Origin: a virus
Virus record (IMG/VR): IMGVR_UViG_3300023116_000035
Location: 1 to 64,000 of that record
Direction: 5' to 3' (one strand)
DNA length: 64,000 nucleotides
Both the position numbers and the translations under genes were made by a program. Each line of letters opens with the position of its first letter. Positions within the stretch are counted from its first letter, which is position 1. Under the pieces are notes generated by a model. It did no database searches and was not told the DNA's origin. It saw nothing but the letters and a program-made list of their open reading frames with translations. This document shows, piece by piece, positions 1 through 64,000 of this stretch.

Positions 1-2
1 TG

Positions 3-1589
3 TGGGACACGGTGAAGATTCGCATTTGGGCAAAAGATGGCGAAGGTTGGGGAGGAAACTACGGAACGGAAATCAAAGAAGTCGCTTTCAAAGCAAAACT
101 AGACGGAAGCACCGAATGGACAGACCTAACTAACCTGCTCACTAACCCGTACTTCAATTCGATCAACAGCAACTCCCCACCGAACGGTTGGTCTTCTAAT
201 GCTTCTTGGGACACCTGTCAGGGTTTGACTTCTTCTACCTTGTGTGGATTTGTGCAAAACACTTGGAGTTGGGCAACTCCTGCTACCACCACAACTACCA
301 CCACAACGACTACTAGCACAACTACTACAACGATTCCTCAAACAATTGGTCCACCTATGAATTTGACTGGAGAAGTCACTTCTGACGGTGTTTATCTTGA
401 TTGGGATGCTCCTAATGTTGGTAATGTTGAACCGGAGCGGTATGCGATTTCTTTTAGAATACCGCCAGATGCTGGCTGGGGTGTTGCTACAGGTAATGTA
501 GGTGATGAAAATGCCTTAAATACTGACTACACCTTGCCGTTTAGTTTATTTGAAAGCACTGGTGGCTTAGGAGAGTCATACGTCTTTGATGTCCGTGCGG
601 ATAATGATACAATGGGTATATACTCTGGGTGGTCTACACAGGTCACTCTTTTGGTAGAAGAGGTAACGCCATCAACCACAACAACGTCCACAACTACAAC
701 ATCCACGACAACAACGGTTCCCCCAACTACAACCGCCCCCACTACCACGACAACCACCACATCGTCTACAACGACGACGATACCCGTCACCACAACTACG
801 TCAACAACGACCTCGACGAGTACATCCACAACGACCGTGCCGGAGACCACGACAACCACTACAACGACGAGTACAACGACAACAGTCCCGCCTACCACAA
901 CGTCCACCACTTCCCCTCCAACTACAACTACCACTACATCGTTGCCACCGACAACAACGTCAACGTCTACAACCACCACGACTGTCCCGCCTGCAACAAC
1001 TACAACTAGTTCGCCCCCTACCACTACCCCTACGCCGCCCACGACAACTGTGCCGGTGTTCGAAGATCCTGATGATGCGGCTGTAGCGGAAGAACTGGAA
1101 GATTTAGGTTTAGATGTATCACCTGAGCAGGTTAAAGAGATTGATGAAGCTGAAATTAAAGTTGTTGAAGAACTTGATACGATAAGCAAAGAGCTGGCGG
1201 AAGAATATATTGACGTTATTGACGGTGATGTAACTGTTGACGATATTAAAAATCTGGTTGAAGACGATAATTTTAACGATATCCCAGATGATGCAAAGCA
1301 AACGCTTGTTGTTGCTTTGAATGAAGTAGATGATGAAGTTAAAAGCGAATTTGAAGACGCTGTAAATATCTTTGAAGATGAGAACTATAACGATTATGTT
1401 GCTGCTGGTTCCGCTATCACGACGGAAGATCGTCGTACAGTTGTTGCAGCAACGGCTGCTGTAGCAGCCACGGCTGGCGCTGCTGCCGGTCCTTCTGGTC
1501 CTAAAACATCTGGAGGCTCAGGGGGAGGTGGCGGAGGAGGCTCTGATGGCCCACGTAAGCGTGGAGGTTCATCAAGGAGGTCTAGATGA
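3..1589 (+). CDS. Thr-rich structural protein with fibronectin III-like domain (5' partial)
   Basis: The frame is open to the left edge, so the N-terminus is missing; a GTG at 12 is in frame but has no marked ribosome site. Counting from that GTG: a beta-rich segment to about residue 90, a short Thr patch (91-108), a fibronectin type III-like domain (about 112-213), a long Thr/Ser/Pro linker (about 219-346), an acidic helical part and a Gly-rich then Arg-rich tail. It sits directly before the head-tail connector genes, so I infer a surface-exposed head or decoration/fibre protein. The Thr linker resembles the one in the endolysin at 55381. No enzyme motif is seen. Confidence 0.75.
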   Translation, partial: WDTVKIRIWAKDGEGWGGNYGTEIKEVAFKAKLDGSTEWTDLTNLLTNPYFNSINSNSPPNGWSSNASWDTCQGLTSSTLCGFVQNTWSWATPATTTTTTTTTTSTTTTTIPQTIGPPMNLTGEVTSDGVYLDWDAPNVGNVEPERYAISFRIPPDAGWGVATGNVGDENALNTDYTLPFSLFESTGGLGESYVFDVRADNDTMGIYSGWSTQVTLLVEEVTPSTTTTSTTTTSTTTTVPPTTTAPTTTTTTTSSTTTTIPVTTTTSTTTSTSTSTTTVPETTTTTTTTSTTTTVPPTTTSTTSPPTTTTTTSLPPTTTSTSTTTTTVPPATTTTSSPPTTTPTPPTTTVPVFEDPDDAAVAEELEDLGLDVSPEQVKEIDEAEIKVVEELDTISKELAEEYIDVIDGDVTVDDIKNLVEDDNFNDIPDDAKQTLVVALNEVDDEVKSEFEDAVNIFEDENYNDYVAAGSAITTEDRRTVVAATAAVAATAGAAAGPSGPKTSGGSGGGGGGGSDGPRKRGGSSRRSR

Positions 1590-1771
1590 TTAAGAGAGCT
1601 TTGAAAAGAGTTTTGAAAGAGAGTTATTCATTAGCTTGGACTCTTGCTGGTACTGGCTTGGTTTTAATTACTTTGTCAGGACAGACTAGGGAATGGGGTA
1701 TATGGATAAGCCTTGGTGCGCTTGCAATACATTTGCTTGCGGTTATTCTAATATCAGAAGACGAGTTGTAG
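1586..1771 (+). CDS. Small two-helix membrane protein
   Basis: 61 residues with a basic amphipathic N-terminus and two hydrophobic segments (about residues 17-31 and 39-56), ending in acidic residues. ATG overlaps the stop of the preceding gene (ATGA) and is preceded by AAGGAGG (1574-1580), so the two are translationally coupled. The family is not recognised. A holin or head-associated membrane role is possible, but the position inside the head module gives no clear hint. Confidence 0.7.
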   Translation: MIKRALKRVLKESYSLAWTLAGTGLVLITLSGQTREWGIWISLGALAIHLLAVILISEDEL

Positions 1772-1789
1772 CCATATACCTCTAATCGT

Positions 1790-1848
1790 TTTTTAGGTAT
1801 AATGGTATTATAAAAGTAAGCACTTTTTGGTGCTGAATGGAGATTTAA
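1790..1848 (+). promoter_or_regulatory. Probable promoter with short leader before the connector genes
   Basis: TATAAT at 1798-1803, followed by a second AT-rich TATTATAA block, in the first intergenic gap of the window. About 45 bases separate it from the ATG at 1849, with GGAG just upstream of that start, so this transcript would carry a conventional leader. No convincing -35 hexamer is seen. Confidence 0.5.
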
Positions 1849-2772
1849 ATGGATGACGTAAAAATTGATACATCAAAAACTCTTACGCTGACTCTTCCGT
1901 CTGATGCTGATTCTAATAATGTGACGGTTGTGTTGACGCATGAGTTTGGTGATGTTGTGCAGTCTTCAACTGCTGCAACAAGGTCGTCTGAAGGGGTTTA
2001 TACGATTACTTTTGGGCAGCAAAATTCCGGTATTTATACTTTAAACTCTGCCGGTAAGCACAGAGCAGACTTCACGTATTCGATTAGCGGTACTGAGTAC
2101 ACCCAGTCTCAGTATATTAATGCTTATACCCCGTATATCAGCTGGGCTGAGTTTCTAGCTAATCATAGTGATTTGAGCGGGTTCGCTGCTCAGTTTGATT
2201 ATTTTGAGAAGAGAGCCAGAAATATTATTGATACTTATTGCGGTCAGTCGTTTGAGTATTATCCAAACAAGAGTTTTACTTTAGATGGCGGTAATCACAA
2301 GAATCTACATTTGCCTATTCCTATTGCTACTTTGAGAAAAGTGACATTTAATCCTGGTGACTCTGATGCAGAAGTTATTCACGATTACTCAGACTCAAGT
2401 CTTACAAATATTGAAAAAGTCAGACAGCCTTTTAATTTTGAAGCTTCTTATTACCTTCGATTTAAAGCAAATGTTGTCCAGACTAATACTTCTAGGATTC
2501 TTGGTAAGACTTTTAAGCAGCATTCTGATTACAAAATTGAAGGCGATTTTGGTTGGAGATATGTGCCTCTGAATATCAAACAGGCTGCTGATTTGATTAT
2601 TACTGATTTGATGAATGATGATTCTGAGTATCGTAGACACGGAATCACTTCGGTGGATATGGATACGATTAGGTTCACCATGACTCCTAACTTCTACGAC
2701 AGCACAGGGAACATCGAGGCTGATGTGTTGCTAACTGACTACACATTATTTGTGATGGACTATGTTACATAA
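1849..2772 (+). CDS. Head-tail connector (adaptor) protein
   Basis: 307 residues. An N-terminal beta-sandwich-like part (1-90) is followed by a helical segment of the gp6/Gp15-type adaptor kind (W-A-E-F at about 103, then a helix ending I-I-D-T-Y-C-G) and a C-terminal part rich in aromatic residues. Adaptors of this class dock on the portal ring and begin the neck. The following genes have the order expected of a siphovirus neck: stopper, HK97 gp10-like protein, tail terminator. Assignment rests on gene order and helix pattern. Confidence 0.7.
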   Translation: MDDVKIDTSKTLTLTLPSDADSNNVTVVLTHEFGDVVQSSTAATRSSEGVYTITFGQQNSGIYTLNSAGKHRADFTYSISGTEYTQSQYINAYTPYISWAEFLANHSDLSGFAAQFDYFEKRARNIIDTYCGQSFEYYPNKSFTLDGGNHKNLHLPIPIATLRKVTFNPGDSDAEVIHDYSDSSLTNIEKVRQPFNFEASYYLRFKANVVQTNTSRILGKTFKQHSDYKIEGDFGWRYVPLNIKQAADLIITDLMNDDSEYRRHGITSVDMDTIRFTMTPNFYDSTGNIEADVLLTDYTLFVMDYVT

Positions 2773-3152
2773 TGGCTTACAGAACTTTTCTAAGATTTCC
2801 ACAGAAGTTGGATGTTTACAGCAGAACTGTAACTGACAATGCTGCCGGTCAGAAGATTGCATCGTGGTCGGTAAGTCAAACATCGGTTCCTTGTTCTTTT
2901 CAGCCTATCTCGTCAGAGAGGAGGCTTGCTCCGTATACAGACAATGTTGAAGAGTACGAAGTCATTATTCCTCACACTTACGCTTCATATTTTGAATATG
3001 GATACCGTGTTCAAGATATTAAAGATAGATATGGCACAACGCTGACAGCCGGTCCATTTGAAGTCACTGACATTGTACGCAGACCAGGTTTTAATAGTAA
3101 ACTGAGTCACATTCTTGTAAGACTCAGGCTTGTTGTGGAGGTGGGTTCATAA
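2772..3152 (+). CDS. Head closure / stopper-like protein
   Basis: 126 residues, beta-rich, with a D-V-Y-S-R-T-V-T-D start and an E-V-I-I-P-H-T strand, the pattern of small SPP1 gp16-type closure proteins. Its ATG overlaps the adaptor stop (TAATG). It would seal the connector and carry the tail. The identification depends largely on gene order. Confidence 0.65.
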   Translation: MAYRTFLRFPQKLDVYSRTVTDNAAGQKIASWSVSQTSVPCSFQPISSERRLAPYTDNVEEYEVIIPHTYASYFEYGYRVQDIKDRYGTTLTAGPFEVTDIVRRPGFNSKLSHILVRLRLVVEVGS

Positions 3153-3811
3153 TGGCTGCTCGTTCTTTTTCTATAGAGTTCTCTGAAAGAAGGGTTAATG
3201 ACATGTACCGTCTTGCTGAAAACGTTGCTAAGTATCCCAACAGGATTCATAGAGCGAGAGCGATTGCTGCTGAAAAGACTAAAGCGGACTTTAAGGCTAA
3301 ACTTATAAGAAACTATAGTAAAGGTAGACCTAAAGCGTACATGTATGCTGATGACAGAGTTATTCCTGTTGATGTTACGCACGGTAGAAGTAGAAGCACT
3401 ATTAATATTAAAATTCTCAAAGCTAAAGTTACTTCTGGGAATAAAATTGATGAGAAGGATAAGGTAAATAAAGCTAGAATGGATGTCAATATTAGAATGT
3501 ACGGTAGGAAACGGTATTCTGCAAAAGCACGTAACGGTAGTGTATATGATCTGAGTCAGAACCCTCATTCTTCTGCAAGGAATTATCCTCAGTTGCTGAG
3601 ATCGTTTAAAGTTCCTGCTAAATCAAGAGATAATACTTTCTATAATTTTATTAAGTATGAACCAATAAAACTAATGCGTAAGAATTTAAGAGAGCAACTT
3701 GCTAAAGAAGGCTTTGGTGTCAGGGGTGGTGTGACTGGTATTAGAGGGGATATCACTGCTGATCAAGCAACTTCAAGCACTTCTAAATACATTAAGGACG
3801 GATCGAGGTAA
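3152..3811 (+). CDS. HK97 gp10-like neck/tail-completion protein
   Basis: 219 residues, strongly basic, beginning with an S-I-E-F-S-E-R-R strand and a helix typical of HK97 gp10-type proteins, which join tail and head. ATG overlaps the previous stop. It is longer than usual for the family because of a Lys/Arg-rich middle (about 60-130). Function is inferred from position between stopper and tail terminator. Confidence 0.6.
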   Translation: MAARSFSIEFSERRVNDMYRLAENVAKYPNRIHRARAIAAEKTKADFKAKLIRNYSKGRPKAYMYADDRVIPVDVTHGRSRSTINIKILKAKVTSGNKIDEKDKVNKARMDVNIRMYGRKRYSAKARNGSVYDLSQNPHSSARNYPQLLRSFKVPAKSRDNTFYNFIKYEPIKLMRKNLREQLAKEGFGVRGGVTGIRGDITADQATSSTSKYIKDGSR

Positions 3812-3813
3812 TT

Positions 3814-4239
3814 ATGGCTATTTCAACATTAGCAGTTTATGATATTAACACTTTTATAAAAGCAGACTCTAGCCTTCAGACTATTGCTGGAAAGCAAATG
3901 AATATCTTTCCTATCATTGGACCAGGTAGTGAGACTGCTCCGTTTCTGGTTTACTATGTAAGCCCCTCTGTTCCTAGTGTTGAATCTTGGTGGAATAGAT
4001 ATGATGTTGTTTCTTATGTTTTGTATGACACAGACATCAACAGACTCTATCAGATTGGTGAGCGTTTAATCGAGATGCTTTCTAAAGGAGATGCGATTTC
4101 GGAAAGCGGTGGCGCTAATGGAACGGACACTAGAATCTTTTCGACTATCTTTAATGGTGCCGAGGTCGCAGAGGCTATTGAAAGAGATGGCTGGTTTACG
4201 ATGAATTTAGATTTTACAATCTACTATGTACCCCAGTGA
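3814..4239 (+). CDS. Tail terminator protein
   Basis: 141 residues, an alpha-beta protein with the conserved start of DUF3168/gpU-like tail terminators (I-N-T-F-I-K-A-D-S-S-L) and the P-F-L-V-Y-Y strand. This class caps the tail tube next to the head. It precedes the major tail protein, separated only by one small gene. Confidence 0.7.
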   Translation: MAISTLAVYDINTFIKADSSLQTIAGKQMNIFPIIGPGSETAPFLVYYVSPSVPSVESWWNRYDVVSYVLYDTDINRLYQIGERLIEMLSKGDAISESGGANGTDTRIFSTIFNGAEVAEAIERDGWFTMNLDFTIYYVPQ

Positions 4240-4258
4240 TGTGGTATTATAAAAAGAT
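4240..4258 (+). promoter_or_regulatory. -10 element giving a probable leaderless transcript
   Basis: TATTAT (4245-4250) ends exactly 8 bases before the ATG at 4259. With the usual distance from -10 to transcription start, RNA would begin at or next to the A of the start codon, and no Shine-Dalgarno sequence precedes it. The same 8-base spacing is seen at 19943 and 42211. Confidence 0.55.
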
Positions 4259-4456
4259 ATGAAGTATACTACTATTACATACGTAGGAAGGTCTGGTGGA
4301 GGCTTCTTTGCTAGAGTCGGAAAAACGGTTTACGAATTTGAATGGCAAAAGGGTGTCGCAATCGGGAAGAAGCCCGGTGAGATTAGACCAGAACACGTAA
4401 AAAAGATCGCTAAATGGCGTGACAAAAAGGGCAAAAGAATTTTTGTTCTTGAATAG
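4259..4456 (+). CDS. Small basic protein of the tail module
   Basis: 65 residues, basic, beta-rich start (T-T-I-T-Y-V-G-R-S-G-G-G) and many Lys residues; not recognised. It lies between tail terminator and major tail protein and appears to have its own leaderless promoter, which would let it be made at a different level from its neighbours. Confidence 0.7.
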   Translation: MKYTTITYVGRSGGGFFARVGKTVYEFEWQKGVAIGKKPGEIRPEHVKKIAKWRDKKGKRIFVLE

Positions 4457-4467
4457 GAGGATTAAAA

Positions 4468-5061
4468 ATGCCAGGTTCAGGCTCAGTTACTACCGCAAAT
4501 ATTGTTGTGGGTGAGGCAGAAGTCAAGGTAGGCGCATCGAACACTTCGATGACTAACTCGGACTTCGACAGCCTCTCATCTGTCGGCGCTACTCAAGAAG
4601 GTGTTGAAATTTCTTGGGAGCCAGACATGGTTGACATTGAAGTTGACCAATATGGAGATGCCGCTAAGGTTATCCAGTCAAAGGTTAAGGTTATGCTTAA
4701 GACGACGCTCGCAGAAGCCACTCTTAACAACCTCGCAATCGCTTGGTCATACGATCAGGACGATGATGGTGCCGATGTTCTTGTGAACAACGACGGCGCT
4801 GACACAAAGACTTTCATGTTCGGTGTGCAGAATGTTTACCCATACGAGAAGGCTGTCCAGATTGTCGGTAACGCACCGGGTTCAAATGCCTCAAGCACTC
4901 GTACCCGTAAGTTCAACACTAAGCGTGCAATTTCGTTTGAATCATCAAGCATTTCGATGAAGCGTGCAGAGGCAACGACCTTTGCTGTTTCATTCCGCAT
5001 CCTGCCTGTCTCAGCTGACACCAGCTACGAGTATGGCAAGATTATTGACGAAACTGCCTGA
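4468..5061 (+). CDS. Major tail tube protein
   Basis: 197 residues, beta-rich, G/S/A/T-rich, with the V-E-I-S-W-E-P and V-D-I-E-V-D-Q-Y-G pattern common in siphovirus tail tube subunits. A strong AGGAGG (4455-4460) lies 7 bases before the ATG, and codons end in C far more than in neighbouring genes, as expected for a very abundant protein. The following genes, a chaperone pair and the tape measure, confirm the assignment. Confidence 0.85.
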   Translation: MPGSGSVTTANIVVGEAEVKVGASNTSMTNSDFDSLSSVGATQEGVEISWEPDMVDIEVDQYGDAAKVIQSKVKVMLKTTLAEATLNNLAIAWSYDQDDDGADVLVNNDGADTKTFMFGVQNVYPYEKAVQIVGNAPGSNASSTRTRKFNTKRAISFESSSISMKRAEATTFAVSFRILPVSADTSYEYGKIIDETA

Positions 5062-5089
5062 TAAAAAACTTAATATAGTTCACTGGGAA

Positions 5090-5127
5090 ACCCTTGGGTA
5101 TGGTATAATTCATATCCGAGGGTTTTC
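5090..5127 (+). terminator. Hairpin after the tail tube gene enclosing a -10 box
   Basis: AAACCCTTGG pairs with CCGAGGGTTT (10 bp, one G-U) around an 18-base loop, followed by TTTCCTC. The loop holds TATAAT (5104-5109). The hairpin could attenuate read-through from the abundant tail-tube mRNA, while the box in its loop could start a fresh transcript for the chaperone and tape-measure genes. Confidence 0.5.
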
Positions 5128-5154
5128 CTCGTTATATGACATTTAAGGAGAAAA

Positions 5155-5460
5155 ATGGCACAGAATAAAGACCTCAATGCAGGTGTGGATATTGTATTTG
5201 CGGATGGCAAGACTAGGAATATTAAGCCGCTTACTATTCGTCAACTTCGTAAGTTTATGAAGGTTGCGAATGAACTTAAGACCGACGATACAGACATGAC
5301 TGATGAGGATATTGACAAGATGGTTGAGGCAGCTGGAATTGCTCTTGCAAAGATTGATCCAGAACTTGCAGAGGACGCAGATGCGCTGGAGGACATTCTT
5401 GACCTTCGCTGCTTTAGCGAACTTATGGCTGCTGCTATGGGTAGCGACCCAAACATCTGA
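5155..5460 (+). CDS. Tail assembly chaperone, upstream frame (gpG-like)
   Basis: 101 residues, acidic and helical, between the tail tube and tape measure genes. AAGGAG (5145-5150) precedes the ATG. The last sense codons carry a canonical slippery heptamer C-CCA-AAC (5448-5454) just before the TGA, so a fraction of ribosomes should shift -1 and make a fusion of 210 residues (100 from this frame plus 110 from the next). Such proteins coat the tape measure during tail assembly and leave the virion. Confidence 0.88.
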   Translation: MAQNKDLNAGVDIVFADGKTRNIKPLTIRQLRKFMKVANELKTDDTDMTDEDIDKMVEAAGIALAKIDPELAEDADALEDILDLRCFSELMAAAMGSDPNI

Positions 5461-5480
5461 TGGAGGGGGACTCCCCCTCT
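5448..5480 (+). promoter_or_regulatory. Programmed -1 ribosomal frameshift signal
   Basis: Slippery heptamer C-CCA-AAC (5448-5454) in the correct phase, then an 8-base spacer and a perfect 7-bp stem, GAGGGGG (5463-5469) with CCCCCTC (5473-5479), closed by the triloop ACT. After slippage translation continues from 5454 in the frame of the downstream gene. Heptamer, spacer and stem all match the standard arrangement for phage tail chaperones. Confidence 0.85.
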
Positions 5481-5786
5481 CAGGGTGAGCCTTTAAGTTG
5501 GGAAGATATCCCTCTCCTAAAATATGAATGCGAGTTGCTGGTTAGATCCGGAGCCTGGAAGAGCCTTTTGGAGTTAGAAGAAAGTCTAACTTTAGATGAG
5601 CTCTTCTTGCTGTATCGTGCGGCAAATAATGATGTCTCTATGCAACTGAAGGTGGCTGCTGCTGCGCAGGGTGCAGAAGTTGATTGGGATGATGATTGGT
5701 ATGATCCTGAGCCGCCTAAACCTCCTGAGGTTTTGGAAGGTGGAGATCTAAGATTTATACCGATTGGACTGGGGTATGAGTCCTAG
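5460..5786 (+). CDS. Tail assembly chaperone, frameshift extension (gpT-like)
   Basis: 108 codons from the ATG at 5460, but translation most likely enters at 5454 by -1 frameshifting, which adds His-Leu. The ATG overlaps the stop of the upstream frame and lies inside the stimulatory hairpin, so independent initiation is doubtful. Contains a helix with L-L-K-Y-E-C-E-L-L and an acidic W-D-D-D-W-Y-D stretch. The fusion product would recruit the tape measure. Confidence 0.85.
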   Translation: MEGDSPSQGEPLSWEDIPLLKYECELLVRSGAWKSLLELEESLTLDELFLLYRAANNDVSMQLKVAAAAQGAEVDWDDDWYDPEPPKPPEVLEGGDLRFIPIGLGYES

Positions 5787-5834
5787 GATTATTGCTTTAT
5801 TTGTAATAAAATGCGATAATTGATATGGTGAACT

Positions 5835-8800
5835 ATGGCTGACGAAAATATTAGGCTGAATGTAGTTGTAGACGGCGAAGAGCAGTTAAAACAGCTGTCA
5901 TCAAGTCTTAAGAATGTTGCATTCAACATGTCCGGCCTTGGTCGCCTGACCAAGAATCTTGATGCTCAACAGAGAGGCTTGAACAAGGCTCTTGGTAATG
6001 CTGGCCGTGGTGCTGTAGAGCAGGCTAAGAATGTACGTCAACTGACTCAGAATCAAACTGCGCTGAGTCAAGAGTTGAAGAGGGTCAATAAAGATCTTCA
6101 GATGCTTCAGAAGAGATTGTCTTCTAAGCAGATTACAAAGAGGCAGTTTGATGTTTTAACCACTGGTCTTAAGCAGACTTCTGTTGCAATGAAGAAAGTC
6201 AAGGCCAGAGCCTTTATTAGTGACCTTAAAGGCATCGGTATGGAACTTAAGCGTCTGGGTAAAGACGCTCAGTTCGTTGGTCGAAGTCTTATTATTGGTT
6301 TGACAACTCCGTTGCTTGTTTTTGCTAATAGAGGTTTGGATGCTTTTAAGGCTTACAATTCCGAGTTGATTAGATTCGCTAAGATTGCGGATAGGAATAT
6401 TGATCAACTTAAGTCCTTTGAGGATGCTGTTTATGATCTTAGCCAGACGTTTGGTTTGAGTCGTGAATTGATTGTCGGTGTCGCTGCTGACTTTGCTGAA
6501 CTCGGTATTTCTTCTGAAGAGAACCTTTTGAAACTGAGTCAGATTACTTCTGAGATGTCCATTTTGGGTTCGATGGATGTCGGGTCTGCTAGAGAGTTGA
6601 CTCAAACAATGTTCTTGGGTATGCAGAGAACGTTGAACCTTACTAGACAGAACATGTCTGCTCAAGAGAAGCAGGCTGCTGCTATTGCTGCAACGAATGC
6701 ACAGTTGATGTTGTTTAACGCTATTGAAAACAACACGGCTATGTCGTTCCGTGATCTTGCTGTTGCTATGCCTGAAGCGCAGGCGGCGGCTACTGCTTTT
6801 GGTTTGACGATGACGCAGACTGCTGGTCTGCTTGCTCCGATGAAGGCGGCTGGTATCGATGTTTCTACTGCTGCTAACGGCTTGAAGGTTTCGTTCCAGA
6901 GACTTATTTCGCCTACTAAGAAGGCTGAACAGACGATGGCTGATCTTGTTGATACGTATGGTGATGCTACTGGTGTTCTTGAAGAAGCATTTGATCAGAT
7001 TCAGGGGCTGGGTGTTGATTCGATTCAGGGTCTTATTGATGCGACTATGGAGTTGCGTGATGTTGCTTCTGACGAAACTGTGTCAAAGTTCTTCACCGAC
7101 CTATTCCAGAAGCGTCAGGCTACCAGAATTCTTACTGCTATTGATGACTTGGTTGCATTCCAGAGAGAACTTAACAATGTTGCTATTGTAGGCAATCAAT
7201 CTCTTGCTGATATTGTTAACTCGGCTTTGGAGGCTGGGAATGCTGCTCACGGTGCAAGTATAACTCTTGTTGATGATTATGCTTCTATTGCTAATATTGC
7301 AAAGATTGCTAATACATCTATTCAAGACATCAAGTCTGGCGCTTTGGAGATTGATGGTCGAATTGTTACGGCGGCAGATAAAGAGGCTGCTATGGCGGTT
7401 CGTCAAGAACTTGGTGACTTGGTTCGTGAACTTAAGGATGCTGAGGGCATTGACCTTATTGATCAGATTTCAAGCCAGGGCGGTAAAGCAATGTTTGTTG
7501 AGTTGCTTGGTGCTTCTAATGCACAGGAACTGGCTCAGAACGAGCTTAACATTGCTTTGAATTCAACCTCTACGGCTATTGATCGTATGAAGAACTCGTT
7601 CAAGAATATTGCTGCTGATTTAATCAGTACGGTTGCTCCGTTGATTGAGAAAGTTTCTAAGGCAGTCAGCGATTTTGCTACAGCGTTTAGAAACTTGTCT
7701 CCTGCCTTTAAGCAAGCAATTCTTGGATTTGGTGCGGTTGTTGCTTCTATTGGTCCGTTGGTGTTTATCTTTGGTCAGTTGAAACTGGCTTCTGGTGTGA
7801 TGCTTAATTCGCTGCTTAGAGTTGTGCCGGGTTTGAAGACTCTTTCTGTCGAGTCTGTTGCTTCTGCTAGCAAGCTTATGTTCTTGAAGAACGGTTTGAC
7901 TAGAACGGGTGACACGATTGTTAACACGAATAGCCGTTTTGCTACTTTAATTGCGACGATTGCTAGTGGCAATGGCCCTATGGCAAAACTTGCTGGTTCG
8001 TTCGGTCGCATGACTGGGATGCTCAATAAGACAAGAACTGCGGCTGGTGATGTTGTAAGTCTTGTTGATGAGATGAAGGCTTCTGCTGATCGTGTGGCAT
8101 CTACAACTTTTGGTGGAACCCCTATGGGGATGGGTGGTGCAGGAAAGAAGACTCCACCGATAAACATAACTGGTGTTTCCGGAACCGCTCCAGTAGCAAC
8201 AGCGGCAACTGCTGCATCTCCTGTATTTAAACCATACAAGGGTATGCCAGCGCCTCCTGTTGTGACTCCCGACGCAAGAGATACTTTTAAAGCTGAAAGA
8301 GATCGAATTAAAGCGGTTTCTAAGCGTTTAGCGATAACTGAAGCAGAGGCTGCTAAATATAGAGTAGATCAGGCAACAGGTCAAGTTAGAAAGAATGGAC
8401 GATTTGTAAGCGCATTTGAAGCAAATGTTCTAAAGCAGGAAGAGGCAAAAAGATCTGCTAGAGAACGAATGGCTTTTGTGAATAGAAAAAAGCAAGCAGA
8501 AGATTTTTACAATCAAACCATTAAGCAAAAGGTTGATCAACAGAATGCTGCAATTAGACAGCAAAATGCAGCAACTGCTAAAGCGGCTGCTGCCGCTGAT
8601 GCGCGTGCTAAGAAGGCTGCAACGAAACAGGCCGATGTTGCAAGGCGTGCTGCTGGTGCTAAGCAAAGGGAGTTAAAAGCGGAGCAGGCTGCGTTTAGGC
8701 AGGCAAGAAGGCAGGCGCTTGATTTTAATAAGAATCAGGCTCAAATTTTTGAAGCAAGAAAGAATTTGACTGCTAAAGCTGTTGTTGAAAACAATAAACT

Positions 8801-11800
8801 TGTTAAGCAGTTTGCCTTTAAGGGCAGAGAGATTACTGAGGCTCAGGCTCAATCTATTGGTGCTGGTGGTCTGGGTGGTATGCGTACTCGAGCCGGTCTT
8901 GCTGCTGGTCGTGCTAAGTCTGCTGTTGTTGGTAAGGCTGGTGCTGCTGCTGGCGCTGTAAAGGGTGCTGCTGCTGCGCCATTTATTGCTGCTAAGAAAG
9001 CAATTACTGATGCAACTGCTGCTTCTGTTGCTTTTGGCACTACTGCCCCTGGCATGTTTAGTAAGGCTGGTCTTGGTATGAAGGGCTTTGTCGGCTCAAT
9101 CCTTAGAGGTGTTAAGGCCATGAAGCTTCTTAAGATTGCATTGATTTCTAGCGGTATCGGAGCAATTTTTGTTGGTATTGGTGTTGTTGTTGCTCTTGTG
9201 ATGAAGAATATGGATAATTTGAGGTCGAAGGGCGCTAGTTTGATGTCTTCTCTTAAGAAGGCTTTTGCAACTATTAAAGATGCTTTGATGGCTTTGATTA
9301 GTCCTATTCTTGATCTTATTGTGACTATTGCTGGTGTGGGTAATAGTGGTGAGGATGCTGGTTCTAAGATGGGTGCTGCTTTGGCTAATATTGGTACTGC
9401 TATTGAGGCTATTGCTGATGGATTTAAGTGGTTGATTGAGACTGTTGTTGTTCCTGTTGTAAAGATCTGGGCTGATCTGTTTTATCAGGTGTTTAGTTTT
9501 ATAACTGGTATTGTTAAGGGATTTATTAAAATATTTAAGGGTGATTGGAAGGAAGGTTTGAAGGCTATTGGTAGTGCTTTCCTTAATCTTGGTAAGGCTT
9601 TGTTGAGAATTGCTGCTCCTATTCTTGAAAAAATTAGCAATGGTTTCTTTACTGCTGTTAAGTTTATTGTTGATGTTTTCGCTTGGATGTTAACAAGTGT
9701 GATTGAAATTTGGTACAAACTTGTGATGTTTAATTTGCTTGTTGGGCGAAAGATCATGAATATTATTGCAAAACTTGTGAGCTTTATTGTTCAGGCATTT
9801 GGTCATGGTATTAAACTTGTTGGCGATGTTTTAGCTACATTGGTTGATGCGTTTGCTCTTGTTGCTGACAATGTTAGCGGCATAATGAGCTTCCTTAGCG
9901 GTGGTCTTATTCCTGAAACTGATTTTGCAGGTGTTGCTGATGGGGTCAGAGGGTTCTTTGATGGTGTTGGTGATTCTGTCATCGGTTTCAGTGACACTAT
10001 GCAAGATAGTGTTAATGCTGTTTTCGATTTGATTGAATACGGTATTACTGTTGGTAAGGATGCCGCTGTCGGGTTTATTGATGGCATTTCGGGCAGTATT
10101 GAAAGTGCTAAAGACGTTGTTGGTGATTTCTTTAAAGAGATGGCTAAGGGTGATAGTGGTATTGCTGAGGGTTCTGGTAAGGAGTTTATTAACGAGTTCT
10201 TTGAGGGTGCTGAGGAAGAGAATCCTTATGAGATGATGGATGAGTTGCTTGAGCCTACTTTGGACTTGAGCGAAGATGCTGGTGGTGCTGCTGGTGAGGC
10301 ATTTGCTGATAAGTTCAAGGAGGCTTTGCAGGAGATCCGTCAGACTTTTGTTGATCTTGTTGGTGAGTATTTGACTGATGAGATTAAGAGTGTGACTGAT
10401 GATTTGACTAGTGCCTTGGAAGATCAGAGGGATGCGGCTCTTGCTGTGTTTGAAGATCAACTTGAGGTGATTGATAAGCTGGGGAAAGCTGAAGAGTCTT
10501 TGACTAAAGAGAAGCAGTATCAGGCTGATTTGCGTGCTGCTCAGGATGAGCGTGAACTGAACCGCCAGAATTATGTACGTAATCGTGCGCTGGCTATTTA
10601 CGAGGGTCGTATTGATGATGCTCGCATGTTGGATCGTGAAGAGCAGAAGAGCAAACTGGATTCTGCTGCAAGTATTTCAAATCTTGAGCAGAAGCGTAAT
10701 GATGATTTGCGTAAGGAGAATCTTGCTTTCCTTAAGGACTCTATTAAGGATGCTAAGAAGCAGGCTGACGATTTCTTTAAAGAGCAGATTGCCGCTTTCA
10801 AGGAGGCTTCTAAGGATATAACGAAGTTTGCCCCTCAGACAATTGAGGATTATGAGTCTCAGTTGAATGAGTTGACCGCTCTGGCTACTCAGTTTAGTGA
10901 AGATAATGCTATTGAATTTGCTAAGACGTTTGATGAGATGCAAACAAAAATTGTTAATGAGATGCCTAATAAAACTGTGGGTGTGTTCAGTAGCAATCTT
11001 GATGATCTGATTACCACCGCTAAAGCTAAGTTCGGTTTGAATGATGAAGAGGACAGCATTGTTGGTGCGACTGTTGGAATGCTTGCTGCTATGGGCAACG
11101 CTTTTGACCCTGAGAGTGAAGAGGGTCAGAAGATTACGACAAACTTTGATTCCATTCTTGTTGGATTGAAGGATCAGATTAAAGACACCGGTGATACTGG
11201 TATTGCGAAGACTATTGAAAATCATGGACCTCAGGCGGTTTTGGAGGCCGCAATTGAACATGCTAATGAAAGCATTCTTAATAAGTGGAGAGGAACTATT
11301 GATCATATTATTTCTGAGGTTGATGATCTTGCTGACTTGATGGACCCGATGATTGCAAACGTTCTTGAGGCTCAGATGGCTTTTGAGGCTATGGAAGAGG
11401 CTGCCAAGAGTGCTGGCTCTGCTGCTGCTGGTGCTGGCTCTGGCGGAGGCGGTGGAGGCGGCGGTGGAGGCGGCGGTGGAGGCGGCTCTGGCTCTGGTGG
11501 CTCTGGTGGTGAAATTATTAGATACAACCAGAGCGGTATGGGTGCTGATGCTCTCGCCAGAAAAACTGCTGGTTTGAATGTGAAAGCATTTGTTGATGAT
11601 TATGCAAAAAATAATTGGTCAGGTCTTAGATATGACACTTTGAAACTGTATAAAGACAAACTTAGTAAAGTCCTTGAAGTGATGTCTACTGAACTTGTTC
11701 TCAATAATACAAGCAAGCATCAGCAGATTTACAATGAAGCTCTTGCGAAGGAAGGTCCAGCCATTGACAGAGGTGTTAAGGCTTATGCTGGTTTGAAGTT

Positions 11801-12167
11801 CCCGAATACGATTACGAGACAGTATGGTGGGTATGTTCCTGGATTCAGGTCTGCTGGTGTTCCATCAATGCTGCACGGTGGTGAGTTTGTAATTAATTCT
11901 AAGGCTGTAAGCAATATTGGTATGGCTGCTCTTCAGGCTTTGAATAATATGAGGTTTGCTACGCCGGGTCGATTTGGTGGTGGTCAGAATGTCACCACTA
12001 TTAATAAGTCTGAGACTGTGAATATTTATGTTGAGAACTTTATTGGTGAAGATGAGTGGTTTAACAATATGGTTTCTCAGTATGATATGAAGATTCGCCC
12101 TATTAATGATAAGAAGTTTAATATGGAAGATCGTTTCTATACGACTTATAAGGGAGCGAGTTATTAA
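5835..12167 (+). CDS. Tail tape measure protein
   Basis: 2110 residues, the longest gene here. Order: coiled-coil N-terminus (to about 120), a minor-tail/TP901-like helical core (about 120-600), hydrophobic segments near 630-660 and 1102-1130, an Ala/Lys/Gln-rich coiled coil (about 850-1010), a further hydrophobic region (about 1200-1350), a Glu/Lys helix region, a run of over twenty Gly with Ser, and a C-terminal G-G-Y-V-P-G-F...M-L-H-G-G-E-F-V-I-N motif often seen at the end of actinophage tape measures. Length sets tail length; at about 0.15 nm per residue the tail would be near 300 nm. ATG at 5835 is preceded by GATAAT (5815-5820). Confidence 0.95.
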   Translation: MADENIRLNVVVDGEEQLKQLSSSLKNVAFNMSGLGRLTKNLDAQQRGLNKALGNAGRGAVEQAKNVRQLTQNQTALSQELKRVNKDLQMLQKRLSSKQITKRQFDVLTTGLKQTSVAMKKVKARAFISDLKGIGMELKRLGKDAQFVGRSLIIGLTTPLLVFANRGLDAFKAYNSELIRFAKIADRNIDQLKSFEDAVYDLSQTFGLSRELIVGVAADFAELGISSEENLLKLSQITSEMSILGSMDVGSARELTQTMFLGMQRTLNLTRQNMSAQEKQAAAIAATNAQLMLFNAIENNTAMSFRDLAVAMPEAQAAATAFGLTMTQTAGLLAPMKAAGIDVSTAANGLKVSFQRLISPTKKAEQTMADLVDTYGDATGVLEEAFDQIQGLGVDSIQGLIDATMELRDVASDETVSKFFTDLFQKRQATRILTAIDDLVAFQRELNNVAIVGNQSLADIVNSALEAGNAAHGASITLVDDYASIANIAKIANTSIQDIKSGALEIDGRIVTAADKEAAMAVRQELGDLVRELKDAEGIDLIDQISSQGGKAMFVELLGASNAQELAQNELNIALNSTSTAIDRMKNSFKNIAADLISTVAPLIEKVSKAVSDFATAFRNLSPAFKQAILGFGAVVASIGPLVFIFGQLKLASGVMLNSLLRVVPGLKTLSVESVASASKLMFLKNGLTRTGDTIVNTNSRFATLIATIASGNGPMAKLAGSFGRMTGMLNKTRTAAGDVVSLVDEMKASADRVASTTFGGTPMGMGGAGKKTPPINITGVSGTAPVATAATAASPVFKPYKGMPAPPVVTPDARDTFKAERDRIKAVSKRLAITEAEAAKYRVDQATGQVRKNGRFVSAFEANVLKQEEAKRSARERMAFVNRKKQAEDFYNQTIKQKVDQQNAAIRQQNAATAKAAAAADARAKKAATKQADVARRAAGAKQRELKAEQAAFRQARRQALDFNKNQAQIFEARKNLTAKAVVENNKLVKQFAFKGREITEAQAQSIGAGGLGGMRTRAGLAAGRAKSAVVGKAGAAAGAVKGAAAAPFIAAKKAITDATAASVAFGTTAPGMFSKAGLGMKGFVGSILRGVKAMKLLKIALISSGIGAIFVGIGVVVALVMKNMDNLRSKGASLMSSLKKAFATIKDALMALISPILDLIVTIAGVGNSGEDAGSKMGAALANIGTAIEAIADGFKWLIETVVVPVVKIWADLFYQVFSFITGIVKGFIKIFKGDWKEGLKAIGSAFLNLGKALLRIAAPILEKISNGFFTAVKFIVDVFAWMLTSVIEIWYKLVMFNLLVGRKIMNIIAKLVSFIVQAFGHGIKLVGDVLATLVDAFALVADNVSGIMSFLSGGLIPETDFAGVADGVRGFFDGVGDSVIGFSDTMQDSVNAVFDLIEYGITVGKDAAVGFIDGISGSIESAKDVVGDFFKEMAKGDSGIAEGSGKEFINEFFEGAEEENPYEMMDELLEPTLDLSEDAGGAAGEAFADKFKEALQEIRQTFVDLVGEYLTDEIKSVTDDLTSALEDQRDAALAVFEDQLEVIDKLGKAEESLTKEKQYQADLRAAQDERELNRQNYVRNRALAIYEGRIDDARMLDREEQKSKLDSAASISNLEQKRNDDLRKENLAFLKDSIKDAKKQADDFFKEQIAAFKEASKDITKFAPQTIEDYESQLNELTALATQFSEDNAIEFAKTFDEMQTKIVNEMPNKTVGVFSSNLDDLITTAKAKFGLNDEEDSIVGATVGMLAAMGNAFDPESEEGQKITTNFDSILVGLKDQIKDTGDTGIAKTIENHGPQAVLEAAIEHANESILNKWRGTIDHIISEVDDLADLMDPMIANVLEAQMAFEAMEEAAKSAGSAAAGAGSGGGGGGGGGGGGGGGSGSGGSGGEIIRYNQSGMGADALARKTAGLNVKAFVDDYAKNNWSGLRYDTLKLYKDKLSKVLEVMSTELVLNNTSKHQQIYNEALAKEGPAIDRGVKAYAGLKFPNTITRQYGGYVPGFRSAGVPSMLHGGEFVINSKAVSNIGMAALQALNNMRFATPGRFGGGQNVTTINKSETVNIYVENFIGEDEWFNNMVSQYDMKIRPINDKKFNMEDRFYTTYKGASY

Positions 12168-12169
12168 CT

Positions 12170-12589
12170 ATGGCGGTGATTAGTAATCAGCAAACTGATC
12201 TGGTTAAGTATTTGTCTTTGAACGGCAGCGAGTTGACTGTTGGGTCTGCTAAGCACTCCGGTTCAGAGCAGTTGAATGTTTCTGATGTTGAAACTGCTGG
12301 GGGTCGTATTAAGAGGTATCACAAGAAAAATAAAAGATCTTTGAGTGTTTCTTATGAATATATCCCTTCAAATTCAGATAAAACTGTTGATGGCCGTAAG
12401 GGACGGGACTTTATCTACAATCTTGCTGTCAGTGCTCCTCAAGTAACAATTTCTTATAAAGATGAACCAAACGGTTCCGTGGTTTCCTATACAGGTTTTA
12501 TTGATAGTTACTCAGAGAGTATAATTAGAAGAGATCCTGTAGGGCAGTGTGTCTACTATCAGATCAATTTTGAACTTGTGGAGGCATAA
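12170..12589 (+). CDS. Minor tail protein, paralog of the next gene's C-terminus
   Basis: 139 residues. From about residue 45 it matches the last 110 residues of the following protein: R-Y-x-K, S-x-S, P-S, T-V-D-x-R-x-G-R-D, S-Y-S-E-x-x-x-R-R-D and a terminal E-L-V/E-E occur in the same order. Position directly after the tape measure suggests a distal-tail or tail-tip component. Confidence 0.75.
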   Translation: MAVISNQQTDLVKYLSLNGSELTVGSAKHSGSEQLNVSDVETAGGRIKRYHKKNKRSLSVSYEYIPSNSDKTVDGRKGRDFIYNLAVSAPQVTISYKDEPNGSVVSYTGFIDSYSESIIRRDPVGQCVYYQINFELVEA

Positions 12590-13944
12590 TGGGTAGCGGT
12601 AATTATAGCAAATATTCTTTTTCTTCTTCTGCTGGCAATGTAGATTTTTATGGCAATGATCCTTTATATCCAAAGATTTTAACGACTTCCGAGTCGTCTT
12701 TAACGGTTGAAGGCACAAAGATTTCTTATGCGTCTGCTTCTTTGTCTGCGTCTGCTACGTCGTCTGTGACGGCCTTTGAGATTCAACTGGCTAGCCCTAA
12801 TTTTGATGGCGACGTTGCAACAGTAACTATTGCTCTTGAAATATTAAAAGGTCAGATATTTTTAGATGGCGATACAACCCTTGCTGTTTCTGGAACGAAA
12901 GAGGCTTATGCGTCTTCGGCTCTGTCAGTTAGTGGAACTTTAACTTCTACTGCTCTTGAGATTCTTATACCAGGTGTTGATTCTGCTAGCGGCGATGTTG
13001 ATGTTGTGGTTGCTGGTACGAAAATTGCCACCGCCTCAGCGTCTGTGTCTATTACATCAGATTTAACATCTGATGCTATTAGAATTCCGGGTATCAATAT
13101 CGCCATGTCTGGTTCAGCAAGTTTGACTGCTGTTTCTTTAAAAGAGGCTTACTCTGCTGTTCAAATATCTGATGGTGATGGTCAACTTAATGCTGAGGCA
13201 TTTAAGTTTGCTTATTCTTCTTCTGGTTTGTCAATTAGTAATGATTTAACTGCAACATCATTGAAGCAAGCCTATAGTTCTACATCGACATCAGGTTCTG
13301 GTTCCGCAAGCGCAACTGCTCTTGAAATTCTTTTTACTGGTTCTGTAACTTCTGGTGCGGCTGTTTCTTTTATAACTGCTAAAGAGATAGTTTTTGGGCG
13401 AGCTGCATTGTCAGGAACAGTCAGTTCTCCACTATCTAATGTCATTCCTGGTGTTGTTATTCTTTCTGCTGAGACAAGAATGGTTGCCGGTGCGACTAAA
13501 TTTAGCCCAAGTATTGCCGAAGATGTCCAGACGATTAGGACTCTAGTTTCTATTGATGGCAAGCCTTTAAGCGAGCATAATCGCAAGTTCCAATCATCTA
13601 TTATTCAGTCTTTTGTGGAAAACAGAAACTGGGCGGCCAGTAGAAGCAGGTATTATAAAGCCTCTAGTGGAAGAAAGACTTTTTCTATTAGTTGGACTAT
13701 GCTTCCTAGTGAGCGACATCAAACAGTAGATAATCGATTCGGTAGAGATAGGATTCATTCTATTGCTTCAGACCCAGATGTGCATACTTTAAAGATGTTG
13801 AATCTTGATTCAAACGGAACTACTCCTTATACTGAAACAGAGTATAATGTATTAGTGAAGTCTTACAGTGAAAATTTAGTTCGTCGGGATATCAATAATG
13901 ATATGTATTTGTGGGATTGCTCTATTGAACTGGAGGAAGTGTAA
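12589..13944 (+). CDS. Minor tail protein with internal beta repeats
   Basis: 451 residues. Residues from about 20 to 290 consist of degenerate repeats of 25-45 residues (variants of G-T-K-E-A-Y-A-S-S-A-L-S-V-S-G), then comes a domain of about 110 residues paralogous to the preceding protein. ATG overlaps the previous stop (TAATG). The arrangement looks like a duplicated tail-tip domain that gained a repetitive, Ser/Thr/Ala-rich extension, perhaps exposed on the tail tip. Confidence 0.75.
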   Translation: MGSGNYSKYSFSSSAGNVDFYGNDPLYPKILTTSESSLTVEGTKISYASASLSASATSSVTAFEIQLASPNFDGDVATVTIALEILKGQIFLDGDTTLAVSGTKEAYASSALSVSGTLTSTALEILIPGVDSASGDVDVVVAGTKIATASASVSITSDLTSDAIRIPGINIAMSGSASLTAVSLKEAYSAVQISDGDGQLNAEAFKFAYSSSGLSISNDLTATSLKQAYSSTSTSGSGSASATALEILFTGSVTSGAAVSFITAKEIVFGRAALSGTVSSPLSNVIPGVVILSAETRMVAGATKFSPSIAEDVQTIRTLVSIDGKPLSEHNRKFQSSIIQSFVENRNWAASRSRYYKASSGRKTFSISWTMLPSERHQTVDNRFGRDRIHSIASDPDVHTLKMLNLDSNGTTPYTETEYNVLVKSYSENLVRRDINNDMYLWDCSIELEEV

Positions 13945-16900
13945 ATGATTACTTCCGACATTTACGGTAATACTTTAACAAGCACGTTTAATTCTAAGAC
14001 GACTTCGGCTTCCCAGAGGTTGAAGCCTAAAGTTCTTGTTGATTGGTTGACTAGCAGAAACTGTACAACTTTGTCGGTTTCTGTTGATTCAAACAATCAA
14101 CATAGTTCAAATGCTCAGGGGGATTTAGGGTATTTCTTTGCTCCCGAGCAGGCTATGAATGGTTACGATAGACAGTCTTTCACTTGGGCTGTCGCTGATG
14201 CAAAAGATGTTGATGGGAATGTTATTAAAGCAGATGGCAACTGGTTTGCTATGCCAGCAGATTTGAGCGACGATTATGAATTTGGATGGTGGTCTGGATC
14301 GACATCAACAGCAAACACTGAAGCAACCTACGGCGGATATGAGTTTGTTGATAACCCCACTGCTATTTTCACTTTTGATAGCAGGAAGTGTAATCTGATT
14401 AAGGTTGTAACTTCAGAATATTATGGTCAAGTTCACACTTACAGGTTGACGGTGAGAAGTTCTGATGCTGGACTTCCTGATCCAATGTATAGTGAAGTAA
14501 TTACTATTCCTGAAGATTCATATTATTATGAGCACTATTTACCAGTTTCTTTAGGTCATTCTACTATTGATACAGTTGAAGTTGAAATAATCTCAACAAG
14601 AAATCCTCAGGATTATGGAAGAATTCAAGAAGTTAATCCTGTGTACCAGGTCGATGTCGCTGATGACATCACAAGTCTTAGTATTGAAAACACAAGAGAC
14701 TTGCATGTTACTGAGATTCCAATTGCTGGTTCCGGCTCTGGCTCTGTTTCAATCGGTTTAGATAATACTAGCAAAGATTATAATGTTTTTAACAGTTCAT
14801 CTGCTTATGGTTCTTATATGAAAAAGAACATAAAACTGCAATCAACTATTGGATGGCAAGTTCAAAAGCATGACTCCCTTTTTGTTGAAAAAGAGATTCG
14901 GGCAAATATTAGTGCTAGCGCAACAACTATAACTCTTGATAATACAAACGATCTTCCTGAAGGCGGCTCGGGCGAAGAGTACGTCATGATCATTGATCCA
15001 GATAACTATACAAGGGAATATGTTCTTGTATCTGCAAAGACAGATACTTATACATTGTCAATTTCTCAACGGGGCTTTAACAACTCTATTGCTCGCAACC
15101 ACGCTGTAGGGACGAAGGTTGTTTTTGAAACGTATGAGTACCCAGAGTACATGCCGACTTATGTGAATGACTGGTCAGCACAGAGCGATAATATGTCGTC
15201 CGGAGCGTCAAGTTCTGATTGGTCAAGGTTTGCTTCTGAAAAAATTATTACCAATGGCTTCTTCTTAGAAAAGGTCACTGTTGCAGATGCTGTTAAAAAT
15301 TTGTTGATGAGAACAAATTATCCTCAAGCAGATTACTCCAGTCTAAATACATTTAGCAGGTCGGCTTTGAGTAAGAATGCTATTTTGCACATGAACTTTT
15401 CTGAGCGTGCAATTGACAGAAGCGGTACGAGCATTCCTGTTAAAAATGGTCTTAGAGCAAGATTCTTTGCTATGCCTGAGGGTCGCTTTAATAAGGTTAA
15501 AGACATTATTGCTGATGCTCTAGATAAGCAGCTGTCTCAACTCGAAAAAGCTTTGGGTGACAAGGCTTTTACCGTTCCTGACTACACTGTAAATACTGTT
15601 GATATTAATTACGATATTAATAATGCTTTAGACTTGGTTGATTTTTCATTTACTGATGCTGGTGGTGAGACCATAGATGAGTACTACAATATGGTTTTTG
15701 ATGGGTATTACACTCCTCCTGATTCTGGAGATCAAGTTCTCGCCGTAGGGATTGCTCACGGCGGGGTTCGTATTTATTTGGAAGATACTTTAATTCTAGA
15801 TGACTACCGTATTCACCCAGTAGAAACTGCTACGTATACAGATATTGAGTCTGAGGTTGTCAACCTAGTGGCGGGTAAGCCATACAAAATCAGAATTGAA
15901 TGTTTTCATATCATTTCAACAAATGATATTGATGGTAGTTTAAATGTTCAAGACTCAGATCAATTTAGTATCTACTTGCAGTATGCAATTGGGTCTGATC
16001 CCCTTTCAATTGTACCTATTGAAAATGTTTATACTATGGCTGCAATTGACCGTATTGGTTCTGTTGATGCTCCTTACACTTCTGGTTCGACTGATCGAAA
16101 CAAGACTAGAAACAACGGTGTCTATTTGGGCGAAGCAAATGTGGGTTCCGATGGCGGTCTAGTTTCTGATCCCGAGAATTATTCTGTAAGATTTACTTCA
16201 GATACGTACATGAGGCTGCCTTATGATTTGTCTTGGGATTTGAATAGTTCTGGTAGCGAAAACCACACTGGCGCTTGGTCTATTGAGTTGTATGTAAAAC
16301 CTACTAGTTCTGGATTTGGTGGTGACTATGCTTACATTAGTAGTTTTGATGGTGCTTCTCCGACTGGTGGTTTTGAGTTCTTTAATAGTAGTGCTTCTAA
16401 TGGATTTAGTATTGAAACATCTTCTGGTATAGAGCAGGTTTCTGCAACAGATCCGTTGACTTCTTGGGAATGGTCTCATGTTGTTGTAACTTATGATGGA
16501 ACTTATATTAAGTATTATTTAAACGGAGATCTACAGGATACGCTAGAGGTTGCAGGAACAATTTCTTCTTGGAACAATTTGGATATTGGTTTTGGTGGTC
16601 GCAATGCTTACTATCTTGTTGGTACAGGCGAAGTTTCTCCTTCTAATCTGAAAGACTTTTTCTGTGACCAGTTCTTGATTTACAACAAGTCGCTCTCCAC
16701 TTCAGAAGTCGCTGATCGCTACACAGAGGCTGTGATGCAGCCGCTGACAGTGTATCCGTTCCTGTACGGCAACGAGGCATCGGCAAAAGACATTATTGAA
16801 GAAATTACTCTTGCAGATTTAGGGCGTTTTTACATTGACGAAACAGGTAAAGCAAAGTATGAGCATTTTTACGCATTCTTTGAACCGACTATTGATAAAC

Positions 16901-17865
16901 ATGCTAATACGCAAATTAGTATAAATGATGACACAAATATTATTTCTGCTAATTACAATGTAAATTTGCAGGCAAATAAGATTGTTGTAAAAATTGCTGG
17001 TCTGTCTTCTAATCTTGTTGGTGTTCAGCCTTTATGGAGAGCAGATGACCCAACAACTCTTGCGGTAGTTAATCTAGAGTCTGCTTTGACAAACAGCGCA
17101 ACGACTATGACTGTTTCGAGTACTGAAGAGCCGCCTTTTGATAAGGCTGGCTATCTGGCTATTGATGATGAAATTATTAAGTATTCATCCAAGTCTGAGA
17201 ATGAGTTTGCCGGTCTAGAAAGAGGCGTTTTGGGAACAACTGCTGCTGCTCACACTCAAGACTCTGCTGTCAGAGAGGTTCGGTATTGGGATCTTAAGTA
17301 TGACAAAGCTCCTGCTTATGAGGTTAGAGATCCTTTTATTACCGGTATTCGTTTTGAGGAGCCGGATGAGATTGATGTTCTTGTTTGGAATGCAGAAAAT
17401 TATGGTGCAGAACTGGCTATCGCTGCTAATGCAAATATTGACAAGGGGACATTTGTGTTTGCTGAAGGCACCGATCCTCTGACAGAGAAGGTGGCTTTTA
17501 CTGCTGTTGCTGGGACACCTGTGTTGCTTACGGAGCAGAAGTCGCAAATTAAAGAGCAAAGTGCTAATTTAAGTGAAAACATCAGGCTTTACGGTCTGAA
17601 AGAGGTTGTGATTGAAAATCCATTTATTACTGATTTTGATCACGGTCAAAAAATCGCAGACTTTATTATTTCAAAAATGAGCGACCCTGTTCCTGTTATC
17701 AATTTAAATACTTTATTGACACCTAAAGCAACGGTTGGTGATCGGGTAAGGATTACAGAACTGGATGCTTTTGATATAATTAATGGTGACTACTGGATTG
17801 TTTCTAAGAATATTTCTTACGGCGATTCACCTAGTCAGACGTTGATGTTAAGGAAGGTGGTGTAA
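13945..17865 (+). CDS. Large tail-tip protein with PA14-like and LamG-like domains
   Basis: 1306 residues, directly following the previous stop. An N-terminal hub-like part is followed by a PA14-like sugar-binding domain (about 572-655, with D-G-Y-Y-T-P-P-D-S-G and V-N-L-V-A-G-K-P-Y-K-I) and a LamG/concanavalin-like domain (about 752-892, with W-S-H-V-V-V-T-Y-D-G and Y-L-N-G). The C-terminal 350 residues resemble phage hub proteins. The two carbohydrate-binding-like domains make it a good candidate for host receptor recognition. Confidence 0.8.
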   Translation: MITSDIYGNTLTSTFNSKTTSASQRLKPKVLVDWLTSRNCTTLSVSVDSNNQHSSNAQGDLGYFFAPEQAMNGYDRQSFTWAVADAKDVDGNVIKADGNWFAMPADLSDDYEFGWWSGSTSTANTEATYGGYEFVDNPTAIFTFDSRKCNLIKVVTSEYYGQVHTYRLTVRSSDAGLPDPMYSEVITIPEDSYYYEHYLPVSLGHSTIDTVEVEIISTRNPQDYGRIQEVNPVYQVDVADDITSLSIENTRDLHVTEIPIAGSGSGSVSIGLDNTSKDYNVFNSSSAYGSYMKKNIKLQSTIGWQVQKHDSLFVEKEIRANISASATTITLDNTNDLPEGGSGEEYVMIIDPDNYTREYVLVSAKTDTYTLSISQRGFNNSIARNHAVGTKVVFETYEYPEYMPTYVNDWSAQSDNMSSGASSSDWSRFASEKIITNGFFLEKVTVADAVKNLLMRTNYPQADYSSLNTFSRSALSKNAILHMNFSERAIDRSGTSIPVKNGLRARFFAMPEGRFNKVKDIIADALDKQLSQLEKALGDKAFTVPDYTVNTVDINYDINNALDLVDFSFTDAGGETIDEYYNMVFDGYYTPPDSGDQVLAVGIAHGGVRIYLEDTLILDDYRIHPVETATYTDIESEVVNLVAGKPYKIRIECFHIISTNDIDGSLNVQDSDQFSIYLQYAIGSDPLSIVPIENVYTMAAIDRIGSVDAPYTSGSTDRNKTRNNGVYLGEANVGSDGGLVSDPENYSVRFTSDTYMRLPYDLSWDLNSSGSENHTGAWSIELYVKPTSSGFGGDYAYISSFDGASPTGGFEFFNSSASNGFSIETSSGIEQVSATDPLTSWEWSHVVVTYDGTYIKYYLNGDLQDTLEVAGTISSWNNLDIGFGGRNAYYLVGTGEVSPSNLKDFFCDQFLIYNKSLSTSEVADRYTEAVMQPLTVYPFLYGNEASAKDIIEEITLADLGRFYIDETGKAKYEHFYAFFEPTIDKHANTQISINDDTNIISANYNVNLQANKIVVKIAGLSSNLVGVQPLWRADDPTTLAVVNLESALTNSATTMTVSSTEEPPFDKAGYLAIDDEIIKYSSKSENEFAGLERGVLGTTAAAHTQDSAVREVRYWDLKYDKAPAYEVRDPFITGIRFEEPDEIDVLVWNAENYGAELAIAANANIDKGTFVFAEGTDPLTEKVAFTAVAGTPVLLTEQKSQIKEQSANLSENIRLYGLKEVVIENPFITDFDHGQKIADFIISKMSDPVPVINLNTLLTPKATVGDRVRITELDAFDIINGDYWIVSKNISYGDSPSQTLMLRKVV

Positions 17866-19919
17866 TGCCAAGGTATAGGCCAGGGTACAGCAGATCTACT
17901 GTTAGTTCTAGAACTGGAGCGGTTTCAGAGACTTCTATTGTTTTTTCTAGTTCTGGTGGCCATAGTCATGACGGGCTGAATTCTAGCCTGATTGATACAA
18001 CAAAATATAGCGTGTGGGATTTTCCTGTAAACACGGTGTATTCAACGACTCCTAGAGCGTCTAGGCAGAACGCTCATATTGATCAGTTTAGAAATTTTAT
18101 TACTAGTCATGTTGCTGACAATGTGCTTGGTCCTGCCGGTGTTACTTTGCGTGACAATATTATTAGTGCTAATAATATTATTGCTGGTTCTATAAATTCA
18201 AATCTTATTGCTGCTAATACGATTGTTGCTGGTAACATTGCTGCTAATACTATTACAACAGATCTGCTTGCTACTGACGCTATAACTTCTTTAAATTATT
18301 CGTATACTAGTGGTGATTATTCTGACGCTGGTACTTTTTTTAATTTAAGCGATGGTTCTATCACTTCCGCTCAGTTTGCTATTGATTCTAGCGGGAACGC
18401 TTCTTTTGCTGGTGATATTTCTGGTGCTTCTGGTACTTTTACTGGCGATCTGAGTGGTTCTAATATTTCTGGTGGAACTATTGATATTGGTGGTTCCGAT
18501 TCAACATCTTTTCATGTTGATTCTAGCGGTAATATGTGGTTGGGTGCTTCTACTTATGCGGGAGCGGCTAGCAAGTTTAGAGTTTCAAGTGCTGGTGTGC
18601 TTACTGCTTCAAGTGCAACTATTACCGGGACTATAAATGCCACAGGTGGTTACATTGGTAACAATACCTATGGTTTCAGATTTCAGAACGTAAGCGGCAG
18701 CTATTCTAGGCTTTATTCTCTAGATAATACTGGGTCTGCTGCATCGAGGGGAAACATTGATATCAGAAGTTATGGTGATGTTTTTATTTATTCAACACCG
18801 ACTTCGGGCGGCCATGCTAATCAGAGTTGGAAAACTTCATTAGTTGGTGAGTGGGTTCATGTTGAGAGGACAGATGGAACTACCTATAGGCACACCGCAC
18901 TACTTGGTCAATGGTATGGCGGTAATGCCGGTCCATCAATGGAGCTTAGGTATAATAACTCTACAAAAGTTTTGGCTTCAGCACAGTCAACTCATGGAAC
19001 TTTAGAGTTGTGGAATTCCTCCGCGACAAGGACAATAAACATCAGCGGAAGTGGGGGTACCATTGAGGCTAGTGGATCTATTTCTGCAACTAGTGTAACG
19101 ACTAGTAGTGGTGTCACTTCGTATGGTAGATCAATTTTTAGATATGTCAACGATGTTAGTCTTTCTGGTGTTAGTGGTTCTATTATTATTGGTGGTGACG
19201 GTAGTGGTAATCATATTGCTATTGATAATAATGAAATTATGGCTAAAGCTAATGGGACAACTGCTGCGACCCTGAATTTAAACGTTGATGGCGGTGATGT
19301 TGTTCTTGGAGGTAGACTTAAGGCTCAAGAGTCTACTGGTTACAGTACGAGTTGGAGTACTCAACAAATACAATCTATTGGTAGTGGCAATGCTGGTATT
19401 GCAATTCGTGCTGGGACTAATACAGGTACTGTTCAGCTTAGAGTGGGCTATAATTACCCAGTTTTATATGTAAGAAATCATGATGATTCGGCTAATGCAC
19501 CTATTCAGGCTGGTAATATTAATGTAGAACAAATTACTAGCACAACTACTTATAATACTCCCAACGGAACAAGTGGTCGAAATGTTTTTGTGCTCTCAAG
19601 TGGGGTTTTTGGATACTATTCATCTTCAATAAAAACAAAAAAGAATATTGAACCAATTCATTATGGATTGTCTGATGTTATGGCAATTAATCCAGTTTCA
19701 TTTGAATATATTAAGAATGAAGGGGAGCGTCATATTGGTATGATTGAGGAAGAATTGAGAGAAATTGTCCCTGAGGCTTGCGTCTACGACGAGGATGACC
19801 CAGATTTTATTTCATCAATTAATTATTCTCACTTGACTTCTGTGTTAATTAAAGCAATTCAAGATCTTAAGAATGAAGTTGATGAGTTAAGAAGTGAAAT
19901 TTCTAACTTTTCTAATTAA
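17865..19919 (+). CDS. Tail fibre with C-terminal self-cleaving chaperone (peptidase S74)
   Basis: 684 residues; ATG overlaps the stop before it. A long Ser/Gly/Thr-rich beta region with I-I-A-G-type repeats (about residues 95-130) is typical of trimeric fibres. The C-terminal 100 residues carry the S74 intramolecular chaperone pattern: S-S-S-I-K-T-K-K-N-I-E-P-I, N-P-V-S-F-E-Y, H-I-G-M-I-E-E-E and a final coiled coil. In this family the Ser/Lys pair cuts the chaperone off after the fibre trimerises. Confidence 0.88.
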   Translation: MPRYRPGYSRSTVSSRTGAVSETSIVFSSSGGHSHDGLNSSLIDTTKYSVWDFPVNTVYSTTPRASRQNAHIDQFRNFITSHVADNVLGPAGVTLRDNIISANNIIAGSINSNLIAANTIVAGNIAANTITTDLLATDAITSLNYSYTSGDYSDAGTFFNLSDGSITSAQFAIDSSGNASFAGDISGASGTFTGDLSGSNISGGTIDIGGSDSTSFHVDSSGNMWLGASTYAGAASKFRVSSAGVLTASSATITGTINATGGYIGNNTYGFRFQNVSGSYSRLYSLDNTGSAASRGNIDIRSYGDVFIYSTPTSGGHANQSWKTSLVGEWVHVERTDGTTYRHTALLGQWYGGNAGPSMELRYNNSTKVLASAQSTHGTLELWNSSATRTINISGSGGTIEASGSISATSVTTSSGVTSYGRSIFRYVNDVSLSGVSGSIIIGGDGSGNHIAIDNNEIMAKANGTTAATLNLNVDGGDVVLGGRLKAQESTGYSTSWSTQQIQSIGSGNAGIAIRAGTNTGTVQLRVGYNYPVLYVRNHDDSANAPIQAGNINVEQITSTTTYNTPNGTSGRNVFVLSSGVFGYYSSSIKTKKNIEPIHYGLSDVMAINPVSFEYIKNEGERHIGMIEEELREIVPEACVYDEDDPDFISSINYSHLTSVLIKAIQDLKNEVDELRSEISNFSN

Positions 19920-19920
19920 C

Positions 19921-19942
19921 TTTTATCATATAAAATAGTTAT
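19921..19942 (+). promoter_or_regulatory. -10 element 8 bases before a start codon
   Basis: TATAAA (19929-19934) ends 8 bases before the ATG at 19943, with no Shine-Dalgarno sequence between. This fits a leaderless transcript as at 4259 and 42211. Confidence 0.5.
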
Positions 19943-20188
19943 ATGAATAAGCTTAAGTCTATAATCACCCGCATAATTGCTGTTTTTGCTGCGTCTGCTT
20001 TGAGCGTTATTGGTGCTGGCGCTATTGCTGGGATTGAGTTGTGGAAGGCGGCTATGATGGCTGGTATTGGTGGTATGGCTACTGTGGTTGAGGCACTGGC
20101 CAGAGCCTATATGGATGATGGTGTTTTGGATGAAGATGAAATAAATGCTGCTTTCCATAAGGTTGATAAAAAAGCGGCTTCTGAATAA
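19943..20188 (+). CDS. Holin-like membrane protein
   Basis: 81 residues: basic N-terminus, two hydrophobic helices (about 8-30 and 34-50) rich in Ala and Gly, and a charged C-terminus with an A-R-A-Y-M-D-D-G-V-L-D-E-D-E-I segment. Small proteins of this build follow the tail fibres in many actinophages and are usually annotated as holins. Lysis function is inference; the lysin itself lies far away at 55381. Confidence 0.65.
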   Translation: MNKLKSIITRIIAVFAASALSVIGAGAIAGIELWKAAMMAGIGGMATVVEALARAYMDDGVLDEDEINAAFHKVDKKAASE

Positions 20189-20190
20189 TT

Positions 20191-20213
20191 CCTAGTGTAT
20201 AATAGTAGATAGT
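20191..20213 (+). promoter_or_regulatory. -10 element upstream of a virion protein gene
   Basis: TATAAT (20198-20203) ends 10 bases before the ATG at 20214. There is no ribosome-binding sequence in the gap, so the transcript would have no leader or only a few bases. Confidence 0.5.
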
Positions 20214-20882
20214 ATGGCTTACGAAAACTATAGGTTTATTTCTTGGGCAAGCGGAACACCCATCACTGGTGCTCGCCTAGCTCAAATGTCCACTAATATT
20301 GAGCAAGTTAAACTTGCTACGGATGATCGCCCTCAGGGTATTATTAAGTATTCAAAACTGGCTTCTGCTGGGTCTTATTCTGCTGGCGACGTTGCTAGAA
20401 ATACTCTTGTCAATCTTCGTGATGACACACCTTCTGGTCAGGACAATCGTGTAAGTGCAGATGCTAATCGGTATGTTCGCTTGATGGTCACTTTCCCTGG
20501 TATCAAGATTAGTGCTAGGGGTGCTGAGGACACAAGGTATGAATTGAGCATTTATGAAGGGCTTGATACTGACCCCTCTCCTACAGAAGTTGCTAAGTAT
20601 TACCTTAACCCTCATTTGTATGCTTTTTATGATGTTGCCACGAATGGTGCATCAACAACCACTATTGATGTTAGAAGCGGTGGTAATGATGTTTATTTTG
20701 GTGCAGGCAGCTATTCTACTGTTATGGATACAAGCACAACTGGTTGGACTAATAAAAACTTTTTTGCAAGCATTAAGCGTATCGCTAATTCTGACATGAC
20801 TAACTCGCCAGGTTATACTGTAATGTCTTCTTCTGGTTCGCCTTTGGAGTTTTATGCTGAGGATATTGGAGGCACCTCTTAA
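20214..20882 (+). CDS. Probable minor virion protein
   Basis: 222 residues. The start (S-W-A-S-G-T-P-I-T-G-A-R-L-A-Q-M-S-T-N) resembles small structural proteins found beside tail fibres in actinophages, where this segment precedes a beta-rich body. No catalytic motif is visible. It follows the holin-like gene and has its own -10 box. Confidence 0.65.
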   Translation: MAYENYRFISWASGTPITGARLAQMSTNIEQVKLATDDRPQGIIKYSKLASAGSYSAGDVARNTLVNLRDDTPSGQDNRVSADANRYVRLMVTFPGIKISARGAEDTRYELSIYEGLDTDPSPTEVAKYYLNPHLYAFYDVATNGASTTTIDVRSGGNDVYFGAGSYSTVMDTSTTGWTNKNFFASIKRIANSDMTNSPGYTVMSSSGSPLEFYAEDIGGTS

Positions 20883-20884
20883 TA

Positions 20885-21307
20885 GTGAGCCTCGCTTCTC
20901 AGCGTAAAGACATTGATTGGGTTGCTGCAAACAACTCTGGTAAGGATAACCATAATTACTCTGGTGGTAAGTACATAGATAATAAAGGTTATGTTAAAGT
21001 GTTAAACCCTTCTCATCCAAAAAACATTAAGGGTTATGTGTATGAGCATAGGGTTGTTCTTGAAAACTATCTTGGTCGCTTCCTAGAGAATTGGGAGACT
21101 GTTCATCACATTAATGAAATCAAGACGGATAATCGAGTCGAGAATCTTTTCTTGTGTACAGTTAAAGAACACAGCGCTATTCACAGAGAGGGTAAGCGTA
21201 TTTCTATTGATCAGAAGAATAAGGCAAGGGAGGTTGTCAGGAAGACAAAGCCCCACTTGCATAAGCGTCAGAAGTCCTTGAGAGCACCTCGGGAAAAATT
21301 TTCCTAA
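20885..21307 (+). CDS. HNH homing-type endonuclease
   Basis: 140 residues. The HNH core is complete: E-H-R-V-V-L-E, then V-H-H-I-N-E-I-K-T-D-N-R-V-E-N-L and H-S-A-I-H (about 57-103), followed by a basic tail. GTG start at 20885. Free-standing HNH genes between phage modules are usually mobile and cut DNA at sites lacking the gene. No duplicated flanks are apparent. Confidence 0.85.
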   Translation: MSLASQRKDIDWVAANNSGKDNHNYSGGKYIDNKGYVKVLNPSHPKNIKGYVYEHRVVLENYLGRFLENWETVHHINEIKTDNRVENLFLCTVKEHSAIHREGKRISIDQKNKAREVVRKTKPHLHKRQKSLRAPREKFS

Positions 21308-21337
21308 TCAGACACATCGCCTCTGCTGTTCTGGTAG

Positions 21338-21370
21338 CATTGCTATAATCCCATTAACCAGTGAGGTTTT
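21338..21370 (+). promoter_or_regulatory. Probable promoter of the phosphoesterase gene
   Basis: TGCTATAAT (21341-21349; TATAAT 21344-21349) is an extended -10 box. A leader of about 15 bases follows, with GTGAGG ahead of the ATG at 21371, so this transcript is conventionally led. Confidence 0.5.
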
Positions 21371-22540
21371 ATGAAAGTATGTGGAGCAGAAGGGTGTAAC
21401 CTTGAGTTCACTCCTAACTCGTCTAACCAGAAATATGCAGATTCGACTTGTCGCAAGACTTTAGATAGTCTTGGGGTTTGTAGATATCGTAAAGAGAATG
21501 GATTGGTAGAAATGCCTGTAGATATTACATCTGGTGAAACTCCAGATTCAGATGCAGAATTACGCATCGCTTACGCTAGACTCCAGAAGGAGTACGATAA
21601 AGTTAAGAACAAAAAAGATGATCTTGTTGATGCTGTGTATCGTGCTACTTTGGAACTTGACACAACTGTCAAGGCACCAAAGGTAAAGGTTCCCCCTAAG
21701 GATAAGCGTAAAGGTAAGACTGAAGAGGTTGCAGTTGCTGTTATTGCTGACTGGCAACTTGCTAAGGTTACTCCTGATTACAACTCAGAGGTCTGTGAGC
21801 AGCGTATTGAGCAGTATGCTCAGAAGATTATTGATTTGACTGAGATTCAGCGTGCAGATCATCCTGTAAAGAAGCTGCATGTGTGGGCTTTGGGTGATAT
21901 TGTTGAAGGTGAGTTAATCTTTCCAGGTCAGTCGTTTTTGATTGATGGAGGTTTGTATCGTCAGGTTACTGTTGATGGCCCTCGTATTCTTAAGAATTTT
22001 TTAACTAAGATGCTTGAGAATTTTGATGAGGTTCATTTTACCGGTGTTATTGGTAATCATGGGGCTATTGGTGGCAGGGGTCGTAGAGATCATGATCCTG
22101 AGACCAATGCTGACAGAATGCTGTATCGTGTAGTACAATGGATGTTTGAGAAGGAAAAACGTATAACTTTTGATATTCCTGATGGCAGGGGTGAAAAGCA
22201 CTGGTTTGCTGTGCCTCAAATCGGTAATTACAAGAGTTTGCTTTGCCACGGTGATCAATTCAATGGTTTATCTTCATTCTATTCGTTCCAGAAAAAGGTG
22301 TATGGATGGAAGGTTGGTGCTCTTGGAGAAGACTTTGATGATGTCTATCTTGGTCACTGGCACACTCCAACAAAGATGACGTTTAATACAATTCAGGTTA
22401 GAGTGTCAGGCAGTCCTGAATCTACAAACACTTATGCTATGGAAAGTCTTGCTGCTATTGGGCGACCTTCTCAGCCTTTGATGTTTGTTCACCCTGACAA
22501 GGGTATAGTCACAGCGGAATATAACTGCTGGTTAGACTAA
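21371..22540 (+). CDS. Calcineurin-like metallophosphoesterase
   Basis: 389 residues. The first 35 residues contain a Cys-rich knuckle (Cys at about 4, 9 and 27). A coiled-coil linker leads to a phosphoesterase domain from about 115 with the metal motifs in order: I-A-D-W-Q, G-D-I-V-E-G, G-N-H-G-A, H-G-D-Q and G-H-W-H. Such phage enzymes hydrolyse phosphoesters of nucleic acids or nucleotides; the substrate is unknown. It opens the replication half of the window. Confidence 0.8.
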   Translation: MKVCGAEGCNLEFTPNSSNQKYADSTCRKTLDSLGVCRYRKENGLVEMPVDITSGETPDSDAELRIAYARLQKEYDKVKNKKDDLVDAVYRATLELDTTVKAPKVKVPPKDKRKGKTEEVAVAVIADWQLAKVTPDYNSEVCEQRIEQYAQKIIDLTEIQRADHPVKKLHVWALGDIVEGELIFPGQSFLIDGGLYRQVTVDGPRILKNFLTKMLENFDEVHFTGVIGNHGAIGGRGRRDHDPETNADRMLYRVVQWMFEKEKRITFDIPDGRGEKHWFAVPQIGNYKSLLCHGDQFNGLSSFYSFQKKVYGWKVGALGEDFDDVYLGHWHTPTKMTFNTIQVRVSGSPESTNTYAMESLAAIGRPSQPLMFVHPDKGIVTAEYNCWLD

Positions 22541-22550
22541 GGAGGAAATA

Positions 22551-22748
22551 ATGATTACATTATCAGATGCAAACAAGAAGATGATCGCATCTTATGGGCG
22601 TAGCGTTATCGGCGCTGCTCTCGCTACTTACACGGCTACTAATGACTGGAAGATGGCTCTCAACTCGCTTTGGGCGGCTCTTATTCCTGTTGCTATGCGC
22701 TTTCTTAATCCCGGAGACAATGCCTTCGGTAAGAATGCTGATGCCTGA
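22551..22748 (+). CDS. Small membrane protein, holin-like
   Basis: 65 residues with one or two hydrophobic segments (S-V-I-G-A-A-L-A-T-Y and S-L-W-A-A-L-I-P-V-A-M-R-F) and a conserved-looking N-P-G-D-N-A-F-G end. Proteins with this ending are widespread in actinophages. AAGGAGG (22539-22545) overlaps the stop of the preceding gene and gives the strongest ribosome site of this region. A lysis role is possible. Confidence 0.7.
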   Translation: MITLSDANKKMIASYGRSVIGAALATYTATNDWKMALNSLWAALIPVAMRFLNPGDNAFGKNADA

Positions 22749-22804
22749 TAGGTAAAAATTCAATACTACGCCCCTTCACACAGAAAGAATGATAAAATAT
22801 TCAT

Positions 22805-22999
22805 ATGGATATTAAAAGCAAAGTCCGTTTGAACTGCGTCAAGTGTGGAGGGGCTAAGTATTCTGATGATCCGTACCTCCTCAACGGTGTTATGCACACA
22901 GATGTGATATGTCTTATGTGTGGTGACTTGAAAAGCATTGAACTTGATCGCTTTAATAAGATGGTAGTTCAGTTAAATAAAGGTTTGGGTCGCAAGTAG
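22805..22999 (+). CDS. Small zinc-ribbon protein
   Basis: 64 residues with two CxxC knuckles (C-V-K-C and C-L-M-C) about 25 residues apart, a zinc-ribbon layout. TAAAAT (22793-22798) lies 6 bases before the ATG, so it may be leaderless. Function is unknown; one of about a dozen such mini-proteins in the window. Confidence 0.7.
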   Translation: MDIKSKVRLNCVKCGGAKYSDDPYLLNGVMHTDVICLMCGDLKSIELDRFNKMVVQLNKGLGRK

Positions 23000-23463
23000 T
23001 GCTTTCAGATAAGATTATTCAAAACAAAATTTATTTGTACAAAAACGAATACTATAAGGTGAAAAAGATTCTTCGTCAGAAGCAGTATGTCGTAATTCAG
23101 AGCATGAAAGATGGCGAGGAGATTGAGATGCCTCTTGTCGGCTCAGAAATTTTGCTGTCTAGAGCATATACGATTGGTGAAGTTGCTAAGATCGTTGAGC
23201 GCAGACCTGATACAATTAGAAAGTACGAGAGGGATGGTTTGATTCCTAAGCCTCATCCGATAGGCGCAGAGTACCCATCTTATTCAAATTGGAGAATCTA
23301 CAAAAGTTCTGACATATATGAGATCGTTGAGTTTTTCTCAAACAGGACGCCAGGTCGTCCAGTTAAGCAAGCCGCAGGAAATAAACTTGTGGAAAACAAG
23401 GTAAAGCAATTAAACCAAAAGGTAAAATTAGTAAGTAGAGGTAATGCAAGTGCAAGAAGTTGA
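22999..23463 (+). CDS. MerR-like helix-turn-helix protein
   Basis: 154 residues; GTG overlaps the previous TAG. A beta-rich N-terminus (1-50) is followed by a MerR-type winged helix (about 54-105: Y-T-I-G-E-V-A-K-I-V...T-I-R-K-Y-E-R-D-G-L-I-P) and a basic tail. Likely a DNA-binding regulator or accessory protein of the replication operon. Confidence 0.75.
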   Translation: MLSDKIIQNKIYLYKNEYYKVKKILRQKQYVVIQSMKDGEEIEMPLVGSEILLSRAYTIGEVAKIVERRPDTIRKYERDGLIPKPHPIGAEYPSYSNWRIYKSSDIYEIVEFFSNRTPGRPVKQAAGNKLVENKVKQLNQKVKLVSRGNASARS

Positions 23464-23647
23464 AATTTGGGCATCAATTGGTATCACAAAGAATCTTGGT
23501 AATTATGAGTCTTTGAGACTTGATGCTGGTGCAAGAGTAAAGGCTTCGTCTGAAAATGACGAGCAGGCTTGGGCTGAACTGTGGAAGGCTGTTGATGAAC
23601 AGATTGAGTCTAAGCTTCGGGAGCTAGATAGCGAGAATGAAGGCTGA
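23444..23647 (+). CDS. Hypothetical protein between regulators
   Basis: 67 residues, acidic, with a beta start (E-I-W-A-S-I-G-I-T-K-N-L-G-N-Y-E-S) and a C-terminal helix. The G-N-Y-E-S segment occurs in small proteins next to phage replication genes, but I cannot name the family. Overlaps both neighbours by 10-20 bases, as in a tightly packed operon. Confidence 0.65.
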   Translation: MQVQEVEIWASIGITKNLGNYESLRLDAGARVKASSENDEQAWAELWKAVDEQIESKLRELDSENEG

Positions 23648-23933
23648 ATGGCAATCCCTAGCAAAATGCAAAAGGGACGATCATCCATCTAGATGGTTGT
23701 CCTCTAATATAGACCATATTAATTATGCAAAAGATGTTTGTAGGTCGTGTCAGGTCAGAATTGAATGTCTGTACTCAGCGATTTACGACAAGGAAGAATT
23801 TGTAGGTGTAAATGGTGGAATGTCAGAGATTGAGTATCTGCTTAGAACTTGGGAGCCGGTAGGAGATAATGAAGAAACTAACTGGAGAAAGTCTGATAAA
23901 CTTATTCAAGACCTATTCAGAGAAATCGCATAA
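23637..23933 (+). CDS. WhiB-like iron-sulfur regulator
   Basis: 98 residues. Four Cys arranged C-x23-C-x2-C-x5-C (11, 35, 38, 44) and the G-V-N-G-G turn match the WhiB fold, which binds a 4Fe-4S cluster and contacts the main sigma factor. WhiB proteins are essentially confined to actinobacteria and their phages, so this fixes the host phylum. The usual W of the G-V-W-G-G turn is N here. Confidence 0.85.
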   Translation: MKAEWQSLAKCKRDDHPSRWLSSNIDHINYAKDVCRSCQVRIECLYSAIYDKEEFVGVNGGMSEIEYLLRTWEPVGDNEETNWRKSDKLIQDLFREIA

Positions 23934-24177
23934 ACTTTTTATTCCAGATTCCCCACGACAAGAGCAAGTTGCTGATAGTCTTGCTAAGCATTACGACGGG
24001 GAACTCTTAGAAAAGGCGGTTAAGTGGTACATTGAGAATAGGACAGGTCCATTTCTTGTATTCGAGTTTGCAGTTGAATCTAGAGAGATGGTCGAAAAGG
24101 TTAAGTATGAGAACGAGGCTAAGTCTCGCTTTCAGGATATCGTAGAAGAAACACGCAAGAGAATGGAAAATTCTTGA
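23869..24177 (+). CDS. Hypothetical protein preceding the helicase
   Basis: 102 residues, mainly helical, charged; overlaps the WhiB gene by 65 bases. Its position directly before the DnaB-type helicase and the helical build would suit a helicase loader or adaptor, but no motif proves it. Confidence 0.65.
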   Translation: MKKLTGESLINLFKTYSEKSHKLFIPDSPRQEQVADSLAKHYDGELLEKAVKWYIENRTGPFLVFEFAVESREMVEKVKYENEAKSRFQDIVEETRKRMENS

Positions 24178-25394
24178 ACTACGAAATAAAGTTGCTCAAT
24201 TCAATTATTGAGACAAACGATTATGTTGACGCTGTAAATAGCGGTGTTGAGAATGTATTTATTGAGTACAGAGATGTATGGAATTTTGTTGTCGCTCACT
24301 ATGACGATCATGGCAAGGTTCCATCTAAGGATACTGTAAAGTCTCACTTCTCTGACTTTGAGTTCTTCAACACCCCCGAACCTCTTGCTTACTATGTTGA
24401 TGAAGCGAAGAAAGAATCTCTTTCTTTTCAGACTCGTCAGATAGTGGCAAAGGCTCACTCTCTTATCGGAGAGGTAGGGCCGAAAGATGCTTTGTCATAT
24501 TTGATGGAGCAGACAAGCAAACTCTATAAGTACTCTAGTTCACTCAAAGATACCGATTTGGTATCAGAATGGCGTGATCGTTACGAGGATCTTAAAGAGC
24601 GTTCACTGAACCCTGACAAGCACACTGTTGGTATCCCTAGCGGTGTTGATGTCATTGATAAGACGTTTGGTGGATGGCAGGCCGGAGACTTTATTGTCTT
24701 GCTGGGCTGGACTGGTGTTGGTAAGTCATTCATTGCACGACTGTTTGCAGTCAATGCTTGGAAGGCTGGCTATCGACCTATGATTATCTCTCTTGAGATG
24801 AATAAGAAGCAGGAGGGGCAAAGGCTTGATACTCTTCTTAATAACGGTGAAGGCCATTTTACCAACACAGACTTGATCAAAGCTAATCCTGACATTGTTG
24901 ATGGATATGAATCTTGGGCTGAGGGTACGTTCGAAGGTAAGCAACCAATCTATTTGATCACATCAGAAGGTTTGGAGACTGCTGACCAGAACATGGTTCA
25001 GGCTAAGATTGATCAGTACCAGCCTGACATGGTTATTCTTGACTATCATGGTTTGTTCGATGACGCTACTGGCGCTCGTAATGAAACCGAGAAGGCTAAG
25101 AACTTGTCAAAGGCTTTTAAAAGAATTGCTGTGAAGAACAATGTGCCTATTATTGACGTAGCAGCAGTGACTATGGCGGAAGGTCATGGGGATAGACCAC
25201 CTGAACTTGAAGAAGTTGCATGGTCGAAGCAGTTAGCATATGACGCTGACTTGGTTCTTGCTATTCATCGTGAGTTCAACTCTGATCTCTTCCAAGTGGT
25301 TTCTAGGAAGGTTCGTAGAGCAACTCATTTTGGGTTCTATTTAAGGTGGAATTTGGAAACAGGAAAGTGGGCAGAGGAATGGGACGTAGGGTAA
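24174..25394 (+). CDS. dnaB: DnaB-type replicative helicase
   Basis: 406 residues from a TTG that overlaps the previous stop. A helical N-terminal domain (to about 150) is followed by the RecA-like motor with Walker A G-W-T-G-V-G-K-S (about 182-189), S-L-E-M after strand 2, Walker B V-I-L-D-Y (about 287) and later R-finger region. It unwinds the phage replication fork and works with the primase encoded next but one. Confidence 0.9.
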   Translation: MNYEIKLLNSIIETNDYVDAVNSGVENVFIEYRDVWNFVVAHYDDHGKVPSKDTVKSHFSDFEFFNTPEPLAYYVDEAKKESLSFQTRQIVAKAHSLIGEVGPKDALSYLMEQTSKLYKYSSSLKDTDLVSEWRDRYEDLKERSLNPDKHTVGIPSGVDVIDKTFGGWQAGDFIVLLGWTGVGKSFIARLFAVNAWKAGYRPMIISLEMNKKQEGQRLDTLLNNGEGHFTNTDLIKANPDIVDGYESWAEGTFEGKQPIYLITSEGLETADQNMVQAKIDQYQPDMVILDYHGLFDDATGARNETEKAKNLSKAFKRIAVKNNVPIIDVAAVTMAEGHGDRPPELEEVAWSKQLAYDADLVLAIHREFNSDLFQVVSRKVRRATHFGFYLRWNLETGKWAEEWDVG

Positions 25395-25576
25395 TGGATA
25401 AGCCCTTCTACACATTGGACGGTGCTGCTGCTGATATTGAAACTATCATCAGACTTCGTTCATGGATGGAAGATGAGGTGAAGAAGAAGCAAGGTGGGTT
25501 TAAGTCCACCTCTTTGATTACTGATTACGACGAAGAGACTGAAACTTTTGAATTCAAACTTCACTTCCACAGGTAA
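25394..25576 (+). CDS. Small hypothetical protein between helicase and primase
   Basis: 60 residues if started at the ATG that overlaps the helicase stop (TAATG). An upstream in-frame ATG at 25346 would overlap the helicase by 49 bases and is less likely. Charged, with one helix and a beta C-terminus (T-F-E-F-K-L-H-F). Function unknown. Confidence 0.65.
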   Translation: MDKPFYTLDGAAADIETIIRLRSWMEDEVKKKQGGFKSTSLITDYDEETETFEFKLHFHR

Positions 25577-26474
25577 CATACAAAAAGCGGTTCTTGAACT
25601 TTTAGATAGTCAAGGTGTAGAGGTACATACTCAGTCTGGTACTGAGGTTGCAATCTACTGTCCGTTTCACGACAATGTTCACAGCCCTGCCTGTTACATA
25701 AATACTAAGACAGGCTTGTGGCAGTGTTTTAATCCTTCATGTGGTAAGAAGGGCAACTTCAGACAGTTGTACAAACACATGACTGGTAAAACATATGGTC
25801 GTGAGTGGATACTTGATCCTGTTAATTTGCAGAGAGAACTTGATCTAGCTCTTGTCATAAAAGATGGTACTGAAGAGTTGTCTACTGATTCGGTCCAGGT
25901 TGATTACGAATCTGGTGAGGTTGATAACGTTCAGACTCTTGTCGATAGGGGGTACGATTTAGATATCCTTGAGTATTTTGAGATTGGGTATTCAAAAGTT
26001 AAAGACCGTGTTGTAATTCCTGTCCGTGACCCCCAGTATAAACTGGTTGGTTTGATTGGTCGTGCTATACATGACTGGCAAGAACCTAGATATCTATATA
26101 ATAAAGGTTTCAAGCGGGCAGACGTTCTATTCAACATCCAAAACGCTAAGCAATATGATAGCGTAATTATATGTGAAGGCAGTTTGGATGCTATCAAGGT
26201 TGCTCAGGCTGGCTTCAGGAATGTTGTGGCTACTCTGGGTGCTAAGGTGTCTCCGAATCAGGTCAGAATGATCAAAAAATATTTTGATGCGATCACGGTA
26301 TTTTCTGACAATGATGACGCTGGTGCGGAGATGAGGCGTGCTATAATTGACGAGTGTCGTGGTAAGGAGATTTATACCGTTGCTATACCTGACGGTCTTA
26401 AAGATCCCGGCGACATGACAGACATACAAATTAAGCAAGCCATTACAAGCAAGCAATTAAACATAGGAGATTAA
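25548..26474 (+). CDS. dnaG: DnaG-type primase
   Basis: 308 residues. A CHC2 zinc-binding domain (about 33-62: C-P-F-H-D ... C-F-N-P-S-C) is followed by a TOPRIM domain with I-I-C-E-G-S-L-D-A-I-K (about 205) and V-F-S-D-N-D-D-A-G (about 249). This makes it a short bacterial-type primase that lays RNA primers for the phage polymerase. The TTG start at 25548 overlaps the previous gene; a later start is possible. Confidence 0.88.
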   Translation: MNSNFTSTGNIQKAVLELLDSQGVEVHTQSGTEVAIYCPFHDNVHSPACYINTKTGLWQCFNPSCGKKGNFRQLYKHMTGKTYGREWILDPVNLQRELDLALVIKDGTEELSTDSVQVDYESGEVDNVQTLVDRGYDLDILEYFEIGYSKVKDRVVIPVRDPQYKLVGLIGRAIHDWQEPRYLYNKGFKRADVLFNIQNAKQYDSVIICEGSLDAIKVAQAGFRNVVATLGAKVSPNQVRMIKKYFDAITVFSDNDDAGAEMRRAIIDECRGKEIYTVAIPDGLKDPGDMTDIQIKQAITSKQLNIGD

Positions 26475-26479
26475 ATTAC

Positions 26480-27124
26480 ATGTCATTTTCAAGCATTAAA
26501 ACACTAAAAGATATTGAGAACAGTATTCCGCAGAAGTCAGGCGGTTCTGGAGGTGCGAAGAAGTTTTTCAACCTTCAGTCAGGCGATACTTACAAGGTTC
26601 GTTTCCGTCAAGAACTTACTGAGGATTCTAAGCATTACGAAGAAGAAGTGGGAACCGGCATTATTGTTCCGGTTGTGACTTCACCCATTAACTGGAAGTG
26701 GCGCTGTGCATCTACAGCGTCAATGGCGGAGCATGGCTACCGCTGTTGGGCGACTGAGCAGATTGCTCAGGATGGGCGTTGGAAGCCGAAGCCTCACCTT
26801 CTCATTAATATTGCGGTTGAGATTGATGGTACATGGGAACCTCGTATCCTTGATACCACTTTCAACCAGCGTCACATCGGTCTTATGCTGATGGAGTACG
26901 CTAAAGAGTTTGGTTCGATTATGGATCAGACATTTAAGTACAGCCGTACTGGTTCAGGTGCTCAGGACACTAATTATAGCCTGATTCCTCTTGGAACTAG
27001 TGAGGCTGATGCTTCCATTGCTGGTCTTACTATGCACCAGTTGGACAACGTGTACATGGTACTCGGATACGATAAGCAGAAGCAGTATCTGACTACTGGT
27101 GAATTGACTAACGACGGTTGGTGA
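26480..27124 (+). CDS. Single-stranded DNA-binding protein (phage type)
   Basis: 214 residues. Starts with S-F-S-S-I-K-T-L and a Gly/Ser linker, then the F-F-N-L-Q-S-G-D-T-Y-K-V-R-F pattern common in gp32-like phage ssDNA-binding proteins, and a C-rich loop (W-R-C ... Y-R-C-W) that could hold zinc. AGGAGA precedes the ATG, and codons look like those of a highly expressed gene. It sits between primase and polymerase genes. Confidence 0.75.
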   Translation: MSFSSIKTLKDIENSIPQKSGGSGGAKKFFNLQSGDTYKVRFRQELTEDSKHYEEEVGTGIIVPVVTSPINWKWRCASTASMAEHGYRCWATEQIAQDGRWKPKPHLLINIAVEIDGTWEPRILDTTFNQRHIGLMLMEYAKEFGSIMDQTFKYSRTGSGAQDTNYSLIPLGTSEADASIAGLTMHQLDNVYMVLGYDKQKQYLTTGELTNDGW

Positions 27125-27140
27125 TTTCGACGGTGCGATT

Positions 27141-27179
27141 GTTGGGCTACGTGGGGGGAGCAATCCCCCCACACCCAAC
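27141..27179 (+). terminator. Very stable hairpin after the ssDNA-binding protein gene
   Basis: Inner stem GTGGGGGGA (27151-27159) with TCCCCCCAC (27164-27172), tetraloop GCAA, and an outer stem GTTGGG (27141-27146) with CCCAAC (27174-27179). No U-tract follows, so it may protect the upstream mRNA end or slow polymerase rather than terminate fully. It marks the boundary to a block with different codon use. Confidence 0.6.
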
Positions 27180-27193
27180 GGAAAGGTTGTCTT

Positions 27194-27715
27194 GTGGGTA
27201 AGACTATTTGTTTGGATCTTGATGGGGTCGTTGCAGATCTCGTTGGCTCGATCAATAAAGAACTAGATGTTCGTGGGATGTCTGGGTTTGATTATTCTGA
27301 TTGGGTTATTTCTCCGTATGAGGATGATTTGACTCGGGAGATTTTTGGTTCTCGGGTGTTTTGGAGAAATTTGAAGCCTTTTGTTGATTCGTGGTATGCG
27401 GTTAATGATTGGTGGGCGTTGGGTCATGATGTATTTTTTGTGACTGCTAGGTATTCTGATGCGGCTATTCGTTGGGCGAGGCCGTGGTTGGATATGTGGA
27501 ATTTTCAGTATTCTGATTTGTTTTTTGCTGAGATGGGCGATAAGTCTGGCTTGGTGCAGATGTTGAAGGCTGATGTGATGGTTGAGGATAATCCTCATGA
27601 GGTTGGGTTGTTGAGGGAGGCTGGTGTTGATGCGTATTTGATGCGGGCTTGGTATAATTCGGAGTTTTGGGAGGAGTTCCCTTCTGTGGGTTCTTTGTTG
27701 GAGGTGTTAGTGTGA
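27194..27715 (+). CDS. 5'-deoxyribonucleotidase (HAD family)
   Basis: 173 residues, GTG start. Begins with the HAD nucleophile motif D-L-D-G-V-V-A-D (about 8-15), then F-V-T-A-R (motif II region) and a V-E-D-N-P acidic motif near 134, as in NT5C-type 5'(3')-deoxyribonucleotidases. Such enzymes dephosphorylate dNMPs and can adjust the nucleotide pool. Overlaps the methyltransferase start by 4 bases. Confidence 0.8.
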   Translation: MGKTICLDLDGVVADLVGSINKELDVRGMSGFDYSDWVISPYEDDLTREIFGSRVFWRNLKPFVDSWYAVNDWWALGHDVFFVTARYSDAAIRWARPWLDMWNFQYSDLFFAEMGDKSGLVQMLKADVMVEDNPHEVGLLREAGVDAYLMRAWYNSEFWEEFPSVGSLLEVLV

Positions 27716-28902
27716 AGTTTGGTTCTTTGTTTGCTGGGGTCGGTGGTTTTGATCTTGGTTTTGAGGCTGCTGGTGGTGTGTGTTGCTGGCAGGTTGAGTG
27801 GGATAAGCATTGTCAGCAGGTGTTGGGTTTTCGCTGGCCGACTGTGCCAAAGTTTGAGGATGTGCGTGATGTGTCTGGCTATGATTTGGAGCCGGTTGAT
27901 GTTATTACGTATGGGTTTCCTTGTCAGGATCTGAGTGTTGCTGGCAAGCAGGCTGGTTTAGATGGCGACCGGTCTGGTTTGTTTTTTGAAGCCATTCGTA
28001 TTATTAAGGAGATGAGAGATGCAACAGATGGACAATTTCCAAGAGTCGTTGTGGCCGAAAACGTCGCCGGACTGCTCAGTGCCGACGGAGGCGATGCAAT
28101 GGGGAGATGCCTTGACACGCTGGCCGAAGCAGGGGCGTTGGTCAGCGAGTGGTGTATGTTGGACTCACAGTGGTTCGGAGTTCCCCAGAGAAGAAGGCGC
28201 GTGTTCCTTGCCTCTGTCTTCGATTCTTCAGTTGCCGGAAGATGTCCCGACGAAATTTTCCCTCTCTGCGAAGGCGGCTCAGGGGATTTTGAACAGAGCG
28301 TCAAGGAGGGGCAAAGAGTTGCCGGTGGAGTTGAGGATGGCGTTGGAGTCGGTCGTTCGTTCAGAATGCTAGGTTTTGGTCATTATGCTGATGATGATTC
28401 TGCGTCTACGTTGAAGGCTAGGGATTATAAGGATGCTACTGATCTTGTTGTGATGCCTATTTCTGGTAAGGTGATTGGTCGTAAGGATTCTAATACGGGT
28501 AATGGTCGGGGTTATGGTTTTGATGGTGATCCGATGTTTACTTTGACTACGGTTGATCATCATGCTGTTGCTGTTGTTCCTTTTGTGAAGTCTAGGAGGG
28601 CACAGAATAAGGATGATTTTGAGACTTGGGTTGAGGGTGGTCCTGCGCCTACGTTGAATCAGTTTGATATGGGTGATATTCGTTCTACTGTGACGGTGTT
28701 GTCTGGTGATGCTGGTTCGTTGGGTGTGAGGAGGCTTACTCCGTTGGAGTGTGAGCGTTTGATGGGGTGGCCTGATGAACATACGTTGTATCGTTCTGAT
28801 GGTAAGGTGACTTCTGATTCTCAGCGTTTTAAGATGTGTGGTAATGGTGTTGTGGCTCCTGTTGCTCAGTGGGTTGCTAAACAGATTGGGGCGTTGTTGT
28901 GA
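27712..28902 (+). CDS. C5-cytosine DNA methyltransferase
   Basis: 396 residues from a GTG overlapping the previous stop. Motif I F-A-G-V-G-G-F-D-L-G (about 6-15), catalytic loop G-F-P-C-Q-D-L-S (about 67-74), E-N-V (about 116), Q-R-R-R-R-V-F (about 159) and the C-terminal motif near 375 are all present, so it should be active. Its middle third (28019-28372) is also read in another frame, and there G+C and codon choice differ sharply from both flanks. It would methylate phage DNA, perhaps against host restriction. Confidence 0.9.
   Translation: MKFGSLFAGVGGFDLGFEAAGGVCCWQVEWDKHCQQVLGFRWPTVPKFEDVRDVSGYDLEPVDVITYGFPCQDLSVAGKQAGLDGDRSGLFFEAIRIIKEMRDATDGQFPRVVVAENVAGLLSADGGDAMGRCLDTLAEAGALVSEWCMLDSQWFGVPQRRRRVFLASVFDSSVAGRCPDEIFPLCEGGSGDFEQSVKEGQRVAGGVEDGVGVGRSFRMLGFGHYADDDSASTLKARDYKDATDLVVMPISGKVIGRKDSNTGNGRGYGFDGDPMFTLTTVDHHAVAVVPFVKSRRAQNKDDFETWVEGGPAPTLNQFDMGDIRSTVTVLSGDAGSLGVRRLTPLECERLMGWPDEHTLYRSDGKVTSDSQRFKMCGNGVVAPVAQWVAKQIGALL
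28006..28021 (+). promoter_or_regulatory. Ribosome-binding site of the nested gene
   Basis: AAGGAG (28006-28011) stands 7 bases before the ATG at 28019, inside the coding sequence of the methyltransferase. In that gene these bases encode Lys-Glu, so the match is not forced by the protein sequence. Confidence 0.6.
28019..28372 (+). CDS. Nested gene in the +1 frame inside the cytosine methyltransferase
   Basis: 117 residues in the frame +1 to the methyltransferase. An AAGGAG ribosome site lies 7 bases upstream. The sequence looks like a real protein: a W-P-K-x-G-x-W motif, then L-S-S-I-L-Q, and a basic helix L-S-A-K-A-A-Q-G-I-L-N-R-A-S-R-R-G-K followed by E-L-P and A-L-E-S-V. I recall similar L-S-x-x-A-x-x-G-I-L-x-R-A-x-R-R-G-K helices in small phage proteins encoded with DNA methyltransferases; this is memory, not a search. 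Base composition shifts at both ends of this ORF. A target-recognition, specificity or regulatory partner is possible; function unknown. Confidence 0.6.
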   Translation: MQQMDNFQESLWPKTSPDCSVPTEAMQWGDALTRWPKQGRWSASGVCWTHSGSEFPREEGACSLPLSSILQLPEDVPTKFSLSAKAAQGILNRASRRGKELPVELRMALESVVRSEC

Positions 28903-31900
28903 CGGATTTTGTGCATTTGCATTGTCATAGTGAGTATTCACTTCTTGATGGGATGTCTCGTCCTGAGGATATTGCTCGTATTGCGTCGTCTAATGGTCAG
29001 TTTGCGGCTGCTATTACTGATCATGGGACGATGGGTGGTGTGTTGAAGTTTCAGGATGCTTGCGATAAGTCTGGTGTTCGACCTTTGTTCGGTATTGAGG
29101 CTTATTTTGTTCCTTCTGTTGAGTCTGATTCTGATTCAAAGCATGAGCGTTTTCATTTGATTCTTTTAGCGAAGAATAATGAGGGTTTGCAAAAGCTTTT
29201 TGAGGCTAATCGTGTTGGTTGGAAGGACAATTTTTATTATAAGCCTCGTATGGATTTTGATCTTCTCGAGGATCTTGTTGATGATGATGTGATTGCTTTG
29301 TCTGGTTGTATGGGTGGGGCGATTTCTAAGGCTTTGGAGCGTGGTGATCAGGCTGAAGCTGAGATGTTGTCGGAGAGGTTTGTCAAGATTTTTGGTGATG
29401 ATTTCTATTATGAGGTGCAGGCTTGGAATCCTCAGTCGTTGAATGATGGGTTGATTGATTTAGCGTCGTCGTTTAATAAGAAGGTTGTTGCTACTGCTGA
29501 TTGCCACTTTCCTTCTGCTCATGATGCTCATGATGAAGAGGTTCTTCTTATGGTGTCGCAGTATCCGTCGTTGAATGCTGGTCAGGTTCGTCATGCTAAG
29601 GAGAATCTTGCTGGTGGGGGTAATGTGACGGATAAGATGAATCGTATGTATCCTGATCGTTTTCTCAGGTTTGATCATATTAATCCTTATGTTGCTCCTG
29701 CTGAAGAAGTGTTGTCTTGGTTCGCAGATAAAGGTTATGATGAGCCGTTGTATCTTGAAAACACGGTTGAGGTTGCTGAGAAGTGTTCTGCTCGTATTGA
29801 GAAACGTAAGAATCTTTTGCCGAAGTATATGAAGGCTTTGGATTCAGATGATTATTTGCGTGAGTTGTGTTTGACTGCTTTGTCTGACAAATCGATTGAT
29901 ACTGATGTGTATCGCAATCGTCTTGATGAGGAACTTGCTGTCATTTCTAAACTTGGTTTCTCAGACTATTTTTTGATGACTTGGGACTTGGTGAAGTGGT
30001 GTGATCGTAATGATGTTGGTCGTGGAACTGGTCGTGGTTCTGTCGGTGGGTCTTTGATTGCGTATTTGCTTGATATTTCTAAGGTTGATCCTATTGAGTA
30101 TGGTTTGTTGTTTGCTCGTTTCTTGAATCCTGATCGTAATGATTATCCTGATATTGATTTGGACTTTGAGGATAAGAAGCGTGAAGAGGTTAAGCAGTAT
30201 CTTGCTGAGCGTTGGGGTTCTGAGAATGTTGCGGCTATTGCGACGTATGGTGTGTTTAAACCTAAGTCTGTGATTAAAGATGTCGCTAGGGTTTTTCAGG
30301 TTCCGTTTGATGAGACCAATAGTGTGACTCCGTTCTTTGAGACTTTGGAAGAGTTGCAGGCGACGGACAAGGGCAAGACGTTTATTAAGAAGTATCCTGA
30401 TGTGTTGCCAGTTGCGAAGAAGTTGGAAGGCAGGATTCGTAATACTGGTATTCATGCGGCTGGTATGGTTGTTTCTTCTGTCCCATTGACCGATATTTGC
30501 CCCGTAGAGACTCGTAAAGGCACTTCTGGCGAGGGCAGAGCGGCTGTCACTTCTTTTGATATGGAGGACGCTGAGGCGGTCGGTTTGATCAAGGTTGATA
30601 TTCTTGGTTTGAAGACTGTTTCTGTTATTAAGGATTGTATTTCTAAGATTAAGGAGATTCATGGTGTTGACGTTACTGATACGTCGCTTACTTTGGATGA
30701 TCCTGCTGTGTTCCAAAACTTTAATGAGGGTAATACTGTGGGTGTGTTTCAGGCTGATGCAGCTGCTTACAGAAACCTTATTGATCGCATGGGTATTGAT
30801 GATTTTAATGATCTGGTTGTTTCTAATGCGCTAGTTCGTCCAGGTGCGTTGCTTTCTCAGGGTCAGGCTTATATTGACTGCAAGAAGGGTGAGGCTCAAC
30901 CTAAGTATCCTCATGAGGTTGTGAAACCTATTTTGGAAGAGACTTACGGTACTGTCATCTTTCAGGAGCAGTTGATGCAGATGGCTGTGTTGCTTGCTGG
31001 TTTTACTTGGTCTGAGGCTGACAAGCTTCGTAAGATTATTGGTAAGAAGCGTGATGCGGCTGGTTTTGATGAGTATAAGGAGAAGTTCTGTAGTAACGAG
31101 TATTTGACTCGTAAGCAGTCTGAGAAGATTTGGGCTGACTTTGAACTTGCGGCTTTGTACATGTTTAATAAGTCGCACGCTGTTGCTTATTCTATGTTGT
31201 CGTATCAGACGATGTGGTTGAAGATTAATTACCCTAAAGAGTTTGTGTGGTCAATGCTGTACAACGAGTCTGAAAAGGGTAAGATCACCGCTTATCTGAT
31301 GGAGGCTACTCGACTTGGTATTAAGACTCTTCCTCCTGATGTAAATACGTCAGATGAGTATTTCACTATTGACTCTGAGGGTATTCGTTTTGGTTTGAGG
31401 AACGTTGCTGGCTGTGGTAATAGTGCGATTGATGAGATTACTAAGCATCGTCCTTACAATTCATACGACGAGTTTATGAACAAGTGTTCTAAGCGTCATG
31501 TGAAGGCTCCGCTTAGGGAAAGTTTGGAGAAGGTTGGTGCGTTCGTTTCTTTAGGTCATAATTCTGGCTATGATCACGAACGCTACTATCTTCCGATTCT
31601 AGGCTTTGCGGCTGGTCTTGCTGATAGCGATAACGAGATGGATGAACTTGTGGAGCCGATTGATGGCTTCCATGAGATTTACTCAGAGTTGCGGATGATT
31701 AAGGGTGTGGTTCGTTCTACTAAGAAGACACCGAAGTATCTGCGTGTTGAGATTGAGGATCAAACATCGTCTGTCAGCGTGTTCTGTGATCGCAATGCTG
31801 AGATTGCTAATCGTGATTTTATGTATTTCTTGATTGGTGACCGCACATTACATATGTTCTGTGACGCTTATGAGTACGCAGGTACTGACCTTTATGATCT

Positions 31901-32270
31901 GACTACGATCAGGAAGAAGGGTAAGGAACACGAATATAATTGGTTGTATGACACCGGCTTGGGTGACGCTTCGGATGAAAGAAGTTTGCTGTACATTTTT
32001 AGCACTAGGACATTTACTACTGCTAAGGGTAAGGATATGTGCAACTTTTATGCGTGGGATGGTCAGAAGATTATCAAGGTTGTTGTTTTCCCATTCTTGT
32101 ACGCAAAAATGCGTCATATGTTGGGCAAGACAGGATGGCACGCTGCTAAACTTAAAGATGTAAAAGACTTAGAGGCAGCTGCTCGTCTGGACTCTTACAC
32201 TCTGGACAACGAGAACTCCCTAATTACAATAGAAAACTATATTGAAAGAAAGAGGTTGGTCAAACCGTGA
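28899..32270 (+). CDS. dnaE: DNA polymerase III alpha subunit (DnaE type)
   Basis: 1123 residues, full length for the family. PHP domain at the start (H-L-H-C-H-S-E-Y-S-L-L-D-G), polymerase palm with G-R-G-S-V-G-G-S (about 375), the catalytic P-D-I-D-L-D-F (about 416) and the third Asp in I-K-V-D-I-L-G-L (about 566), then finger and C-terminal domains. GTG overlaps the methyltransferase stop. With helicase, primase and SSB it gives the phage its own replisome core; no PolA-type gene is seen. The last third switches back to more balanced codon use. Confidence 0.95.
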   Translation: MTDFVHLHCHSEYSLLDGMSRPEDIARIASSNGQFAAAITDHGTMGGVLKFQDACDKSGVRPLFGIEAYFVPSVESDSDSKHERFHLILLAKNNEGLQKLFEANRVGWKDNFYYKPRMDFDLLEDLVDDDVIALSGCMGGAISKALERGDQAEAEMLSERFVKIFGDDFYYEVQAWNPQSLNDGLIDLASSFNKKVVATADCHFPSAHDAHDEEVLLMVSQYPSLNAGQVRHAKENLAGGGNVTDKMNRMYPDRFLRFDHINPYVAPAEEVLSWFADKGYDEPLYLENTVEVAEKCSARIEKRKNLLPKYMKALDSDDYLRELCLTALSDKSIDTDVYRNRLDEELAVISKLGFSDYFLMTWDLVKWCDRNDVGRGTGRGSVGGSLIAYLLDISKVDPIEYGLLFARFLNPDRNDYPDIDLDFEDKKREEVKQYLAERWGSENVAAIATYGVFKPKSVIKDVARVFQVPFDETNSVTPFFETLEELQATDKGKTFIKKYPDVLPVAKKLEGRIRNTGIHAAGMVVSSVPLTDICPVETRKGTSGEGRAAVTSFDMEDAEAVGLIKVDILGLKTVSVIKDCISKIKEIHGVDVTDTSLTLDDPAVFQNFNEGNTVGVFQADAAAYRNLIDRMGIDDFNDLVVSNALVRPGALLSQGQAYIDCKKGEAQPKYPHEVVKPILEETYGTVIFQEQLMQMAVLLAGFTWSEADKLRKIIGKKRDAAGFDEYKEKFCSNEYLTRKQSEKIWADFELAALYMFNKSHAVAYSMLSYQTMWLKINYPKEFVWSMLYNESEKGKITAYLMEATRLGIKTLPPDVNTSDEYFTIDSEGIRFGLRNVAGCGNSAIDEITKHRPYNSYDEFMNKCSKRHVKAPLRESLEKVGAFVSLGHNSGYDHERYYLPILGFAAGLADSDNEMDELVEPIDGFHEIYSELRMIKGVVRSTKKTPKYLRVEIEDQTSSVSVFCDRNAEIANRDFMYFLIGDRTLHMFCDAYEYAGTDLYDLTTIRKKGKEHEYNWLYDTGLGDASDERSLLYIFSTRTFTTAKGKDMCNFYAWDGQKIIKVVVFPFLYAKMRHMLGKTGWHAAKLKDVKDLEAAARLDSYTLDNENSLITIENYIERKRLVKP

Positions 32271-33205
32271 CATTGGAACAGTATCAAGATATTTGGGTGA
32301 ATGGTCAAGTCAAACAGCCTGGTATCCGTGATTGTGGATTGAGGTGGGAAATGATGAAACCTCAACTGGATAGATGGAAACGTCCGTTTACTGTTTTAGA
32401 CTTTGGTGCAAATCTTGGTTATTATTCTTTGCGTCTTGTTGAGGAATACGATTGCACTGTGGTTGCTGTCGAAAGCATTTATACGGAATGGTTGAAGCAG
32501 GTTCTGGATGAGAACAAGCAGGACAGGATTATCTTGCTAGATAAGAAGTTTACTCTTCAGGATATTCAAGAGTTGTCTGAGGTTGAGCATTTTGACTTGG
32601 TGCTTGCTCTGTCAGTGATGCATCATGTTGAGGGTGGCTCATATGAAGAGATTTTGGAGGCTTTTAAATCTTTAGGTGATGTGATGATCTCTGAAATTGC
32701 TTTAGAAGGTCCAGCCTGTGGTCAAAATATTGTTAAGGATACTTATGTCCCGAAGAATGCAAAGGTGCTCGGCAAACCTAAATCTCATTTAGATGGCTCT
32801 GAGCGCATCTTGTTTGTCTCGGAGCATAGCAAGAGAAAAATTGCTAAGTCTTATATTGGTACACCTTTGCGTGACACTGCTTTGAATATTCATTCAGATT
32901 ATTATCATAAAGAGTATGTGAAGTCCGGTAGTGTTAGGCAATGGTATCGTGGTATCAATCTGAAGACATGGATGGAGATGGGTGGGGTTCTTCCTTCTCC
33001 TGAGAAAATTGTTGAAATGTGTGAGAAGCAGAAACCTGACTTCATGAAAGGTGATATGATTCATGGAGACCTCGCCGTACACAATGTAATTTTGCAGGGT
33101 GATCAGGTTAAGTTTATTGACAGTCTTGATGTGAGAAGGCATGTTGAGATTGACGATGACTGGTTCGAAAAAATGGTTAACGAAATTCTAGATTCTAGGA
33201 GGTAA
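32267..33205 (+). CDS. SAM methyltransferase fused to a kinase-like catalytic loop
   Basis: 312 residues. The N-terminal half has a class I methyltransferase glycine loop V-L-D-F-G-A-N-L-G-Y-Y-S (about 43-54) and L-A-L-S-V-M-H-H-V (about 109). The C-terminal end has the Brenner-type motif H-G-D-L-A-V-H-N-V-I-L (about 266) and I-D-S-L-D (about 285) of aminoglycoside-phosphotransferase-like kinases. A full N-lobe is not apparent. Substrate unknown; it could modify nucleic acid, nucleotides or glycans. Confidence 0.7.
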   Translation: MTLEQYQDIWVNGQVKQPGIRDCGLRWEMMKPQLDRWKRPFTVLDFGANLGYYSLRLVEEYDCTVVAVESIYTEWLKQVLDENKQDRIILLDKKFTLQDIQELSEVEHFDLVLALSVMHHVEGGSYEEILEAFKSLGDVMISEIALEGPACGQNIVKDTYVPKNAKVLGKPKSHLDGSERILFVSEHSKRKIAKSYIGTPLRDTALNIHSDYYHKEYVKSGSVRQWYRGINLKTWMEMGGVLPSPEKIVEMCEKQKPDFMKGDMIHGDLAVHNVILQGDQVKFIDSLDVRRHVEIDDDWFEKMVNEILDSRR

Positions 33206-33206
33206 T

Positions 33207-34124
33207 ATGTTATTTATTGATAAGAGGAAGGGCGATCTTGTCCCTACTCATGAGATTATTCCTACACCCAGCATCGGTTTGAATCGTGCTTTGGGTGGAG
33301 GCTTGTACACAGGTGCTACACATTTGTTTTGGGGTACACCTTCTGTTGGTAAGACAACCATGTGCTTTAGGATTCTTGCTGAGGCGCAAAAGATGGGTTA
33401 TCGACCAATCATTGTTGACTCCGAGTATTCGTACTCAGAAGAGTATGCGGCTAAGTGCGGTATCAATGTTGATGACGTTGTGCTGATTCAGTCTACTGTT
33501 GTTGAGGATATCCTTAGACACCTGATTGGTTATCTGAATCATCCTGATGAGAAGCACATCTTTTTGTTTGACAGTTTGTCCAATATTGTCAAGGAAGAGT
33601 TTTATGACAAGCCTGATGGCGGTAAGGCTATGGGTTTGCAGGCTCGTTCACAAGGCTACTTCTTGCAGAAGCTTGTCAACCATTTGCATAAGGAGCGGAA
33701 CATCATGCTCTTTGTAGCACATCAAACGGTCGATCTTAGTGGTATGTACGCTGTGATGAAAGCAAAGATGGGTAATACGGTTCATCACAACATGCACAAT
33801 ATTATTAAGTTGTTCTTGTCAATGTCTCAAAAGGAGATGGAGCGTGAGGATCGTACCAATAAGATTATGAGTCAGCGTGCAACGTGGACTATTGAGAAAA
33901 CAAAGCAGTTGCCTACGATTGGTACGCAAGGCTACTACTACGTTCTTCCGCAAGAGGGTCGCATTGATGTCAAGCGTGAGTTGATTGAGATGGCTGTTGA
34001 GAATGACATCATTCAACGTCGTGGTGCTTGGTATTCTTATGGCGATGAGAAGTGGAACGGTACTTCTAATATCGAGTTGACTGAAGATCAGGTCAATGAG
34101 ATTTACAAGGAGTTGGTGAGTTGA
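33207..34124 (+). CDS. recA: RecA/UvsX-like recombinase
   Basis: 305 residues. Walker A G-T-P-S-V-G-K-T-T (about 43-51), Walker B I-F-L-F-D-S (about 113-118) and a K-A-M-G-L-Q-A-R-S loop. AGGAGG lies 4 bases before the ATG. It is shorter than bacterial RecA, resembling phage recombinases. It would pair ssDNA coated by the SSB for recombination-dependent repair or replication. Confidence 0.85.
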   Translation: MLFIDKRKGDLVPTHEIIPTPSIGLNRALGGGLYTGATHLFWGTPSVGKTTMCFRILAEAQKMGYRPIIVDSEYSYSEEYAAKCGINVDDVVLIQSTVVEDILRHLIGYLNHPDEKHIFLFDSLSNIVKEEFYDKPDGGKAMGLQARSQGYFLQKLVNHLHKERNIMLFVAHQTVDLSGMYAVMKAKMGNTVHHNMHNIIKLFLSMSQKEMEREDRTNKIMSQRATWTIEKTKQLPTIGTQGYYYVLPQEGRIDVKRELIEMAVENDIIQRRGAWYSYGDEKWNGTSNIELTEDQVNEIYKELVS

Positions 34125-34420
34125 AAAGAGATGAAGGTCAAGAAGCGAAAAGAGACAAGGCAAAGCCAGTTAAGAACTCTGGTAGAGGTTTTAGAAAAGG
34201 AGATGCTACTTTTCATCGTTTCCTTCTTGACTATAAGCACAATGGTAGTTCTTTCACTCTTAGTCGTTCTGCGTGGATAAAGCATCGCAAAGATGCTTGG
34301 AGAAGTCAATACAGATATCCTTGCATTTCTGTTGTATTAGGCGAAGATTCTGATACTAAAGTTGCTATAATTGATTGGGAAGTATTTAAGGAGTTGATCC
34401 GTGACTCAGATTACGAATGA
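34121..34420 (+). CDS. Hjc-like PD-(D/E)XK nuclease, probable Holliday junction resolvase
   Basis: 99 residues from a TTG overlapping the recA stop. The layout S-G-R-G-F-R-K-G-D ... F-L-L-D-Y-K ... S-F-T-L-S ... W matches small phage resolvases of the PD-(D/E)XK class, with Asp of K-G-D and the D-Y-K motif as metal/catalytic residues. Position after recA supports a recombination role. Confidence 0.7.
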   Translation: MKRDEGQEAKRDKAKPVKNSGRGFRKGDATFHRFLLDYKHNGSSFTLSRSAWIKHRKDAWRSQYRYPCISVVLGEDSDTKVAIIDWEVFKELIRDSDYE

Positions 34421-34574
34421 GGAACTGTATGAAACGGGTTTTTATTATGTTGTTGGTGTGCTCAGTATGATGCCATACTACGAGGACATCCCTGAAGAAG
34501 AACTTGTATACGGTTTCCTTCAACGTGCTGAGGATATCATCCTTGAACGTCGAAGTAATTATGAGGAAGATTGA
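34401..34574 (+). CDS. Small acidic protein
   Basis: 57 residues from a GTG that overlaps the end of the preceding gene. Acidic and helical (N-E-E-L-Y-E-T-G-F-Y-Y, P-E-E-E-L). Unknown family. Kept because the frame fills the gap precisely and overlaps both neighbours in operon style. Confidence 0.6.
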   Translation: MTQITNEELYETGFYYVVGVLSMMPYYEDIPEEELVYGFLQRAEDIILERRSNYEED

Positions 34575-34812
34575 GAAGCACGGTATTTTAGGATGGCTTA
34601 TGACGGCTCTTGTGGTTATTATATATGACTACTGGGCGCTATCTAGCAAGCATCAAACGATGTCTACTGCTTTTAAGAATGGTCTTTTTAGGAAGAGCAC
34701 CTCTTTTCCCACATTCATCGGGTGGGCTGTGCTAACATGGCATTTGTTCCACCCCCCGTCACTACGGAAGACAGATTTGTTTTCTATTATCCTAGACAGG
34801 AAACATAATTGA
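34561..34812 (+). CDS. Small membrane protein
   Basis: 83 residues from the ATG at 34561; an earlier in-frame start at 34504 would lie deep in the previous gene. One clear hydrophobic helix (G-W-L-M-T-A-L-V-V-I-I-Y) and a second weaker one (F-I-G-W-A-V-L-T-W-H-L). Function unknown. Confidence 0.6.
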   Translation: MRKIEKHGILGWLMTALVVIIYDYWALSSKHQTMSTAFKNGLFRKSTSFPTFIGWAVLTWHLFHPPSLRKTDLFSIILDRKHN

Positions 34813-35129
34813 GTAATTTTTATATAGACATAGATACAGTCACCAATATGATGGGTGACCATGCTGAAGAGTTTATTGAATGCATGAAGATTGTCGAAGA
34901 CATTATCCAGAGACCTGATCATTATGTTGGTGGTCAGGCTATCCGATACGCTAATCAACTTGCTGCTTTTAGAACAATGATGATTGTTAAGTCGCAAATG
35001 TTTAAGCGCAAGTCCCAACTTATGGACAATGAAGATAAGTTTGTTAATGATATTTGGAAAACAATGTATGAAGCTTTGGGTGAGAACATCAATGTTCTTA
35101 AACTGTCGGCTAGGAATGGAGCACAATGA
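34809..35129 (+). CDS. Hypothetical helical protein
   Basis: 106 residues, TTG start overlapping the previous stop (TTGA). Helical, Met- and charge-rich. Lies directly before the Cas4/RecB-like nuclease, with which it overlaps by 4 bases; a partner of that enzyme is conceivable. Confidence 0.7.
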   Translation: MSNFYIDIDTVTNMMGDHAEEFIECMKIVEDIIQRPDHYVGGQAIRYANQLAAFRTMMIVKSQMFKRKSQLMDNEDKFVNDIWKTMYEALGENINVLKLSARNGAQ

Positions 35130-35890
35130 AATCGTTAAAGGCATTGAAATCGGAACCTCAGGAGAAAGAGGCTATTGTTGAGAGTGAGCCTTTGACTGGT
35201 TCTCAACTTGAGGATATGTTCTGCGAGGCAGTAGATGTTCATATCGCTAAGCGTAATGAGCCTATCTATAAGAAGGTTGATTACTTTAGACCAAGTTCTA
35301 CGAATCAGTGTGCTAGGTATTGGTATTACATGTTTGAAGGTGTGACGTATACACCTTCTTTCTCACCTCAGACATATCGTATCTTTGATAATGGACATGC
35401 TGTGCATGATAGGTTGTATTCTTATCTGCGCGAGATGGGCATTCTTGTTGCAGAAGAGTTGCCGGTGAGCAACGATGATCCACCTATTCAGGGTACTGCT
35501 GATGGAATTATTGATCTTGATGGTCATAAACTTATTGAACTGAAGTCTATTTCTACGGAGGGGTTTCAGTATAGGCAGTTGTCTCATAAGCCTTCTGATG
35601 ATCATGTTCGTCAGGCTAATTTGTACATGCATTGTTTGAATTTAGATAGCGGTTTTGTTATTTATGAGAATAAAAACAATCAACAAATTTTACCTATCTA
35701 TATCGAGCGTGACGACGTATTTCTTGATAAACTATTTAAGAAGTATCGTAAGATCTATAAGGCTGTTGAAGACAACGAAAAACCAAAGCGGCCATATAAG
35801 CGTACTTCGAAGCACTGTGCTAGATGCGATCTAGCGGAATTGTGCTGGTCGGAGAAAGAAAATATTGAAGAGGAGTACGAGCCGTTTTGA
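35126..35890 (+). CDS. Cas4/RecB-like PD-(D/E)XK exonuclease
   Basis: 254 residues. Nuclease motifs H-D-R-L, G-T-A-D-G-I-I-D and I-E-L-K-S-I (about 130-150) with a later Q-A-N-L-Y-M. One Cys before the core (N-Q-C-A-R) and three at the C-terminus (H-C-A-R-C-D-L-A-E-L-C-W) fit a Cas4/AddB-type iron-sulfur staple. Likely resects DNA ends for the RecA-type recombinase nearby. There is no CRISPR array in the window. Confidence 0.8.
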   Translation: MKSLKALKSEPQEKEAIVESEPLTGSQLEDMFCEAVDVHIAKRNEPIYKKVDYFRPSSTNQCARYWYYMFEGVTYTPSFSPQTYRIFDNGHAVHDRLYSYLREMGILVAEELPVSNDDPPIQGTADGIIDLDGHKLIELKSISTEGFQYRQLSHKPSDDHVRQANLYMHCLNLDSGFVIYENKNNQQILPIYIERDDVFLDKLFKKYRKIYKAVEDNEKPKRPYKRTSKHCARCDLAELCWSEKENIEEEYEPF

Positions 35891-36188
35891 TCCTATCAGG
35901 TGCAAAAATCCGGAATGTAGAGAGGAATTTCTTCCAAAAACGTACAATGCGGTGTTTTGCTCCCCTGATTGCAGACGAATTGTTACCAACAAGAGGCTGC
36001 TTGAAAACTATTACAAGAAAAAGGAGAATAAAAACAAAAAGCGTGTATGCGCTACTTCTTCTTGTAGCACCATCCTTTCTTCTTACAATAAAGAAGATAT
36101 ATGTGAAGCTTGTAAAAGAGAGAGATACATAAAAAGGCTTGTGTCTTGGGGCTGGGATGAAAAGGAGCTTCGAGATGAGTATAAGTAA
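35865..36188 (+). CDS. Zinc-finger protein
   Basis: 107 residues, TTG start inside the end of the nuclease gene. Two Cys clusters: C-x4-C with C-x3-C in the first half, and C-x4-C with C-x2-C in the second. Lys-rich between them, so probably nucleic-acid binding. It overlaps the resolvase gene by 14 bases. Confidence 0.65.
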   Translation: MKRSTSRFDPIRCKNPECREEFLPKTYNAVFCSPDCRRIVTNKRLLENYYKKKENKNKKRVCATSSCSTILSSYNKEDICEACKRERYIKRLVSWGWDEKELRDEYK

Positions 36189-36762
36189 ATTAGTGTCTGC
36201 TGCTAAGGCAACTAGGCTAATTGCTATAGATCCCTCTTCTCACTCTCTAGCCTGGTGTGTTGTTGATCTTGATAGGAATAAGTTTAGTGTTGCTGGTACT
36301 GGAAAAATTGATTTTAAAGACAGCAAAGAGATTGATAACAAGTTTCGTGCAATTAGGAAAGGTATTCAAGATGTATGGGAAGATTACCAGTTTAAGGATG
36401 GCGTAATTGAGCAGTCGGTTTATATTCAGAACTTTCAGTCAAGTCGGATTATCTCTTATATTATTGGATATTCATGGGGAACGCTAGATGAATATTGTTA
36501 TAGCATGTGCGATTGCAATCCTCTTATCTGGAAGAATCGGATTGGATACAAAAATGTATCAAAGGCTGATAAGAAAGCCATTGAGGATAAGTACGGTTCG
36601 AAGGGTATTCAGAAAAGACTGACTCAGGAGCGCAAAGATCGTGTTAAGAAAATTATTGATAAACAAGTCGGTTTTAGTACGGAAGACGAAGACATAAACG
36701 ACGCAATCGGTATTGCTCTATGGTATTATATTGATCATGGCTTCGGAACCCTACAAAGATAA
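36175..36762 (+). CDS. RuvC-like Holliday junction resolvase
   Basis: 195 residues from the ATG at 36175, chosen because AAGGAG stands 7 bases upstream; a GTG at 36139 is in frame but lacks a site. RNase H-fold motifs: L-I-A-I-D-P-S-S-H-S-L-A-W, V-I-E-Q-S near residue 78 and a C-terminal D-I-N-D-A-I-G-I-A. These supply the acidic residues of a RuvC-type enzyme. It is the second resolvase-like gene within 2.5 kb. Confidence 0.8.
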   Translation: MSISKLVSAAKATRLIAIDPSSHSLAWCVVDLDRNKFSVAGTGKIDFKDSKEIDNKFRAIRKGIQDVWEDYQFKDGVIEQSVYIQNFQSSRIISYIIGYSWGTLDEYCYSMCDCNPLIWKNRIGYKNVSKADKKAIEDKYGSKGIQKRLTQERKDRVKKIIDKQVGFSTEDEDINDAIGIALWYYIDHGFGTLQR

Positions 36763-37033
36763 ACAGTGGTTGTACGAGCATTATGTCAAAAAGAGGATGA
36801 ATCTTAGTGACATTTGTAAAAGGCTGAAGGACGGCTACAACATTGAAGTCACTCCTCAGGCTGTGTACAACTGGGTTAAGAAGTACGATCTTTTGAAGTA
36901 CCGAGGCAAGGGTAGAAACCTATCAAGTACTAGTATGCGCAGACCTAAGTCGCCTATGCAGCAGGCTGTCGAAAGAAAGCGTAGAGAAATGCGTAAAGCT
37001 AATAATATGAAAAAGAAAGGAATGGGGCGTTGA
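36740..37033 (+). CDS. Helix-turn-helix protein
   Basis: 97 residues from the ATG at 36740. A homeodomain-like segment (N-L-S-D-I-C-K-R-L ... V-T-P-Q-A-V-Y-N-W-V-K-K-Y-D-L) is followed by a very basic tail. Likely binds DNA. An upstream in-frame ATG at 36713 would extend into the resolvase gene. Confidence 0.7.
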   Translation, partial: ASEPYKDKQWLYEHYVKKRMNLSDICKRLKDGYNIEVTPQAVYNWVKKYDLLKYRGKGRNLSSTSMRRPKSPMQQAVERKRREMRKANNMKKKGMGR

Positions 37034-37788
37034 GAAGATCTGTAACTGGTAAGGACATTACAACTTTTGCAAAACTGGATATGATTTACAATCAGGTCCG
37101 TATGCTAGAGGCTCAACAAAACGAGACAGAGTACAAGTGTCTTGGTTCTGGCAAGTGTTGTACTATTGGGTTGACTATTCATATGGGTGAGTGTGCAAAT
37201 ATTGCTTTCCGTCTTCGTCAGGAGTATTACCTTTACTTGGAAGATAAGGGTCGTGAGTTTGCTGATGAGTGGATGGATGGGGTTATTGAGTCCCTCAAGG
37301 AAGCAATGTTTGATGAGACATGGCAGATTGGTGGTGAAACCGAAAAGAAGTGCGCTTTCTGGAAAGGCGGTTGCACTATTTACGGTTATAGACCAATGAT
37401 TTGTCGAACTGTTGGAACGATTACAACGGTTGATGATTTCTGCCCTAGATTGAGAAATGCTAATGGTAGCATTGATTACTATACTGGTCCAGCGGTTAAG
37501 AAGATTGTTCAGTCCTTTCAGGATCTTCTTAAAGAATATGCGGCTGGCAAAAATGAGGGGTATGACATGGTTGTGTACATGCCTCTCGGTGTTCTTTCTT
37601 TCCTTTTGACTGTTGAGGAATTGCAAGAACTGGAGCGGGTGACGGATAAGAAGTTCTGGGCGGCTGTAGATGGTTGGGTTAATTACAGAGTTCAGTACAC
37701 GAAAGAGCATGGATATAATTATGATGAACTTCATACCCAAGCTGTTTCTATTGGTAAAAAATTAGTTTTTGATAGAGAAATAATCTAA
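37030..37788 (+). CDS. YkgJ-like Cys-cluster protein
   Basis: 252 residues, TTG start overlapping the previous stop. Shows the YkgJ/UPF0153 arrangement: C-L-G-S-G-K-C-C early, then K-C-A-F-W-K-G-G-C-T-I-Y and R-P-M-I-C-R-T. The family binds a metal (zinc or iron) through these Cys residues; its biochemical role is not established. Confidence 0.75.
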   Translation: MRRSVTGKDITTFAKLDMIYNQVRMLEAQQNETEYKCLGSGKCCTIGLTIHMGECANIAFRLRQEYYLYLEDKGREFADEWMDGVIESLKEAMFDETWQIGGETEKKCAFWKGGCTIYGYRPMICRTVGTITTVDDFCPRLRNANGSIDYYTGPAVKKIVQSFQDLLKEYAAGKNEGYDMVVYMPLGVLSFLLTVEELQELERVTDKKFWAAVDGWVNYRVQYTKEHGYNYDELHTQAVSIGKKLVFDREII

Positions 37789-37879
37789 AGAAAAATTTAC
37801 AAACTCCTGAAAACGGAGAAAATATCAGATAGGATTTCCATGCTGAACTTTTACACCTTCAAGGACAGAAGGGAGGGGG

Positions 37880-37999
37880 ATGAAAATCAAACGTGTTGAG
37901 GAGTCTTTGGAAAAGATTTCTGAACTAGGTGAATACACCTTGTATAAGGTTAACAATGATGACGAACCGATTGTTTTGGAGAGCACTGTCAAAGAGTAA
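37880..37999 (+). CDS. Small peptide ahead of the glycosyltransferase
   Basis: 39 residues starting right after a GGGAGGGGG purine tract. Charged (K-R-V-E-E-S-L-E-K-I). Its end overlaps the glycosyltransferase start in another frame. Could be a real mini-gene or a coupling leader; family unknown. Confidence 0.45.
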   Translation: MKIKRVEESLEKISELGEYTLYKVNNDDEPIVLESTVKE

Positions 38000-39050
38000 G
38001 GCTGACGGATACGGTTACGCATCATATAGGATTTCCTCTGGTCTTAGACACGCCGGTCTACCTGTGTCTGAGCCAGAGGATTTTCTTATTTCAGACAGAA
38101 GCAAAGAGTTTGACATTTTTGTTTCTATGCAGGATGGTTTAGTGCTTGAACCAAGAATGCCAGTCCAACAGGGTGATGTCCTTGTTAATAACTGCTTGCC
38201 CGTAGATTTTAAGCTTGCTGATTGTTACAATGTTGGTTTTTCTTATTGGGAAACCACAAAGATGCCGGGGTCTTGGATTCCTAGGTTGAATGAGTGTGAT
38301 GAGATTTGGACTACTTCGAAGTGGGCTGGTGATGTCTTTAAAGAAAATACCGGACATGAGAATGTTCATTCTTTTAAGTTAGGAATTGAATCTGATTTGT
38401 TTTGGTCAAACTCTTGGATTCCTGATGAGCCTTTTACGTTTCTTCATGTTGGTAGTCCGTCAACTAGGAAGAACACCCAGATGGCTGTAGATGCTTTTAT
38501 GAGGACGTATGGGCATCGGAAGGACTTTCGGTTGATTGTTAAGTCTATGGGGCCTCCTGATGCCCGCATACGGGATTCTGGAATGAATCACGGTGCGATC
38601 ACTAATCATGACAGGATTCAGGTTATTGATTGGGAATTGTCTGAGCCTGATCTTGCTGACTTGTATAGGTCTGCTCATTGTCTTTTGTACCCTACTATGG
38701 GGGAGGGTTGGGGGATGATTCCTTTTGATGCTATTGCTTGTGGAACCCCTACTATTTGCACTAATGCTACTGCTTGTACCGAGTATGCAGAGTTGTCTGT
38801 GCCTTTGGATTTTGAGTGGTCTAATGAAGGAATGAGCGGTATCTACGAGACTGGTGGTAAATGGGCTAAACCTAGTATGGATGATCTTGTTGACAAGATG
38901 CATTACGTTGTTGATAATTATGAAGAAGTTAAGCAACATACATTGGAAGGTGCTATAATTATTCATAAGGATTATTCTTGGCATAATGTTGTCCAAGAAT
39001 ATAAGGATCGTATATGGAAAATATTGAGAGATCAGTCTCAGGCGGTATAG
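37956..39050 (+). CDS. GT4-type glycosyltransferase
   Basis: 364 residues from the ATG at 37956. GT-B fold signature: S-K-A-D-G-Y-G-Y-A-S at the start, F-L-H-V-G-S-P-S-T-R-K-N in the second domain, and P-T-M-G-E-G-W-G-M-I-P-F-D-A-I-A-C-G-T-P as the donor-binding motif (E-x7-E class, near residue 250). It may glycosylate phage DNA or a virion or host surface molecule. Its neighbour on the right is the terminase pair. Confidence 0.85.
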   Translation: MMTNRLFWRALSKSKADGYGYASYRISSGLRHAGLPVSEPEDFLISDRSKEFDIFVSMQDGLVLEPRMPVQQGDVLVNNCLPVDFKLADCYNVGFSYWETTKMPGSWIPRLNECDEIWTTSKWAGDVFKENTGHENVHSFKLGIESDLFWSNSWIPDEPFTFLHVGSPSTRKNTQMAVDAFMRTYGHRKDFRLIVKSMGPPDARIRDSGMNHGAITNHDRIQVIDWELSEPDLADLYRSAHCLLYPTMGEGWGMIPFDAIACGTPTICTNATACTEYAELSVPLDFEWSNEGMSGIYETGGKWAKPSMDDLVDKMHYVVDNYEEVKQHTLEGAIIIHKDYSWHNVVQEYKDRIWKILRDQSQAV

Positions 39051-39622
39051 TCGAAAAAATAAAAGATATTGAAAAAGTTGGAATCCTTCATATCAAAGGT
39101 TATTCCAATCATGAGATTGCTTCCCTAATGTCTTTGGGTGTTGGTGAAGTCAAGTCTTACATTGACGAATACAAGAACGTCATTGCTAAGCAGGCGGACA
39201 ATGATCCGTACTTCTTGGAAAGAATTCAGTTCAATACCATCAAGGCTTTGAATGAGTTCGATGAGTTGACAAAAGAGGCTTGGGAAACTGTGTCTATTGC
39301 AACTGATCATGGTATGGTTCAGCACAGAATTGCTGCTTTGAAACTTGCTTCTGATTTAGCGACAAAGAAGGCGCAGCTTCATAAGTTGATGACTACGGGA
39401 TCTTCTGCTGACGGTGAATATATTCAGAGAATGCAGAAAGCTGAAAATGTTAATCAGATTCTTTCAAGAATCTTGAGAGATGTTATCTCTAAGCATCCTG
39501 AAATTGCCGATGAGGTTAGAAACGAGTTGTCTCTGGCTTTTGAACTTATGGGTCAAGAAGATGAGTTCCCTGACAGGACAGTCATGGATGCTCAGCCGAT
39601 TGATGAGGAAACGCGCCCATAA
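39014..39622 (+). CDS. terS: Terminase small subunit (probable)
   Basis: 202 residues. An N-terminal helix-turn-helix (H-I-K-G-Y-S-N-H-E-I-A-S-L-M) is followed by a long helical part and an acidic tail, as in many small terminases, which recognise the packaging site. It immediately precedes the large subunit, the usual order. Overlaps the glycosyltransferase by 37 bases. Confidence 0.7.
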   Translation: MENIERSVSGGIVEKIKDIEKVGILHIKGYSNHEIASLMSLGVGEVKSYIDEYKNVIAKQADNDPYFLERIQFNTIKALNEFDELTKEAWETVSIATDHGMVQHRIAALKLASDLATKKAQLHKLMTTGSSADGEYIQRMQKAENVNQILSRILRDVISKHPEIADEVRNELSLAFELMGQEDEFPDRTVMDAQPIDEETRP

Positions 39623-39650
39623 AGGTGAATAAAGGCAAAACGGAGAAAGT

Positions 39651-41381
39651 ATGAGTGATTTCTTTGGTGTAAACCTAAACTTTGAAGATTTTGATAAACT
39701 GCTGTCTCAAGAAGAACTTGAGATGGAACCGGTATCTATACAGACGTTCGTGCAAGACAAGAAGTATTTGGGTTTGCCTCCTCTGTCAGATATTCAGTTG
39801 GAAATTGTCCGTCACAGTACACAAATTTTTAAGAAACATACTCTTCAGAAAATGATAGGAATGGAAGAGGGTGAAGCGTATTACAATAAGTATACAGACA
39901 ATGAAGTGATCTGTATGCTTGGAAAGGGTTCAGGAAAGGATCACTGCGCTAGGATTTCAATTGCTTATACTGCATACTTAATGCATTGCCTCAGAGATCC
40001 TTTAACTTATTTTGGTAAGGCTAATGGTGTTTACATCGACTTGCTGAATCTAGCTGTGAATGCTCAACAGGCTCAGCGTGTGTTTTTTGAGCCTTTAAAG
40101 AATTTGCTTTTGTCTTCGCCGTTCTTTAATGAAGTTGGTTTTGAACCTAGAGTTTCGGAAATCTTTTTCTTTTCTCGTCCAGTTCGATGCTTCTCTGGTC
40201 ACTCTGAAAGTGAAGGTTGGGAGGGGTACGAAGTGATGACAGTTATTCTTGACGAAATTGCTGCGTTTAAAACCGATGCCGAACTTAAGGGAGAAACTAG
40301 GTCAAAAGGCTCTGCTTCTGCTATTTACAATATGAGCAAGTTGTCTGTGATGTCTCGTTTCCCAGAAGTAGGTAAGGTGATTCTGCTTTCATTCCCTAGA
40401 TATAAGGGTGACTTTATTGAAACAAGATTTACTGATGCTAATGAAAAAACCGAGCCTAAGACTTGGACTATCAAAGCTGCTACTTGGGAAGTCAATCCAA
40501 CAATTGAAAGAGAGCAGTTGGAATCTGAATATATTAGAAATCCTATTGAGGCAAAGATGCGTTTTGAGTGTGAACCACCAAACATGATTGATGCTTACTT
40601 TAGAGATCCTGATTTAGTAAGGAAAGCTTTTCATTATTCAGATGATCCTGTCAATGAGGATGACGGTACGTTTAAACCTTGGTTTAACAATAAGGATGGG
40701 AAAACCAGGTTCATTCATGTTGACCTTGCATTGAAACGAGACAGAGCGGCTCTGTGTATGGTCTCTAGTGGTGGGTTCAAAGAAATCCAAACCTCAATGG
40801 GTGTTGAGAATCTTCCTGTAGTGAATATGGATTTGATTTATTCTTGGGAGGCAAGTGTTGGTAATGAAATCAACTTTGCCGCTGTGCGTCAGATGATCGT
40901 TGATTTGTGTAGGAAGTTTCAGGTTGGTCTTGTCACATTTGACCGCTGGCAGTCTGTAGAAATGATTCAGTCTTTGAGAGCACAGGGTATTAATGCTGAC
41001 TTTCACAGCGTGAAGAAGTCTGATTATGATACACTATTGACTGCGATATACGATACAAGAATTCGTGGATACTGGAACGAGCTTTTGGTTGAAGAAGAAC
41101 TTTTGAAATTGAAGTTGTTTGGAAACAACAAGATCGATCACCCATCTACGGGTTCAAAAGACTTAGCGGATGCGCTTGCTGGCGCAGTTGCTGGTTGTAT
41201 AAAAAATATTGGGATGGATCAAGAAATTGATATTGAATTGATGTATCCTAAAGCAGACTTCGATATCGAAGATGAAGATATGCCAGATTTTGGCAATACA
41301 CAAGTTCTGTCCAGGGAAACTGGTCAGTTTGAAAATATGAATACAAAGAAAGAGGAATCATTATGGCTAGAGAATCTGTAA
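39651..41381 (+). CDS. terL: Terminase large subunit
   Basis: 576 residues. ATPase: Walker A-like L-G-K-G-S-G-K-D (about 88-95) and Walker B V-I-L-D-E-I (about 199-204). Nuclease: H-V-D-L-A near 357, F-D-R-W near 432 and D-L-A-D-A-L-A-G-A near 505 supply the acidic residues of the RNase H-like fold. It powers genome packaging. It lies after the replication genes rather than at the start of the head module. Confidence 0.93.
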   Translation: MSDFFGVNLNFEDFDKLLSQEELEMEPVSIQTFVQDKKYLGLPPLSDIQLEIVRHSTQIFKKHTLQKMIGMEEGEAYYNKYTDNEVICMLGKGSGKDHCARISIAYTAYLMHCLRDPLTYFGKANGVYIDLLNLAVNAQQAQRVFFEPLKNLLLSSPFFNEVGFEPRVSEIFFFSRPVRCFSGHSESEGWEGYEVMTVILDEIAAFKTDAELKGETRSKGSASAIYNMSKLSVMSRFPEVGKVILLSFPRYKGDFIETRFTDANEKTEPKTWTIKAATWEVNPTIEREQLESEYIRNPIEAKMRFECEPPNMIDAYFRDPDLVRKAFHYSDDPVNEDDGTFKPWFNNKDGKTRFIHVDLALKRDRAALCMVSSGGFKEIQTSMGVENLPVVNMDLIYSWEASVGNEINFAAVRQMIVDLCRKFQVGLVTFDRWQSVEMIQSLRAQGINADFHSVKKSDYDTLLTAIYDTRIRGYWNELLVEEELLKLKLFGNNKIDHPSTGSKDLADALAGAVAGCIKNIGMDQEIDIELMYPKADFDIEDEDMPDFGNTQVLSRETGQFENMNTKKEESLWLENL

Positions 41382-41536
41382 ACATTGAGGAATTGACTAG
41401 GGTTGATGCGAATCAATTGATTCAGGAATTGACTCAGGAAAATTCTCAGTTGCGTCTTGAGATGATGGCACAGAAAGGTGTTATTAATAAACTCATCGCT
41501 GCTCTTGAAGAATCAGATCAAGAAATCGAAGAGTGA
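41363..41536 (+). CDS. Small coiled-coil protein after terL
   Basis: 57 residues, ATG overlapping the end of terL. A continuous amphipathic helix (I-Q-E-L-T-Q-E-N-S-Q-L-R-L-E-M-M) predicts a coiled coil. Short coiled-coil genes in this place are common in actinophages; function unknown. Confidence 0.65.
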   Translation: MARESVNIEELTRVDANQLIQELTQENSQLRLEMMAQKGVINKLIAALEESDQEIEE

Positions 41537-41766
41537 TCTAACAAAGCGGGAGTCGGCTTCCTAACAGAGCGATCTAACAAACTTGTGTTAGTTTGCTCCG
41601 TTAGGTGGCCTAAACCTCCCGATGAGCCTGATTTTACATTTTGTAAAAAAGTCTCGTTCGTGACACATCGTGGTCAAAACGGAGATAGTGTTTATTTCGT
41701 GGTCGGGACACCGGCCAGATACATAAAGAGTTCACCAATAAGGTGACACAAAACTAGGAGCATTAA
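41537..41766 (+). promoter_or_regulatory. Intergenic control region with GTTAG/CTAAC motifs and hairpin
   Basis: Five GTTAG/CTAAC pentamers lie within 41541-41606. CGGGAG near the start can pair with CTCCCG near 41617. TTTTACA (41632-41638) pairs with TGTAAAA (41642-41648) around a TTT loop. The region leads to the RGR-family gene at 41767, with AGGAG before its ATG. The same pentamer surrounds the two paralogs at 62-64 kb. Confidence 0.55.
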
Positions 41767-42123
41767 ATGTTCAGCATTTCAAAGGTAGACCATTTCCCAG
41801 AGATTACTCGTCAGGGTAGAACTTCTGAAGAACTTCAAGCAATTATTAATGCGCTTGAAGATTCCGCTAGCAAGGGCGAGCGTTTCTGTATTGGTGGTAT
41901 TGATTCAGGCAATGCCTACAATTCGATGCAACAGCGCATTAGAGCACAGGCTAAGAAATTGAATCTCAAAGTCACTATCCGCTACGACAAAGATCAGGCT
42001 AATCTTTACTTCAAGGCTTCTCGTATGGGAGCAGAGAAGGTTTCTACAGAATCAGTTGAGGAACTTGGTGTGACTGCAAATGAGGCTGGTGCAAAGCCTG
42101 CTTCAAAGCGTGCTACTAAGTGA
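41767..42123 (+). CDS. RGR-family small basic protein, member 1
   Basis: 118 residues. Shares with the genes at 62391 and 63260 the order T-R-Q-G-R/R-G-R, S-E-E, Q-A-I, L-E, S-K-G, a central helix ending Q-x-I-R-x-x-A-K and a K-V-x-I-R strand. The basic motif resembles an AT-hook, and the rest looks like a small alpha-beta DNA-binding fold. C-terminus is extended and Lys-rich. A strong terminator follows. I infer a nucleoid-like or regulatory protein acting on GTTAG clusters. Confidence 0.75.
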   Translation: MFSISKVDHFPEITRQGRTSEELQAIINALEDSASKGERFCIGGIDSGNAYNSMQQRIRAQAKKLNLKVTIRYDKDQANLYFKASRMGAEKVSTESVEELGVTANEAGAKPASKRATK

Positions 42124-42163
42124 TATTCATTTAGTAATCAATAAAAACTAAATAAAGTTTTTC

Positions 42164-42194
42164 CCCCGACCTGCAAGGGTCGGGGTTTTTTTTT
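42164..42194 (+). terminator. Intrinsic terminator
   Basis: CCCCGACC (42164-42171) pairs perfectly with GGTCGGGG (42178-42185) around TGCAAG and is followed by nine T (42186-42194). It is the clearest rho-independent terminator in the window and closes the 41767 gene. Confidence 0.9.
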
Positions 42195-42210
42195 GCTATA
42201 ATTTCTTGTG
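42194..42210 (+). promoter_or_regulatory. Extended -10 promoter, leaderless start
   Basis: TGCTATAAT (TATAAT 42197-42202) begins directly after the terminator T-tract and ends 8 bases before the ATG at 42211 (5 before the in-frame GTG at 42208). RNA would start at or next to the first codon. Confidence 0.65.
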
Positions 42211-43014
42211 ATGGAACGTACTGAACAAAAAGTTGAAATTACTCATGAGCAAATTGCTAATTGGTATCCGATGATTGCAACACCTTGCTATGACAAGCAA
42301 GTAAGCGAGCCTTACTTTTCTTCAATGATTAAACTGGTTAACGGATTTAATATGTTGAATATGAACTTTGCAATCAGCACGGTTTCTGATTCTTTGGTTA
42401 CAAGAGCTAGAGACAACCTGGTCGCTAAGTTTATGTCGAACCCAGACTTTACTCACATAATGTTTATTGACGCAGACATCGGATTTGATTACGAAGATAT
42501 TATTAGAATGCTATGGCATGATAAAGATGTTATTACTGGATCTTATCCGATTAAGAAGATCAACTGGAATAAAGTTGAAAAGATGGTAAAAGACGGTGTG
42601 CCTGTAGAACAACTTATGACTAAGAGTTTAAGATACGTTGTGAATCCAATTCAAGGTACTAAGGGTGAAGTAGAAGTAGATAATGGTGCTCTAAAAATTC
42701 ATGATGCGGGTACTGGCTTTATGTTGATTAAGCGTGAAGTCATTGAAAAGATGATTGAGGCTTACCCCCAGATGAAGTTTAGAGATGATACCGGTTCTTT
42801 GAATGAAGAGGAAAAGAAGTGGACCTATCACTTCTTTGCAGATTATATTGACGATGATGGTAGACTTTTGTCTGAGGACTACGGTTTTTGTAGATACTGG
42901 CAGAAACTCGGTGGAGATATTTGGGTTGATGCTTCTGTTGATATGCTTCACTTAGGTAGAATGGAATTTGAAGGCAAGATGATTGACTTTTTAGAGACAA
43001 TTATTGTTCCTTAA
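42208..43014 (+). CDS. GT-A-type glycosyltransferase
   Basis: 268 residues from GTG 42208, 267 from ATG 42211. A D-A-D-I-G-F motif (F-I-D-A-D, near 91) supplies the D-x-D metal site and D-V-I-T-G-S-Y-P follows, as in phage GT-A enzymes; later S-E-D-Y-G-F-C-R-Y-W and a final L-H-L-G-R. Acceptor unknown: DNA base, virion protein or host glycan. It is the second glycosyltransferase within 5 kb, transcribed alone between two terminators. Confidence 0.8.
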   Translation: MMERTEQKVEITHEQIANWYPMIATPCYDKQVSEPYFSSMIKLVNGFNMLNMNFAISTVSDSLVTRARDNLVAKFMSNPDFTHIMFIDADIGFDYEDIIRMLWHDKDVITGSYPIKKINWNKVEKMVKDGVPVEQLMTKSLRYVVNPIQGTKGEVEVDNGALKIHDAGTGFMLIKREVIEKMIEAYPQMKFRDDTGSLNEEEKKWTYHFFADYIDDDGRLLSEDYGFCRYWQKLGGDIWVDASVDMLHLGRMEFEGKMIDFLETIIVP

Positions 43015-43021
43015 AATTGAT

Positions 43022-43039
43022 TACGAATTTCGTATTTTT
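43022..43039 (+). terminator. Short intrinsic terminator after the glycosyltransferase
   Basis: TACGA (43022-43026) pairs with TCGTA (43030-43034) around ATT, then five T. The stem is short, so termination may be partial. Confidence 0.5.
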
Positions 43040-43087
43040 CTGAGAACGCTTTACCGTTCAAAAATATATATTAAAATTTTTATGAAA

Positions 43088-43409
43088 TTTAGAGTTAGTT
43101 TCGTACCTGTTCTAACCTAACGCACCCGCTGGGCCGCTCGCCGCATCTAACCTAACATCGGTGCCGCGACTAACCTAACTTGCCGCCCTGCGCTTTTAGC
43201 CGAACTAACGCTAGCTCATTTCCGCAACTAACAAACCTGGCAATGGCCGAACTAACAGACCAGGCTTTCGACCACCCTTTCTTACGTCGCTAACATTAAA
43301 CTTATCCAAAGGTGCACGAAGCTAAATCCAAACTGATAGTGTAAACACCATGACCCGGCTATTCTCAAAAATAGTTCACCTAACGCAACTAGAGTTAGGT
43401 GCAACTATT
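43088..43409 (+). repeat. GTTAG/CTAAC cluster in the control region before the small-gene array
   Basis: Thirteen copies of GTTAG/CTAAC, including three tandem CTAACCTAAC units (43112, 43147, 43170). At 43094-43116 GTTAG and CTAAC enclose a 13-base loop that nearly matches the loops at 62181 and 62235. At 43370-43409 AATAGTT-CACCTAAC and GTTAGGTG-C-AACTATT form a 15-bp stem with one bulged C. Between the motifs the DNA is notably G+C-rich for this genome. Aside from a possible 40-codon gene at 43350 the region is non-coding. Confidence 0.75.
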
Positions 43410-43472
43410 CTTCGTGCTTTAGCTGTGTCTATTCTTGTAAGTTTATTATTATCTTTACCAGGGAGTTCGTAG
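43350..43472 (+). CDS. Possible small membrane protein
   Basis: 40 residues with a basic start and one hydrophobic helix (L-R-A-L-A-V-S-I-L-V-S-L-L-L-S-L-P). TAGTGT (43337-43342) fits a -10 box 7 bases before the ATG, and the stop ends one base before the next ATG. Part of the frame coincides with the inverted repeat at 43370-43409, so it may instead be chance. Confidence 0.4.
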   Translation: MTRLFSKIVHLTQLELGATILRALAVSILVSLLLSLPGSS

Positions 43473-43473
43473 T

Positions 43474-43815
43474 ATGCGTACACTATTAGAACGTGCTCAG
43501 GATTACTTAGGTTCTGAGCTTATTGTTGGTAACAACAACTATGGCATTGTTGTAGATATCCATACAGTTTGCGATGGTAGCTCAGTTCAGAATGTTGTTT
43601 TGATTTGCGACTCAGGTCGTAATGTAGACTTTGCTTCTGTATTGCGTTTTCTTTCGACTCAAGGTAAGACTAGGCATTACCCTGACGGTACAGATTACGT
43701 TGAGCGTAATCGTCAGAAAAAGCCTTATCGTTACAATGTTGTTTGTGCTGCTTCTATTCCTAGCAATGCTCGTATTGGTCAACATACTATTTCGATTACA
43801 AGTCGGGAGGACTGA
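43474..43815 (+). CDS. Hypothetical protein, first of the small-gene array
   Basis: 113 residues, alpha-beta, with a G-N-N-N-Y-G-I-V-V-D-I strand region. GGGAG stands 9 bases before the ATG. Unknown family. Opens the long rightward operon that runs to about 61.6 kb. Confidence 0.7.
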   Translation: MRTLLERAQDYLGSELIVGNNNYGIVVDIHTVCDGSSVQNVVLICDSGRNVDFASVLRFLSTQGKTRHYPDGTDYVERNRQKKPYRYNVVCAASIPSNARIGQHTISITSRED

Positions 43816-43817
43816 TT

Positions 43818-44132
43818 ATGTCAGAGAGTAAGATATCTTTTACGTTTGAACTTGTTCCTGAAGATGAGGTTATTACTACATCTCGTAAGAAAGCTTTGCC
43901 GAAATGGACTCCGTTATTGAGTTGGGATAGTACATACGATATTTCTGGGATATTAGAATGCCGTGGTTACACAGATTTGACTAAAGATGATGTTGAGTTT
44001 GTGAGAAAGCATAAGGCTGATGATATTGCTAATCAGCATCGTGCAGTTGACAAAGAAATTGAATTGTTAGGTATTCGTTCTAAGAATGTATTAGCAGTTC
44101 GTAATCAGAAAGAAGTGAGGATTAAGTTGTGA
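43818..44132 (+). CDS. Protein with the N-terminal signature of the RGR family
   Basis: 104 residues. The start S-F-T-F-E-L-V-P-E-D-E-V-I-T-T matches F-N-F-E-L-I-S-E-D-D-V-E-T-T of the gene at 63260 and the start of 62391, but the RGR motif is replaced by S-R-K-K and the rest is unrelated: a helical, Lys-rich body. It appears to be a chimera sharing only the first 20 residues. Confidence 0.7.
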   Translation: MSESKISFTFELVPEDEVITTSRKKALPKWTPLLSWDSTYDISGILECRGYTDLTKDDVEFVRKHKADDIANQHRAVDKEIELLGIRSKNVLAVRNQKEVRIKL

Positions 44133-44431
44133 AAATGTACGTTGAAAATCAAAGCAAACTTACTGAAAAAGATATGCTTGATGAAGCTTGGAAAATTGTT
44201 GATGCAACAGGAAATCATATTACTGTTTGTTACACTGGTATTTGCTTTCATTGTGAAAGTCATGGATGCGTTATTGTAGACAAAAATGGTTACAATAATT
44301 GGGTGAATGGGAAACTTGTTCATGAAGCATTTCCTGAAATGCCTAGTGAAAGGCGTGAGCAGTTAATGAATGGTATTCATCCAGAATGTTGGAATGAATT
44401 GTTTGGAGGATATGATTGTGAGTATGATTAA
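44129..44431 (+). CDS. Hypothetical protein
   Basis: 100 residues from the GTG overlapping the previous stop (an ATG follows two codons later). Contains C-Y-T-G-I-C-F-H-C-E-S-H-G-C, a dense Cys/His cluster that could bind metal. Family unknown. Confidence 0.65.
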   Translation: MKMYVENQSKLTEKDMLDEAWKIVDATGNHITVCYTGICFHCESHGCVIVDKNGYNNWVNGKLVHEAFPEMPSERREQLMNGIHPECWNELFGGYDCEYD

Positions 44432-44615
44432 TCGCAAAAAGAATCTTGACATGTTGGTAAAGCGTTTTGGTTGGTCTGAACGATTTGCTTCTCAGTTTCT
44501 TGTAGAGTTCCGCAGTCTTGGAAGTTTTTACAATGCTTATGAGCAAGCTTTGCAATCTGTTTGGGTTGATCAAAATCAAAAGCCGGATAACAATCCTTTC
44601 AAGAAAGAGGCATGA
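44418..44615 (+). CDS. Small helical protein
   Basis: 65 residues from the GTG at 44418, chosen because GGAGG (44405-44409) lies 8 bases upstream; an earlier ATG at 44370 would overlap the previous gene by 62 bases. Contains V-K-R-F-G-W-S-E-R-F-A-S, possibly a helix-turn-helix. Confidence 0.6.
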   Translation: MSMINRKKNLDMLVKRFGWSERFASQFLVEFRSLGSFYNAYEQALQSVWVDQNQKPDNNPFKKEA

Positions 44616-44833
44616 TGGCAATATGTGTTTATTGTGAACAAACATATTCTGATGAACGTGCAGAAGTCGGATATGATTACTGTATGTCAGAGGGATGTCA
44701 AAACAAAGGTTTAGATAAGTCGGAGCGTGAATTCAGAAAAGAATACACTCCGGCTTTGTTGCATAAGTGCAATTACTTTTGGGTGAAGAAGTCGGAGTTG
44801 AAATCGTTGAATGTCAGGAGTGATTTACTGTGA
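44612..44833 (+). CDS. Zinc-knuckle mini-protein
   Basis: 73 residues. Cys at 5, 8, 24 and 29 (C-V-Y-C and C-M-S-E-G-C) form one zinc site; a Lys-rich tail follows. ATG overlaps the previous stop. Confidence 0.65.
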   Translation: MMAICVYCEQTYSDERAEVGYDYCMSEGCQNKGLDKSEREFRKEYTPALLHKCNYFWVKKSELKSLNVRSDLL

Positions 44834-45159
44834 AAGAGTACAAAGCAAATTGTTTTATTTGCAATCGTGAAATAGAATTAGCCTGGGGTTGGGGAAGGCA
44901 AACTGATTCTGATATTGAGAATCAGAAAATTGCTGAAGACAATCCACTTGATGCTTTGTCAGTAACTATTGCTGGTGGTTATGGTTCTTGCCATGATGGT
45001 TTGTATGGCAAAATGTGGATTTGTGACCCTTGCTTTGGTGATCGAATTGATCGACTAATGCATGTTGGTGATTACTTTGATAATTATGTAGCAATCGCAA
45101 ATGCTGAAGAAATTATTGAATCAGCTTATGAAAGGATTCGTAATGAAGATTTGGGTTGA
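44830..45159 (+). CDS. Zinc-ribbon protein
   Basis: 109 residues, GTG start in a GTGA overlap. C-F-I-C near the start and C-D-P-C near 65-68 give a two-knuckle zinc ribbon around a Gly-rich insert (I-A-G-G-Y-G-S-C-H-D-G). Unknown role. Confidence 0.7.
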   Translation: MKEYKANCFICNREIELAWGWGRQTDSDIENQKIAEDNPLDALSVTIAGGYGSCHDGLYGKMWICDPCFGDRIDRLMHVGDYFDNYVAIANAEEIIESAYERIRNEDLG

Positions 45160-45316
45160 TATTGCTAGTGGAACTTATGGTCTTGCTGACAATATTGTTT
45201 TTGTTGATATTGACGGTTGGAGTGAACAAGAAATTATGAATTTCGATACAATGTCGGATAATGATCGTTCGGCTTTTGCTTTTGAGTTCTCGAAACTACA
45301 AGGAGAAAAGAAATGA
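45143..45316 (+). CDS. Small acidic protein
   Basis: 57 residues from the ATG at 45143, which overlaps the previous gene by 17 bases. V-F-V-D-I-D-G-W suggests an edge strand. Unknown family. Confidence 0.6.
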   Translation: MKIWVDIASGTYGLADNIVFVDIDGWSEQEIMNFDTMSDNDRSAFAFEFSKLQGEKK

Positions 45317-45567
45317 CTATTGAGAAAATTGGTGACTCTAGTTACATGGTTACCGGTGAAGATGATATTAGTGCTTACCGTATGCTTACGCAAATTAAAG
45401 CGTTAGAGTTGGAAGTTCGTACTGGTTTGCGTATGAGCAATCGCTTTAACTTGCTGAAAGCTTTACGAGAAGAGCATGGTTTGAAGTCCCGGAAAAAGGT
45501 TGATGCTATTGCTGAGTTGAAGAATTTGTTTCATCAAAAGTATGAAACATATCCTTTTAAGGATTGA
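45313..45567 (+). CDS. Hypothetical helical protein
   Basis: 84 residues. After a short beta start (Y-M-V-T-G-E-D-D-I) it is helical and basic, with R-T-G-L-R-M-S-N-R-F-N-L-L-K-A-L-R-E, a segment often seen in actinophage proteins of unknown role. Overlaps both neighbours by 4 bases. Confidence 0.65.
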   Translation: MTIEKIGDSSYMVTGEDDISAYRMLTQIKALELEVRTGLRMSNRFNLLKALREEHGLKSRKKVDAIAELKNLFHQKYETYPFKD

Positions 45568-45569
45568 TT

Positions 45570-46112
45570 ATGGAAAAACGTCTGTGCAAATATTGCAACC
45601 AGGAAAAGCCTGATGAAGAATTTAATCCTTCTAATAAAAAGAAGTGCAAGTCTTGTATTAAGGTTTATACGCAAGCAAGACAAGAGCGTTTGAATAAACG
45701 GAAAGGTGTCTTTTATCTTGATTGTATGGGTTGCGGTATTCGTATGCGTAATCCTAAGTCAAAGATTTGTCAGAAGTGTTCTCGTAATCATGAGAAGTTT
45801 GACATAAAGACTGCTGCTGATTTTCGTTTGCCTAAAGGTGATGTAAATGCTTGCCGTCTTGCTTTTATTATTGCTTGTGGCTTAGATGTCAGGGATTACC
45901 TTGATGATTGCTTTACTGCAATAGACGCTTATAACGAAGAGATTCAGCGTGAACCTAGAGTTCATGTAAATGATGTTGATCCAGATATCATTGAAATGTA
46001 TGAAGAACGTGAGTCAAGGTATTTTGAGATTTCAATCTTGAAAGAACCTGAAACAGTTGTTGGAAGAAAAATGAAGGAAGCCCTCGAAAGGAAACTTGAC
46101 GAATATGATTGA
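45570..46112 (+). CDS. Protein with two zinc ribbons
   Basis: 180 residues from the ATG at 45570 (AAGGA upstream). Four CxxC knuckles: C-K-Y-C, C-K-S-C, C-M-G-C, C-Q-K-C within the first 75 residues, then a helical C-terminal half. The first ribbon with the E-E-F-N-P-S-N-K-K motif resembles those in HNH nucleases, but no HNH core follows. Possibly nucleic-acid binding. Confidence 0.7.
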   Translation: MEKRLCKYCNQEKPDEEFNPSNKKKCKSCIKVYTQARQERLNKRKGVFYLDCMGCGIRMRNPKSKICQKCSRNHEKFDIKTAADFRLPKGDVNACRLAFIIACGLDVRDYLDDCFTAIDAYNEEIQREPRVHVNDVDPDIIEMYEERESRYFEISILKEPETVVGRKMKEALERKLDEYD

Positions 46113-46425
46113 TTATATGGAAATTGGACCTGCTCCTTTTTCTGAAAGTTGCGCTCAACTTGGTGATATTGATTTTGTAAGGCAAGCGAAACGTGAAATG
46201 AAAGCCTTTATCAATCAGTTGAAGCGTGAGTTCAGTGATTGGGAAGAGAAGAATGTTGAGTTCGTGATTAGATGGTTTAATCATGACTTTGGTCGTTATG
46301 GTGAAGTTTGTGTTTTCTATGATACAAATGATGAGAATGCAACTGATTTTGCTTTTCATGTTGAAGCAAATATTCCTGAGTATTGGGATAACGATGCTTC
46401 TATTGAGTTGGATGATTCTTTCTAA
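46105..46425 (+). CDS. Hypothetical protein
   Basis: 106 residues from the ATG at 46105, overlapping the previous stop. A helical core (A-K-R-E-M-K-A-F-I-N-Q-L) is followed by strands with R-Y-G-E-V-C-V-F-Y-D. Unknown family. Confidence 0.65.
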   Translation: MIDYMEIGPAPFSESCAQLGDIDFVRQAKREMKAFINQLKREFSDWEEKNVEFVIRWFNHDFGRYGEVCVFYDTNDENATDFAFHVEANIPEYWDNDASIELDDSF

Positions 46426-46436
46426 GGAGAAATTGA

Positions 46437-46913
46437 ATGATGCTTTCTGAATTGAAAACTGACCGTCAGGTCTTTGAGTATGTAAAAAATCATTTGCTGA
46501 AACAGAATCAGCAAAGTTCACATGGTAGTGGTTGTGCTTATCGTGGTCCTTATGGAATGTCTTGTGCTGTTGGTTGTCTTATTGATGATGATCATTATCA
46601 TGAAGATATGGAAGACTGTGATGTTTTTGATGGTGGTGTGATTGATACTTTGTTGATGTCGGTTGGTAACTGGCTTTTTGAAGTTCATGATCGCCTGTCT
46701 GATAAGCGTATTCTTATGCTTCGTTTGTTGCAGCAGATTCATGATTGTACGCAGCCTTATACATGGGAATATGATTTGAATGATCTTGAAAGTAAGATCT
46801 TTGATAATAATTCTGATTCTGTTTCTGATGATATTCATCTTTATGATTGGTACACTCTTGGTAAAAGGATTGCTCTTAAAACTGAAATTCAGGCAGCAAA
46901 GGAGATGATGTAA
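46437..46913 (+). CDS. Phage protein with C-A-Y-R-G-P motif
   Basis: 158 residues. The segment C-A-Y-R-G-P-Y-G-M-S-C-A-V-G-C-L-I (about 33-49) is a hallmark of a phage family of unknown role, and the acidic C-terminal half is helical. AAGGAG precedes the ATG. Confidence 0.7.
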   Translation: MMLSELKTDRQVFEYVKNHLLKQNQQSSHGSGCAYRGPYGMSCAVGCLIDDDHYHEDMEDCDVFDGGVIDTLLMSVGNWLFEVHDRLSDKRILMLRLLQQIHDCTQPYTWEYDLNDLESKIFDNNSDSVSDDIHLYDWYTLGKRIALKTEIQAAKEMM

Positions 46914-47390
46914 ATGGGTCTTGATAATATTCCACAGATTTATCCTTGTCAGAAACAAGGCTTCGTTGAAGATGGTGAACAAATTAATTGTTCAGTTCTT
47001 CAGGAAAATGGGCAATGTCCTTGGAAGAATGAGTTTGAATCTTCTTTGACTAAAGAAGGTGGTGGTTCTCCTACTTACGGAATGTTTGGTACTGATTGTT
47101 GGTATCGTGGTAAGTGGGGTAATTATTTGATTGAAGAACTTTTGTCTTGTGATAGTAGTGTCGAAGAACCTCCTGTTACTCTTTATGGCACTGGTATTCA
47201 TGGTGAAGAAATTCTTTCTTCTGAAGATTCGACTCGTCTTGCTAATTGGGTTCTTGATCATTCTGATGATTTTGAAAGAATGATTAGCGCCAGAACTGAG
47301 ATGCAATCTGATATGCCTGATTGGTTTTATCTTGCTTGGTGGTTGAAGTTTACTGCTGAGTTTTCTGATGGCTCTATTCCCTGGTACTGA
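46914..47390 (+). CDS. Hypothetical acidic protein
   Basis: 158 residues starting right after the previous stop. C-S-V-L-Q-E-N-G-Q-C-P-W and later helices with W-V-L-D-H. No family recognised. Confidence 0.65.
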   Translation: MGLDNIPQIYPCQKQGFVEDGEQINCSVLQENGQCPWKNEFESSLTKEGGGSPTYGMFGTDCWYRGKWGNYLIEELLSCDSSVEEPPVTLYGTGIHGEEILSSEDSTRLANWVLDHSDDFERMISARTEMQSDMPDWFYLAWWLKFTAEFSDGSIPWY

Positions 47391-47402
47391 TTGGAGATAA
47401 TT

Positions 47403-48116
47403 ATGAGTGAAGAGTATTTGGTTGAACAAGCAGTTAAGTGTTTGAAGCGACCTGATGATTTTGGTTGGTTTGGTGATGACGATATGTTTGTCACTTGGTC
47501 TTTTGCTGGAATCAATGTTGCTATTAATACTGGTGATGTTTTGCAGGAGTCAAACTTTTATGTTATCAGTAAGGATCTGATGGAACGTTTTCCTGATGAT
47601 TTTGATATTGTTGGTGTGAAGCATTGGGCTGTTGGTTCTATGGATCAATTGCGTGTTCGTGTTTTGAAGAATGAAGGCAAGGTCGAATATGATAATTTGA
47701 CTGAGGCTTTTCATGCTTTGATGGAATGGCATGATGCTTTGGAAAGTTATCCTGTTGCTGATGAGTTTGATTTATCTGAGCGTGAGCTTGAAGCAGAAAT
47801 TAAAGATCTTGCTTGGAGATTGCAATATACTGAGCCTTTGAAGTATGTCATTCATGTTGATGGTGATTATGAAGAACTTGCTGGCGATTTGATTTATCAA
47901 ATTAATCAGCATGATTATTGTTCTTATCATGAACCTGCTTCTGACGAGCAACTGTTGGAGGCAGCTTTTGAACTTGATCTTTGCAAATTCGATGAAGTCG
48001 AATTCTGGAATGATTGGGCTGAGTTGAATAATAAACAGATTGTTTGGAATCATTACACAAATCTTGGTGGTTCCCGTAAGGAAGTGCCAGGTCAATTGAA
48101 ATTGGAGTTGTCATGA
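47403..48116 (+). CDS. Hypothetical protein
   Basis: 237 residues from the ATG at 47403, which has GGAG upstream; a TTG at 47391 is also in frame. Acidic, helical, with a central V-H-V-D-G-D-Y-E-E. No motif is recognised. Confidence 0.65.
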   Translation: MSEEYLVEQAVKCLKRPDDFGWFGDDDMFVTWSFAGINVAINTGDVLQESNFYVISKDLMERFPDDFDIVGVKHWAVGSMDQLRVRVLKNEGKVEYDNLTEAFHALMEWHDALESYPVADEFDLSERELEAEIKDLAWRLQYTEPLKYVIHVDGDYEELAGDLIYQINQHDYCSYHEPASDEQLLEAAFELDLCKFDEVEFWNDWAELNNKQIVWNHYTNLGGSRKEVPGQLKLELS

Positions 48117-48367
48117 GTATTAGTGCTGGTCAGAGAATTAAGTATTTTTGTGATACTTTGCGTAAGATGGGTTACAAAGATGACCTTGATGATGTTCGTG
48201 AAGTGAAGCGTTTTATGGCTATGAATAGTAGCCATAGGCTTTATCCTAAAGCAGTGCTTCATTGGAATGAGATTATCAATGGTCGCTACATTTATAAGGA
48301 AAAGCCTGGAGATAGATTGCGTTCTGCTTCTGCTTTGTATTCAAGTGTTCATGAAGGGAAAAGGTGA
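48113..48367 (+). CDS. Small basic protein
   Basis: 84 residues, overlapping the previous stop by 4 bases. Helical, basic C-terminal half. Unknown family. Confidence 0.6.
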   Translation: MSISAGQRIKYFCDTLRKMGYKDDLDDVREVKRFMAMNSSHRLYPKAVLHWNEIINGRYIYKEKPGDRLRSASALYSSVHEGKR

Positions 48368-48372
48368 TAGAT

Positions 48373-48531
48373 ATGAATTACTGGCCTGAGAGATTAGTTG
48401 AAAATGATTATGAAGAAGGTGACCAGTGGGATTGGGATAAGAATGATGATTCTCAATACTGTAAACATGGTAAGTTTATTGGGTCTTGGTGGGGACCAGA
48501 CATTTTGTGTTATCTATGCGAAAGCGAGTAG
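48373..48531 (+). CDS. Acidic mini-protein with CxxC
   Basis: 52 residues, strongly acidic (N-D-Y-E-E-G-D-Q-W-D-W-D) followed by C-K-H-G-K and C-Y-L-C, a likely small zinc site. The frame fills the gap between neighbours. Unknown role. Confidence 0.6.
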   Translation: MNYWPERLVENDYEEGDQWDWDKNDDSQYCKHGKFIGSWWGPDILCYLCESE

Positions 48532-48534
48532 GAA

Positions 48535-48783
48535 ATGAATAATTTTAGATTGACCGACAAAGAGTTAGAAGCTCTTTGTAACAATTTGAACAGGATGTTT
48601 GCTGCATATAGTCGTGGTAAATATCCTTTTGACAAACTGACCGAAACTGAAATTCCAGTTGTGCATCAGGAGATGCATTTGTTGTTTCGGATTCGTGATG
48701 ACATCGAAGAGTACTTCGATGATTTAGAAAGAAAAGCTGAAGATGAAATGTTAACCGACAATATTGAACTAGGAATGGAGTAA
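48535..48783 (+). CDS. Acidic helical protein
   Basis: 82 residues, predicted all-helical with an acidic second half (I-E-E-Y-F-D-D-L-E). Lies in the small-gene operon; unknown function. Confidence 0.6.
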   Translation: MNNFRLTDKELEALCNNLNRMFAAYSRGKYPFDKLTETEIPVVHQEMHLLFRIRDDIEEYFDDLERKAEDEMLTDNIELGME

Positions 48784-48788
48784 TTAAA

Positions 48789-49442
48789 ATGCCTAATTGG
48801 TGTGTGAATACAACAAATGTTTTCGGCAAGATCGAAAACGTGAAAGCTTTTGAGGATGCGATTGCTGATCGTGGTGAAAATGATGGGTTTATTGCTCATC
48901 TCTATCCTTGTCCTGAAGAGTTGAAAAACAACCCTGCTACTTTTATGGATTTGGAAAATCCTGTTCATCCAAATTGGGTAAATCTTGTTGCTGATGGTAC
49001 TTGGACTCAAGAAGAATATGATAAGCGTGCTGCTGAAGCAATTGCTAGTGCTGAGGTTTCTAAGAAGAATCTTGAAAAGTATGGTTTCAAGGATTGGTAT
49101 GATTGGTGCATTAACAATTGGGGTACTAAGTGGGGTGATTGTGATTTGTATATTGATGATGGATACAAATACAGTGATGATACAGCCACTTTGGAATTGA
49201 GGTATGATACTGCTTGGGGTCCTGCTTTGGATGCGTTGAATCATATTTCAACTATGTTCCCTAAACTTATTTTCTATACTTTCTATCGTGAAGATGGTAT
49301 GGGTTTTATGGGTTATCACAAAGTTCGTAATGGTGAAGTTTTGATGGATGATGCGGGTGAAATTATTTTCACTGCTGATGACTATGGTTTTCTCATTGAT
49401 GGTGAGGATGAGCAAGAGATTGCAGGTTTGATTAACGAATGA
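48789..49442 (+). CDS. YubB ferredoxin-like (DUF1281-type) protein
   Basis: 217 residues. Starts with M-P-N-W-C-V-N and shows the family pattern W-G-T-K-W-G ... A-W-G-P-A ... F-P-K-L ... Y-R-E-D-G-M-G-F-M-G. Members occur on plasmids and phages; the fold is ferredoxin-like, and the function is not known. Confidence 0.8.
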   Translation: MPNWCVNTTNVFGKIENVKAFEDAIADRGENDGFIAHLYPCPEELKNNPATFMDLENPVHPNWVNLVADGTWTQEEYDKRAAEAIASAEVSKKNLEKYGFKDWYDWCINNWGTKWGDCDLYIDDGYKYSDDTATLELRYDTAWGPALDALNHISTMFPKLIFYTFYREDGMGFMGYHKVRNGEVLMDDAGEIIFTADDYGFLIDGEDEQEIAGLINE

Positions 49443-49789
49443 GTGACGAAGACTTTTATGAATATATTGAAAGAACTAAAGAATCAGCACCAGACGGTGT
49501 TTTTGATGCTAGTGACTATGTGAATAGTATTGAGAAAGTTATTCACATGCTTGATAGTATTGATTATATTGATTCTGATGAGGGCAGAATGCTTGGCATG
49601 ATGGGTTTGGTTTCTATGATGACAGAAAGCGAACTTGATGCTGTTGCTGTTGGTTATGTTTTTATAACTCTGCTATCTAGTCTTGACGATTTGGTTGATG
49701 GTTCGTATCAATCTTTTGTCATGTCTATGAAGAATGATGTTGTACCTGTTTTGAAGGAGAGTCAATCAAGTGTCCCCTACTGGCGATGA
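49439..49789 (+). CDS. Hypothetical acidic protein
   Basis: 116 residues, acidic and helical, Met-rich (R-M-L-G-M-M-G-L-V-S-M-M). ATG overlaps the previous stop and its end overlaps the WhiB gene by 20 bases. Confidence 0.6.
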   Translation: MSDEDFYEYIERTKESAPDGVFDASDYVNSIEKVIHMLDSIDYIDSDEGRMLGMMGLVSMMTESELDAVAVGYVFITLLSSLDDLVDGSYQSFVMSMKNDVVPVLKESQSSVPYWR

Positions 49790-50066
49790 TTTGAAATGGT
49801 TGAAAGATGGTCTTTGCAGAAGTCATGAGACTAGTGCTTTCTTTCCAGAAACTGGTGACAACAACGCATCTAAGAGAGCAAGAACTATTTGCAAAGGTTG
49901 TCCAGTTCAAATTGAATGTTTAACTTACGCCTTGAAAGAACGTGAAGTCTTTGGTGTTTGGGGTGGTTGTACACCTCGTCAAAGAACAAAGATTAGGCGT
50001 TCGATTGGTGTGAAGAATATTTCTATTACTACTGTAAAGGAGTTTTTAATTGCTAAGCAAATATAA
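49770..50066 (+). CDS. WhiB-like iron-sulfur regulator, second copy
   Basis: 98 residues, GTG start. Cys at 16, 41, 44 and 50 (C-x24-C-x2-C-x5-C) and G-V-W-G-G match canonical WhiB. A basic C-terminus (R-Q-R-T-K-I-R-R) fits DNA binding. Compared with the copy at 23637 it is the more canonical one. Phage WhiB proteins can interfere with host WhiB regulators; that activity is not shown here. Confidence 0.9.
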   Translation: MSPTGDDLKWLKDGLCRSHETSAFFPETGDNNASKRARTICKGCPVQIECLTYALKEREVFGVWGGCTPRQRTKIRRSIGVKNISITTVKEFLIAKQI

Positions 50067-50220
50067 AATTGTGCTTACGAAGGAGATGACTTTAGAACTT
50101 TCATCCGAAATTGAAGCAAAGCAAATTACTGACATTATTGCTGATAGAGAAACTATAAATAGTTTCATCGGCAACAATGCTGTAATTACTTGTGATTACA
50201 AGTTGGTCGAAAATGTCTGA
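50050..50220 (+). CDS. Small protein of uncertain start
   Basis: 56 residues from TTG 50050, overlapping whiB by 17 bases; GTG 50071 and ATG 50086 are alternatives. A beta-alpha-beta-like pattern (K-I-V-L-T-K-E-M, then V-I-T-C-D-Y). Family unknown. Confidence 0.5.
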   Translation: MLSKYKIVLTKEMTLELSSEIEAKQITDIIADRETINSFIGNNAVITCDYKLVENV

Positions 50221-50353
50221 GTGGTCATCAGAAGGACTCAACTTTGATGCAAAGGTTCACATAAAGGATCTTTCAAAGTTTGGTGTTCAGAAAATCATTG
50301 ATGATAGTTCATCTTTAGATGAAGAAACTGAGGAGGAAGATAGCGATGAGTAA
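50213..50353 (+). CDS. Short acidic peptide
   Basis: 46 residues ending in an acidic run (D-E-E-T-E-E-E-D-S-D-E). It fills the gap and overlaps both neighbours. Unknown role. Confidence 0.5.
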   Translation: MSEWSSEGLNFDAKVHIKDLSKFGVQKIIDDSSSLDEETEEEDSDE

Positions 50354-50543
50354 GTCTGCATCATTTATGCAGAAGTATTGGTTCGCTAGAGGATTCTACG
50401 ATAGGCTCGCTTTTTCTGCTAAGGATGTGCCATCGATTGAGGTGGTCGAATATGCGGAAGAAGTGACTGGAGTTAATATCTTAAAAGAATATGAGGCTGG
50501 CTATGACCAGGCAGAAAAGGATAGGGTAAATAGTGTCATCTGA
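50346..50543 (+). CDS. Small hypothetical protein
   Basis: 65 residues from the ATG at 50346. Contains R-G-F-Y-D-R-L and a Y-E-A-G-Y-D-Q-A helix near the end, a pattern seen in small actinophage proteins. Function unknown. Confidence 0.6.
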   Translation: MSKSASFMQKYWFARGFYDRLAFSAKDVPSIEVVEYAEEVTGVNILKEYEAGYDQAEKDRVNSVI

Positions 50544-50889
50544 AGAATTATCATGTGCTCAGCGTATTGATGATCAATTAGCAGGCAGAGAAGAATCGCT
50601 ACAGAATATCTTTAAAGATACGGATAGTGATGATTATGAAGAGAATGAAAATGGCTGGGAAGCATTGCATGAGTATGCTCTTGGTTATGAAAAGAAAGAT
50701 ATGTTGAAGATTGAACTATCAACTGGTGGACCAGGTGATTGGTTGGAGTGCTATCTTTCTGATAACAAAGTGTACAGAGTTGAGTATCATTTTAATGATT
50801 GGTTTGATCATGCTCAAACAGTCGTTGATGAGGATTCGTATGTGTTTAGATATGCAGAATATATTGTTGAAGGAATATACTTTAACTGA
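50533..50889 (+). CDS. Phage protein with S-T-G-G-P-G-D-W motif
   Basis: 118 residues, GTG start. The C-terminal half, L-S-T-G-G-P-G-D-W-L-E-C ... Y-H-F-N-D-W-F-D-H-A, belongs to a widespread actinophage family without known function. The N-terminal half is acidic. Confidence 0.7.
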   Translation: MSSEELSCAQRIDDQLAGREESLQNIFKDTDSDDYEENENGWEALHEYALGYEKKDMLKIELSTGGPGDWLECYLSDNKVYRVEYHFNDWFDHAQTVVDEDSYVFRYAEYIVEGIYFN

Positions 50890-50898
50890 AAGTAGGTA

Positions 50899-51789
50899 AT
50901 GAAAATGGAAGAAATGCAAACTACTGAACAGTATGTTCAGGCAAATACAGATACAGATACAAGTGAGGTAATTATTGTGGACAACACAACAAACTATCCT
51001 GTCGAGAAGCCTAATCCTTTGGATGTGTTGATAAAAACATTCGGTGATTTGCTTCTTGAAAATGACGATTTCAATTACAATATTGTTCGCTCTAGTGCTG
51101 AGCGTGTGACTGATACATTCGATATTGATGATCATCTTGATATGGATGATTTAGCGGAAAAGGTTACTTACTCAATGAGTATTAGTGACCTTGCTGAATC
51201 AGTCGTTGAGGAAATGGATATGGGTAATTTGGCAGATAATGTTCTAGAGAGCATTGACTATTCAGATCTTGCTAGCGACCTTACTGATCATATCGATTTT
51301 GCATATGAGGTTGATAGGCATGTTGATGTTGCAGATAAGGCTTATGATCTTTTGTCTGATTACAATCCTAGCAATACTTGCAGTCTTGGTGATCAGTTTA
51401 CTCAAGCAATTGCTAGAGCTTTGGGATACATGATGGAGAACGAAGATAACGAGAATTATGAAGTAATCAAGTTCCTCATGAATCGCAATGCTATCGTTAT
51501 GGAACGAGTAGTCGATAGTGACAAGAATGTTGTTGAAGAAAATATTGTTGCGGCTGAAGGTGAAGTTTTCCGTAATGATGATGCTAATTTGACTGACGCT
51601 GAAAACTTTGTGCCTTCAGAAATTCCTGCAACTAATGTTCAGGAACATGCTATTGAAGCAATGAAGCGTGTTGTTCATGAAGTTCTTGCTTCTTATGTTC
51701 CTACTTATGCTGATGATCCTTACATGAAGATTCGTTTGGAAGCGAAAGCTTTTGATACCTTTACCGATTACATGAATGGAAAGTGGTGA
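50899..51789 (+). CDS. Acidic repeat protein
   Basis: 296 residues, strongly acidic. Residues about 78-150 contain a degenerate repeat of 15-20 residues with a D-L-A-[EDS]-x-[VL] core (D-D-L-A-E-K-V, S-D-L-A-E-S-V, G-N-L-A-D-N-V, S-D-L-A-S-D-L). DNA mimicry or a scaffold role is possible but unproven. It ends just before the GHKL gene and may be its partner. Confidence 0.65.
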   Translation: MKMEEMQTTEQYVQANTDTDTSEVIIVDNTTNYPVEKPNPLDVLIKTFGDLLLENDDFNYNIVRSSAERVTDTFDIDDHLDMDDLAEKVTYSMSISDLAESVVEEMDMGNLADNVLESIDYSDLASDLTDHIDFAYEVDRHVDVADKAYDLLSDYNPSNTCSLGDQFTQAIARALGYMMENEDNENYEVIKFLMNRNAIVMERVVDSDKNVVEENIVAAEGEVFRNDDANLTDAENFVPSEIPATNVQEHAIEAMKRVVHEVLASYVPTYADDPYMKIRLEAKAFDTFTDYMNGKW

Positions 51790-51790
51790 T

Positions 51791-53443
51791 ATGGGAAAGT
51801 ATATTCGTATTAGCAATACAGCGGAGAATGGTGTCATTGTTCCCCGGATTGCTTTAGAAAAACTTGGTCTTTCAACTAAGCGTGATAGTTCTGAAACCAT
51901 TGGTCGCTTTGGTTCTGGAATTAAGTTTGCTCCTATTGCAGCTTTGCGTAATGGTTGGGAGTGGTGGTTTGTTGGTAATGACAACAATGGACCTTACTAC
52001 ATGCAATACATTGTTCGGAAAGAAGACGGTGTTGATTGCATTTGGTATGACTATGGTGATGATGTAAAACCTTCATCTTTCACTCTTGGTGCTGGTGAAC
52101 TTTCTTGGACTGATGCTTTTCAGATTATTCGTGAGCCTATTGCGAATGCTATGGATGGCGTTAAAGAGTTTGGTGGTGAATGGTCAATTGATATTGTTGA
52201 TGAGATAGGCTCTGCTGTTTCAGATTGCTTTGAAGTTTATATTACGGCTTCTCCTGAACTGATTAGCATTCTTGACAATATCGATCTTTACTTTTCTCAC
52301 AACAGAAAGGTTCTTGCTTACTCAGGATATCGAGATATTCTCGAGAAAAAAGATCAAACAATGCGAGTCTTTTCGCAGAATGTTTTGGTTTATCAAGATT
52401 CAGAAATTCAATCAATGTTTGATTATGAATTTGGTGTGATTGAACTGAATGAAGAAAGGACTATCAAGTCTGAGTGGGATTTGTGTTGGGCTATTTCTTC
52501 TACAATCAGAAGTGTCACTGATCAGGAATTGATGTCTAGAATTTTGAGTCAGGCTTTGAATCAGACACCGTATTTTGAGTTTGAAAAGATTTCTTCTTCT
52601 AATTATACTGGTATGGGTTTTGATGGTGATTGGGTTGAAACTTTTACCAACATTTATGGCTCTAATGCTGTTATTTATCCTAACAATGCAATGTCTGATT
52701 CTATCAAACAATCTTTGAGATTGCGTGGTAGTGTACCTGTCTTTGTTGAAAATGAAGGTGCTTACGGTTTCCTTTGTGCTACTGGTATTCCCAATTATAT
52801 GACTAGTTTGGGTGAAGAATTTGAGTATGATATCGAAGATGATATCAGTTACTATGGTGAACTTGTTCGTGCAATTTCATTTGTAAAAGCTGCTATTCCT
52901 GATGCATCAGAATTGCTAGACCATTGTGGTGTGTTGAAAGGTGAAGCTTCGCTTCAATGCAAAGGTTTGACTATTAACAAAGACAATCCGGACAAGGTTA
53001 AAATCCTAGTTTCGGAAGATCATTTGAACAGCGGTTCTGTTTCAGATATTGTTGCTACTTTGGTTCATGAATACGATCATGCCTCTACTGGCATTGGTGA
53101 TGGTTATTCTAGTGAAGGAAAGCAATTCCGTGATTTGGCAGATAAGCGTATCGGTCAAATGATTGTGAAACATTACAAGCCGAATCCATTTTTCATTGAA
53201 GATGGCGTGGTATGCTTTAAGGTGTCAGATATGGCAATCGTTGGTGGTGAACTTGTTGCTATCACCGAACATGTTCGTATGCTTGACTGTTTCCTAATGA
53301 AAATCGGCAACTTTGTATTCAAAGCTTTTGGTGATGAGATCGAGGAGAACTTTGGTCATGAGCATCAACCTCATTTCTGTCAGGGTGCTACTGTTGTTTC
53401 TTATCCAACATTCATCAATGTTGAAAGGATTGAGATTGTATAG
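51791..53443 (+). CDS. GHKL ATPase-like protein with HExxH metallopeptidase motif
   Basis: 550 residues from ATG 51791 (an ATG at 51776 is also in frame). The N-terminus, I-S-N-T-A-E-N-G, then L-G-L-S-T-K-R and I-G-R-F-G-S-G-I-K-F (about 29-46), resembles Hsp90/MutL-type ATP lids of phage GHKL proteins, and E-P-I-A-N-A-M-D-G follows near 118. Near residue 425 there is V-H-E-Y-D-H, an HExxH zinc-peptidase motif, with an E-G-K-Q-F region after it. The combination could be an ATP-driven protease or remodeller acting on host proteins; unproven. Confidence 0.7.
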   Translation: MGKYIRISNTAENGVIVPRIALEKLGLSTKRDSSETIGRFGSGIKFAPIAALRNGWEWWFVGNDNNGPYYMQYIVRKEDGVDCIWYDYGDDVKPSSFTLGAGELSWTDAFQIIREPIANAMDGVKEFGGEWSIDIVDEIGSAVSDCFEVYITASPELISILDNIDLYFSHNRKVLAYSGYRDILEKKDQTMRVFSQNVLVYQDSEIQSMFDYEFGVIELNEERTIKSEWDLCWAISSTIRSVTDQELMSRILSQALNQTPYFEFEKISSSNYTGMGFDGDWVETFTNIYGSNAVIYPNNAMSDSIKQSLRLRGSVPVFVENEGAYGFLCATGIPNYMTSLGEEFEYDIEDDISYYGELVRAISFVKAAIPDASELLDHCGVLKGEASLQCKGLTINKDNPDKVKILVSEDHLNSGSVSDIVATLVHEYDHASTGIGDGYSSEGKQFRDLADKRIGQMIVKHYKPNPFFIEDGVVCFKVSDMAIVGGELVAITEHVRMLDCFLMKIGNFVFKAFGDEIEENFGHEHQPHFCQGATVVSYPTFINVERIEIV

Positions 53444-53561
53444 ACTTATCTATCTAGCAGGTTTTGCTGCTGTGGCTACTGTTGCTATTGCGGCTATACC
53501 TTTGTTGATATTTCTTCTTGCAATGTATGGCTTGGTCATGTTGATTTCGGTGCTTGTCTAA
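53436..53561 (+). CDS. Small hydrophobic membrane peptide
   Basis: 41 residues, nearly all hydrophobic, forming one long or two short membrane helices. TTG at 53436 has AAGGA 6 bases upstream; a TTG at 53430 is also in frame. Overlaps the GHKL gene by 8 bases. Confidence 0.5.
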   Translation: MYRLIYLAGFAAVATVAIAAIPLLIFLLAMYGLVMLISVLV

Positions 53562-53872
53562 TGCCTAAACATAAGAAGTATTTTGTTGTTGAGTTTCGTC
53601 TACCTTTTGAGGTTCAGGATGTAGATGCAATTCAGATTGCTGTTAATCGGGCTAAGGTTATGTGTGAGAACATGTTTGACTTTATTCCTGAGAATTGGTA
53701 TGCCAGGATTTTTGAGTATGAGACAGACAATGAGGTTTCTGGTCCTGTCAAAGAATACTTTTACAATCCGAACTCTGCTTCTTTTCGTGAAATAGAAAAG
53801 AACATTGGATACCATAATGATTTAGTTAAGAAAGGATTAGATCCAACTAAGGATTTAGATGATGAGAGTTGA
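53561..53872 (+). CDS. Hypothetical protein
   Basis: 103 residues, alpha-beta (Y-F-V-V-E-F-R-L start). ATG overlaps the previous stop (TAATG). Unknown family. Confidence 0.65.
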   Translation: MPKHKKYFVVEFRLPFEVQDVDAIQIAVNRAKVMCENMFDFIPENWYARIFEYETDNEVSGPVKEYFYNPNSASFREIEKNIGYHNDLVKKGLDPTKDLDDES

Positions 53873-54134
53873 GACAAGAATTGTTGATATTGATTCGTCA
53901 CATATTTCAAGACTGGAATATGTCTGGCATAGTGACGATGATTGGGCGTTGAATAATTGTGGACATGTTCGTGCAACATTTCAGAACGGTATCAGGTACA
54001 TTTATGAAGAAGTTCCTTTTATTGTTTTGATGAATGTTGTGGCTAGCGAATCTGTAGGTCAAGCTTTTAACACTTTGATTAAGGGTGCTAATTATTCTTA
54101 TTACAAAGAGGGTGAATCTGTAGATGGGAAATAA
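53859..54134 (+). CDS. KTSC-domain protein
   Basis: 91 residues. Pattern S-S-H-I-S-R-L-E-Y ... A-T-F-Q-N-G-I-R-Y-I-Y-E-E-V-P ... S-E-S-V-G-Q-A-F-N-T-L-I-K-G matches the KTSC domain, a short fold common in phages and bacteria with unknown function, sometimes linked to RNA or Lys-tRNA synthetase. Confidence 0.75.
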   Translation: MMRVETRIVDIDSSHISRLEYVWHSDDDWALNNCGHVRATFQNGIRYIYEEVPFIVLMNVVASESVGQAFNTLIKGANYSYYKEGESVDGK

Positions 54135-54555
54135 GTCAGCAACTTGCGCTGGCTGTCTGCAAAAGTTTGATTATAATTTGCTCGTCAATTATCGAAAAAA
54201 GAAATGGTGTAGTAGTAGTCAGTGCAAGGATGTAATTGACAATAAGGTTAAGCATTTCAATTACAAGAAGAAGATTAAAAAGATTGAGAGAGGAACTTAT
54301 CGCAACGGTGTTTCTTTGGAAACTAGGCGTGAGATATTAGAAAGGGATAGATATACTTGTGCGCTCTGTGTCGAAGTTGATGATGGAGAGTTTAGTAAGA
54401 TGCAGATTCATCATATCACGCCAGTTTCAGAAGGCGGTAATGATGACAAATCCAATCTGATTACTCTGTGTTTTAATTGTCACAAAGATTTGCATAGTTC
54501 AGGATGGGAGCAATATGTCGAAGTATTACAAAAAAGCCTTAAGAATATGGCGTAA
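54124..54555 (+). CDS. HNH endonuclease with zinc knuckles
   Basis: 143 residues. An N-terminal Cys cluster (C-A-G-C, C-S-S-S-Q-C) is followed by a helix and a full HNH core: C-A-L-C, I-H-H-I-T-P-V-S-E-G-G, N-L-I-T-L-C-F-N-C-H-K-D-L-H. Cuts DNA; possibly a homing or packaging-related nuclease. Confidence 0.85.
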   Translation: MGNKSATCAGCLQKFDYNLLVNYRKKKWCSSSQCKDVIDNKVKHFNYKKKIKKIERGTYRNGVSLETRREILERDRYTCALCVEVDDGEFSKMQIHHITPVSEGGNDDKSNLITLCFNCHKDLHSSGWEQYVEVLQKSLKNMA

Positions 54556-54763
54556 AAAAGAAAAGCCGGAAGATGTTCTGCCTTTCATTAAGAATTGGGT
54601 GGACAGTCTAGAAAGAGAAATGAGAAGAAGTGGGAAAGACTCTGAGTTCATTAGCGAGTTGCTTGAAGCAGCCTATGTTTATTATGGTGAAACCTTCACA
54701 GAAGAAGAAAAGTCGGATGCGTTCATCTACCTCTTAGGTTTGCTGCATAGGAATGTGAAATGA
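54515..54763 (+). CDS. Small charged helical protein
   Basis: 82 residues, helical, charged; overlaps the HNH gene by 41 bases. Unknown function. Confidence 0.6.
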   Translation: MSKYYKKALRIWRKKEKPEDVLPFIKNWVDSLEREMRRSGKDSEFISELLEAAYVYYGETFTEEEKSDAFIYLLGLLHRNVK

Positions 54764-54773
54764 AAGAGGTCTT

Positions 54774-54971
54774 GTGAAAGCAAAATCACCACCTAGATGG
54801 GTTAAATTAGAGATGCTTGACTTACAACATCAAGGGGTCAACCTTTATGATTGGGAATCAGTGAAGGAGTTCTTGGAGGGACAAAATCGCTTTACTATGC
54901 TAGAATGGGTTAAGGATCACAGGCAGCTATTTAACTATTCTGTTTTGTCCAAAAACTACAAGGCTTTGTGA
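54774..54971 (+). CDS. Small hypothetical protein
   Basis: 65 residues, GTG start, basic N-terminus, helical. Ends in an overlap of 4 bases with the next start. Confidence 0.55.
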   Translation: MKAKSPPRWVKLEMLDLQHQGVNLYDWESVKEFLEGQNRFTMLEWVKDHRQLFNYSVLSKNYKAL

Positions 54972-55327
54972 TGAACGAAGATACGCAAAAGGTTTTATAT
55001 ACAGATGTGATGCTGGAACTTCTTTCTGCGTATCTTTTTTCTGATGAAGAGGGTGGGAAAGATCTCACTATTGAACTTATGGAATCTGTAAGGAAAGATG
55101 AAGTCCTTGCTGGTAAGGGTTTGATGGAAGGGTTGGTTTTCTCTTCTGTAATACATCTTGCTCTTATGATTACCCTTTTTGGTTTAGTAACTGGTCGTAG
55201 TAGAAAGGACGTTTTGCAGTTGTACGCTATGTCATATCAGATGACTAGAGATTCGGTTTCAGAAATGCCGCAAGTACACCCTGAGATAGTTAATAAATTA
55301 GTCGAAGAACTAGACGGCTTGCTTTAG
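54968..55327 (+). CDS. Hypothetical protein with one membrane-like helix
   Basis: 119 residues, GTG start. One hydrophobic segment (V-I-H-L-A-L-M-I-T-L-F-G-L-V) in an otherwise acidic helical protein. Located directly before the endolysin, so a lysis role is possible. Confidence 0.65.
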   Translation: MMNEDTQKVLYTDVMLELLSAYLFSDEEGGKDLTIELMESVRKDEVLAGKGLMEGLVFSSVIHLALMITLFGLVTGRSRKDVLQLYAMSYQMTRDSVSEMPQVHPEIVNKLVEELDGLL

Positions 55328-55331
55328 ATTG

Positions 55332-55357
55332 CAGACTAAGAGTCTGTAAGTTTTTAT
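55332..55357 (+). terminator. Hairpin before the endolysin gene
   Basis: CAGACT (55332-55337) pairs with AGTCTG (55341-55346) around AAG, then TAAG and TTTTTATT. Probably a weak terminator separating the endolysin from the upstream operon. Confidence 0.5.
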
Positions 55358-55380
55358 TCTCACAAAGGAGGTAACTTGCT

Positions 55381-55983
55381 ATGAGAATTATTGTATTATT
55401 TATTATGGCGGTAGCGTCATTATCTTTTTCTATTGGAAAGGACGTAGGTGAATCACAAAGTAAAAGCGAACAAGAAATGGTGGTCAGCACTGCTGCTGTT
55501 TCTTCTGGTTATGTAGGAAATCCTTTTATAATTGAAGACTTGTCTGCTGATATGCATGATAGTGAAACTATTATTCCTGCATATCCTGATTTGCCTATCG
55601 GTGTCACTTATGAGACAACAACGACAAGTACAACGACAACTACTACCACTATTCCTTTACCTGATGGTAGTTGTTCTGAATGGTATCCTATTGCACTTGA
55701 GGCTGGTTGGTCAATTGATCAGTTACAGAAACTTGGTCGTATCATGTGGAGAGAAAGTAATTGTCTTCATGACATTGCAAACAAGACTTATTCTTATGGC
55801 TTAACTCAAATTGAGTGGTCTGCTCATAAAGGATGGCTTGAGTCTGAGTTTAATATTACTGTAAGAGAGGATTTGTATGATCCGTATACAAATTTGTTGG
55901 TAGCGAAATGGTTGTTTGACTATGCAAAAGATTCTTATGGTTGCGGCTGGCAACCTTGGTATATGAGTGGAGATTGGTGTTAA
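55381..55983 (+). CDS. Secreted lysozyme/transglycosylase-type endolysin
   Basis: 200 residues. An N-terminal hydrophobic signal (about 3-19), a Thr-rich linker (about 79-94) and a C-terminal SLT-like domain (about 95-200) with catalytic Glu in W-R-E-S-N and Y-G-L-T-Q-I-E-W, then W-Q-P-W-Y at the end. AAAGGAGGT (55364-55372) is the best Shine-Dalgarno in the window. A secretion signal suggests holin-independent export or a role at entry. The linker style matches the protein at the left end. Confidence 0.8.
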   Translation: MRIIVLFIMAVASLSFSIGKDVGESQSKSEQEMVVSTAAVSSGYVGNPFIIEDLSADMHDSETIIPAYPDLPIGVTYETTTTSTTTTTTTIPLPDGSCSEWYPIALEAGWSIDQLQKLGRIMWRESNCLHDIANKTYSYGLTQIEWSAHKGWLESEFNITVREDLYDPYTNLLVAKWLFDYAKDSYGCGWQPWYMSGDWC

Positions 55984-56228
55984 TGAAACTGTCAGAGTAT
56001 TATTTGAATGAAGACTATCCTGGAGTTGTGTTTGAATGTCTGGGGCATCCTCTTGAAGTAACTATCAATCATCATGGTGATGTAATTAGAGAGGAAGAAG
56101 ATACTGAACAGGCTATTATTCGTATGGTCGGTGATAGTCAAGAATTTGTTTATTACATTGATGATTTGATTCCGTATGAAGGGAAGGTGTGTAGTTGTGG
56201 TCAGGAAGGATGTGGTCATGCTTTCTGA
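55983..56228 (+). CDS. Small protein with C-terminal Cys/His cluster
   Basis: 81 residues from the ATG at 55983, which directly follows the lysin stop. Ends in C-S-C-G-Q-E-G-C-G-H, a likely metal site. Unknown function. Confidence 0.6.
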   Translation: MKLSEYYLNEDYPGVVFECLGHPLEVTINHHGDVIREEEDTEQAIIRMVGDSQEFVYYIDDLIPYEGKVCSCGQEGCGHAF

Positions 56229-56295
56229 GATTGTGCATTGGAGTCTTGCTCTGACCGGTGTTGCTGGTATTTTTTATATTCGTTTTAGAAAGTGA
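56218..56295 (+). CDS. 25-residue membrane peptide
   Basis: 25 residues with a single hydrophobic helix (W-S-L-A-L-T-G-V-A-G-I-F-Y-I) and basic end. Kept because it is followed by a second membrane peptide in the same style, in the lysis neighbourhood. Confidence 0.4.
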   Translation: MLSEIVHWSLALTGVAGIFYIRFRK

Positions 56296-56300
56296 GAGAT

Positions 56301-56396
56301 ATGAATTGGGTTAAGTTGATTGCTGTTGTTGCAACAATTCTGTTGCTTGGTATTCCTGCTTATAAGATTACGAGAGGTGATTGGGAAAGATGGTAA
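56301..56396 (+). CDS. 31-residue membrane peptide
   Basis: 31 residues with one hydrophobic helix (L-I-A-V-V-A-T-I-L-L-L-G-I-P) and a charged tail. GAGAG precedes the ATG. With the peptide before it, a candidate small lysis or antiholin factor; unproven. Confidence 0.45.
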   Translation: MNWVKLIAVVATILLLGIPAYKITRGDWERW

Positions 56397-56599
56397 AGAA
56401 AGATCCGGTATGTCCTCGTTGTTTGGGTTTTATTCCAAACAATCAAACTCCAGGTGCCTATATGGGTGCTCTTAGTAGAACAGATAATAAGACAGAGATT
56501 TGTTCTGATTGTGGTACAGAAGAAGCGATGCAAGATTTTATTGATGGATTTTGCACTAAACAGAAAGATTGGATGATTAATCGTGAATATTCAAACTAA
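56390..56599 (+). CDS. Zinc-ribbon mini-protein
   Basis: 69 residues from ATG 56390. C-P-R-C (8-11) and C-S-D-C (about 39-42) form a zinc ribbon; the segment P-G-A-Y-x-G-A-L-S-R-x-D is typical of actinophage proteins of this type. Confidence 0.7.
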   Translation: MVKKDPVCPRCLGFIPNNQTPGAYMGALSRTDNKTEICSDCGTEEAMQDFIDGFCTKQKDWMINREYSN

Positions 56600-56690
56600 A
56601 GCAAGATGTGTCGAATGTGGTCGTGTCTTTGATCTTTTAGATGAAGATGACGCTCAGGAATGGTATTGCGGTCATGACTGTGAATCCTGA
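56583..56690 (+). CDS. 35-residue zinc-knuckle peptide
   Basis: 35 residues, GTG start, C-V-E-C near the start and C-G-H-D-C near the end with an acidic middle. Overlaps both neighbours. The smallest of the CxxC proteins. Confidence 0.5.
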   Translation: MNIQTKARCVECGRVFDLLDEDDAQEWYCGHDCES

Positions 56691-56877
56691 AATTAATTCT
56701 GATGATTCCAATATTGGGATTGTTGCTGAATTTGATGACGGCGGTTTCTTGAATTACATCTTCAGTGATGAAGGTATGATTATTGATCATTATGATGAGA
56801 GTGGTGAGTTGATTATGACTGCTGCTATGACTTACTATGAGTGGTGCGATTGGATGCACGCTACGTATGGAGATTGA
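56674..56877 (+). CDS. Small acidic protein
   Basis: 67 residues from ATG 56674; ATG 56641 is also in frame but lies inside the previous frame. Beta-rich (I-G-I-V-A-E-F, F-L-N-Y-I-F) with acidic residues. Unknown. Confidence 0.5.
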   Translation: MTVNPEINSDDSNIGIVAEFDDGGFLNYIFSDEGMIIDHYDESGELIMTAAMTYYEWCDWMHATYGD

Positions 56878-56878
56878 G

Positions 56879-57253
56879 ATGACTGATTTGCAATATCCTA
56901 TATGGGCTATCAAGCGTAGAGATGATGAAAAGGAATCTCCTGTAAACAAGCATGGTCATCCTGGTTTTAATCATGCTTTGTGGTATTGGTGGAGAGTCAA
57001 AGTTGGTGGTAATGTTTATCAACAATTGACTTGGGAAGCGGCTATGAATCGTATTGAGTTTCACAATCAGGATGTGTACAACAAAAATTCTTATCGTCAT
57101 GATCCTTTTTGGGATATCCATTGGGAGAGGCTTTCTGAAGATACATGGCGTATTTTGAAGTCAAAGGGTGGTAATCGTATTGCTATTGCTACTCTTGTGA
57201 AGACTCAAAAGATTAAAGATCCTGAATCAACTTATCGTTGGTATAGGAGTTAA
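56879..57253 (+). CDS. Hypothetical protein
   Basis: 124 residues from the ATG at 56879 (GGAGATTGAG upstream). Trp/Tyr-rich (L-W-Y-W-W-R-V), basic C-terminus. Last protein gene before the non-coding stretch with the tRNA. Confidence 0.65.
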   Translation: MTDLQYPIWAIKRRDDEKESPVNKHGHPGFNHALWYWWRVKVGGNVYQQLTWEAAMNRIEFHNQDVYNKNSYRHDPFWDIHWERLSEDTWRILKSKGGNRIAIATLVKTQKIKDPESTYRWYRS

Positions 57254-57258
57254 GTTCG

Positions 57259-57341
57259 CCAGTATCTAATAGCATGGTGATTAGGGAGATCCTAATACGA
57301 CCTTTGGTGTTGTTGGTTCATGAAACACTATTAGATATTGG
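57259..57341 (+). ncRNA. Candidate structured RNA with a three-way junction
   Basis: A 14-bp stem (57259-57272 with 57328-57341, one G-U) encloses two inner hairpins: ATTAGG/CCTAAT (57280-57296) and GTGTT/AACAC (57307-57328). No open frame covers it. Could be an RNA element of the mRNA end or an independent RNA. Confidence 0.45.
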
Positions 57342-57345
57342 TTAA

Positions 57346-57486
57346 AATCGGGGTCTATCCTTGTAACGGATAGGCTTAAAAGAAGCGAAGTAGTTATATT
57401 TTGAGAAGTGTGGAGATGCTTAGGAATTGTAGCCGAAGGTCTATGAAGCACGGAATGAATATGATGAAAGATAGCCGAACCCGATT
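57346..57486 (+). ncRNA. Candidate structured RNA adjacent to the tRNA
   Basis: AATCGGG (57346-57352) pairs with CCCGATT (57480-57486) across 127 bases. Inside are CTATCC/GGATAG (57355-57373), a GCTT/AAGC hairpin and a possible TGCTT/AAGCA pairing. It ends two bases before the tRNA. No known RNA family is recognised. Confidence 0.4.
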
Positions 57487-57488
57487 AT

Positions 57489-57561
57489 GCCCTTATAGCT
57501 CAATGGATAGAGCAAATGACTTCTAATCATTAGGTTGTAGGTTCGAGTCCTACTAAGGGCG
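57489..57561 (+). tRNA. tRNA-Arg (anticodon UCU)
   Basis: Complete cloverleaf: acceptor GCCCTTA with TAAGGGC, D-arm GCTC/GAGC, anticodon stem AATGA/TCATT with loop CTTCTAA (anticodon TCT), T-arm GTAGG-TTCGAGT-CCTAC, discriminator G. CCA is not encoded. It reads AGA/AGG, which are frequent in the structural genes here, so it may compensate for host codon bias. Confidence 0.92.
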
Positions 57562-57563
57562 CT

Positions 57564-57629
57564 GGGAAATATAAACATTATTGCTGCTGTGACGGACATT
57601 ACATCGGCGTTTATGTTTCCCTTATTTTT
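57564..57629 (+). terminator. Terminator-like hairpin after the tRNA
   Basis: GGGAAATATAAAC (57564-57576) pairs with GTTTATGTTTCCC (57609-57621) over 13 bp with one G-U, followed by TTATTTTT. It may end transcription after the tRNA or form part of tRNA processing. Confidence 0.65.
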
Positions 57630-57763
57630 GAGTAGGCTAAGCGCATTTTCCTTTCTGATGCGTTAAGGGAAACCTGTACAAGTTGATTGTTTGTTGGGCA
57701 ATCACCTGTGTATCAAAGGCTTTGTCTAAGCTAAAGGTTTTCTGCCTACTCATTTTCTTTATC
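57630..57763 (+). ncRNA. Candidate multi-branched RNA upstream of a tandem gene pair
   Basis: GAGTAGGC (57630-57637) pairs with GCCTACTC (57744-57751). Inside: TAAGCGCAT/ATGCGTTA (57638-57665, one bulged G), AAACCT/AGGTTT (57670-57675 with 57735-57740) and TGATTG/CAATCA (57684-57704). A T-rich tract follows. It could be a small RNA or a leader controlling the gene at 57796. Confidence 0.5.
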
Positions 57764-57795
57764 AATTATAAACTATATCAACTTAGGAGGTTGGT

Positions 57796-58212
57796 GTGAA
57801 TACACAAAGAATGATGATACTTGCAGATTTGCTTGACTCATTACCTGAAGAAAAATTTGAACTTGCCTATTGGGTAAATGATAGACGACAGGAGGGAGAA
57901 ACACCTGATTATGTTGATCTTTCAGTTTATGATTGCAATACGACTGCATGTATTGCTGGATGGGCTGTTGCTTTGAAAAATGATTTAGCCGTAGATAATT
58001 TGTATTGTGGTGATGTAGAAGTCCAAGCGGGTGATTATCTTGGTTTAAATCGTCAGGAAATGCAACGTCTTTTTTTTTATGGTTTAGACACCATCTGGAG
58101 CGACCATGCTCATGAATTAGGATGTGAATCTCCTTACGATTATACAGTAACAAATAAAATGGCAGCTAAGGCTGTCCGTAACATTGCACAAGGAAAGTGG
58201 GAATTGGTATGA
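57796..58212 (+). CDS. Protein with A-C-I-A-G-W-A-V motif, tandem copy 1
   Basis: 138 residues, GTG start with AGGAGG 5 bases upstream. Shares with the next gene: E/Q-R-M...L-A-D-x-L-D, C-x-x-x-A-C-I-A-G-W-A-V-x-L-K-N-D and a C-terminal K-M-A-A-x-A-x-R-N. This family is common in actinophages with unknown function. Confidence 0.7.
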   Translation: MNTQRMMILADLLDSLPEEKFELAYWVNDRRQEGETPDYVDLSVYDCNTTACIAGWAVALKNDLAVDNLYCGDVEVQAGDYLGLNRQEMQRLFFYGLDTIWSDHAHELGCESPYDYTVTNKMAAKAVRNIAQGKWELV

Positions 58213-58751
58213 ACAAAGAAAGAATGCTTATGCTGGCTGACGTTTTAGATAAGGTCAAGCCTATGCAGTTCAACATGGGTGATTGGTTTTCGGTCTATGT
58301 TGGTGATGAAGATTACGCAGAAGAAGATATTTATTATGAAGATTCTGATGTGTTTCGAACAAACACTGTTATGCAAATGAATGGCTATAATTGCGATGCT
58401 GCTGCTTGCATTGCGGGTTGGGCTGTTGTTTTAAAGAATGACTTTGCTGTTAACAATCCTAACACTTTGTGTGTCAATAGTTCTAGTCGCAATAGTTGGG
58501 ATGAACGTCTTGCTGCTGGTGAACTTCCAGTTATGCAAGAGGCTAAGGAATATCTTGAACTTACAGTTGATCAGTCAATTGGTTTGTTTTTGAATGAAGA
58601 TGGGTATTCTGTGTGGCAATATTATGCCGGAGACTTGGGTATTAAAGATACTCATTACATTAGTCTTAATGATATTACTCCTAAGATGGCTGCAATGGCT
58701 TTGCGTAATCTTGCTAATGAGAAGTGGAAGTTTCCTGCTGATGAGCACTAA
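58209..58751 (+). CDS. Protein with A-C-I-A-G-W-A-V motif, tandem copy 2
   Basis: 180 residues from the ATG at 58209 that overlaps the previous stop. Clear paralog of the preceding protein, with insertions between the shared blocks. A tandem duplication inside the small-gene array. Confidence 0.7.
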   Translation: MNKERMLMLADVLDKVKPMQFNMGDWFSVYVGDEDYAEEDIYYEDSDVFRTNTVMQMNGYNCDAAACIAGWAVVLKNDFAVNNPNTLCVNSSSRNSWDERLAAGELPVMQEAKEYLELTVDQSIGLFLNEDGYSVWQYYAGDLGIKDTHYISLNDITPKMAAMALRNLANEKWKFPADEH

Positions 58752-58902
58752 AAAGATTGATGCAAGTCAATGGGAAAATGATATCCCTACATATCGTGAG
58801 ATTATGGATGAAAGAAAGTTACATGAAATTGATCCTAATCAATACAACCCTTGGAATTTTTTCTTAACATATAAAGGAGAGAATAAAAATGGAAAGAAGT
58901 GA
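58741..58902 (+). CDS. Small hypothetical protein
   Basis: 53 residues from the ATG at 58741, which overlaps the end of the previous gene. Charged, with P-N-Q-Y-N-P-W. Unknown. Confidence 0.5.
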   Translation: MSTKKIDASQWENDIPTYREIMDERKLHEIDPNQYNPWNFFLTYKGENKNGKK

Positions 58903-59221
58903 TACTTATAATAAGCATTTGCTTATTGAGGACTTTTGGTTGAGAGGATATTATCTTGCTCTTATGAATTGTCGTGTTGTTGATGTAAAAGTCAATGCTC
59001 AAATTAACGATTACGGTGAAGAATTGTGGCCTGTGATTGTCTTTGAAGATGCAAATGGTGAGCAATTTGAGTGTGAAATTAGCCGTGACCCTGAAGGTAA
59101 TGGGCCTGGTTTCATGTTTGGTCTGCCTCAGTATTCTGTTCCAGAACACATTCGCAAAGGCTTTGAGTCTTTAGATAGTGAAGATCTTAAAATTATAATG
59201 AAAGGTAAGTTTGGTATCTGA
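58889..59221 (+). CDS. Hypothetical beta-rich protein
   Basis: 110 residues, beta-rich centre (V-I-V-F-E-D-A-N-G-E-Q-F-E-C-E-I), AAGGAG before the ATG. Unknown family. Confidence 0.65.
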   Translation: MERSDTYNKHLLIEDFWLRGYYLALMNCRVVDVKVNAQINDYGEELWPVIVFEDANGEQFECEISRDPEGNGPGFMFGLPQYSVPEHIRKGFESLDSEDLKIIMKGKFGI

Positions 59222-59415
59222 TGGGTCCAAGAAATAAAACATCTCATGGTATCACAAATAAAAATGAAACTGTTGGTAAGCATGTTCGGTTTATTGGTAT
59301 GGGCGGTAATTGGTACAATTGCCCTCAATGTAATCGTAAGTTTGCGAGAGGGTTCTTCTGGGAAGAGGGAGATAAGAACGGATGTTCGCAAACGTGCCTT
59401 AAGAAACAAATCTAA
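59221..59415 (+). CDS. Zinc-knuckle mini-protein
   Basis: 64 residues, ATG overlapping the previous stop. C-P-Q-C and C-S-Q-T-C knuckles, basic. Unknown. Confidence 0.6.
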   Translation: MGPRNKTSHGITNKNETVGKHVRFIGMGGNWYNCPQCNRKFARGFFWEEGDKNGCSQTCLKKQI

Positions 59416-59471
59416 TTACATGTACGAATAAATAATCATAATGATGAATAAATATCAACGAACGGGGAATT

Positions 59472-59789
59472 TTGGAGTCAACATTTTACACAGTATTCGA
59501 CGAAAACAATTTGGACTTTCCGGAAGTGGAGGATATCGCTCAATGTTTTGCAAACGTCTATGACGATTTTGGTAGACCTGATCCTGACAGTAATCTTGAT
59601 CTTTATCGAGAGAAGTTACCAGAGATGTTGCAGAAGGTTTGTGACAGTTTGATGATCAAATATATTTACTGTAGCGTAAATATATTGTTGTTCACAGACG
59701 GTGTGGTTGAGGGTAATGACATTGATCAATTGTTGAAGAATTTGAAGGAGAAACATCGGAACGATCCAGCTGTTCCACTAGTTGAATAA
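59472..59789 (+). CDS. Hypothetical acidic protein
   Basis: 105 residues from a TTG preceded by GGGGA. Alpha-beta, acidic. Isolated between two gaps; family unknown. Confidence 0.6.
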   Translation: MESTFYTVFDENNLDFPEVEDIAQCFANVYDDFGRPDPDSNLDLYREKLPEMLQKVCDSLMIKYIYCSVNILLFTDGVVEGNDIDQLLKNLKEKHRNDPAVPLVE

Positions 59790-59797
59790 GTAAACAA

Positions 59798-59934
59798 TAC
59801 CCCCAACCCTTTTATGCAGTAATCCTTAGGATTGTTTAAACATAAATTGTGTTGGGGGTACTTTAACTTACATTAAGTTTTGCTCGCCTTAGAGAGCAAA
59901 TTAGACGGGTCTGAGAGGACTCTGGAGGTATAAA
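59798..59934 (+). promoter_or_regulatory. Structured intergenic leader with strong terminator-like stem
   Basis: TACCCCCAAC (59798-59807) pairs perfectly with GTTGGGGGTA (59851-59860); inside is ATCC/GGAT, and after it TTTGCTC/GAGCAAA (near 59878-59900) and GGAGG ahead of the ATG at 59935. It probably ends the upstream transcript and shapes the leader of the next gene. Confidence 0.55.
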
Positions 59935-60150
59935 ATGACAGGTTGGAATATCGATTACTCTTTGCGTGGTACTCGTATTGAGTTGGTTCATACTAGTGAT
60001 CCTTATACTAAGTTGAAGCCAGGAGATAAAGGTACTATTAAGTTTGAACATCAGGATAGTATTGCTGTGATGTGGGACTGTGGTTCTGCTCTTAGCATGA
60101 GAGAATGTGATGGAGATAGGTTCAAGGTTTTGGAGGAAGAAAATGTCTGA
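59935..60150 (+). CDS. DUF4314-like protein
   Basis: 71 residues. G-T-R-I-E-L-V-H-T-S-D-P-Y-T-K-L-K-P-G-D-K-G-T with later V-M-W-D-C-G-S matches DUF4314, a small SH3-like beta fold in phages and bacteria; function unknown. GGAGG stands before the ATG. Confidence 0.75.
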   Translation: MTGWNIDYSLRGTRIELVHTSDPYTKLKPGDKGTIKFEHQDSIAVMWDCGSALSMRECDGDRFKVLEEENV

Positions 60151-60343
60151 TCAGTATACGGTTTGGAAGTTGTTTATAGGTCATGAAGATGCAAAGGGTA
60201 CACCTGAGGAAACTGCTGAGATCTATAATGATCTGATCCTAGAGGCTTTAAATGAGAAACTGGCACCGGCTTTTATTGATTTGGAGTGTGAGGATTACGG
60301 CAGTCCTAATGCTGTCTTTGATGTGGAGGATTTAGATGATTGA
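60143..60343 (+). CDS. Small acidic protein
   Basis: 66 residues from the ATG at 60143 (GAGGAAG upstream). Acidic, helical centre, beta end. Unknown. Confidence 0.55.
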   Translation: MSDQYTVWKLFIGHEDAKGTPEETAEIYNDLILEALNEKLAPAFIDLECEDYGSPNAVFDVEDLDD

Positions 60344-60572
60344 TGAAATGTATATAGTTATGCATGGAAATCCTTTTGAGGGCTATCAGTTTTTCGGTCC
60401 TTTTGGAACTATAGATGATGCACAGGATTGGGGTGAATCTAATTCTGAATTAGAGTGGTACTTGGTTCGATTAGAAGAGCCTGAGGGTGCTGATTACATT
60501 AAGGGTGGCTATTACTGGTCAGATGCGGCTAAAGAGATTGTTCAGGAAATGAGGAAGGCTAATGGGTCTTGA
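60336..60572 (+). CDS. Small hypothetical protein
   Basis: 78 residues. Y-I-V-M-H-G-N-P-F-E-G-Y-Q-F-F-G-P-F resembles a phage family with the P-F-x-G-x-x-F-x-G-P-F core that often precedes a W-Y-L-V strand. Unknown function. Confidence 0.6.
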   Translation: MIDEMYIVMHGNPFEGYQFFGPFGTIDDAQDWGESNSELEWYLVRLEEPEGADYIKGGYYWSDAAKEIVQEMRKANGS

Positions 60573-60831
60573 TTTCAGCGAGTATAAGGCTGACCCTAAT
60601 TTTTGTGTCTATTGTAGGCGTAGAGATATAGGTATTCATGACAATTATGTCATGGAGAAAGATGTGATTGTTGTGACTGTTTCTTGCAACATTTGTGATG
60701 GGAAATGGACTGAATGTTATACGTTGAGTTCTGTATCTTATGACGACAACTTTGTTGCAAAGACTGCTGAACAATTGGATCATGAGTATCGTATTGCGAA
60801 TATGACTGAGGAGGAAATTTATGGAAGATAA
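60562..60831 (+). CDS. Zinc-ribbon protein
   Basis: 89 residues. C-V-Y-C (15-18) and C-N-I-C (about 42-45) flank a beta hairpin, with W-T-E-C-Y-T-L after it: a typical zinc ribbon. Confidence 0.65.
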   Translation: MGLDFSEYKADPNFCVYCRRRDIGIHDNYVMEKDVIVVTVSCNICDGKWTECYTLSSVSYDDNFVAKTAEQLDHEYRIANMTEEEIYGR

Positions 60832-61033
60832 TTATATTCCGGATTGGTTTGATGCGATTCTTCGTATCAGATACAACTCTGACGTTCTCATTGAGGAATT
60901 GCAAAAGGATGGAATTGAGAATGTTACTATTGATGACATTATGATCGCCATTGATCGCAAGTTGACTGATCTTTATGGTCATCGTAGTAGTCGTGAATTT
61001 GTTGTGTTTGATTCTGATGGAGAGGAGTGGTAA
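60821..61033 (+). CDS. Small hypothetical protein
   Basis: 70 residues with D-W-F-D-A-I-L-R-I and an acidic end. GAGGAG precedes the ATG. Unknown. Confidence 0.55.
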   Translation: MEDNYIPDWFDAILRIRYNSDVLIEELQKDGIENVTIDDIMIAIDRKLTDLYGHRSSREFVVFDSDGEEW

Positions 61034-61236
61034 TGGATAATCGGTTGTTGAATGCTCAGAGTACTAAGATTGCTTCTTGGTTGAAAGATAATGGTTACAC
61101 TTCACTGGTTGAGTGGGGTTTGGATTCTGATTATTGTATGGATGATGATGGGATTTGGTACGATGACAATGGTAATGCAGTGGATATCTTCTCCCAAGCT
61201 TACTATGCAATGGAGGCAGCAAATGAAAGTGTGTAA
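61033..61236 (+). CDS. Small acidic protein
   Basis: 67 residues from the ATG in a TAATG overlap. Acidic central part (D-D-D-G-I-W-Y-D-D-N-G). Unknown. Confidence 0.55.
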   Translation: MDNRLLNAQSTKIASWLKDNGYTSLVEWGLDSDYCMDDDGIWYDDNGNAVDIFSQAYYAMEAANESV

Positions 61237-61405
61237 AGATTGCGGTTCTGATGCGGTTACTGAGATCGCTTATATCATCTTGAATGATAACGATTATGTT
61301 AGTAGGTCTGGCATATTTGTTTGTGATATTTGTACTATGAATCATCCTAGAAGCGAGGGGATTGGGGTGGTTGATCAAAATAAGGCACCGATAAGGGGAA
61401 TATAA
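61223..61405 (+). CDS. Zinc-ribbon mini-protein
   Basis: 60 residues from the ATG at 61223. C-K-D-C and C-D-I-C flank beta strands in a zinc-ribbon spacing. Unknown role. Confidence 0.6.
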   Translation: MKVCKDCGSDAVTEIAYIILNDNDYVSRSGIFVCDICTMNHPRSEGIGVVDQNKAPIRGI

Positions 61406-61575
61406 TGACTGAAACGGGTGAGTATCTTAATGATTTGGAGTGGTTGCATTTTTTGGTTTTAGAGATGCAGGATGATGGATATGAGTTACCTGCCGGTGAT
61501 TATGATATGGTAATCAAAATCGTAGAGGATGTTAGGGAATACTTCCTGCTTAAATGGGTGAAGGAAAATGTCTGA
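61405..61575 (+). CDS. Small acidic protein at the end of the array
   Basis: 56 residues, acidic and helical (W-L-H-F-L-V-L-E-M-Q). ATG overlaps the previous stop. Last rightward gene before the repeat region. Confidence 0.5.
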   Translation: MTETGEYLNDLEWLHFLVLEMQDDGYELPAGDYDMVIKIVEDVREYFLLKWVKENV

Positions 61576-62160
61576 GAATTCTGGCGGGGTGAAAGTATTT
61601 ATATCTATAGATAGATACATAGATATAGATACGTATCTCAGACTAGGATACGCCCCAATTCAGATTCTGAATTAAGAAAATACGTACAGAATAACGTATA
61701 ACGTTCTTGTGTTGTGTGTTCAAATAAAGGTAAATATATTAAAGAAAGAGACTAGTTTTTAGCATTTATCACATAAAATCGTAAAAAACCTTAGGATTAT
61801 TTACTTTTCCTATGTATGGCTGCGTCAATTAGGCGGGTATGGGTTGTGTTCCCTCTATCTATAGAGAGAAACACCTATACCCGCTTTTTTGCGTTATGCC
61901 CTAATTTTCCTAAGGGTTTAAATATAAGTGTGTCTATCCCCTATCTATAGGTGGGCACATAAAGCCGCCATAAAGTTTATTATGATTTGTATCATAAAGT
62001 TCAGGCGGGGATATGGGTGTATCTGTACTACTAGAATAGATAGTAGATATGACCCCGGCATAAAGTTTGCCATAAAGTCTTGGATGAATTTCAGATTTTA
62101 CATTGGTGTAATCTGTTAACTAGATTTTTCTCTATCTTTCATTAGTTAGTTACTAAATTG
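61576..62160. repeat. AT-rich repeat region between convergent operons
   Basis: No gene. Holds palindromes around TATCTATAG (61602-61611, near 61853 and near 61938), AGATACGTATCT (61627-61638), ATTCAG/CTGAAT (61658-61672) and five copies of CATAAAG at about 61958, 61970, 61991, 62058 and 62069. The density of short direct and inverted repeats in AT-rich DNA would suit a replication origin or a protein-binding iteron array; that is inference. Confidence 0.5.
61833..61890 (+). terminator. Intrinsic terminator of the rightward operon
   Basis: GCGGGTATGGGT (61833-61844) pairs with ACCTATACCCGC (61873-61884; one G-U) with an inner CTCTAT/ATAGAG hairpin, followed by six T. It should end transcription of the small-gene array. 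Confidence 0.8.
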
Positions 62161-62170
62161 TTTTGCTTGT

Positions 62171-62257
62171 GTTAGGTTAGTTTTGTTACAGTGCTAACCT
62201 AACGCATTCAACTTGGAGCAGTATGTTAGGTTAGTTTCGAACCAGTGCTAACCTAAC
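62171..62257. repeat. Two adjacent GTTAGGTTAG - 13 bases - CTAACCTAAC elements
   Basis: First copy 62171-62203, second 62225-62257. Both have perfect 10-base arms and 13-base spacers that resemble each other (TTTTGTTACAGTG and TTTCGAACCAGTG). A third, shorter-armed relative lies at 43094-43121. They sit between convergent genes and could act as operators or RNA hairpins. Confidence 0.75.
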
Positions 62258-62275
62258 GAACCAGGCCATCTAACG

Positions 62276-62328
62276 CAAAAGACCCTCACCTAACTTGGAC
62301 CGGTATCTGTCCTTGTTAGATGAGGGTC
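62276..62328 (-). terminator. Terminator of the leftward gene at 62391
   Basis: GACCCTCA (62281-62288) pairs with TGAGGGTC (62321-62328), CTAAC with GTTAG and GGAC with GTCC inside. Read leftward the stem is followed by UUUU. The pentamer is part of the stem. Confidence 0.65.
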
Positions 62329-62358
62329 TAGTGCCATCGGCTGTGTTAGCCGGAGCCT

Positions 62359-62380
62359 CCCACCTGGTTTGTTAGGTGGG
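62359..62380. terminator. Hairpin just after the stop of the leftward gene
   Basis: CCCACCT (62359-62365) pairs with AGGTGGG (62374-62380) around an 8-base loop ending in GTT, so the pentamer spans the loop-stem border. No clear U-tract in the leftward direction. Confidence 0.45.
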
Positions 62381-62390
62381 GTTTGTTAGG

Positions 62391-62666
62391 TCACGCCTTG
62401 CGTGTTACCTGAGGCACACCGGCGGGCGACCAACGGACACCGACCCGGATGTTAGCGACCTTAGCCGCTGACCGGATTTGGTTTCCGTTAGTTACCTGCT
62501 CCGCTTTGGTTGTGGCCGTTAGTTCGGCAATGCGAGCGATGTCCCCAACCTTTAGGTTAGAAAGGACCTGCTCTGCCAGTGCCTGAACTAACTCAGAGGG
62601 CTTGCGACCCCGCTGTGTTACCTCAACCTCAGCTTCGGTGATGACCTCGAATGAGAAGTTCGTCAT
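62391..62666 (-). CDS. RGR-family small basic protein, member 2
   Basis: 91 residues from the ATG at 62666 (a TTG at 62675 adds three codons). Closely similar to the protein at 63260: F-x-F-E-[VL]-I, T-Q-R-G-R-x-P-S-E, G-N-Q-I-R-S-x-A-K-[VI]-A, R-W-S-P-A-G-V-P-Q. The R-G-R-K-P core looks like an AT-hook; the remainder resembles a small DNA-binding alpha-beta fold. Leftward transcription from the repeat region. G+C is higher than in the rest of the phage. Confidence 0.75.
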   Translation of the reverse strand: MTNFSFEVITEAEVEVTQRGRKPSELVQALAEQVLSNLKVGDIARIAELTATTKAEQVTNGNQIRSAAKVANIRVGVRWSPAGVPQVTRKA

Positions 62667-63090
62667 GTTAGACAAACATCCTTTCCCCGGCTTGTTAGCC
62701 GGACTGGAGGTGTACCGACGTTAGGTGGATACCCATTCCCAACGTGCTTCCCTAACTATTTGCGTCTGTTAGGTCCAGACGTACCATGCTGTCTCTCCCC
62801 GGTCTGTTAGATGAGGGTCAACTAACAGGCATGGCAAGGGCCGGAGAGGAAAAATCGAACTCTTTAGTTAGAAAGGAGCGTCGCCCCGGAGGGCTACGCC
62901 TACCTTATCAAGTTAGTTCGGGTAAAGGTAGTGTGTTAGCCATTACTCAGATATTTCTTGTTAGGTAGGCCCTGGCTCTAATGTTAGATGCGTTAAAGTC
63001 CGGACAAATATGTTAGGTTAGATTCGGTCTAGTACTCCCTAACATAAAGCCCTGGCCAGCGTTAGAATATACACTAAAGTTAGATGAGTA

Positions 63091-63161
63091 TGTTAGGTTA
63101 GAATTGCGGGTGTACAAATTCGACGAAGAGCAGTCGGAACACCCGCCGACCTAACCTAACA
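63091..63161. other. Structured inverted-repeat element, copy A
   Basis: H1: TGTTAGGTTAG (63091-63101) with CTAACCTAACA (63151-63161). A 4x4 internal loop. H2: GCGGGTGT (63106-63113) with ACACCCGC (63139-63146). A 5-base bulge (63114-63118). H3: TTCGAC (63119-63124) with GTCGGA (63133-63138), one T-G pair, and an 8-base loop. The same plan recurs at 63710-63781. Confidence 0.75.
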
Positions 63162-63198
63162 GACTTACCTAACCTAACGTATCGACCTAACAAAGAAA

Positions 63199-63220
63199 GA
63201 CCCACCCCGAAGGGTGGGTC
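63199..63220 (-). terminator. Terminator of the leftward gene at 63260
   Basis: GACCCACCC (63199-63207) pairs perfectly with GGGTGGGTC (63212-63220) around CGAA. Read leftward it is followed by UUUCUUUG. It separates the two leftward genes into independent transcripts. Confidence 0.75.
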
Positions 63221-63259
63221 TAACTTAGAGGGAAGGAATGTTAGAAGGGGGGAACTAAC

Positions 63260-63526
63260 TCAGTCCTTCATCTCGATTTGGGGGACACCGGCTGGCGACC
63301 AGCGGATACCAACCTTGCGACCGGCAATCTTTGCACCGGAGCGGATTTGGTTGCCCTTTGTCACTTTGTCAGCATCGTTAGTTGCACGCAACTCTTCGAT
63401 GCGGATGATGGCACCCTTTGACTGTGGTTCCAGAATCATTGCGATGGCCTGTGCCTCTTCTGATGGCTGACGACCACGCTGTGTGGTTTCCACATCGTCT
63501 TCGCTGATAAGTTCGAAGTTGAACAT
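63260..63526 (-). CDS. RGR-family small basic protein, member 3
   Basis: 88 residues; GAGG lies 6 bases before the ATG on the minus strand. Shares M-F-x-F-E-L-I, T-T-Q-R-G-R-Q-P-S-E-E-A-Q-A-I, S-K-G and the G-N-Q-I-R-S-G-A-K block with members 1 and 2. Roughly half of its residues match member 2. Likely binds nucleic acid; the surrounding GTTAG elements are its obvious candidate target. Confidence 0.8.
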   Translation of the reverse strand: MFNFELISEDDVETTQRGRQPSEEAQAIAMILEPQSKGAIIRIEELRATNDADKVTKGNQIRSGAKIAGRKVGIRWSPAGVPQIEMKD

Positions 63527-63709
63527 TGTTTCCTCTCTGCCGAATCAGTTGTTCATCGACTAATAGATACACTAATGTGTGTTAGCAGCTGACACAAGGC
63601 TGGCGGAAAGTTTTTTGTTAGGGGCCTTTTGTTAGAACTGAATACATTTCAGTGTTAGTCCGAATAAAGTCGAACGTTGTGTTAGATATGAGCTAAAGTT
63701 AGGTCTATT

Positions 63710-63781
63710 TGTTAGGTTAGAACCGCTGGTGTTCAACGCCGAAGCATATCTGATCGGCACACCAGCCCAACTAACCTAACA
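63710..63781. other. Structured inverted-repeat element, copy B
   Basis: H1: TGTTAGGTTAG (63710-63720) with CTAACCTAACA (63771-63781). 4x4 internal loop. H2: GCTGGTGT (63725-63732) with ACACCAGC (63759-63766). 5-base bulge (63733-63737). H3: GCCGA (63738-63742) with TCGGC (63754-63758). Compared with copy A, the H2 change is compensated on both strands and H3 is different in sequence but still paired. Confidence 0.75.
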
Positions 63782-63813
63782 GGGCAGAACTAACCTAACA
63801 TGTCTTGACTAAC

Positions 63814-63844
63814 AAAAAACCCGCCCTCTGTGTTAGAAGGCGGG
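63814..63844 (-). terminator. Terminator of the right-edge leftward gene
   Basis: CCCGCC (63820-63825) pairs with GGCGGG (63839-63844). Read leftward six U follow (AAAAAA at 63814-63819 on the plus strand). The loop contains a pentamer. Confidence 0.7.
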
Positions 63845-63868
63845 CTTTATGTTAGGTGTTGGGCTTTG

Positions 63869-64000
63869 TTAGTATTCCCGACAGAACACGACTGCGTAGT
63901 TGTCGTCGTGAGGGTGTCTAACAACTGACCACTTTGCGTAGGAATGAATGTTACGAAGCGCACCATGCATTTTGATTAGTGGTTTTGCACTTCCACCTAA
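63869..64000 (-). CDS. C-terminus of a leftward gene cut by the window edge
   Basis: Minus-strand frame open from the right edge to a TAA at 63869-63871, 43 residues seen, including A-L-R-N-I-H-S-Y-A-K-W-S-V-V and a final V-V-F-C-R-E-Y. A terminator lies just downstream, supporting a real gene. Family unknown. Confidence 0.55.
   Translation of the reverse strand, partial: LGGSAKPLIKMHGALRNIHSYAKWSVVRHPHDDNYAVVFCREY

Follow-up and report, generated by a model that had tools for sequence, protein, structure and literature searches.

The window, a 64,000-base stretch comprising bases 1-64,000 of a 70,302-base virus record, ends inside a block of small genes that is saturated with the five-base word GTTAG/CTAAC, and related uncultured tailed phages carry an equivalent block beside homologs of the same small proteins (62391 and 63260, here called the RGR family), mostly under a different word. 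We propose that the words are half-sites of a dimeric RGR-family protein, which would control its own block; we put the probability of this whole account at about 0.5.

Results

A gene block saturated with a single word

Counted in both orientations, GTTAG/CTAAC occurs 65 times between 62,000 and 64,000, in agreement with the initial annotation, which had reported about 65 copies in the final 1.9 kb. Three things escaped that annotation: the continuation of the block past the window's end, the use of other words by relatives in a similar layout, and a covarying hairpin that is repeated from spacer to spacer. The saturated block spans 62145..66839 of the record, thus overrunning the window by 2.8 kb. 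The interval 62101-66900 (4.8 kb) holds 138 copies (28.8/kb). Shuffling that preserves dinucleotides gave 11.8 +/- 3.2 copies (300 shuffles, maximum 23), and the remainder of the 70.3-kb record has 0.66 per kb. The comparison with shuffled sequence suggested at the outset thus bears the excess out, and simple repeats or chance are ruled out as its source. When the record was divided into 70 non-overlapping 1-kb segments, the five highest word z-scores (11.5-17.7) were those of five block segments; the median of the segment maxima was 4.15, and the sixth highest, 7.9, was a Thr-repeat coding region. Saturation is limited to a single block in this record and in two long relatives.

Within the block, the words lie in spacers, hairpin flanks, terminator loops and several genes, much as the initial annotation had described for spacers, hairpins and one gene. 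Their orientation relative to transcription is uneven in the window block (99 vs 39) and in the relative L018 (52 vs 35), and it is balanced in lineages with palindromic words. Two secondary clusters of 13 and 5 copies, also noted initially, were recovered (Table 1).

An artefact of coding repeats was considered and rejected, as the ACAAC peak at 1-1000 belongs to a Thr-rich protein and is separate from the block. The repetitive Thr-rich protein at 1-1589 of the window, with TTTT runs and ACAAC-rich DNA, is an ordinary coding repeat. CCACC reaches 25-37 per kb in several 1-kb windows of two relatives (G003:41001-49000 and G002:20001-24000), presumably also in coding repeats.

Layout of the block

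The block lies after a long run of plus-strand small genes. Its predicted genes are all small and all encoded by the minus strand. Searches of Pfam, PADLOC and PHROG matched none of them; the genes that did match, for a dCMP deaminase and a DNA methylase, come after the block. In the Streptomyces phage StarPlatinum, a relative by terminase, the terminal repeat region resembles the block in position. The spacers between block genes, often 200-300 bp long, have a recurring order: a terminator, GTTAGGTTAG, a hairpin GCGGGYG..CRCCCGC, CTAACCTAAC, a TTTAGT/TTGAGT-like element, CTTTATG and then the gene, with CTTTATG about 23 nt past the TTTAGT/TTGAGT-like element in many copies. Word spacings of 23-26 bp recur. 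The genes are probably transcribed separately and, we infer, expressed early.

The hairpin is common to all lineages, and it covaries: both sides changed in 9 of 14 pairs, and pairing was kept in 88.9% of cells, a share that was 75.9% for shuffles and no higher than 48% for slid controls. It belongs to no known RNA family by an Rfam search, which matched tRNAs only.

Table 1. Positions of the block and associated features in the window.
Feature	Position	Strand	Basis
Word-saturated block, GTTAG/CTAAC	62145..64000, onward to 66839	.	counts, shuffles
Minor word cluster, 5 copies, just upstream of 41767	41538..41604	.	count
Minor word array, 13 copies, no obvious gene, partly 23-24 bp spacing	43094..43398	.	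count
Divergent third RGR-family member, outside main block	41767..42123	+	
Two tandem inverted repeats GTTAGGTTAG..CTAACCTAAC, downstream block edge	62171..62257	.	sequence
RGR-family small protein, first ATG at 62666	62391..62675	-	
Promoter-like stretch TTTAGTGTATATTC .. CTTTATG, CTAAC words between elements	63039..63103	-	conserved motif; function inferred
Conserved spacer hairpin GCGGGTGT..ACACCCGC, flanks GTTAGGTTAG / CTAACCTAAC	63106..63146	-	sequence, covariation
Intrinsic-terminator-like hairpin after gene 63260	63199..63221	-	read from sequence
RGR-family small protein, 88 aa, AF2 pLDDT 88, order alpha-beta-alpha-beta-beta	63260..63526	-	
Variant hairpin GCTGGTGT..ACACCAGC, same kind as 63106..63146	63725..63766	-	read from sequence
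3' part of block gene 63869-64354 (161 aa, no family match), words in coding sequence	63869..64000	-	

Relatives carry the same kind of block under other words

Across the group the blocks are 3-7 kb long and hold 70-140 word copies each. The initial annotation had proposed a search for the same pentamer beside homologs of 62391 and 63260; the homologs do adjoin word blocks, but the word itself mostly differs and is shared only with L018, a contig found by the window's hairpin DNA pattern, which also has orthologous genes. The word is GTTAG in the window and L018, TTAACGTTAA in L028, TGTAAT in L002-L005, L022 and L024 (weaker in L003 and L004), TGTAAC in L025 and L027, and TGTAAG in L009-L013 and L026, and the block of L029 has a mixture. 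All lineage words have a TTA/TAA core in common; read outward from the site centre they are G-TTA-G, G-TTA-A, G-TTA-C, A-TTA-C and C-TTA-C, that is, one core with two variable flanks. Between L005 and L013, TGTAAT is aligned to TGTAAG at 10 sites, the sixth letter going from T to G with the TGTAA core mostly kept, and when the promoter-like stretches are aligned by eye, TCTAAC of the window stands on the same strand and in the same place as TGTAAT of L002.

The spacing of neighbouring words is fixed and inverted in most relatives. Neighbouring words in the TGTAA phages most often form the pair TGTAA-NN-TTACA, in which TTACA lies at offset 7 from TGTAA; there are 28 such pairs in L002, 11 in L005, 13 in L013 and 14 in L027, and the palindrome TAACGTTA has 42 copies in 5 kb of L028. 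Such spacing is typical of dimeric DNA binding and argues against a motif acting purely at the RNA level. In the window and L018 the commonest relation is a 5-bp tandem, of which GTTAGGTTAG is an example in the window; as copies in the window stand mostly in tandem and not as inverted pairs, a single dimer geometry fails to fit every lineage.

Several other dense words were met in these searches. L015-L017, picked up by the hairpin pattern, were rejected as block relatives, being unrelated phages with short GGTTA/AGTTAG patches; the repeat patches at L016:10160-10410 and L015:3290-3490 consist of GGTTAGG and AGTTAGTTA. A neighbouring unit that looks rich in TTGCA/TGCAA (L005:3000-3760, L024:7370-8130, L013:6780-7400) shows only weak enrichment once local dinucleotide composition is modelled (z about 4 for TGCAA), and we do not claim TGCAA as a word beside these blocks. 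By the word block of L028, at 5960-6320, about 20 TCCACA words lie in 360 bp, with 8 strict matches to the DnaA box TTRTCCACA. At gene 32 of StarPlatinum, which encodes a DUF2637 domain, GTGACA/TGTCAC occurs 22 times in 470 bp (L014:13990-14460) that cover the 3' portion of the gene and the DNA immediately after it, another local word saturation, this one in a known phage. The core site of integron attC is GTTRRRY, which GTTAG fits; we rejected this identity for the word, since neither the density nor the tandem layout fits.

Words inside genes

Over nine blocks, word density is 33.0/kb in spacers, 11.4/kb in ordinary block genes and 3.7/kb in RGR-family genes. Sites within the few genes compared turn over: three window genes with orthologs in L018 contain 10 words, of which just 1 has kept its position there, and gene 65300, with 4 words inside the window block, has an ortholog with 64% amino acid identity at the edge of the L018 block that has none. 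Selection on the words seems, from these few genes and sites, to track the block rather than the gene. The low density in RGR-family genes may reflect protein constraint rather than avoidance.

The RGR family

Among 11 window genes compared, the RGR family is the only one with homologs in every word lineage, the L018 entry consisting of a truncated start, what look like the first codons at the contig end (a start codon and then MELEFDFI, as in the family). The initial annotation held that every cluster touches genes from a single family of small proteins, and this is essentially correct: the main block contains 62391 and 63260, and 41767-42123, the sole family gene near either minor cluster, adjoins the one at 41.54 kb and is about 1 kb from that at 43.1 kb. 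Considering that the relatives all belong to one phage group, the co-occurrence of family and words could be due to common descent.

Homologs of 63260 on the other IMG/VR contigs fetched are 28-42% identical, usually with three per phage at complete loci. The RGR motif is invariant in alignment A3, with QGR in its place in the divergent 41767. From this motif onward the family is mostly basic; the window member 63260 has a net charge of about -1. The predicted structure runs from a helix through a short strand and a long helix to a beta-hairpin; confidence in the fold fell when the model was built from a deeper alignment. Fold matches are weak (best PDB hits E > 0.04), and the top viral hit, a protein from a phage, is uncharacterised. 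Sequence searches of Pfam, PHROG and PDB were empty or weak, with no significant DNA-binding match; cultured phages, plasmids and GTDB genomes gave no homolog beyond one weak chance hit, and there was no match of the family or block to an annotated phage or plasmid.

Discussion

We propose the following account. Each word is very probably, on the sequence patterns described above, a protein-binding half-site, and the protein would be a sequence-specific dimer. The block would be an array of small, separately transcribed genes on one strand, each unit made up of a terminator, the conserved hairpin, a promoter-like stretch and a gene. With sites at about one per 35 bases, bound dimers could cover much of the block. 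As the binder we lean towards the RGR family, the most likely candidate, encoded at the block's downstream end by 62391 and 63260, with a third copy at 41767. Its binding would silence or organise the block: as RGR protein accumulates, it would, as a local and site-specific nucleoid-like protein or repressor, coat and shut down, or otherwise regulate, its own block, while the RGR-family genes themselves are nearly site-free. That the role is one of coating or silencing is a tentative proposal. A change of specificity in the binder would force a concerted change of word at many sites.

A site-specific nucleoid-like protein of the phage, co-evolving with its short site, might further amount to a private addressing system, in which only the phage's own block is coated. 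The word would then be written into the block by substitutions, coding sequence included, and relatives with different words could be insulated from each other's protein. We regard this extension as doubtful.

The sites might instead be decoys that titrate a host regulator or nucleoid protein, with the word tracking the host species. Sites in genes and spacers alike would fit titration, and the L028 array of TCCACA words, which includes 8 strict matches to the DnaA box, shows that these phages can carry dense arrays recognised by a host protein. That array, however, is found in L028 alone in the DNA examined, no host protein of matching specificity has been identified, and host titration does not account for an RGR family that is present in every lineage with nearly word-free genes; we therefore think decoys unlikely. 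We judge it equally unlikely that another transcription factor, from phage or host, uses the words as operators or activator sites at the promoters of the units. The words do stand between the conserved TTTAGT-like and CTTTATG elements ahead of genes, 99/138 have one orientation to transcription, and the 23-26 bp spacings recur. But the 11 words per kb within ordinary block genes, which are hard to explain by promoter control alone, and the absence of words from the ortholog just outside the L018 block would be left unexplained.

It is improbable that the block serves as an origin of replication or for partition, with the words as iteron-like repeats. Such a reading would draw on the dense and inverted repeats, on the gene-free array at 43.1 kb with its partial 23-24 bp spacing and on the DnaA-box array beside the L028 block, yet 3-7 kb with many genes, terminators and hairpins is far larger than iteron origins, the block genes have no initiator-like match, and dense DnaA boxes are found in one lineage only. 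Modification of the word by the adjacent DNA methyltransferase (68553-69599) is the most improbable reading of all: this N6_N4_Mtase gene adjoins the block in the window and L018, but tblastn found a homolog only in L018; the remaining word lineages gave none, even in two long records searched over nearly their full length, so the enzyme is unlikely to be a general cause.

If binding by the RGR family is correct, about 20 related contigs would constitute a natural experiment in which a binder and its 70-140 sites change specificity together. It would mean a form of regulation in which an entire gene block, coding sequence included, carries binding sites, and it would assign a role to a family of uncharacterised phage proteins and provide an addressable block in uncultured phages.

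Comparison with known systems

HIP1 of cyanobacteria is, like the block word, short and in strong excess both within genes and in the spacers between them; HIP1 is genome-wide, whereas the enrichment here is restricted to a single block. DnaA-box clusters such as datA have dense short sites in both orientations, as the block does, but the block words are not DnaA boxes, and L028 alone has a real DnaA-box array. Silencers of the Lsr2/CgpS type, from actinobacteria and their phages, resemble the RGR family in being small proteins with an RGR motif, of the minor-groove type, followed by a helix, and their coating of DNA is a possible mode for this family too (PMC7002338, PMC8612146). An Lsr2 gene lies in the terminal region of StarPlatinum. 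Lsr2, however, prefers AT-rich DNA, whereas here there is a fixed word, and the RGR family's similarity to the Lsr2 profile is not significant (hhalign probability 1%, P 0.055 over 24 columns; no Pfam match).

The stoperators of Cluster A mycobacteriophages are 13-bp asymmetric immunity-repressor sites dispersed through the genome. The words here are instead 5-mers, probably half-sites, in fixed inverted pairs or mostly palindromic in the relatives, and are confined to the block (28.8/kb inside, 0.66/kb outside). The likeness is that both are many repeated sites, of a phage DNA-binding protein in Cluster A (PMC4351075) and of a putative one, the RGR family, here. Stoperators are oriented with transcription; the words favour one orientation in the window block and L018 and are balanced in the palindromic lineages. 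Corndog and the other Cluster O mycobacteriophages have about 34 copies of a 17-bp dyad repeat, genome-wide at mostly conserved positions, denser toward the right end and with about a third within genes (PMC4351075). These too are short symmetric sites of unknown function (PMC4351075), while here 70-140 copies of a lineage-specific 5-7 bp word occupy one block, with low positional conservation in genes. A pentamer-saturated block, or word switching between relatives, was not reported in the open-access literature searched, and the initial annotation's view that the motif is unlike known phage repeat systems is upheld by these comparisons. The nearest described systems are the Cluster O 17-bp repeats and the Cluster A stoperators, both of which have longer sites spread over the genome.
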